Virus record (IMG/VR): IMGVR_UViG_3300008216_000069
Location: 1 to 25,204 of that record
Source of the DNA: a virus
Strand: one strand, 5' to 3'
DNA length: 25,204 bases
Position 1 is the first letter of the stretch. Each line of letters opens with the position of its first letter. Below are positions 1 through 25,204 of this stretch, one piece after another. Under the pieces are notes generated by a model, which saw only the letters and a program-made list of their open reading frames with translations, did not search any database and was not told where the DNA came from. A program made the translations under genes and the position numbers.

Positions 1-423
1 GCCGTCAATGGCGGAGAATGAATCAAAAGTCACAAAATCTCCCTGTTCAGCTCCGTGCGCCGTATCCGCTACGGAAACAGTCGTCGTGCCGTTGGTCGTG
101 AAAGGATTGGTAAGGGCGTCTGGCCCTGATCGTATGGGAGTGACGTCATTGAATATTCCACCTCCAAAAACATAGAGTTTCCTGTCAGTCCCCAAGGCGA
201 GATGCCTTTGTCCGTCCAAACTGATCCACGCATGCGTATCGCGGACCACGCCCACCACTGTTGTATTAGGATTGGGAAGATAATCCCATCCGTTCCATCT
301 CTCAGGTTTTCCGTAGTGAAAACGCACAAAATCAGAATCAATGTAGCGTCGGTCGTCTCCCGCCGCGTAAGGTGAGTCTTGCTTATCTATTCCTGGCTGA
401 AATTTTAAATCGGTTAATTGCAT
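1..423 (-). CDS. Virion protein, tail/DNA-stabilisation type (partial, 3' end off left edge)
   Basis: Leftward open frame from an ATG at 423 that runs off the window edge, so only the first 141 codons are visible and no stop is seen. The protein begins MQLTDLKFQPGIDKQD and continues with RRYIDSDFVRFHYGKPERW, a pattern (FxPGIDKxD ... DSDxVRFxxGxPExxxGW) that I recognise from large tail or packaged-DNA-stabilisation proteins (P22 gp10-like) of marine podoviruses. The later part, with short beta-rich stretches (WISLDGQRHLALGTDRKLYVF), fits a beta-propeller-like virion protein. It follows the glycosyltransferase gene by 16 bases, so it is probably the last visible gene of the leftward operon; GGAATT precedes the ATG as a weak ribosome site. 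The general virion assignment is fairly firm; the gp10 assignment is from memory of the family pattern. Confidence 0.6.
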   Translation of the reverse strand, partial: MQLTDLKFQPGIDKQDSPYAAGDDRRYIDSDFVRFHYGKPERWNGWDYLPNPNTTVVGVVRDTHAWISLDGQRHLALGTDRKLYVFGGGIFNDVTPIRSGPDALTNPFTTNGTTTVSVADTAHGAEQGDFVTFDSFSAIDG

Positions 424-439
424 AATTCCACATAATAAG

Positions 440-1255
440 TTACTTCTTCGTTGGTGGCAAGAATTGAGTACCTACATTTCCCCTAAAAGCGTAAGTTCCA
501 TAATGTGTGAGTCCACTCATTATGTCCGCATAAACAGCCCCGCCAATTTTCTGCCATAATCTACAGAATGCATAGTCCTCTGACAAGTATCTTTTTGAAT
601 CGGGATCAATCATCGTGTCAAAAAAGGCGTAGTTCCAGTCTGATGTGTTGTGACCTTTAAATTTGTTCTCATGAGGCTGACCCAGGTGCTGGTCATTGGC
701 AAACTTGAGATGCGGATAGGCTATTTTCATTTTCTTGAACACATTTCTCTTAATAAGCATAAAGCCGGTGGGCGCGTCCATAACCTCAATGAATCCTTTC
801 TGCATTTCAATATGCTCAGGATTTTTGACATTTAAGTTATATTGCAGAGAAAAAGCGTGCAACTCCTCAGGAGTAATATCAGGTTTTTCTATGACTTTCT
901 TTTTCACCTTATTCCAATCAATGGCTTTGCGTGGATAAATGGAGGCTACCACTTCCTTATCCATATCAAGCATCCGAAAGATTGTTTTAGGATCAAAACC
1001 GATATCAGCATCAATGAACATTAAATGCGTGTATTCTTTTTCATCGTCCATGAACAATTGAACCAGAGTATTGCGAGCCCTAGTCACCAATGATTCATTT
1101 CCAATGGTGGCGAACTGCAATCCTATTTGTTTTCGTATGCATTCAGCCATCAATCCCATACAGCTTTCAAAATAATTTGTTGTCAACATTCCTCCATAAC
1201 AAGGAGTTGCGACAAATATTCTTGTAGAAGGTTTTTTATTTGCTTTTTGTACCAT
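440..1255 (-). CDS. GT-A fold glycosyltransferase
   Basis: 271 residues. The order of motifs is that of GT-A nucleotide-sugar transferases: an N-terminal strand RIFVATPCYGG (about 12-22), a TRARNTLV helix (58-65), the metal/nucleotide-binding DxD-type motif FIDADIGF (80-87; D82 and D84), APTGFMLIKR (161-170), the acceptor-side SEDYAFCRLW (225-234) and a terminal LTHYG (249-253). Family knowledge predicts transfer of a sugar from an activated donor; the acceptor cannot be read from sequence. The start ATG lies 20 bases inside the end of the preceding 93-residue gene, and the operon also holds a 2OG-Fe(II) oxygenase and a virion protein, so glycosylation of a virion protein, or of DNA or host surface sugar, are all possible. 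High confidence in fold, low in substrate. Confidence 0.8.
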   Translation of the reverse strand: MVQKANKKPSTRIFVATPCYGGMLTTNYFESCMGLMAECIRKQIGLQFATIGNESLVTRARNTLVQLFMDDEKEYTHLMFIDADIGFDPKTIFRMLDMDKEVVASIYPRKAIDWNKVKKKVIEKPDITPEELHAFSLQYNLNVKNPEHIEMQKGFIEVMDAPTGFMLIKRNVFKKMKIAYPHLKFANDQHLGQPHENKFKGHNTSDWNYAFFDTMIDPDSKRYLSEDYAFCRLWQKIGGAVYADIMSGLTHYGTYAFRGNVGTQFLPPTKK

Positions 1256-1517
1256 AACTTACCGTTAAATATTCAATATGAGTTACCCATCCTTTAGGAA
1301 TAGAGACTACCCCTCCCCCTTGCTGATCATTTTTTTCTGAAGTCCAAGATCTCATAATAATAACTTTTTCAGGATTATTTACCATCATCCATCCTACATC
1401 TTGACATATGGCCAACGGTGCGTGGAGAATATCTTTTAGTTCAAGCCACCCTGTTTCCATATCACGAGCATCCGTCCATGTCACACGGACCATCGGGACA
1501 TTCTTAATGTCAATCAC
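1236..1517 (-). CDS. Small phage protein of unknown function (GTG start)
   Basis: 93 residues, not recognised. It starts with GTG at 1517, sharing bases with the TGA stop of the upstream oxygenase (GTGA overlap), and its end overlaps the glycosyltransferase start by 20 bases, so all three are probably translated together. The protein looks like a small beta-rich domain: an N-terminal strand (VPMVRVTWTDARD), WLELKDIL, a VGWMMVNNPEKVIIM strand pair, and IPKGWVTHIEYLTV near the end. No cysteine pairs, membrane segment or catalytic motif is visible. Its position between oxygenase and glycosyltransferase suggests an accessory role, which is inference. Confidence 0.6.
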   Translation of the reverse strand: MIDIKNVPMVRVTWTDARDMETGWLELKDILHAPLAICQDVGWMMVNNPEKVIIMRSWTSEKNDQQGGGVVSIPKGWVTHIEYLTVSYGTKSK

Positions 1518-2251
1518 GTTTGCTTATAAAACTCTTTGTTACGCAATGTTTCAGCGTTTCCGGCTTCAGTACCTGGCTTTTTAACAAGTTCAAGATTGAA
1601 AGAAACCGATCGTCTCTCCTGCCCCTTGGTTCTAAAAGGATAGACGCCGTGTGACAGCCAATTAGGGAATAGGAATATGTCCCCTACTTGAGGACTATGC
1701 TGCAGCTTATGACCATTGAAGGTCGCCGCTTGACCATGAAAAAAAACAACATCTCCCACTGTTGGGTAATGGTCCTCTTTCTTGTATTCCTCTTTCAGTC
1801 CAGGGGGTATGCGTAAATAAATAATTCCTGACAGTTGTCCTTCGTGAATGTGCATAGGATTAAAGTCTCCCGCCCACTGACTAACCATCCACATTGATTG
1901 AATGATGAGCTTGCCTACAAACGCAGGACTGATGGTCTCATTTGCAGGGGGAATGGAGATGTAAGCCTTTACCATTTCTCCTATGTAATCAACCACAGGC
2001 TTAAATTCTTTTGTACTCATCCACGACTGAGGAAAGCGCACTTCCTTTTGAACATTGCCCGCTAGATTTTGCGCGTGATTAAACTCTTTGGAAAGCTGTT
2101 CGCTTCCCAGCATTTTTGATGCTTTCTTATCCAATAAATCAATAAGATCCATGGGCACTGTTCCTTTGATGATAGTGGGACCAAACGGCCTAATAGCCTC
2201 AAATGTATGATTAAAAAGTGGTGGGGTTTCTGTCTTAACTTTCTTTGCCAT
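1514..2251 (-). CDS. 2OG-Fe(II) oxygenase-like protein
   Basis: 245 residues. The C-terminal half has the layout of the phage 2-oxoglutarate/Fe(II) oxygenase group related to TIGR02466: GDFNPMHIHEGQLSGIIYLRIP (128-149) supplies the proximal histidines (H134/H136), YPTVGDVVFF and QVGDIFLFPNWLSHGVYPF (188-206) give the second half of the double-stranded beta-helix with distal H201, and RRSVSFNL (213-220) carries the arginine expected to bind 2-oxoglutarate. Which of H134, H136 and E137 are true iron ligands is not certain. Members usually hydroxylate a protein, nucleobase or small molecule; the substrate here is unknown. It is the first gene of the leftward operon whose other members include a glycosyltransferase and a virion protein; start ATG at 2251 follows a short divergent promoter region. 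Confidence 0.75.
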   Translation of the reverse strand: MAKKVKTETPPLFNHTFEAIRPFGPTIIKGTVPMDLIDLLDKKASKMLGSEQLSKEFNHAQNLAGNVQKEVRFPQSWMSTKEFKPVVDYIGEMVKAYISIPPANETISPAFVGKLIIQSMWMVSQWAGDFNPMHIHEGQLSGIIYLRIPPGLKEEYKKEDHYPTVGDVVFFHGQAATFNGHKLQHSPQVGDIFLFPNWLSHGVYPFRTKGQERRSVSFNLELVKKPGTEAGNAETLRNKEFYKQT

Positions 2252-2394
2252 ATTTATCTATTGTCATATACCAAGAATTTGACTATAAATATAGAATAAA
2301 ATTGGCGAATCACAATACTTGACATTTATCAAGTACATCAAGTCTGGCCTTCTTGCTCTCCCAACAAAAATTAGTTGCTATTAAAGGATTATGC
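2252..2394. promoter_or_regulatory. Divergent intergenic region with operator-like repeats
   Basis: This non-coding stretch lies between the leftward oxygenase and the rightward virion genes and must hold the start signals for both. A perfect inverted repeat ACTTGA-N6-TCAAGT occupies 2317-2334, and TCAAGT is repeated at 2338-2343, giving three half-sites at regular spacing. On the minus strand a possible sigma70-like promoter is TTGTGA (2310-2315) and TATATT (2288-2293) with a 16-base spacer. On the plus strand no convincing -10 follows the TTGACA at 2319-2324. Confidence 0.4.
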
Positions 2395-3357
2395 ATGATT
2401 AATGAACAATTTCTTGAGACAATTCCCCGATATGGCATTGGTGGATTGGTCGGCAAGTTTTTTAAAAGCGTAAAAAAAGTCGTAAAAAAGGTGGCTCCCA
2501 TTGTAGGTGGAGGCATCGGCTTTATGATTGGTGGCGCCGCAGGCGCTGGTATTGGCGCTGGTATTGGTGGACTTGTCGCGGGACAGAAACCAGAAAAAGC
2601 CCTTCAAACGGCCATGCTCGGATACGGCATTGGTTCTGTCGCGGCAACATGGGGACCTTTATCTCAATACGCAGGAGCAGGATTTGGATCTTCAGGTACA
2701 ATGGGTATGGGGGATAAATATAATGTATTAAAGGGGATGGGTTTTGGCGCTGGCGCTGATCCTGTCACAGCAGCTTATACAGGAACTGATCCTGTTAAAA
2801 TAAAAGCACAAGCTATTTTAAATGATCCAAACTCAAGTCTTGCAGATGTTAATTTAGCTAATAGTATTTTAAAACCTGCATCAGGATTATCAAAAGGACT
2901 GACAACCGCAGCGTTGGCATCCATTCCTCTCACTTACTTGGATGCAAAAGCACAAGCCGAGCAAATGGGTGACACAGATCCAAGCGCTCTTAATCCATTC
3001 TACTATCAAAACCCAGAAGAATTCCAGATCGCCAATGTAGCGGGCAACCCTTACTATTACCCTGAACTTCAAGAACAGTTTGGAGTTCCTGTCGAGGATC
3101 TTCCGACCGAGTTCATACGGAGTGCGGAAGGTGGTACTGTTAAACTAGCTAATGGAACAAATAGATATTTCCCACGCAAGACGGGACCCATCAATGGTCC
3201 TGGCACGGGTAAAAGCGATTCCATTCCAGCGATGCTGAGTGACGGGGAATTCGTGATGACGGCGCAAGCGGTACGCAACGCCGGTGGCGGAGACAGGCGC
3301 AAAGGCGCGAAACGTATGTACGATGCGATGAAAAATCTTGAAAGAAGGGCTGCATAA
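2395..3357 (+). CDS. Glycine-rich virion protein with C-terminal DGEFVM motif
   Basis: 320 residues from the ATG at 2395, chosen over an upstream TTG (2353) because AAAGGA sits seven to eight bases before it. Residues 36-62 form a glycine-zipper-like hydrophobic stretch (GGGIGFMIGGAAGAGIGAG) that could insert in a membrane or pack as helices. The C-terminal part (from about 264) contains GPGTGKSDSIPAMLSDGEFV (267-286 approx.) followed by MTAQAVRNAGGG, a domain that I know as common in tail and ejection-type proteins of marine phages and prophages; its function is unknown. The gene opens the rightward virion operon and overlaps the next by TAATG. Role as an internal or tail-associated virion protein is inferred from context and composition. 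Confidence 0.65.
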   Translation: MINEQFLETIPRYGIGGLVGKFFKSVKKVVKKVAPIVGGGIGFMIGGAAGAGIGAGIGGLVAGQKPEKALQTAMLGYGIGSVAATWGPLSQYAGAGFGSSGTMGMGDKYNVLKGMGFGAGADPVTAAYTGTDPVKIKAQAILNDPNSSLADVNLANSILKPASGLSKGLTTAALASIPLTYLDAKAQAEQMGDTDPSALNPFYYQNPEEFQIANVAGNPYYYPELQEQFGVPVEDLPTEFIRSAEGGTVKLANGTNRYFPRKTGPINGPGTGKSDSIPAMLSDGEFVMTAQAVRNAGGGDRRKGAKRMYDAMKNLERRAA

Positions 3358-4277
3358 TGGTTGAAGAATATATCAACAGGGAGGCTCCTGACATAGAGGC
3401 ACGTAAGCTTGGCTTAATGGATACAGCTAAAGCGTTAGCTGAACAAAAACTTACTCTTCCTCAATATCAACTCGCGGGTTTCACCACGCCTGAACAAGAC
3501 GCTTTTCTAAAAGCACAGCAAGGCATCGGAGGCTATGTACCTTACCTTAACTTAGCGGGACAGGGAATCGCCCAGGGACAGGCAACCACGCAAGCGGCTC
3601 AGAATTTACTAGGAGGCATTACAGGCGCTCCTACCACGACACAATTACAGCCTTACCTTAACCCCTTCCAACAGCAAGTCATTGACCAGACGATGCAGGA
3701 ATTGGACAAGAGAGGGGCGACAGCACAGCAAAATTTAGCAGGACAAGCGCAACAAGCAGGCGCTTTTGGAGGATCACGGTTTGGTGTCCAAGGAGCTGAA
3801 CTACAAAGAGGATTACAAGACGCACGTGCGCAAGCACTCACTCAATTGAACGCCCAAAACTACGCACAAGCGATGGGGGGATATCAAAATCAGATGGAAC
3901 GCCAACGATTGGCGGGACTTGGAATCGGCGCCCTTGGTCAGCAACAAGCTGGATTGGGAGGACAATATGCAGGTTTGGGACAAATGGAACAACAACTAGC
4001 GGGACAAGACATTCAGTCCCTACTTGGTATCGGAGGCATGCAACGTCAACGAGAACAACAACTTTTGGATATGCAACGGCAAAATGCGTTGCAAACGATG
4101 TATGAACCATATCAGCGATTGGGTTTCTATGGTGATATCTTGGCACAAGCGCCAACTTCACAACAAGTCATCCCGACAGCTACATCGCCTAGTATCAGTC
4201 CGTGGCAACAAGCTATTGGAACAGGTATTGGCGCTTTAGCGGGCATCGCCGGGGCGAGAAGAATGGGAGTAGTATAA
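3357..4277 (+). CDS. Gln/Gly-rich virion protein, probable internal/ejection protein
   Basis: 306 residues starting at the ATG that shares bases with the previous stop (TAATG). The composition is strongly biased to Gln, Gly, Ala and Leu, with long predicted helices: QPYLNPFQQQVIDQTMQELD (98-117) then GAFGGSRFGVQGAELQRGLQ (135-154), a central QQQAGLGGQYAGLGQMEQQL stretch (195-214), and YEPYQRLGFYGDILAQAP (249-266). A hydrophobic Gly/Ala helix GTGIGALAGIAG lies near the C-terminus (288-299). The YLxPxxxxVxDxTxxxL plus GGSR pattern and the YQRLGF/L...APT segment recur in marine phage virion proteins of this position. No enzymatic motif is visible; an elongated helical ejection or tail-tube-associated protein is the best reading. 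Confidence 0.65.
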   Translation: MVEEYINREAPDIEARKLGLMDTAKALAEQKLTLPQYQLAGFTTPEQDAFLKAQQGIGGYVPYLNLAGQGIAQGQATTQAAQNLLGGITGAPTTTQLQPYLNPFQQQVIDQTMQELDKRGATAQQNLAGQAQQAGAFGGSRFGVQGAELQRGLQDARAQALTQLNAQNYAQAMGGYQNQMERQRLAGLGIGALGQQQAGLGGQYAGLGQMEQQLAGQDIQSLLGIGGMQRQREQQLLDMQRQNALQTMYEPYQRLGFYGDILAQAPTSQQVIPTATSPSISPWQQAIGTGIGALAGIAGARRMGVV

Positions 4278-7204
4278 TGGCAGTTTTAAACAGACAAATG
4301 TTTCGTCAACCGTTTCCCGTGGTTCGTCGTATGGCGGGTACACCTCAAGAAGGGGAAGTTACGGTTGAAGATTATATTGATAAGGGCTACGACACGTATG
4401 AATATACGGCGGATCAGGCAAAAGATAAGGGGGGAATTTTGCAGTGGCTCAAGAAACAAGGAAAAAAAGTAGGCGATTTCATGGAGACTGGTTGGGCGGA
4501 TCGTGAAGACCTATTGTTTATCGGCAATGAATATTTTGATCCCGATGATCCGAACTTCAGGCTCTTTATTGAAAATAATTATATGCAAGAGGGTGACAGT
4601 TTCATTGAGGGCATCGAAAAGTTCAGGGAGTTTGTCGAGACATCAAGCGGCAGAGGGGATGACACGAAAACATTAATAGAAGCGCAAAAGTTTATTGTTC
4701 CAAGACAAGCAGGTTCCCCACCTATGGGAGAGATTAGTGATAGATTTGGAGAACAAAGAATAAATGAATTAATGGAAGTGCCATTAAGTGATACTGGTGA
4801 CTTGTCCAAACAATGGGATCGTGATGAAGGTGTTTCTCAGTTTACGATGGAAGACTTTATAAAACTAGAAGCACCAAATTATCATACGGAAGGAGTTTTA
4901 AAATTAGTGCAGGCATTTGGCACTCCAGATGAAATAGAAACAATGATAGATATTACAACAAAAGTACTAAACAATCAAAGTACTAAAGAAGATCATAAAA
5001 TATCACGTACGCTATTAAATAAATATTTTGATAGAATAGGAGGTTTAGATAATTATCATAAAACGCATGATAGACTAAACAGAGAATGGGAATTCCGAGA
5101 AGAAGGAGGTTTTAAAAATCCTCATTTAAGACAAGCAGGATCTCCCATGCAAGGGGAGATAACACCACAGGAATCTAATTTATATTACGGCGATCAAGGC
5201 GAACAAGAATTGCATAGAGAACTAGTAAAAGTTGCCAACGGACAAATAACCAACCCACAAGAGATTCAAGCGATAATTACGGCGGCTATCGGAGAATTTG
5301 GTGAAGGTCATGTAATGGCTATAATAAAAGAAGGTGGAGCTCTTATGTCATCCGCAGAAGGACAATTTTCTGGGATGCCACATCAGGGCACAGGAATGGA
5401 TGGTCCTTATTGGAATCAGGCAGTCTCACGACAAATGGGATCACCTCCAATGGGTGAACAAGTGAATGCCAATAATGTTGGCATTATGGATGGTTTTGAA
5501 CAGGAACAAGTGGCGGAACAAGTGATGAGCAAAGGATCCGCAGCCAAAGATCAACTAGATCAGGCATCCACATATGATGAACTCATGCAAGCCATTCGTG
5601 GTGATAACCTCACGGAACATGACAGACGCCAGGAATTGGCGGGAATTGTTGGAGAGGATGATGCCGCTAGAACACCCGACAGTGTGTTGGCACTCGTTCA
5701 ACCTGTTATTCAAATGCTTACTCTGGAAGAATCACAGCAAGGAATTGGCGCAACGGATCAAGCGCAAGCGATGAACATACCGGTGGAACAAGAGGAAGTT
5801 GTCGGCATTCAAGAAACGATGGCGGCGAACGGAGGCCTCATTAGAAGATATAATATGGGTGGAATAGCAAACCTACGAGGCGGGGGACCCGTTCAATATT
5901 TCAATGAAGGAGATTCAGTCTTGGCGCAAAAGCATGCGCAATATTCACCCACTTACATGGGCATCGTTGATAAATACTTTGATCCCAAGCAAGCGGAGGC
6001 GGATGCGTTATTCGCCCTATCACGAGCAGGATTTAATTGGGGTCTAGGAGCTAGTCCTACCGAAGCGAGTGCAATGTTCTTTGATGAACTATCCAAAAAA
6101 GGAAGTAAACGCGCGGAAGAAGAACGAGCTTTAAGAATGAAAATGGATTTAAGTGCATTAAGTGCGGCTCAAGCTGAAATGCTCGCGGAGACGAAAGCCA
6201 AAAAGGAAAAAAGCAAACAGAAACAAAACCTGACGGTTGGGTTAAATAAGCAAACAGATGATTTCATTGCAAAAATTCTTGGAATCACTAAAATTGAAAA
6301 GACTAGAGTAGGACCTGATACTGATGAAGAGGAAGTAATTGATTGGGAAAAATTCTACAGGCTTTATCCTGAAGGAACCTCCCTACAGTGGAGTTGGGAT
6401 TGGACACAATTCTTCGGCAAAAAAGGATCGGCGATACGCTACGAGGGAGTGGATACGGATAAAGTTCCTGATGACAAAAAACACGGGGGCATCGTCCACC
6501 GTCAGGATGGAACACCTGAAAATGGTGAAGTTATAGATGAAATTTTTGTTCAAGAAGGAATGGCAACAGGAACGGAAAAAGATGACATCAATAAGATTGT
6601 CGCGCGGTCACAAGCGACATTAAAGGAATTACTGCGCATGAAAGAAATATTGGTCACCCACCCTGAAATAGGAGGGATGCCAGGATGGTTTTTAGAAACT
6701 TTCCAAGGACTGTTTACGATGATTGATCAAATTGATGATGCCTATATGGGGGATAAAATCTTTAGAAAAGAAGGAAAACTTTCAACAATGTTCAACAAGG
6801 CTGAAATTCAAGAAATACAAATGTTAAAAAATTCCATTGCGGCGGGCATAGCGGATTTAAGAAGTTTCAAGGGAACACGGCAGCCTACCGAAAAGCAGCA
6901 AGAACTTAGTTTAAAGGAAATTGATCCGACCGGTATGTTTGGAAGGGATGTTGCGATGCAAAAGGTAGACGCGGTGGCGGATAAAGTCGCAAGACTCGTA
7001 AAGGAATATGTCAAGGTTCTTACCACTAAAGAAGGCTCAACCGAGATTGATCAGACCGCGCTTCTAGGAAAATTTAACGACATTGATGCTTTTGTGGATT
7101 CAATTCACAACTTCGCCGTTAAAGAAGAAATGGATACTACTACGGGAAATACCTATTCTTTACAGGATTTAGAGGCAATAATAAACGCCACTGAAGGAGA
7201 TTAA
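4277..7204 (+). CDS. Large virion protein (975 aa) with five RxxG[ST]PxxGE motifs
   Basis: The open frame extends upstream to a GTG at 4202, but the ATG at 4277 is chosen because it makes the TAATG overlap used throughout this operon and gives a sensible N-terminus (MAVLNRQMFRQPF). The protein has an acidic, non-globular-looking first half punctuated by a motif R-x-x-G-[ST]-P-x-x-G-E at residues 18-27, 143-152, 285-294, 385-394 and 742-751. Around 519-545 is GGLIRRYNMGGIANLRGGGP, a glycine motif shared with neighbouring genes. Residues about 600-660 (EEERALRMKMDLSALSAAQA and following) are helical, likely coiled coil, and the C-terminal third is helix-rich. No catalytic motif is seen. Length and place between other virion genes suggest an internal virion or tail protein delivered with DNA; this is inference. 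Confidence 0.65.
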   Translation: MAVLNRQMFRQPFPVVRRMAGTPQEGEVTVEDYIDKGYDTYEYTADQAKDKGGILQWLKKQGKKVGDFMETGWADREDLLFIGNEYFDPDDPNFRLFIENNYMQEGDSFIEGIEKFREFVETSSGRGDDTKTLIEAQKFIVPRQAGSPPMGEISDRFGEQRINELMEVPLSDTGDLSKQWDRDEGVSQFTMEDFIKLEAPNYHTEGVLKLVQAFGTPDEIETMIDITTKVLNNQSTKEDHKISRTLLNKYFDRIGGLDNYHKTHDRLNREWEFREEGGFKNPHLRQAGSPMQGEITPQESNLYYGDQGEQELHRELVKVANGQITNPQEIQAIITAAIGEFGEGHVMAIIKEGGALMSSAEGQFSGMPHQGTGMDGPYWNQAVSRQMGSPPMGEQVNANNVGIMDGFEQEQVAEQVMSKGSAAKDQLDQASTYDELMQAIRGDNLTEHDRRQELAGIVGEDDAARTPDSVLALVQPVIQMLTLEESQQGIGATDQAQAMNIPVEQEEVVGIQETMAANGGLIRRYNMGGIANLRGGGPVQYFNEGDSVLAQKHAQYSPTYMGIVDKYFDPKQAEADALFALSRAGFNWGLGASPTEASAMFFDELSKKGSKRAEEERALRMKMDLSALSAAQAEMLAETKAKKEKSKQKQNLTVGLNKQTDDFIAKILGITKIEKTRVGPDTDEEEVIDWEKFYRLYPEGTSLQWSWDWTQFFGKKGSAIRYEGVDTDKVPDDKKHGGIVHRQDGTPENGEVIDEIFVQEGMATGTEKDDINKIVARSQATLKELLRMKEILVTHPEIGGMPGWFLETFQGLFTMIDQIDDAYMGDKIFRKEGKLSTMFNKAEIQEIQMLKNSIAAGIADLRSFKGTRQPTEKQQELSLKEIDPTGMFGRDVAMQKVDAVADKVARLVKEYVKVLTTKEGSTEIDQTALLGKFNDIDAFVDSIHNFAVKEEMDTTTGNTYSLQDLEAIINATEGD

Positions 7205-7206
7205 GA

Positions 7207-9936
7207 ATGGGATTTATCACAGTACCTGGAATTCCCTACGAAATTGAAATAAAGGGGGACAAGCCCGACAAGGATGAGGCTGCGCGCATCATAAAACTTG
7301 TTGATGCGTTTAAAAATAAAAAAGAAGCAGACAATCCTTTCACCGACGAAAAAATGCGTAAAGTCTACGAGACAAATGATCAGCAACTTATTGAAGCGGT
7401 AGAAAAAGCCAAGGAGACATGGGAAAAAACCGTAGGAGTAAATCTTTTAGAAGAATTTGGATTTGATGAAAATCTTCCAGAAGGATTGGCGGCTATTCCA
7501 TTTGTAGGCATAGATAGGGATGACGCCTTTATAATGGGGAGTGCTATGGGAAGCATCCCAGGATTAAAAGATCTTTTTAAACTTAAAAATATTAGAAAAC
7601 TTCCAACCAATCCCAAAGATCTTGTTCGTGTTTTTGGCAAGGCATGGTTTGGTGGCATATTCGGTTCGGTTACCGCGACACAAGCGTATGACATCGCCCA
7701 ATACTTAATAACGGGGAACGAAGATTGGAAACCCAATTTTGACCAAATGGGTCAAGATATGAAGGAGGCTATTTTTTGGGAAACCATAGGTCTTCTTTTA
7801 CCTGAGGCTGTTCCTAAATTGGCGAGAGCCACATTGGATTTCTCGGATCCCGCCATCATCAAGGCAAGAAATGTCGCCAAGGCTCTTGGCATTGAATTAG
7901 ATATCGCGGCACAATCAAAAATTGGCCAGCTTATTTTAAAACCTATGGGCATTCTGCCTTTCATGGGAGGTGGTCTGCGAAACTCCAAAGGCGTCAGAGT
8001 GAAAGACCTTAATAATTGGTTTGATAGTGTTTTACAAAGCATCGCCCCTACATCCAAGTTCACCGAACAGGGAATCAGCATCTTTAACGCGGGAACACGT
8101 AAATATAAGAATATGAAAGAACAAGTAAGTAAATTGTGGAAGGCGGCATATGATAATCACGCGATGTTGAGCGATCCCAATATCCTTAACACGACAATGA
8201 AAGGTGGTCTTCAAGAAACATTGGAGATTTTCACCAAGGGGGGAATCTTAGAGGAGTTCAGGGGTATTCCTGTCGATAAAAATGGAATTATAAAAAGTTT
8301 TGATGATATTGTAGAAAGCGGTTTTCTTAAAGACATCAACTTGGAAAGAATAGCGGATGACAAGCCTATCCGTGATTTCTTTAATACGATGAGAAAAATG
8401 CAAAAGAGCATCTTTGATCAAGGGGGGGATGTCTCCTATCAACAGGTGCGTACATGGAACGCCAATCTCCAGTCCTATTTCAATGATATCGTAGGCAAAG
8501 GAAAACTATATAACAAGGAGTTTACCAAAGTATTGACAGCATTAAAAAAATCTCTTGATCTTTCGGTGTTGCCCGATGCCGTTAATATTATGAAAATTGG
8601 GGACTCCGAATTAGCCAACAAAATTGCCCAGTCCCACAAGGATGCCAACACTTATACAAAAGCTTTTCATAATCTTTTCAATTCACCCGCGGCTAATAAA
8701 TTCAATGTCTTTGTAAAAAATATTTTTGGACCGGGTCTGGATGCAACTAAAAAAGATGTTGATATGATGTTAAAGGCCGTCTTAAAAATAGATTCACCCA
8801 CCACTTTAAGGCAATTAAAAGAAATCGTGGGACCTAAAGTCTTCAAGCAAATCGCTCAAAAATTTGTGGACGATGCAATGAGGGCTTCCATGGGAAAATT
8901 TGATGTAGGACTCTTGGGTTTAACTGATGTGGTAGGCAAGGGAAGTACTAAAAAAATAGACAAGATGATGCGCTTTGATCCAGGAACATTGGCTCAAAAA
9001 TTAGGTTTTGATCTTCGTAAGCCGACGGAACACGGATTACTACTGTTAAAAGAAGCCGGAATCGATCCAACATTAATGAAAAATATTATTGATATGGGGG
9101 TTTTTGAATCAGGCATAAAAATCGGTGATCCTTCAACTTACTTGATGAGGTCAGCGCAAATAAAAGGTATGCAGCCCTTCTTACAAGGATTGTTTAGATC
9201 AGGAACAGGTAGTGCAATGGCAGGAGGAGCTGGTTTAGTCGGCGTAGGTGCTGGTACGGCTCTACAAGGACTTTTTGCAATGATGATAGGACGGTATGGT
9301 TTAACGAAATTTTTAGGCAATCCTCGATTGGCGAAAGCCGCTAACACTATTTTTGATCCCGCAAGGCAAACAGCGATTTCAAAACTTCCTTTTATCAAGT
9401 TACCTCTGGGGCCACGTTTTTGGCAAAGAGCGGTTCAAGATCTTCTGGATCTGCACTTAAAAGAAAACCCAGAACAAAAAACAGGGGATTTTGAATTCCT
9501 TACTGAGTTTAAAGAGTCATTACATCCTGATTCCGTTGAATTTAGGATATTTGAAGAAATTCTGGATGATTTAGGTGTGGGTCCAATGAAACTAGACAAA
9601 CCTACAGTAGATCCTGCAAGTATTCATGAGCAAAACCTACAGCTACAAAAAAGACTATTAGAGGAAAAAGAAATAAAAGATGGGACTGAAGAGGTTATCT
9701 TGGATGAACAAACATTCCTGGACATTCCTCAAAACATTCCTGTTCCTAATCAAGAGTTTGCAATGGCGGATATTGTTCCCCCATTACCTAACCCTCAAGC
9801 AGATTCCGCAATAACTGGCGGTGTTGACCCATCCATCGTGGAACGGATGGAAAGTATGGGAATGCCGTTGTTCGCTAATGAAGGAGGAATTGCGTCCCTA
9901 ATGGAGCATAAAAAGCCCCACCAAATGGTGGCGTAA
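7207..9936 (+). CDS. Large helical virion protein (909 aa), probable ejection protein
   Basis: Starts at 7207 after a clear ribosome site (AAGGAG, 7194-7199). The N-terminus MGFITVPGIPYEIEIKG is followed by mostly helical sequence. Two hydrophobic segments stand out: FGKAWFGGIFGSVTATQAYD at about 144-163 and a Gly/Ala-rich stretch from about 666 to 700 (AMAGGAGLVGVGAGTALQGL then FAMMIG), the latter able to cross or insert in a membrane. The tail end has a Pro/Asn-rich linker (PLPNPQ) and finishes with NEGGIASLMEHKK, carrying the GGIASL motif at 893-898. Size and features resemble the large internal virion proteins of podoviruses that form a channel for DNA entry, but there is no lytic transglycosylase motif. 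Overlaps the next gene by TAATG. Confidence 0.6.
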   Translation: MGFITVPGIPYEIEIKGDKPDKDEAARIIKLVDAFKNKKEADNPFTDEKMRKVYETNDQQLIEAVEKAKETWEKTVGVNLLEEFGFDENLPEGLAAIPFVGIDRDDAFIMGSAMGSIPGLKDLFKLKNIRKLPTNPKDLVRVFGKAWFGGIFGSVTATQAYDIAQYLITGNEDWKPNFDQMGQDMKEAIFWETIGLLLPEAVPKLARATLDFSDPAIIKARNVAKALGIELDIAAQSKIGQLILKPMGILPFMGGGLRNSKGVRVKDLNNWFDSVLQSIAPTSKFTEQGISIFNAGTRKYKNMKEQVSKLWKAAYDNHAMLSDPNILNTTMKGGLQETLEIFTKGGILEEFRGIPVDKNGIIKSFDDIVESGFLKDINLERIADDKPIRDFFNTMRKMQKSIFDQGGDVSYQQVRTWNANLQSYFNDIVGKGKLYNKEFTKVLTALKKSLDLSVLPDAVNIMKIGDSELANKIAQSHKDANTYTKAFHNLFNSPAANKFNVFVKNIFGPGLDATKKDVDMMLKAVLKIDSPTTLRQLKEIVGPKVFKQIAQKFVDDAMRASMGKFDVGLLGLTDVVGKGSTKKIDKMMRFDPGTLAQKLGFDLRKPTEHGLLLLKEAGIDPTLMKNIIDMGVFESGIKIGDPSTYLMRSAQIKGMQPFLQGLFRSGTGSAMAGGAGLVGVGAGTALQGLFAMMIGRYGLTKFLGNPRLAKAANTIFDPARQTAISKLPFIKLPLGPRFWQRAVQDLLDLHLKENPEQKTGDFEFLTEFKESLHPDSVEFRIFEEILDDLGVGPMKLDKPTVDPASIHEQNLQLQKRLLEEKEIKDGTEEVILDEQTFLDIPQNIPVPNQEFAMADIVPPLPNPQADSAITGGVDPSIVERMESMGMPLFANEGGIASLMEHKKPHQMVA

Positions 9937-10964
9937 TGAGTAAAAAACACGAGAGGATTAAAGCTGAAACAGCACGAAGAATCGCCGCTGGAGATACAAG
10001 TGATTATGTCCAAAAATCAGCCAAACAGTATGGATTAACGGTTCCCACACGACAAACTTACAATCCCAATAAAGTATCACATACAATTAAAGAGGCTACA
10101 GGTCTGACTGGGAAAGACGCGTGGCGAGCTAATCAAGCTTTCAGGGCGCAAACAGCAAATAATCAAAGAATCCAGGCGCAAAACGCGAAACGAAGAGCGG
10201 TGGAAGAAGCATTTCACAGGCAAGGAAACGTAAATAGAAGTGACTTCACAGGCAAGGTGGAAGGTTCGGGTATTCTTGGCACAAACATAGGGGCAAAATA
10301 TTCAGGGAAACCAAAACTAAGAGAGGGACTAACCAGTGATGAATACCACAATTGGATGAGAAACTTATATGATATTAATCCTTCAATGATGGAACAACTT
10401 TTTCCGTGGGGAAGCGGAAAAACGGCAAGAAATATTGTGACAATGGCGACACCCGCAAAATACCTGGGGATAGGAGCTAAGTGGCTTAAAGATAAAACAA
10501 TGGATACTGCCAGCAACCTCAAAGATTTGGCAACAGAGTCCACTATGGTACAAAATATATCAGAAGACTGGAAGAATAGGAACAAAGGAAAAGGATTTAA
10601 AGGTTTTGTCGAAGATGCTTTAGCCACGGTGGGGATTGGAAACACCGAAAAAACCAATGAATTCATTGAAACACAAACTGACACCGATGGTGAGATTAAA
10701 ACCAATATGTTGGATATCAAAAGGGATAAGAAAAATACTTTAGACTCTCAAGCTTTGGATGAGTTAATAAACCAACGGGATAGCCTATGGCAACAGATCC
10801 AAGCGGGAAATAATTCTTCAGGATTATACTTACAATTTAAGGCTCTTGATAATGAGATACAGAAATCTTTAAATAAAGATCAAGGTAAATTACAAAATAT
10901 GAAAAAAGGGGGAATTGCTTCCTTGGCGACTGGAGGATTTAATAGGTTTAGGGGGTACGGATAA
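9936..10964 (+). CDS. Basic virion-type protein with C-terminal GGIASL
   Basis: 342 residues, start fused to the previous stop (TAATG). The first 100 residues are rich in Lys, Arg, Gln and Ala (KHERIKAETARRIAAGD, then AFRAQTANNQRIQAQNAKRR), helical and basic, suggesting nucleic acid or virion-core contact. The middle (about 125-235) is mixed, with SDEYHNWMRNLYDINPSMME and helical amphipathic stretches. A second helical section (SQALDELINQRDSLWQQIQA) precedes the C-terminus KKGGIASLATGGFNRFRGYG, whose GGIASL (325-330) matches motifs in the two preceding large proteins. I do not recognise a named family; virion protein is inferred from operon position and the shared motif. Confidence 0.55.
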   Translation: MSKKHERIKAETARRIAAGDTSDYVQKSAKQYGLTVPTRQTYNPNKVSHTIKEATGLTGKDAWRANQAFRAQTANNQRIQAQNAKRRAVEEAFHRQGNVNRSDFTGKVEGSGILGTNIGAKYSGKPKLREGLTSDEYHNWMRNLYDINPSMMEQLFPWGSGKTARNIVTMATPAKYLGIGAKWLKDKTMDTASNLKDLATESTMVQNISEDWKNRNKGKGFKGFVEDALATVGIGNTEKTNEFIETQTDTDGEIKTNMLDIKRDKKNTLDSQALDELINQRDSLWQQIQAGNNSSGLYLQFKALDNEIQKSLNKDQGKLQNMKKGGIASLATGGFNRFRGYG

Positions 10965-11194
10965 TGGAAAAAGATTTTAATCTTCGCAATGTCGTCTGGT
11001 TCGCCATGATTCTAATAAGTGCAGGAAGTGTATATGGCATGCTGTCCCAAAAAGTAAAAGCATTAGAAGACCAGCAGCACACAATAGAACAAGTAGTGCT
11101 AAGAGATATTCCAGAAATAAAGGAGCGAGTGATAAAACTTGAAGTAATGCTCGACATTTTGATAAAAGATAGGGAGAAAAAATCATCTGATTAA
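10964..11194 (+). CDS. Single-pass membrane protein with coiled coil, holin-like
   Basis: 76 residues beginning at a TAATG overlap with the virion gene before it. One hydrophobic segment (VVWFAMILISAGSVYGML, about 10-27) is followed by a charged heptad-like helix (SQKVKALEDQQHTIEQVVLR and onward) and a very polar tail (KDREKKSSD). Small size, one membrane span and polar C-terminus match small holin-like proteins found at the end of virion operons in marine phages. No lysin is adjacent; the lysin candidate lies at 23356. A role in lysis timing is an inference, and an inner-membrane anchor protein is an alternative. The gene is closed by the hairpin at 11198-11241. Confidence 0.5.
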   Translation: MEKDFNLRNVVWFAMILISAGSVYGMLSQKVKALEDQQHTIEQVVLRDIPEIKERVIKLEVMLDILIKDREKKSSD

Positions 11195-11197
11195 TTT

Positions 11198-11241
11198 AAA
11201 GCGATAATTCAGGTTTGCCTATCCCTAAATTATCGCTTTTT
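11198..11241. terminator. Bidirectional terminator hairpin between convergent operons
   Basis: Perfect 12-bp inverted repeat: AAAGCGATAATT at 11198-11209 and AATTATCGCTTT at 11228-11239, with an 18-base loop that can form a small AGG/CCT stem, followed on the plus strand by further T residues. It lies four bases after the stop of the rightward operon and ten bases before the stop of the leftward one, so it can end transcripts from both sides. The T tract is better on the plus strand. Confidence 0.85.
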
Positions 11242-11250
11242 AATTGATGA

Positions 11251-11679
11251 TTAAAGTGAGAGATGCTCCTTAAATTTAATGACCGTCTCCCATCTGTTTT
11301 TACAGTAAGATTTATTTTTAATATCAACAACATTAAAGTTATTGGGGTCACTTAAAAGACCATTAATTCGGACAATGTCTTTTTTTCGTTGTTCCAACAG
11401 ACCCTCGTACTTTTTTATGAGTGCGTGTTTGACTCCGATTTTGGCATCCTCCAAGGTACTGAAAACACGGTTTGCTTCGATGGACCATGTCCATTTGTTG
11501 GATGTGACATTAGATTTACTTTTTAAAAAGAAGTGTTTCTTTTTTTTCCATGTGGTGTACCAAACACCATAGGTCTTGGATAACATAATATCATCTTCTC
11601 CGTAGAGATAATAAAAAGATCGCGGTCTATCAAACTTTTTACTTTCCCCAAATTTCAAATCAAATATATCTTTCTTCAT
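11251..11679 (-). CDS. Unknown phage protein (142 aa)
   Basis: Not recognised. ATG at 11679 follows GGAGAAAGAT, a good ribosome site lying inside the end of the upstream gene (four-base overlap). The N-terminus is rich in aromatic residues and lysine (YYLYGEDDIM, then GVWYTTWKKKKHFFLK), followed by NKWTWSIEANRVFSTLEDAK, which reads like a beta-sheet with a helix, as in small domains that handle nucleic acid or protein partners. The second half (about 85-120) is a long charged helix with ALIKKYEGLLEQRKKDIVRI. The single Cys (YCKNRW) is not part of a metal motif. It is the last gene of the leftward block. Confidence 0.5.
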   Translation of the reverse strand: MKKDIFDLKFGESKKFDRPRSFYYLYGEDDIMLSKTYGVWYTTWKKKKHFFLKSKSNVTSNKWTWSIEANRVFSTLEDAKIGVKHALIKKYEGLLEQRKKDIVRINGLLSDPNNFNVVDIKNKSYCKNRWETVIKFKEHLSL

Positions 11680-12050
11680 ATCTTTCTCCAGTATCTTCCT
11701 TTTACAAGGATCGGTTTGGTCTTGAATTTTGTATCCTTCTCAATAACTCGTTGATCCAAGAGCTTATTGACAATTCTACAAATAACTCCTGAGCCTATCT
11801 CAGGAAACTTTTCACGAAGCCTCTTAATAAGGGGCTTCTTCTTTAATTGTTCGGTTTCAATGAGTTCATAAACGCCAAAGCGGATATCCGTATGGACATC
11901 CCTTCTTTTTTTTGAACTTGGTACGGAAAGGAAATTTAAGTTCCATCCATTAGTATCAGTTTTCTTTTCCAACTCTTTTAATAATTTCTTATCATCAGGC
12001 GTGTTGGCAGCATCAATCAAAATTTGAGGAATTTTTAGTAAATCAGTCAT
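11676..12050 (-). CDS. Putative winged-helix DNA-binding protein
   Basis: 124 residues from the ATG at 12050; an ATG five codons upstream lacks a ribosome site, while TGGAGAAAGATA sits just before the chosen one. The last 75 residues have the order of a winged helix: helix RFGVYELIETEQ, helix KPLIKRLREKFP, a turn at EIGSG, recognition-helix candidate GVICRIVNKLLDQRVIEKD, then a basic strand-turn-strand ending KPILVKGRYWRKI. The N-terminal part (ILIDAANTPDDKKLLKELEK) is helical. This is the only clear transcription-regulator candidate in the window. It is read from its own promoter-like sequence (12080-12110) downstream of the polymerase gene. Alternative: a replication-associated DNA-binding protein. 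Confidence 0.5.
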   Translation of the reverse strand: MTDLLKIPQILIDAANTPDDKKLLKELEKKTDTNGWNLNFLSVPSSKKRRDVHTDIRFGVYELIETEQLKKKPLIKRLREKFPEIGSGVICRIVNKLLDQRVIEKDTKFKTKPILVKGRYWRKI

Positions 12051-12079
12051 TCTATCTTTCTCCATAAATTAATTATAAT

Positions 12080-12110
12080 ATTATATTATATTATACAATA
12101 TCAATGTCAA
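12080..12110 (-). promoter_or_regulatory. Sigma70-like promoter with (TATAA) tandem repeats
   Basis: On the minus strand TTGACA (12105-12110) is followed by overlapping TATAAT boxes in a TATAA repeat; boxes at 12085-12090 and 12080-12085 give spacers of 14 and 19, and TAATAT at 12083-12088 gives 16. It lies between the polymerase stop and the winged-helix gene, which suggests that the two terminal genes are transcribed separately from the replication genes. Confidence 0.55.
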
Positions 12111-12136
12111 CACAATTTTAATTTACGGCAGAAAAC

Positions 12137-14002
12137 CTAGATCGCGTTTCCCCAGGATTTTCCAATTTCACAATCAACTTTGTTGGGAACGGATAATTTT
12201 ACGCAATTTTCCATCACGGAAATAATTTTATTTTTTACATTTTCCGATCCATCAAAGCTCAAAGTAAGTTCGTCATGGATTTGAATGAGTGGAACTATAT
12301 TTTCCTTGTACAGTGCGACCATGGCTTGTTTTGTTTGATCGGCGGCTGATCCTTGTATTAGCCGGTTAAGAGCTTTGTACGTACCTGCTCGTTTTAAATG
12401 ATGATGTTCCCCATACTTTAATTCAGCTTGATCATAAGGAAGCGCTTTATAAACGCCAAACGTGGTTGGTTCCCATAATTCAAAACGACATTTTCTACCT
12501 TTAAGTGTTGAGACATAACCTTCTTTGTTGGCGTATTCCATCACACGAGTCGCTAACTCTTTAATAAATGGAACACGGGAATTGTACTCTTGTAGAATTT
12601 CCTTGGCAATATCTTTTTTCACTTGCAGCTGATGAGAGAGTTTATTGACTCCCATTCCGTAGAATAACCCTAGGTTAATGGTCTTGGCGCGTCCCCGGTC
12701 AATGTCCGCTATACTTGCCACCATCTCATGGAAATCAGCTTCGGCATTCTTATTGTATTCTGTCACTAAGACATCGGCTCCTTTGCACTCTAGTTTACTA
12801 GCATAATGAACAGCCAAACGTGGTTCTTGTTGTGAATAGTCGAATGATCCCCACACCTCATTTTCTTCAGGTAAGAATAGTCCTCGTATCTGTTTCTTAA
12901 TCTCGGGATTTTTGGCGGGGAGCTGCTGTAAATTGGGATTGGAATAACTGAACCGTCCTGACACGGTTCCTGATTCGCCGTCACGCATTTGATGAATATT
13001 GGAATGAATGCGTCCCTTGTGTTCATGTTTAATAATAGTATCTAAAAATGTCGTCTGTACTTTATTAAATTCCCTCGCACGTTGTATTTGTTGGGCAATA
13101 GGGTGTTTATGGTTCAGTAAAAAATCTTTAGTAAAACTCGGTGCTTCTGTTTTTTCCGTACGGGGATATTTTATTTTAAGCTTGTCAAAAACTTTTGCCA
13201 CTGATTCAGCAGCCCATATCTCCACTGCAAGACCCGTATCTTCCAGTATGCTAGATAATATCTTCTTTTCTGTATTCTTAAAACTTTTTTTATAACGTTG
13301 TGCTTGTTCGACATCGACGCGTACTCCTTTTTTTGTCATCTCAAAAATAACAGGCAACAGATCCATTTCCAAGTTAAAAACTGTTTTCAAGCTATCTTTT
13401 TCAATGAGAGGTTTCATATGATGATAAAGCCGTAAAGTTAAGTCGGCATCCCGTTCAGCATAATCTCCCACAAAGATAGCAGGGAGTTTATACATTTCAT
13501 TTTTGGGGTCGACCCCAAATTCAATTGCCGCCTCTTTTAATTTAGCCTCATTTTTATATTCATTGAGCATATCTTTGCCTACCGTATTTAAGGCATACGA
13601 AAATTTATTTTCATTAAGAAGAGGTGCCATGATCATTGTGTCTATAATTCGTCCATTAACTTTAATGCCTTCTGTATGAAGCCATCCTAGGTCATAAACT
13701 GCATTGTGTGCCACTTTAACAGCATCGGTTTTCATTAAATCTTTCGTCCAGGAGAGAACGCGTTTTCGATCCCAATTAAAACCATTTTCATGGCGAATGG
13801 GATAATACCCCTTCCATCCATCCACCGCGATTGAGATACCAATCACGTGTCCAGTAGAAGATGTCCATCCCGGTCCCGTTGTCTTTAATTTAGGATCATA
13901 AGTCTCCAAATCAAATGCAATTACTTTCGCATCCGATAGATCAGGGAGAGTTTCAGGAGGCATCCATTCAGATTGAACAAAACTAAAATTATTTTGGGTC
14001 AT
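12137..14002 (-). CDS. polA: DNA polymerase, family A, with 3'-5' exonuclease domain
   Basis: 621 residues, the phage replicative polymerase. It lacks the 5'-3' nuclease domain of bacterial Pol I and starts directly with the proofreading domain: ExoI FDLETYD (D31, E33), ExoII VAHNAVYDLGWL (N100, D104), ExoIII YAERDADL (Y181, D185). The polymerase domain has motif A SFDYSQQEPR (D388), motif B (O helix) RGRAKTINLGLFYG (R436, K440, L444, Y448) and motif C IQIHDELT (D577). Residue 444, codon CTA at 12671-12673, corresponds to E. coli Phe762 and is leucine, a variant common in marine viral polymerases. No CxxCxGxG (DnaJ-type) insertion as in HMO-2011-like polymerases is seen. Starts one base after the stop of the DUF6378-like gene. 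All catalytic residues look intact. Confidence 0.97.
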   Translation of the reverse strand: MTQNNFSFVQSEWMPPETLPDLSDAKVIAFDLETYDPKLKTTGPGWTSSTGHVIGISIAVDGWKGYYPIRHENGFNWDRKRVLSWTKDLMKTDAVKVAHNAVYDLGWLHTEGIKVNGRIIDTMIMAPLLNENKFSYALNTVGKDMLNEYKNEAKLKEAAIEFGVDPKNEMYKLPAIFVGDYAERDADLTLRLYHHMKPLIEKDSLKTVFNLEMDLLPVIFEMTKKGVRVDVEQAQRYKKSFKNTEKKILSSILEDTGLAVEIWAAESVAKVFDKLKIKYPRTEKTEAPSFTKDFLLNHKHPIAQQIQRAREFNKVQTTFLDTIIKHEHKGRIHSNIHQMRDGESGTVSGRFSYSNPNLQQLPAKNPEIKKQIRGLFLPEENEVWGSFDYSQQEPRLAVHYASKLECKGADVLVTEYNKNAEADFHEMVASIADIDRGRAKTINLGLFYGMGVNKLSHQLQVKKDIAKEILQEYNSRVPFIKELATRVMEYANKEGYVSTLKGRKCRFELWEPTTFGVYKALPYDQAELKYGEHHHLKRAGTYKALNRLIQGSAADQTKQAMVALYKENIVPLIQIHDELTLSFDGSENVKNKIISVMENCVKLSVPNKVDCEIGKSWGNAI

Positions 14003-14374
14003 TTAATTATGAGGACACTTGTTTAATGATTTTATATGTTTTGCTGTCATTCGTCCTCTTCTTTCTCCTTCTGAATCAAATGATCGATCTTTACCTGTTC
14101 TTTCTTCTATTTCTCCTGCGATAGAGGCGTAGGCGGCTAGATCAATATAATTATCTTTTTTATGTTGGTGCATGAGCCGTGCTACTTTTACCAAGGCCAT
14201 GCACACCGCGGCATCATGGGGAGTCACTTCTTTTCGGAGGAAAATAGACCACAACGCCGCAATGTTCTGATGATTGGTCAACTTGTCACCATAGTCTTTA
14301 TGGCGGTTGCCACCAATTAATTTTTTTGCTTCACTTAAAATTTCTTTACAAGTCATTTTCGAGGGGGGATTCAT
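14003..14374 (-). CDS. DUF6378-like phage protein
   Basis: 123 residues from the ATG at 14374, which has GGAAGGA about ten bases upstream; starts at 14407 and 14356 are also possible. The pattern ILSEAKKLIGGNRHKDYGDK, then LTNHQNIAALWSIFL, then DAAVCMALVKVARLMHQHKK and DNYIDLAAYASIAGE matches the DUF6378 family, small all-helical proteins found widely in phages next to nucleotide or replication genes. The conserved His, Asp and Arg/Lys residues resemble all-alpha nucleotide pyrophosphatase-type sites, but no activity is established to my knowledge. Its start overlaps the helicase end and its stop abuts the polymerase start, so it is part of the replication operon. Confidence 0.75.
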   Translation of the reverse strand: MNPPSKMTCKEILSEAKKLIGGNRHKDYGDKLTNHQNIAALWSIFLRKEVTPHDAAVCMALVKVARLMHQHKKDNYIDLAAYASIAGEIEERTGKDRSFDSEGERRGRMTAKHIKSLNKCPHN

Positions 14375-15863
14375 AAAGCCTATATCCTTCCTGTTTTTGT
14401 GCTTCAATAATGTATAAATTATGTTTAGCGCGCGTGACGGCTACATAAAATACACGATGTTCATCATCAGGATTTTTTAAATATGATTTATACACTAATT
14501 TACCTAGATCTAAAAGTACGACAACATTGTCACATTCACCGCCTTTGGCTTGATGAATAGTAGAGACACGAATTCTAGGTTCCCCCCTAATGTCCTCATT
14601 CAATTGTTCCAATCGTCGTAAGTAAGCTATGTCAGAGAGTTTAAGACGATCCAGGACATCGTACCATTCCCCGTCTACTAATAGTCCATGATTTTTCTGA
14701 AGATCCTTCAAAGTAAAAAGTTCATTCTTTTCTTCCTCCTTGAATCGTTTAAAGCCTCTTTTAATTCCGGTGCCACTTTTAATTTTACTGTATAAAGTTT
14801 TAATGTCACTATGAGAAACAGCTTCTCCCGCTTGTAAATGTTGCCATGTATCAATGGCATTCAACACACTAGGGGCAATCGGACGATGTTCGCCTCTTCC
14901 GTACCAATATCCCTGGGAAAAAAGAAAATCTTCAATCATTTCATTTCTAATTTTTCGAGTCCGTCCTAGTAAAAGCCATTTTCCCTTCGATAAATCAATA
15001 TGGCGTAAATGTGTCATCCTATGCACACGTCCCTCTTCATCCTTCGGCTGCCATTCTTTGGGACGACGGTTACGAATACGGGTAATGATATAATTAGCCA
15101 ATCTATAGACGCTCGGAGGGCAGCGATAAGACTTATTTAAGATCTCTACATTTCCTTTTAAATTGATGAATTGATCCACATCAGCGCCACTCCACCTAAA
15201 AATCGCTTGATCATCATCTCCCGCGATATATGTTTCATTGCTGTGGGAAATCAGTTTATGCACCATGTCATATTGGATCTTGGGCATGTCTTGCGCCTCG
15301 TCAATGAAAAGAACGTCAAAAGAAGTGGGATGAAAATCCTCTACATAATCAATGATCATATCGGTAAAGTCATAAAGATTATTTTCTTTTTTATACTCCG
15401 TAATCGCCCTATCAATAAAATCCAACTTTGACCATCTTAATAATTCTTGGGTCGTGTTCCATGCATCGCGCAAGGGTAAGCCTTTCAGTCTCGCTAAATT
15501 AATTAAATTAACATACTTGTGGTTGGTGTTGGCGAAAATAGACTCATCACTGTTGTCAAACACCAGATCAAACCCAATCAGATCGGATAATTCTTTCCAG
15601 TGTTTCGATTTCATTAGGTTATTGTCATCGATGGGAAGATGCTTGTAAGCAAAGCTGTGAAGAGTTCTAAAATGAACGAGATCATCACGACTTGCCTGAA
15701 ATTTATCACGAGCTCTGTCTCGCGCCTCATAAGCCGCCTTGCGTGAAAAAGAGAAGAAACCAATTTTATTCCAAGGAATTCCTTGTTCTTTTTTCTCCCT
15801 GCAAATTTCCAGGAGTTTAGTCGTCTTTCCCGTACCGGGTGGTCCTAAAATAATATTAATCAT
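14346..15863 (-). CDS. UvrD/Rep-type superfamily 1 DNA helicase
   Basis: 505 residues with the full helicase motif set: Walker A GPPGTGKTT (7-15), motif Ia region FSFSRKAAYEA (37-47), RTLHSFAY (66-73), motif II IDEAQD (187-192), motif III GDDDQAIFRWSGA (215-227), motif IV KSYRCPPS (244-251), motif V VSTIHQAKGGECDNVVV (433-449) and motif VI FYVAVTRAKHNLYII (472-486). It is shorter than bacterial UvrD (about 720), as expected for phage versions with reduced 1B/2B domains. It probably unwinds DNA at the fork or during recombination, 3'-5' by family analogy. The ATG at 15863 overlaps the primase stop (TAATG), and the end overlaps the DUF6378-like gene. Confidence 0.93.
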   Translation of the reverse strand: MINIILGPPGTGKTTKLLEICREKKEQGIPWNKIGFFSFSRKAAYEARDRARDKFQASRDDLVHFRTLHSFAYKHLPIDDNNLMKSKHWKELSDLIGFDLVFDNSDESIFANTNHKYVNLINLARLKGLPLRDAWNTTQELLRWSKLDFIDRAITEYKKENNLYDFTDMIIDYVEDFHPTSFDVLFIDEAQDMPKIQYDMVHKLISHSNETYIAGDDDQAIFRWSGADVDQFINLKGNVEILNKSYRCPPSVYRLANYIITRIRNRRPKEWQPKDEEGRVHRMTHLRHIDLSKGKWLLLGRTRKIRNEMIEDFLFSQGYWYGRGEHRPIAPSVLNAIDTWQHLQAGEAVSHSDIKTLYSKIKSGTGIKRGFKRFKEEEKNELFTLKDLQKNHGLLVDGEWYDVLDRLKLSDIAYLRRLEQLNEDIRGEPRIRVSTIHQAKGGECDNVVVLLDLGKLVYKSYLKNPDDEHRVFYVAVTRAKHNLYIIEAQKQEGYRLYESPLENDL

Positions 15864-17425
15864 TAAAATGGGATCTCCTCATCATCAGTATTTTCTCCAC
15901 CTAAAACTTTATCATCCTCTTTTTTCTCCATCTTCAATGAGGGTAATGGAACATCTTTAATGGGTGATTTAAATTCAGGGATAGTCCAGGCGCGTGTTTG
16001 AACTTTTTGTGGATATACGGTCACATCTTCACCCTTCATATCTCGCAGACGTTGAACGATCCATGGGCGTGGAACTTTAAAATTTTTAGATGAATCAAGC
16101 CAACGGGATAAGTCAGCCAACCGAAAATAGGTTTTACCATTTTCTGTAAAAGCCTTGCCCATCCCTAATTCATCCATACTGAATGAGTCCCCTCTATCCT
16201 GACAGAACTCCTGTAAGTAATCTTTAAATTCCCCTGTCTTGGAAACATCTTCAGGAACTTCTTGAATATTGATATTGTCGAATAACACACGGACAATTCC
16301 ATCCCAATCATCAGCTTTCATCCGTGGTATCCAAATTTTAAGTTGTTGAGATACAATCTTACGAAATACACTAAAGTTATATAAATACCCCACATCATCT
16401 ATTTCCACGCGCTTATCATCCACGTTCACAAACCAAATGGGAGGAATGGAATCAAGAACAGCTAGATCACTGTACTTGGGATGGTCTTCCGTGGAAAAAC
16501 CGATGCCGAATTTTCTCGTCTTGCATAATGGTTTTTGGCACACCGACACGATGGGTTGGTCATTGCACCGATAAGTGTATTTTATGGAACCATCCGCCTT
16601 GTTCTGCCTTATTTGTTTTTGGATGGTCGTGACTTCACTTACGTTCAAGGGTGGATCCATATACTGTAAATTATATTTTTCTATTAAGTTTTCCCATTCA
16701 TCAGGGTTGGATTTACGATAAAAAATTCCTATGTTGAATAAGCCATTATTCCTTGTTCCTTCAGGATATCCCTTGTCAGTTAAGAATTGCAGGCACGGAG
16801 GACCGCTCTTAATAACCTCTTGTTTAATCTTAATTTTAATAGTCGCAATGTCTTCACAAACGAACTTGTCATATAACATAAAAAATTCATCCAAAGAAGC
16901 TCCTTCACCATTATTAAGAAACGCGTATCGTGTGTCGCCGTGATAAGGTAAGTTGAGCCACGAACCCGTATCTTTTTCATTGGCAAGTTGTGTTTGCTTG
17001 GGAAATACTTCTGAATTCGCGTATCCTAAATATGCCGCGCATTCTTTTAATTTTTGTTGAAAAAGACTGGCTAGTTGGGGTTGTTTTGAGAAAAGAAAAA
17101 GATGTGCCCCAAAAGATTTGGAGGAACACATTATTAAAGGTAATTTTAATTCCCTTATTCTGGTTAATATTTTTTTATGATCAAGTGGGTACTCATCAAT
17201 ATCAATGCATCCCCAGGATGCCGTACCATCATCCCTAATGGGAATAATACCCAAAGCGGGCATCTTGCCTTCCAAATGATCCTTGTACATTTGCAAGGTA
17301 GGTGCTTCGTGTTTCGTGAACATTTTACCTTCACGTTTTCCGTTAACCTTCGTTTCGGAATATCGATATTCTCCATGCGCACGATCAAGTCCACTGAATA
17401 TATGTTTAAATTTTTCTACTTTCAT
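15863..17425 (-). CDS. Archaeo-eukaryotic-type (AEP) DNA primase/primase-polymerase
   Basis: 520 residues from ATG 17425; the frame extends two codons to a TTG (17431). Motifs of the AEP superfamily are visible: DxD in GCIDIDEYPL (D75, D77), the basic motif SSKSFGAHLFLF (101-112; H108) and the third-motif region EVFPKQTQ (139-146) followed by GSWLNLPYH (154-162). From about 205 (PCLQFLTDKGYPEGTRNNGL) comes a PriCT-like helical domain found C-terminal to phage primases, and the rest (to 520) contains an additional domain with WFVNVDDKRVEIDDVGYLY and RWLDSSKNFKVPRPWIVQRL. It lacks Cys-rich zinc motif of DnaG type. It should make primers for the polymerase encoded two genes on. No ribosome site is visible before the start; a hairpin lies 20 bases upstream. 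Confidence 0.8.
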   Translation of the reverse strand: MKVEKFKHIFSGLDRAHGEYRYSETKVNGKREGKMFTKHEAPTLQMYKDHLEGKMPALGIIPIRDDGTASWGCIDIDEYPLDHKKILTRIRELKLPLIMCSSKSFGAHLFLFSKQPQLASLFQQKLKECAAYLGYANSEVFPKQTQLANEKDTGSWLNLPYHGDTRYAFLNNGEGASLDEFFMLYDKFVCEDIATIKIKIKQEVIKSGPPCLQFLTDKGYPEGTRNNGLFNIGIFYRKSNPDEWENLIEKYNLQYMDPPLNVSEVTTIQKQIRQNKADGSIKYTYRCNDQPIVSVCQKPLCKTRKFGIGFSTEDHPKYSDLAVLDSIPPIWFVNVDDKRVEIDDVGYLYNFSVFRKIVSQQLKIWIPRMKADDWDGIVRVLFDNINIQEVPEDVSKTGEFKDYLQEFCQDRGDSFSMDELGMGKAFTENGKTYFRLADLSRWLDSSKNFKVPRPWIVQRLRDMKGEDVTVYPQKVQTRAWTIPEFKSPIKDVPLPSLKMEKKEDDKVLGGENTDDEEIPF

Positions 17426-17441
17426 ACACAACTAATAATAA

Positions 17442-17467
17442 TAAAATGGGCGGACATTGCCGCCCAT
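17442..17467 (-). terminator. Terminator/attenuator hairpin upstream of primase
   Basis: On the minus strand ATGGGCGG-CAATGT-CCGCCCAT (17446-17467) forms an 8-bp GC-rich perfect stem with a six-base loop and is followed by TTTTATTATTATT. It sits between the ssDNA-binding-type gene and the primase, in the direction of both, and could reduce read-through so the upstream genes are made in larger amounts. Confidence 0.75.
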
Positions 17468-17491
17468 CTCTCATAGGATAGTAAGGAGCAT

Positions 17492-18328
17492 CTATGAACC
17501 TAAAACAGCATCCTCCTTTGAAGGAGTGATGTTTTTCATTTCTTGGTTGTCACTTTCATTAATGACCTCAGGACTAGGATCAATCTCGCCGGACACAACT
17601 AATTTATAAAAATTTTGCGCCTCTTCCACAATGTTTTTAGGGTTTGGATAACCATTAACGGATTTCTCCAGTTTAATATTCCACCCCCACCAATCATTTT
17701 TTTTATTTGCTTCGCGTACCGCTTTCATATTGTACACATTAGCAAATGTGGGTAAAGTTACGAGAGTTCCATCTTTTCTATTGGTTTTTTGATTCATCAT
17801 CATAGTATTCCAATATCTAGATTTTTTGTATTGAGTTTTTTGCATAATGATTTGAGCTCTTTCAAAAGAACCATCATCATTCAAACGTAAAACAAAATAC
17901 TCAGCCGTTCTTACTACGTAAGTTTTACTAAGCTGACCATTGATCATATAATGATCCTCCCCGTCGTGTTCCGACCTAGTTAAAGGTGGAACGTCTTCAG
18001 GTGTGTAAATTTTAACGGGAGCGCCAGTGCCTTCGCCTAGTTTCTCCCATTCTACAAAACGTGAACGAAAAAAACAAGGAACGGTCATAATTCCATTATA
18101 AAATTCTTTTGTAACAGAATTAAAAATCATTCCTTCTTCTAGTCCTTCAACATGCTTTGTATTACCTTTCTTTACTTCAGGTGTTTGTGAACTTGCAATT
18201 TTCAAAAATGGAATTGCTAATTCACTTGCATTGACGTTCTCAAATCCTGCTCCCACCATGGAAGGGGATGTGAAATCAATGACATTCGTACTTACTTCAC
18301 TTTTCTTTTTCTTCGCTACTTCATTCAT
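17492..18328 (-). CDS. Conserved phage protein, putative ssDNA-binding/replication factor
   Basis: 278 residues. The segment GAGFENVNASELAIPFLKIA (27-46) followed by SSQTPEVKKG and then GMIFNSVTKEFYNGIMTVPC (66-85) with FFRSRFVEWEK matches a family I know as widespread beside primase and polymerase genes in marine phages, usually left as hypothetical and sometimes proposed as single-stranded DNA-binding. The central part is beta-rich with aromatic residues (WWGWNIKLE), fitting an OB-like fold; the C-terminal tail (ESDNQEMKNITPSKEDAVLGS) is disordered but only mildly acidic, unlike T7 gp2.5. AGGA precedes the ATG at nine bases. The leading KKKKS patch is basic. Function is inference; placement upstream of a terminator would suit a protein needed in many copies. 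Confidence 0.6.
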   Translation of the reverse strand: MNEVAKKKKSEVSTNVIDFTSPSMVGAGFENVNASELAIPFLKIASSQTPEVKKGNTKHVEGLEEGMIFNSVTKEFYNGIMTVPCFFRSRFVEWEKLGEGTGAPVKIYTPEDVPPLTRSEHDGEDHYMINGQLSKTYVVRTAEYFVLRLNDDGSFERAQIIMQKTQYKKSRYWNTMMMNQKTNRKDGTLVTLPTFANVYNMKAVREANKKNDWWGWNIKLEKSVNGYPNPKNIVEEAQNFYKLVVSGEIDPSPEVINESDNQEMKNITPSKEDAVLGS

Positions 18329-18331
18329 CGT

Positions 18332-18904
18332 TCATTTTCCTCGTTTAATTTTCACTTTGTTTCCCATATAGACACTAAATAATTCTAATGGGAAGGCTTT
18401 GCCATCGTTTATTTGTTCGCCAATTAAAGCATTCAAGGTCATTGGCTCGACCTTGCGTTTTTGGTCAGGAGAAAGTCCTTGCTTTTCTAGATCTTGTATA
18501 AGATCCGTCGCAACTAAATTATCCCCTTTCCCAAACCTTACTGAAACAATGTTTTTTATGATGTCCCCTAAATTGTTACTTTCTAACCATTCAAAAGCCT
18601 CTCTTTCATTGTCCTTAGTGATACTCCCTTTAAAAAAAGGTTTAAAGCTTACTGCATCACCATTCATTAACTTTATTTCCTTGACACCCCTTTGCTCCAT
18701 CAATTGAACAATAGAATCATTCGCTTGTTGCAGCGCAGCTTTTTTAATTTTAATTTGATTTTCCAAAGCGAGTATATCGCTTTCGAGTTTTAGATAATTA
18801 TTAGAAGCCGTAGACACATCTTTGACCTCTGTTATTTTTACTTCTTTTTTATCGTCATCTTTTAGTTCTCTTAAAACGTCTAAAAAATCAACTTTCTCGC
18901 TCAT
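18332..18904 (-). CDS. Coiled-coil phage protein of replication operon
   Basis: 190 residues from the ATG at 18904, preferred to one six codons upstream because AAAGGA lies before it. After an acidic start (EKVDFLDVLRELKDDDKKEV) there is a heptad-rich helix LKLESDILALENQIKIKKAA continuing to LQQANDSIVQLMEQRG, then a beta-type segment VKEIKLMNGDAVSFKPFFKG and a helical C-terminal half ending VYMGNKVKIKRGK. I know similar coiled-coil proteins beside the ssDNA-binding-type gene in marine phages, where they are hypothetical. Its start lies within the end of the preceding gene (17 bases) and its stop is three bases before the next ATG, so it is translationally coupled. A structural or fork-complex role is conjecture. 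Confidence 0.65.
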   Translation of the reverse strand: MSEKVDFLDVLRELKDDDKKEVKITEVKDVSTASNNYLKLESDILALENQIKIKKAALQQANDSIVQLMEQRGVKEIKLMNGDAVSFKPFFKGSITKDNEREAFEWLESNNLGDIIKNIVSVRFGKGDNLVATDLIQDLEKQGLSPDQKRKVEPMTLNALIGEQINDGKAFPLELFSVYMGNKVKIKRGK

Positions 18905-19238
18905 CTCTAGTATTCCTTTCATTCAAGTCTATCTGTATAGGAAAATATTTAAAGGAACGACGATCATATTTCAATACTTTATATTTACCTCTATTATTAT
19001 CAGAAGCTACCGCGCAAGCTAAACCTATCATGCTCGGATCTCCTATTAATAATAAAAAATCATCATCATTAAAGTTTCTCAACTTTTCTTTTGCTTTTCG
19101 TACCGCAGGCGCAGGAGATAACATTATCTGTTTACCTTCCTCAAATAGGGGAACTAACTCACCATATTCTCTAGCAGGTATAACATTAAATTTTGCCACT
19201 TCCTGGATTACGAATACTTTACCTTTATTTTCCGACAT
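18888..19238 (-). CDS. Small phage protein of unknown function, first gene of replication operon
   Basis: 116 residues. It begins with a strand-like KVFVIQEVAKFNVIPAREYG, then ELVPLFEEGKQIMLSP, a helix AVRKAKEKLRNFNDDDFLLL with a Walker-B-like hydrophobic/acidic end but no P-loop, then GDPSMIGLACAVASDN and KYKVLKYDRRSFKYFPIQID. The alternating strands and helices look like a small alpha/beta domain; the GDPxxIGxAxAxAxxNxxGxxxxLxxD pattern is one I recall from small proteins upstream of marine phage replication genes without assigned function. AAGAAGAAAG before the ATG is a weak ribosome site. It is the first gene after the promoter at 19258-19286. Confidence 0.65.
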   Translation of the reverse strand: MSENKGKVFVIQEVAKFNVIPAREYGELVPLFEEGKQIMLSPAPAVRKAKEKLRNFNDDDFLLLIGDPSMIGLACAVASDNNRGKYKVLKYDRRSFKYFPIQIDLNERNTRDERES

Positions 19239-19257
19239 TCTGATCTTTCTTCTTCAC

Positions 19258-19286
19258 CATATATATTTTTTATTTAAATGTATCAA
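19258..19286 (-). promoter_or_regulatory. Leftward promoter candidate of replication operon
   Basis: On the minus strand TTGATA (19281-19286) and TATATG (19258-19263) are separated by exactly 17 bases, a sigma70-type layout with an AT-rich spacer. The -35 box overlaps the left arm of the inverted repeat at 19279-19299, so a repressor or activator bound there could control it. The leader to the ATG at 19238 is short. Confidence 0.5.
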
Positions 19287-19299
19287 TTAAAATGATACA
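19279..19299. promoter_or_regulatory. Operator-like inverted repeat in divergent region
   Basis: TGTATCA at 19279-19285 and TGATACA at 19293-19299 form a perfect 7-bp inverted repeat around a seven-base AT spacer. It lies midway between the leftward replication operon and the rightward helicase gene and covers a -35 box. A homodimer-binding site for a winged-helix or helix-turn-helix regulator is the likeliest reading; a weak RNA hairpin is the alternative. Confidence 0.5.
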
Positions 19300-19332
19300 A
19301 GACGGTTGAATTTAACAAGAATTGCAGAAAGT

Positions 19333-20790
19333 ATGAATAAATTACATTATAAATTTAAGACTTCTCCCTATAAACATCAATTAACTGGAATGGGCGCTAT
19401 GCTCAACCACTTCCGTCGTGGTGAAAAAGAATTTGCATTGTTGATGGAAATGGGATGTGGAAAAACCAAAGTTCTTTTGGATAGCTCCTCTTATTTATAT
19501 GACAATGGGTACATCAATGGTATTCTTGTCATTTGTCCTAATGGTGTCAAAGGAACATGGAAAAAAGAGATTGAGATCCATATGGCTGATCATGTAGATC
19601 GTAATGTCATTATTTGGACAGGGCAAAAAACAAAAAAACACGAAGAAGAATTAAGTACTTTATTCATTGCTGACAAAGTTCATTTTAATATTTTAATAAT
19701 GAACGTGGATGCTTTTGCCACAGAACGTGGGCGTAGGGTTGCGGATCGATATCTAATGACACGTCGCGCCTTAATGGTAGTGGATGAAAGTACAATGATT
19801 AAAAATCCTACTGCCATTAGAACTAAAGCCATTACAAAATTAGGTAATTTAGCGCGTTATAGGGTTATTATGACAGGTTCTCCCATTACCAAATCTCCTG
19901 AAGATCTTTACGCGCAATGTAATTTTCTTAATCATGAACTTTTAGGATTCAGTTCCATTTACACTTTTCGCAACCGGCACTGCCAATTGCAGCGCTTGTC
20001 GTTCGGAGGTCGATCCTTCAATAAAGTGACAGGATACAAGAATCTGGAAGAACTTAATCATAAATTAAAACAGTTCTCCTACCGGGTATTAAAAAAAGAG
20101 GCTTTGGATCTTCCTGATCAAGTATGGATGAAACGCATTGTCAGTCTTACAACCGAACAATTGGATGCCTATATGCAGATGAAAAAATTTGCATTGGTGC
20201 AACTCCAGAAAGAGACATTGACGACAACGTCAGTGCTCGCCCAGATGGTGAGACTTCACCAAATTGTTTGTGGTCATTTACCAACCGATAACGGTCGTGT
20301 TATAGGCTTGGCGAATAACCGTATCAAGGAATTATTGGCTATTCTAGAAGAGCATGGTGGAAAAGCCATCATCTGGGCGAATTATCGCTACGACATCAAG
20401 GAGATTGAAAAAACATTGCTGAAGAAATATGGTCCCCGATCCGTGGTCACTTATTATGGAGATACTCCTGAAAAAATGCGTCAAGAAAATATTCAAAATT
20501 TTCAGGAAAAAGAAGAACCTAGATTTTTCATAGGCCAACCAATGACAGGGGGAAGGGGCATTACCGTAACAGCAGCTAATCTTGCAATTTTTTACTCCAA
20601 CAGTTATGACTTAGAGATTAGAGAGCAAGCAGAAGCACGTAATCACCGAATTGGAACTGATGACAAAGTTACCTATGTAGATTTAGTGGCTGAAGGAACC
20701 GTTGATGAAAAAATTATTTATTCATTACGCAACAAAATTAATTTAGCCACATCGGTATTGGCTGAAGACATAAGGAAATGGTTAGTATGA
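19333..20790 (+). CDS. SNF2-like superfamily 2 DNA helicase/translocase
   Basis: 485 residues from the ATG at 19333; the frame opens at a TTG (19306) nine codons earlier. Motifs: Q-type PYKHQLTGMGAML (12-24), Walker A LMEMGCGKTKV (37-47), Ia VICPNGVKGTW (66-76), Walker B VVDESTMIKN (149-158), motif III TGSPITKSPEDLYAQ (181-195), IV AIIWANYRYD (345-354), V GQPMTGGRGITVTAANLAIF (401-420) and VI EQAEARNHRIGTDDKVTYVD (431-450). The MxGxxR[GI]-xxxxAxN plus QAEARxHRIG signature is that of phage SNF2-type helicases. Probable jobs are fork remodelling, recombination or displacing proteins from DNA. It is the first gene of the rightward block, divergent from the replication operon. Confidence 0.92.
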   Translation: MNKLHYKFKTSPYKHQLTGMGAMLNHFRRGEKEFALLMEMGCGKTKVLLDSSSYLYDNGYINGILVICPNGVKGTWKKEIEIHMADHVDRNVIIWTGQKTKKHEEELSTLFIADKVHFNILIMNVDAFATERGRRVADRYLMTRRALMVVDESTMIKNPTAIRTKAITKLGNLARYRVIMTGSPITKSPEDLYAQCNFLNHELLGFSSIYTFRNRHCQLQRLSFGGRSFNKVTGYKNLEELNHKLKQFSYRVLKKEALDLPDQVWMKRIVSLTTEQLDAYMQMKKFALVQLQKETLTTTSVLAQMVRLHQIVCGHLPTDNGRVIGLANNRIKELLAILEEHGGKAIIWANYRYDIKEIEKTLLKKYGPRSVVTYYGDTPEKMRQENIQNFQEKEEPRFFIGQPMTGGRGITVTAANLAIFYSNSYDLEIREQAEARNHRIGTDDKVTYVDLVAEGTVDEKIIYSLRNKINLATSVLAEDIRKWLV

Positions 20791-21002
20791 TAGCTAAAGT
20801 ATCGTGGATGTATAGTCCTACTAAAGACACTTTTACAGTAGTCAAGATAGATGGACAAGGGATTGAAGGAGAAGATTTAGAGAAAAATTTTATTTTACCT
20901 GGAACCACCGTATCCAGAAAAGAATTTTTTTCAGAAGAGAAATACTGGAAAACCTTTTGGACTATTATTACAAAAAATGACAAAGCAGTGGTAAATATAT
21001 GA
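20787..21002 (+). CDS. Small unknown phage protein (71 aa)
   Basis: Begins at the ATG overlapping the helicase stop (ATGA), with AAGGA ten bases upstream; an ATG nine bases earlier is too close to that site. The short protein MIAKVSWMYSPTKDTFTVVK then IDGQGIEGEDLEKNF looks beta-rich at the N-terminus with aromatic residues in the second half (EKYWKTFWTII). No metal or catalytic motif is seen, and the family is not recognised. Its stop overlaps the start of the 34-residue membrane peptide gene, so the three genes are coupled. Confidence 0.55.
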   Translation: MIAKVSWMYSPTKDTFTVVKIDGQGIEGEDLEKNFILPGTTVSRKEFFSEEKYWKTFWTIITKNDKAVVNI

Positions 21003-21103
21003 TGCTCACTAATATTTTACTCGGTGTAATAATTATTATTCTTTTAGTAATAGGCTTTGTGATATTTCAAATAGGACACAATTTATTTAAGGATAAAAAA
21101 TGA
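20999..21103 (+). CDS. 34-residue single-pass membrane peptide
   Basis: ATG at 20999 overlaps the TGA of the preceding gene, and its own TGA at 21101-21103 overlaps the ATG of the next (ATGA at both ends), which argues that it is real despite its length. The product MMLTNILLGVIIIILLVIGF is continued by VIFQIGHNLFKDKK: one hydrophobic helix of about 21 residues then a basic tail, predicting N-out/C-in insertion in the inner membrane. Function unknown; tiny membrane proteins of phages may act in lysis, superinfection exclusion or host takeover, and none of these can be told apart from sequence. Confidence 0.6.
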   Translation: MMLTNILLGVIIIILLVIGFVIFQIGHNLFKDKK

Positions 21104-21288
21104 CAGGTAAACAGTTAGGATTAGGGAGAAAAAAATACGAACGACGTAATGGTGCGGTAAGGCAACACTATCCTGGAAAAGGAATAGGAGAATTTAAGTG
21201 TAACATTTGCCATAAGAAATATACACGTTATGGAAAATATGATAGGTTTTGTAATTCATGCCGACTTCGTATTTTTACACCCACATAA
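21100..21288 (+). CDS. Small zinc-ribbon-like protein (62 aa)
   Basis: AAGGA is six bases before the ATG. The N-terminal half is basic (GLGRKKYERRNGAVRQHYPGK); the C-terminal half carries two CxxC pairs, C34-N-I-C37 and C51-N-S-C54, separated by 13 residues (KCNICHKKYTRYGKYDRF then CNSCR), the layout of a treble-clef or zinc-ribbon finger. It may bind DNA, RNA or a host protein. Starts at ATGA overlap with the membrane peptide gene and ends in a TAATG overlap with the following gene. No named family is recognised. Confidence 0.65.
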   Translation: MTGKQLGLGRKKYERRNGAVRQHYPGKGIGEFKCNICHKKYTRYGKYDRFCNSCRLRIFTPT

Positions 21289-21548
21289 TGCCGTGGAACC
21301 CTGAGTATTATATGAATAAAGATGAAGTTATAAAAATTCTAGAAGACAACAAGATTACTAATGTTATGAAAAAACAAAACCCAATGGCTAAAGAAGTTCG
21401 TACTCCTAAATATAAGCAACGTATCGTGAAAGATAAAACTGTATATGATAGGAAACAAATTCTATCCGATGAAGAAGAGGGTGATAGAATGAGATTTGGC
21501 GACCACCTATGTGAAATAGCTGCCGTGGAAAAAATTAAAAAGGAGTAA
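21288..21548 (+). CDS. Small charged phage protein with KxRxPKYxxRxVKDK motif
   Basis: 86 residues from the ATG that shares bases with the preceding stop (TAATG); in-frame ATGs at 21258 and 21312 are alternatives. After a helix (NKDEVIKILEDNKITNVM) comes KKQNPMAKEVRTPKYKQRIV and KDKTVYDRKQ, a pattern (NPxAKxxRxxKxxxRVxKDKxxYxRK) I recall from many short marine phage proteins of unknown function; it is very basic and could contact nucleic acid. The rest is acidic (SDEEEGDRMRFGDHLCE). The next gene starts two bases after its stop. Confidence 0.55.
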   Translation: MPWNPEYYMNKDEVIKILEDNKITNVMKKQNPMAKEVRTPKYKQRIVKDKTVYDRKQILSDEEEGDRMRFGDHLCEIAAVEKIKKE

Positions 21549-21549
21549 A

Positions 21550-22101
21550 ATGACCAGTGAAAAACATTTAAAACTGCTGCTGCCATACTATGTTAAAGAA
21601 TATCGTAACATTATTTCTCCAGAGCTGGCTCAGGAGATCATAGCACAGCCTGATTTAGAATTCTTTCCCGCTACTGCGGGAGGGGGTAAAGCTAGTGAGG
21701 CGCGCCGTTGTTATGTCAAACCAATTGAATCAAAATTCAAGAAGAAAATTGCCACTATTATTGAGGATATCTTTAAATCATACATTCAGGAGTTTAAATT
21801 CTTTGATAGTTTAAAAATGGAAAAGACTGGATATGATCATCTTCTCTACAAGGGAGAGGAATCTAATGAATACAAAGAGCATGTTGATCATTCCCAATTC
21901 AACAAGCCTCGAATTCTAAGTTGCTCCCTTCTTCTTAATGACGACTACGAGGGAGGAAATTTTAGTTTTTTCGGAGGGGAATATGTGATCTCCAGGCTGG
22001 CCTGTAGCGCCATCGTGTTTCCCAGCAATCCTTGCTTTCCTCATTCAATCACTCCTATTTACCAAGGGGATCGTCACTCCATCATCACCTGGGTCCACTG
22101 A
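21550..22101 (+). CDS. 2OG-Fe(II) oxygenase (prolyl-4-hydroxylase-like)
   Basis: 183 residues, AGGAG four bases before the ATG. The catalytic double-stranded beta-helix is clear: the HxD motif in YKEHVDHSQFN (H111, D113), ILSCSLLLNDDYEGGNFSFF (122-141), distal H165 in NPCFPHSITP, and R175 in YQGDRHSIITWVH for 2-oxoglutarate. The spacing fits the P4H-like group (PF13640). Such enzymes hydroxylate proline, other residues, bases or small molecules; the substrate is unknown. It is translationally coupled (TGATG) to the four-cysteine U32-like gene. Distinct from the oxygenase at 1514-2251: sequence, length and motif spacing differ. Confidence 0.88.
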   Translation: MTSEKHLKLLLPYYVKEYRNIISPELAQEIIAQPDLEFFPATAGGGKASEARRCYVKPIESKFKKKIATIIEDIFKSYIQEFKFFDSLKMEKTGYDHLLYKGEESNEYKEHVDHSQFNKPRILSCSLLLNDDYEGGNFSFFGGEYVISRLACSAIVFPSNPCFPHSITPIYQGDRHSIITWVH

Positions 22102-23075
22102 TGAAAACAAATTATCTTCCATACGGGAAAGACATATTAAATCCAGAGTGGCCCGAAGCCACCTGGGATGTGGGGACGTTGTTTGTTCATGATGATAATA
22201 TTATAAATTTTTATGATACAATAAAAAAAAGATTTGGTTTTCCTTTATCTATTAAATCAGTATTTGGTTGCTATAATGTTATGTGGAGCGGAGGAAGATC
22301 CTCATTTGGCGTAGCTCCGACAGTTCATACTGGAGGCTGGACACCAGAAGTTATAATCAAGGAGTATAACAAGAGAGGGATAGATGTTACTTATACTTTT
22401 TCAAATCCTTTACTCAAAGAAAAACATCTTACGGATCCAAGCTCTAATTATTTGTTGGATTTACTGGCAAAACAAAAATATGAAGGCAACGCTGTTACTA
22501 TCACTTGTGATGTTTTATCGGATTACATCAGGAAGATGTATCCTAATTTAAAACAAAAAGCATCGATTGTTAAATCAACAATGGAGATGCCGAGGAGGAG
22601 GACGTTTGAATATTATGACAATCTGTTTGAAAAATATGATCTGGTCTACCTTCATCCTGATGATAATTTCAATCTTAAATTATTGAAAAAAATAGCCGCG
22701 TCTGGAAAAGTTGGCAGTTATACACTTCTTATAAACGAAAACTGTGCGAGAAACTGCACTATACGAAACAGTCATTATGAGGAACAGTCAAAACCGGTAA
22801 TTGATGGGTGGCACGGAATGTTCAGTTTTACTGATGTAGATCAGATCCATAGTCCCGAACATCCCAATAGCATATGTGAAAGACACACAAAACCACAAAT
22901 GAAATCATGCACTCTTTCTCATTCTGAGTTTAAAGAAATCTATGATCTGGGCTTCAGAAGATTTAAGCTGCAAGGAAGAGATTCTCCTTGGACTAATATG
23001 TTATTTGATCTGGCTTTCTGGTCGGTTGAACAAGACGCCATGGCATATAAAATATCCCACTACCCTCATTTATAA
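22101..23075 (+). CDS. Four-cysteine protein resembling peptidase U32/UbiU-UbiV family
   Basis: 324 residues; start ATG 22101 shares bases with the oxygenase stop, while a longer frame from a TTG at 22032 would overlap it by 70 bases and is rejected. The pattern is alternating strands and helices of a TIM barrel: IDVTYTFSNPLL (94-105), NAVTITCDVL (130-139), ASIVKSTMEM (154-163), YDLVYLHPDDNFNLKLLKKI (179-198), GSYTLLINENCARNC (205-219) and RRFKLQGRD (286-294). The cysteines C215, C219, C259 and C270 are placed like the iron-sulfur ligands of U32 proteins (UbiU, UbiV, RlhA), which hydroxylate ubiquinone precursors or rRNA without O2. No peptidase residues are identified. Function is inference from fold pattern and linkage to an oxygenase. 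Confidence 0.6.
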   Translation: MKTNYLPYGKDILNPEWPEATWDVGTLFVHDDNIINFYDTIKKRFGFPLSIKSVFGCYNVMWSGGRSSFGVAPTVHTGGWTPEVIIKEYNKRGIDVTYTFSNPLLKEKHLTDPSSNYLLDLLAKQKYEGNAVTITCDVLSDYIRKMYPNLKQKASIVKSTMEMPRRRTFEYYDNLFEKYDLVYLHPDDNFNLKLLKKIAASGKVGSYTLLINENCARNCTIRNSHYEEQSKPVIDGWHGMFSFTDVDQIHSPEHPNSICERHTKPQMKSCTLSHSEFKEIYDLGFRRFKLQGRDSPWTNMLFDLAFWSVEQDAMAYKISHYPHL

Positions 23076-23290
23076 TGAAGGCCGTGAACATTTTTTCACA
23101 GCATGTGGAAGAGATAAAAAAGGCTCTACCTTATTATGATCAACTTTTTGATTGGATGGATAAGCAGAAACCTTTTTCTTTTGCTGGAAAACAGGAAGTC
23201 TCTCCATATCCCTTCTTGTCATATCCGCTAGTATCTCAATTCCTGTTTTCATATTTTTACAGTATTTACCCCTTAACAAAAATACAATAA
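23075..23290 (+). CDS. Small unknown phage protein (71 aa)
   Basis: ATG overlaps the preceding stop (TAATG). The first 45 residues are helical (IFSQHVEEIKKALPYYDQLF then DWMDKQKPFSFAG) and the C-terminal part is rich in aromatic and hydrophobic residues (PYPFLSYPLVSQFLFSYFYS), which could be a membrane-associated helix. No family is recognised and no ribosome site is obvious, so translation probably depends on coupling. It ends the operon that starts with the helicase; a promoter-like sequence follows. Confidence 0.45.
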   Translation: MKAVNIFSQHVEEIKKALPYYDQLFDWMDKQKPFSFAGKQEVSPYPFLSYPLVSQFLFSYFYSIYPLTKIQ

Positions 23291-23314
23291 AATTTAGTAT
23301 TTCCCCGGTAAAGG

Positions 23315-23324
23315 ATGTTATACT
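23315..23324 (+). promoter_or_regulatory. Extended -10 promoter candidate before lysin gene
   Basis: ATGTTATACT includes the extended -10 form TGnTATACT (TG at 23316-23317, box 23319-23324) 32 bases ahead of the lysin ATG. No good -35 is seen at normal spacing. The core ATGTTATA occurs again before the gene at 25069. Confidence 0.4.
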
Positions 23325-23355
23325 TTGTGTAAGAAAAGGTGTAAACTTGTAAAGT

Positions 23356-23913
23356 ATGAATATTATTTCTGGTTTTTGTGCAACATTATTATTACTGTGT
23401 CAGACCATTCTTAGTGATTTGGATTTTAAATATGATAATCAGGATGAATTTGTTAAAGGCATTGTGGAATGTACACAGGCATTTAATGCGGTCATTCCAC
23501 CACAGCAGCGTGTGGTGGTTGTCATTAGTATGGCACAAGCTGCATTGGAATCCAATTGGGGTAAGTCACGGTTTGCTAAACTGGGTAATAACTTCTATGG
23601 TATTATTGAGTCAAATCTCGAAAAGCCTCACATAACTGCCCTGGAAAATCCTGATGTTCATCTCAAAGTCTATGACAAAAGATGCTACAGTGTAGCGGAT
23701 TATCTTACATTGCTAAACACAAGTCCTCTTTTTAAGGAATACCGTGATGAACGTGCTAAAGCATTTGTAAGTGGAAGGATGAATCTTGAACCCTTAATAA
23801 TGTCTCTTCATGTATTTGCGGTGGATCCTTTTTATACCTATAAAATCAAGGATACTGTCAAATATTTACATAGAACTTATCCAAATATTTTTCACTTGAC
23901 AACGGATGCCTAA
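23356..23913 (+). CDS. Secreted glucosaminidase-type lysin (GH73/Bax-like)
   Basis: 185 residues. The N-terminus MNIISGFCATLLLLCQTILS is a Sec signal or signal-anchor. The catalytic core reads SMAQAALESNWGKSRFAKLG then NNFYGI, the ALES-xxGxS-xxA-xxxN-xFG(I) signature of the mannosyl-glycoprotein endo-beta-N-acetylglucosaminidase family (PF01832, Bax-like), with E65 the expected acid. Later segments YDKRCYSVADYLTLL and ALH-like MSLHVFAVDPFYTYKIKD also fit the family. It should cut peptidoglycan glycan in the periplasm at lysis; a signal-arrest-release mode would remove the need for a large holin. The lysin lies 12 kb from the holin-like gene and in another operon. Weak ribosome site; has its own promoter-like element. 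Confidence 0.85.
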   Translation: MNIISGFCATLLLLCQTILSDLDFKYDNQDEFVKGIVECTQAFNAVIPPQQRVVVVISMAQAALESNWGKSRFAKLGNNFYGIIESNLEKPHITALENPDVHLKVYDKRCYSVADYLTLLNTSPLFKEYRDERAKAFVSGRMNLEPLIMSLHVFAVDPFYTYKIKDTVKYLHRTYPNIFHLTTDA

Positions 23914-23972
23914 TATCCTACTCGATCCACATTAACAAACGCACTACAGAATACACAGAAAGAGAGGATGAT

Positions 23973-24752
23973 ATGAAAACGATATCTTCAAAAATTTTAC
24001 AAACTACTGACTATGCGCAGTTTAAAACTATTCGGGGAAACCGAGAAATTAATGAAGCGCATTTAAAAAACCTTGTTAGGAGCATTGAAGAAAATGGTTA
24101 TATTCCATGCCCTATCATTATTAATGAAAAATTTGGCGTCATCGATGGTCAGCATCGTATTGAAGCGGCAAAAATATTGAAACTTCCTATTCACTATTAC
24201 ATCTTAAATGGTGCTAATATTAGAGAAGTAACGATTGTTAATCAAAACAGGAAAAACTGGGGTTTCACACAATGGATGAACCGTTATGCTGATTACAATT
24301 TCCAGGAATATAAAATCTATAAGCATTTCTATGAAGTGTGGGGATTTGATCACTGGAGTACCATCTTTTTACTGTGCCGTACCAAGGGAGTGAGAGGACG
24401 AGGAAGCCTTAAAAAAGCTTTTGAAACTGGAGCTCTGAAAATTGAAACGATGGAAGAAGGAAAAAAATTCGCCCGCCGTATTATGGATGTAAAACCTTTT
24501 TACGCCAATTACAAGCGTCGCGCCTTCATCCAGGCGATGATCCGTGTTTTTCATGACAGCCGCTACAATCACAGGACATTCTTGAAAAAACTTGGATTGG
24601 TGAGAGATCGTCTTTATGATTGCTCAACAGTAGGTCTTTATCTTCAACGCATTGATGAAGTCATGAACTACAGTACTCCAAAAAATCAACGAGTAAACTT
24701 TTACTACCAATGGGGTGATCCTGATTCCATTTTTCAAGTGAAAGCGGCATAA
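23973..24752 (+). CDS. ParB/Srx-like N-terminal domain protein
   Basis: 259 residues; GAGAGG five bases before ATG. The first 95 residues match the ParB N-terminal/sulfiredoxin-like fold: EINEAHLKNLVRSIEENGYI (25-44), PIIINEKFGVIDGQHRIEAA (47-66) with the G-x-H-R signature G59-Q-H61-R62, and IHYYILNGANIREVTIVN. In chromosomal ParB this box binds CTP. The remainder (about 90-259) is helical, with GFTQWMNRYADYNFQEYKIY and repeated basic helices (KKFARRIMDVKPFYANYKRR), without a recognisable helix-turn-helix. Stand-alone phage ParB-like proteins may act as nucleases, modulators of DNA modification or partition factors; which is unknown. Preceded by a 59-base gap after the lysin. Confidence 0.85.
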   Translation: MKTISSKILQTTDYAQFKTIRGNREINEAHLKNLVRSIEENGYIPCPIIINEKFGVIDGQHRIEAAKILKLPIHYYILNGANIREVTIVNQNRKNWGFTQWMNRYADYNFQEYKIYKHFYEVWGFDHWSTIFLLCRTKGVRGRGSLKKAFETGALKIETMEEGKKFARRIMDVKPFYANYKRRAFIQAMIRVFHDSRYNHRTFLKKLGLVRDRLYDCSTVGLYLQRIDEVMNYSTPKNQRVNFYYQWGDPDSIFQVKAA

Positions 24753-24756
24753 TTTA

Positions 24757-24999
24757 ATGAAAGGATTCACAATCTGCCCTAATTGTGGCGGAAATGGATT
24801 CACGAAGCACGTCTTCGAGGCAGAAAAAGTACAGCTGCAATGCAAGGCGTGCTCCTCCCAGGGGGAAGTTCCCGATGACAAGTTTTTTCTCCAGACATAT
24901 GAGGACAAGGATTGGCTGAATAAGTGGTCGAAAGCCTATTATCATGGTCCGTGTCTCGATCATACACTATTCCGCAATCTCACAATCGTTCTCGATTGA
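24757..24999 (+). CDS. Small zinc-ribbon protein (80 aa), DnaJ-finger-like
   Basis: Four bases after the ParB-like stop, so probably cotranscribed; no ribosome site stands out. Two cysteine pairs, C7-P-N-C10 (ICPNCGGNGF) and C29-K-A-C32 (QCKACSSQGEV), are 18 residues apart. The CxxCxGxGF-like first knuckle resembles the zinc fingers of DnaJ, though there are only two knuckles and no J domain. The C-terminal half is aromatic and polar (YEDKDWLNKWSKAYYHGP). Binding of a nucleic acid or protein partner is likely; nothing more specific can be said. Confidence 0.6.
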   Translation: MKGFTICPNCGGNGFTKHVFEAEKVQLQCKACSSQGEVPDDKFFLQTYEDKDWLNKWSKAYYHGPCLDHTLFRNLTIVLD

Positions 25000-25038
25000 G
25001 ATAAAACAGTAGTAAATGTTATAAAATACCCTTATAAT
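24996..25038 (+). promoter_or_regulatory. Promoter candidate before the last gene
   Basis: TTGAGA (24996-25001) and TATAAA (25020-25025, extended by TG at 25017-25018) are 18 bases apart; a second TATAAT lies at 25033-25038. The element includes the ATGTTATA seen at 23315. It precedes a gene with a strong ribosome site. Confidence 0.5.
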
Positions 25039-25068
25039 TCGTGTCGTAATTAACTGAAGGAGTTGTGT

Positions 25069-25204
25069 ATGCATTTACCCAATAGTCCTGTCCGTAAAGT
25101 TCACGAATGTAGGAAATGCGGTGATGTATCATTAAAATTCTGGAATCCCGCTCTTGACCGAGTTTATACGAAAGAAGAGTGGGAAACCGTTAAGATGGAG
25201 GGAA
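25069..25204 (+). CDS. Small zinc-ribbon-like protein (partial, 3' end off right edge)
   Basis: Open frame from ATG 25069 to the window end, preceded by AAGGAG at seven to eight bases. The visible 45 residues read MHLPNSPVRKVHECRKCGDV followed by SLKFWNPALDRVYTKEEWE. C14 and C17 (ECRKCGD) form a CxxC knuckle; a second pair, if present, is beyond the edge. It is therefore a likely zinc-binding small protein like those at 21100 and 24757. Length and function cannot be determined here. Confidence 0.6.
   Translation, partial: MHLPNSPVRKVHECRKCGDVSLKFWNPALDRVYTKEEWETVKMEG

Follow-up and report, generated by a model that had tools for sequence, protein, structure and literature searches.

We consider it rather likely that the 324-residue protein encoded directly behind a 2OG-Fe(II) oxygenase gene in a 25,204-nt stretch of viral DNA (IMG/VR record IMGVR_UViG_3300008216_000069, positions 1–25,204; hereafter the window) is a small, divergent U32-type Fe-S enzyme with a TIM-barrel fold, and that its gene is exchangeable cargo behind a resident oxygenase. 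The gene is real and under purifying selection, and it goes unrecognised by the usual databases. What is new here is an unannotated U32 variant carried as phage cargo. The coordinates of the features discussed are given in Table 1.

Table 1. Features of the window at and around the oxygenase and the U32-like gene
Feature	Position	Strand	Details
2OG-Fe(II) oxygenase, PKHD/phrog_61 type	21550..22101	+	183 aa; PF13640 2.5e-10, phrog_61 1.4e-26
Segment 100% identical in DNA to contig L001, from the oxygenase's last bases on	22096..23123	+	1,028 bp
Divergent U32-superfamily protein, predicted TIM barrel	22101..23075	+	324 aa; C57, C215, C219, C259, K289-G292-R293
Codons for C215 to C219, the invariant CX3C motif	22743..22757	+	
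Codons of KLQGR (residues 289–293), equivalent of the U32 KIEGR motif	22965..22979	+	
Remnant of a gene for a polysaccharide pyruvyl transferase	23075..23290	+	probable start (MKA) joined to the final ~33 codons (FSQHVEEIKKALPYYDQLFDWMDKQKPFSFAGK); the original stop is missing
Endolysin-like gene, conserved in sister phages on the right of the cargo slot	23356..23913	+	

On its own, the window protein gave no U32 match at cut-off in Pfam, NCBIfam or PHROGs, and a PDB sequence search with the family alignment returned no useful match. Its relatives are found in marine viral contigs (59–72% identity, plus an identical copy in contig L001), in a Dehalococcoidia contig (L010, 64%) and, at about 22–29% identity, at hundreds of chromosomal loci in Clostridia. 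Among the family members, 46 of 69 matched PF01136 (best 1.7e-7), and Chloroflexota intermediates found with the window protein as query scored 42–58 bits against a cut-off of 22.4; homology to PF01136 is reached through these relatives, not from the window protein alone. Profile–profile comparison of the window family with UbiU, UbiV, RlhA and TrhP of E. coli gave an E value of 5.6e-6. The preliminary description had read a TIM-barrel-like, U32-like order of strands and helices from the translation, and structure prediction bears this out: the AlphaFold model of the window protein is a barrel (pLDDT 83, pTM 0.86), and among solved structures it is closest to the U32 protein 5D88 (Mk0906), at Z 14.6, the runner-up reaching 10.9. 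This match came from a second look with VIA-align, plain Foldseek having put unrelated barrels first. 5D88 again came first (Z 16.9 versus 11.8 for the next) when a Clostridia relative was modelled (pLDDT 94), and the best viral match of both models was a 'peptidase' of Escherichia phage OLB35. The window protein shares with PF01136/5D88 the barrel, for which 5D88 is the best solved match by a wide margin, and a KxxGR motif at the last strand, but it has only 11–14% identity, lies under the Pfam cut-off and spaces its cysteines differently. Taken together, the modelled fold match to 5D88, the PF01136-matching relatives and the profile E value place the 324-residue protein in the U32 superfamily as a very divergent member, outside the described U32 oxidase families.

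The dN/dS of the U32-like gene is about 0.18 (against L002 and L092), which indicates purifying selection. A maximum-likelihood tree groups the sequences from marine phages and L010 in one clade with full support, and a Chloroflexota protein (L123) on a long branch is the sister of this clade; in L123 the gene adjoins a HemN-type radical SAM gene and a methyltransferase gene. The L010 copy (4977–5960) lies amid chromosomal-looking genes of a metagenome-assembled contig, yet within the phage clade, so that either transfer from a phage or wrong binning would account for it. The clostridial proteins (Lachnospiraceae, Oscillospiraceae) share with the window protein three cysteines, W62-GGR66 and KxxGR, and differ from it in keeping E208, in mostly lacking C57 and in often being encoded as two adjacent copies. 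Two copies were present at about 45 of 79 Clostridia loci, usually in tandem (for example L011, 3961–5948, and L041, 3876–5843), an arrangement that recalls the UbiU–UbiV pair. Three human-gut 'phage' records (L006–L008) were excluded from the phage evidence because their DNA looks bacterial, with a DNA polymerase I gene and two-component regulator and transporter genes.

Motifs were counted in 140 homologues, 15 of them marine and 125 bacterial. C215, C219 and C259 are invariant in all 140, as are K289, G292 and R293 of KxxGR and likewise W62, G64, G65, R66, K158, R222 and Y226; H225 is nearly so. A KIEGR-type motif is present at the end of the barrel of the window protein (FKLQGR). The canonical U32 cysteine motif, CX6CX15CX3/4C (PMC6747719), is absent from it, the spacing being CX3C-X39-C; C215 and C219 would correspond to the first two canonical cysteines by their distance from the preceding strand, but to the last two by profile alignment. 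Residue 208, in a register deduced from the spacing to the first cysteine, is the positional counterpart of the glutamate that is essential in TrhP (E162) and RlhA (E161) (PMC6599085). It is Glu in all 125 bacterial homologues, Thr in the window and Ile or Thr in 11 of the 15 marine members. Judged from these residues, the active site of the window protein is altered, and because the essential glutamate is replaced and the canonical cysteine motif is absent, its function is not simply transferable from TrhP or RlhA. Nor does the protein carry the radical SAM motif CX3CX2C: R222, not a cysteine, follows C215–C219, and PF04055 has no match in it.

Four cysteines had been proposed as U32-like ligands in the preliminary description. 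Three of them, C215, C219 and C259, stand on the counts above, whereas the fourth, C270, is Cys in only 10 of the 15 marine sequences, bacteria mostly having Thr or Ala there, and the spacing is not the canonical one. A different residue, C57, which that description had passed over, is Cys in every marine sequence (15/15) and in 15 of the 125 bacterial ones. It lies just past barrel strand 1 (residues 51–55 in the AlphaFold model) and recalls C39 of UbiV, a ligand far upstream of the others in that protein (PMC6747719). Because C57 is invariant in the marine clade and has this UbiV-like upstream position, the ligand set of the clade is likely to be C57, C215, C219 and C259.

RlhA, TrhP and UbiUV have been linked to O2-independent hydroxylation, and Fe-S clusters have been shown for UbiU and UbiV (PMC6747719, PMC6599085, PMC11574389). 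The U32 proteins recently characterised are Fe-S oxidases (PMC11574389); their targets are RNA bases or ubiquinone precursors, on which they act without O2, and prephenate has been implicated as the oxygen source (PMC11574389, PMC6599085). The window protein has the U32 barrel and conserved cysteines in common with UbiU/UbiV, TrhP and RlhA, and a KIEGR-like motif in common with UbiU, TrhP and RlhA; besides the cysteine spacing and the replaced glutamate, it differs from them in being the product of a single gene in a phage. From the fold, the cysteines and KxxGR we infer that the phage protein is most likely an Fe-S cluster protein that carries out a redox reaction. C215, C219 and C259, probably joined by C57 in the marine clade, would be the ligands of a 4Fe-4S cluster on the barrel's C-terminal face. 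By analogy with RlhA, TrhP and UbiU/V the reaction may be an O2-independent oxidation or hydroxylation, with a small molecule, nucleotide or RNA of host or phage as the putative target, and the protein might work independently of the adjoining oxygenase. A fuller proposal, that of a one-subunit U32 enzyme with the variant cluster site C57/C215/C219/C259, traded as a cassette and using nucleic acid or nucleotide precursors in the infected cell as substrates for O2-independent hydroxylation or a related oxidation, is tentative and, taken whole, somewhat unlikely.

The neighbouring oxygenase is a normal member of the phrog_61 2OG-Fe(II) oxygenases of marine phages, with no notable difference from them. 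Its PF13640 match is over the Pfam cut-off, and the HxD...H...R site that the preliminary description had called intact is so: H111, D113, H165 and R175, the arginine for 2OG, are all invariant among 18 aligned oxygenases. A further 2OG-Fe(II) oxygenase, which belongs to a different type (phrog_81, 6.9e-28), is encoded at 1514–2251 on the minus strand of the window. The oxygenase and the U32-like gene had also been described as fused by TGATG. The stop TGA and the start ATG do have one base in common at 22,101, but the genes overlap and are not fused. One-base overlaps occur at four further same-strand junctions between likely genes of the window, plus one at 23,075; such an overlap being ordinary in this DNA, it is by itself weak information. 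The U32-like gene is probably read through translational coupling at TGATG.

Eleven contigs, the window included, carry this oxygenase, which in the ten others is 84–88% identical to that of the window, and the slot behind it was seen in three states. The U32-like gene occupies it in two contigs only, the window and L001. Four contigs (L130, L132, L135 and L137) have a polysaccharide pyruvyl transferase gene (PF04230) there, entered through an identical TGATG junction, and in the remaining five (L129, L131, L133, L134 and L136) the oxygenase is joined directly to the downstream sequence with no gene between. In most sister contigs a DNA polymerase gene precedes the oxygenase and an endolysin gene follows. 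The window and L001 are identical throughout the 1,028-bp segment, shortly beyond which the L001 contig ends, and their oxygenases are about 83% identical in DNA and 85% in protein; on sequence grounds, the segment is a recently transferred cassette. The ORF that follows the U32-like gene ends in the last ~33 residues of the transferase and probably opens with the transferase's own start, which points to a deleted transferase gene, intact copies of which are present in L130 and L135. In the simplest history, the TGATG junction would have been the point at which the U32-like gene came into the slot, the transferase would have decayed, and the cassette would lately have moved between phages.

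Over a wider set, the U32-like gene was present at none of 79 other oxygenase loci (nine sister contigs included, L001 left out), and a homologue of the window oxygenase was present in none of 11 other U32-bearing phage records, many of which are fragments. The U32-like gene has other neighbours there: it lies between UvsY-like and UvsW-like genes (our own naming) in L097–L105, is followed by a radical SAM gene in L003–L005, and adjoins a class II tRNA synthetase-like gene and a methyltransferase gene in L096. Tryptophan-halogenase-like and Methyltransf_24 genes also follow it in L004 (about 6975–10394) and L005. In the records tested by family, 2OG genes lie 2–80 kb from the U32-like gene or are missing. 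By its distribution, the U32-like gene is exchangeable cargo and not a fixed partner of the oxygenase. Elsewhere in the window, a ParB-like protein is encoded at 23973–24752 (phrog_12305, 4.5e-23), and small ORFs that are ParB-like by eye lie near the corresponding slot in L002 and L137; two very large ORFs at 4202–9936 (1000 and 909 aa) have no PHROGs match.

The preliminary description had taken the two genes for a functional pair whose enzymes act on one substrate, either as O2-dependent and O2-independent hydroxylases or in two steps. Such a pair would suit the TGATG overlap and its identical copy in L001 next to a different oxygenase allele, and it would have a parallel in E. coli, where tRNA U34 is hydroxylated both by an O2-dependent route (TrhO) and by a U32 route (TrhP) (PMC6599085). 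The adjacency is confined, however, to the one identical, transferred segment; the nine other sister contigs hold the transferase, behind the same TGATG, or nothing, and the co-occurrence survey, fragmentary as many of its U32-bearing records are, came out essentially against a pair, as did the distant or missing 2OG genes. The idea is already weakened by the swap pattern, and we now regard it as quite improbable. A segment identical to L001 between divergent flanks could also result from misassembly, and L001 ends soon past it; but the window and L001 share the junction while differing in their oxygenase alleles, and the window's transferase relic, to the right of it, matches sister phages, so we give an assembly chimera hardly any credence.

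Two further readings concern the chemistry. The statement of the preliminary description that it knew of no such phage system needs a qualification: our literature search found no U32 genes reported as phage auxiliary metabolic genes, but the genomes of cultured T4-like phages do have annotated 'peptidase' genes of the U32 type that are related to this one. The profile of the window family matches the U32 proteins of Mosigvirus, Marfavirus and Thanatos with an E value of 5.8e-17 over 233 columns, and in the alignment of the RB69-type/Chloroflexota branch C215, C219, C259 and KxxGR are in register, corresponding to NxxC...C...C and FKxxGR of the RB69p050/phrog_5757 'peptidase'. The Mosigvirus, Marfavirus and Thanatos genes lie in the stretch from DNA polymerase to UvsX, with dCMP hydroxymethylase or sugar-activation genes as neighbours. 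RB69p050, which by position and annotation appears to be the RB69-type gene compared here, is listed with a presumed role in arabinosyl-hmdCMP synthesis (PMC8056088), and cytosine in Thanatos DNA bears a pentose (PMC12838424). A gene of this RB69-type module in a phage of E. coli K-12, Escherichia phage ChristianSchoenbein (L247, 3986–5146; bas46_0144), encodes a U32 'peptidase' that is an Fe-S candidate. On these likenesses, the substrates of the phage U32 branch might be sugar nucleotides or bases destined for DNA hypermodification, which is what has been proposed for RB69p050 in arabinosyl-hydroxymethylcytosine phages. The RB69-type proteins are nevertheless a different subfamily, which single-sequence BLAST reached only at E 0.005–0.12, with an extra cysteine-rich C-terminal part of their own and a DNA-sugar module with dCMP hydroxymethylase, neither of which the window has; moreover, the hundreds of Clostridia homologues are chromosomal. 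Since thymidylate synthase/dCMP hydroxymethylase (PF00303) was not found in the window or in six U32-bearing marine records (some of them fragments, one of 134 kb), a role in DNA modification is a possibility, and one that we consider unlikely. Loss of redox chemistry, with a remaining role in binding, in structure or, true to the family name, as a peptidase, would fit the missing equivalent of TrhP E162, the non-canonical cysteines and the 'peptidase' label on related phage genes. It seems improbable to us, given that the cysteines and KxxGR are invariant and H225 nearly so, that the gene is under purifying selection, and that the characterised U32 proteins are Fe-S oxidases.

The reading that we prefer, a divergent U32 enzyme carried as cargo, brings to light an unannotated branch of U32 proteins that connects anaerobic Clostridia of the gut with marine phages and with the U32 'peptidase' found in RB69-like phages. 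It also corrects an attractive but mistaken conclusion: where sister phages exchange the neighbour, the overlap of two phage genes is no proof that they work as a pair. Because RB69-like phages can be cultivated on E. coli, the role of phage U32 proteins is directly testable, and with it that of an uncharacterised gene of the arabinosyl-hydroxymethylcytosine module.
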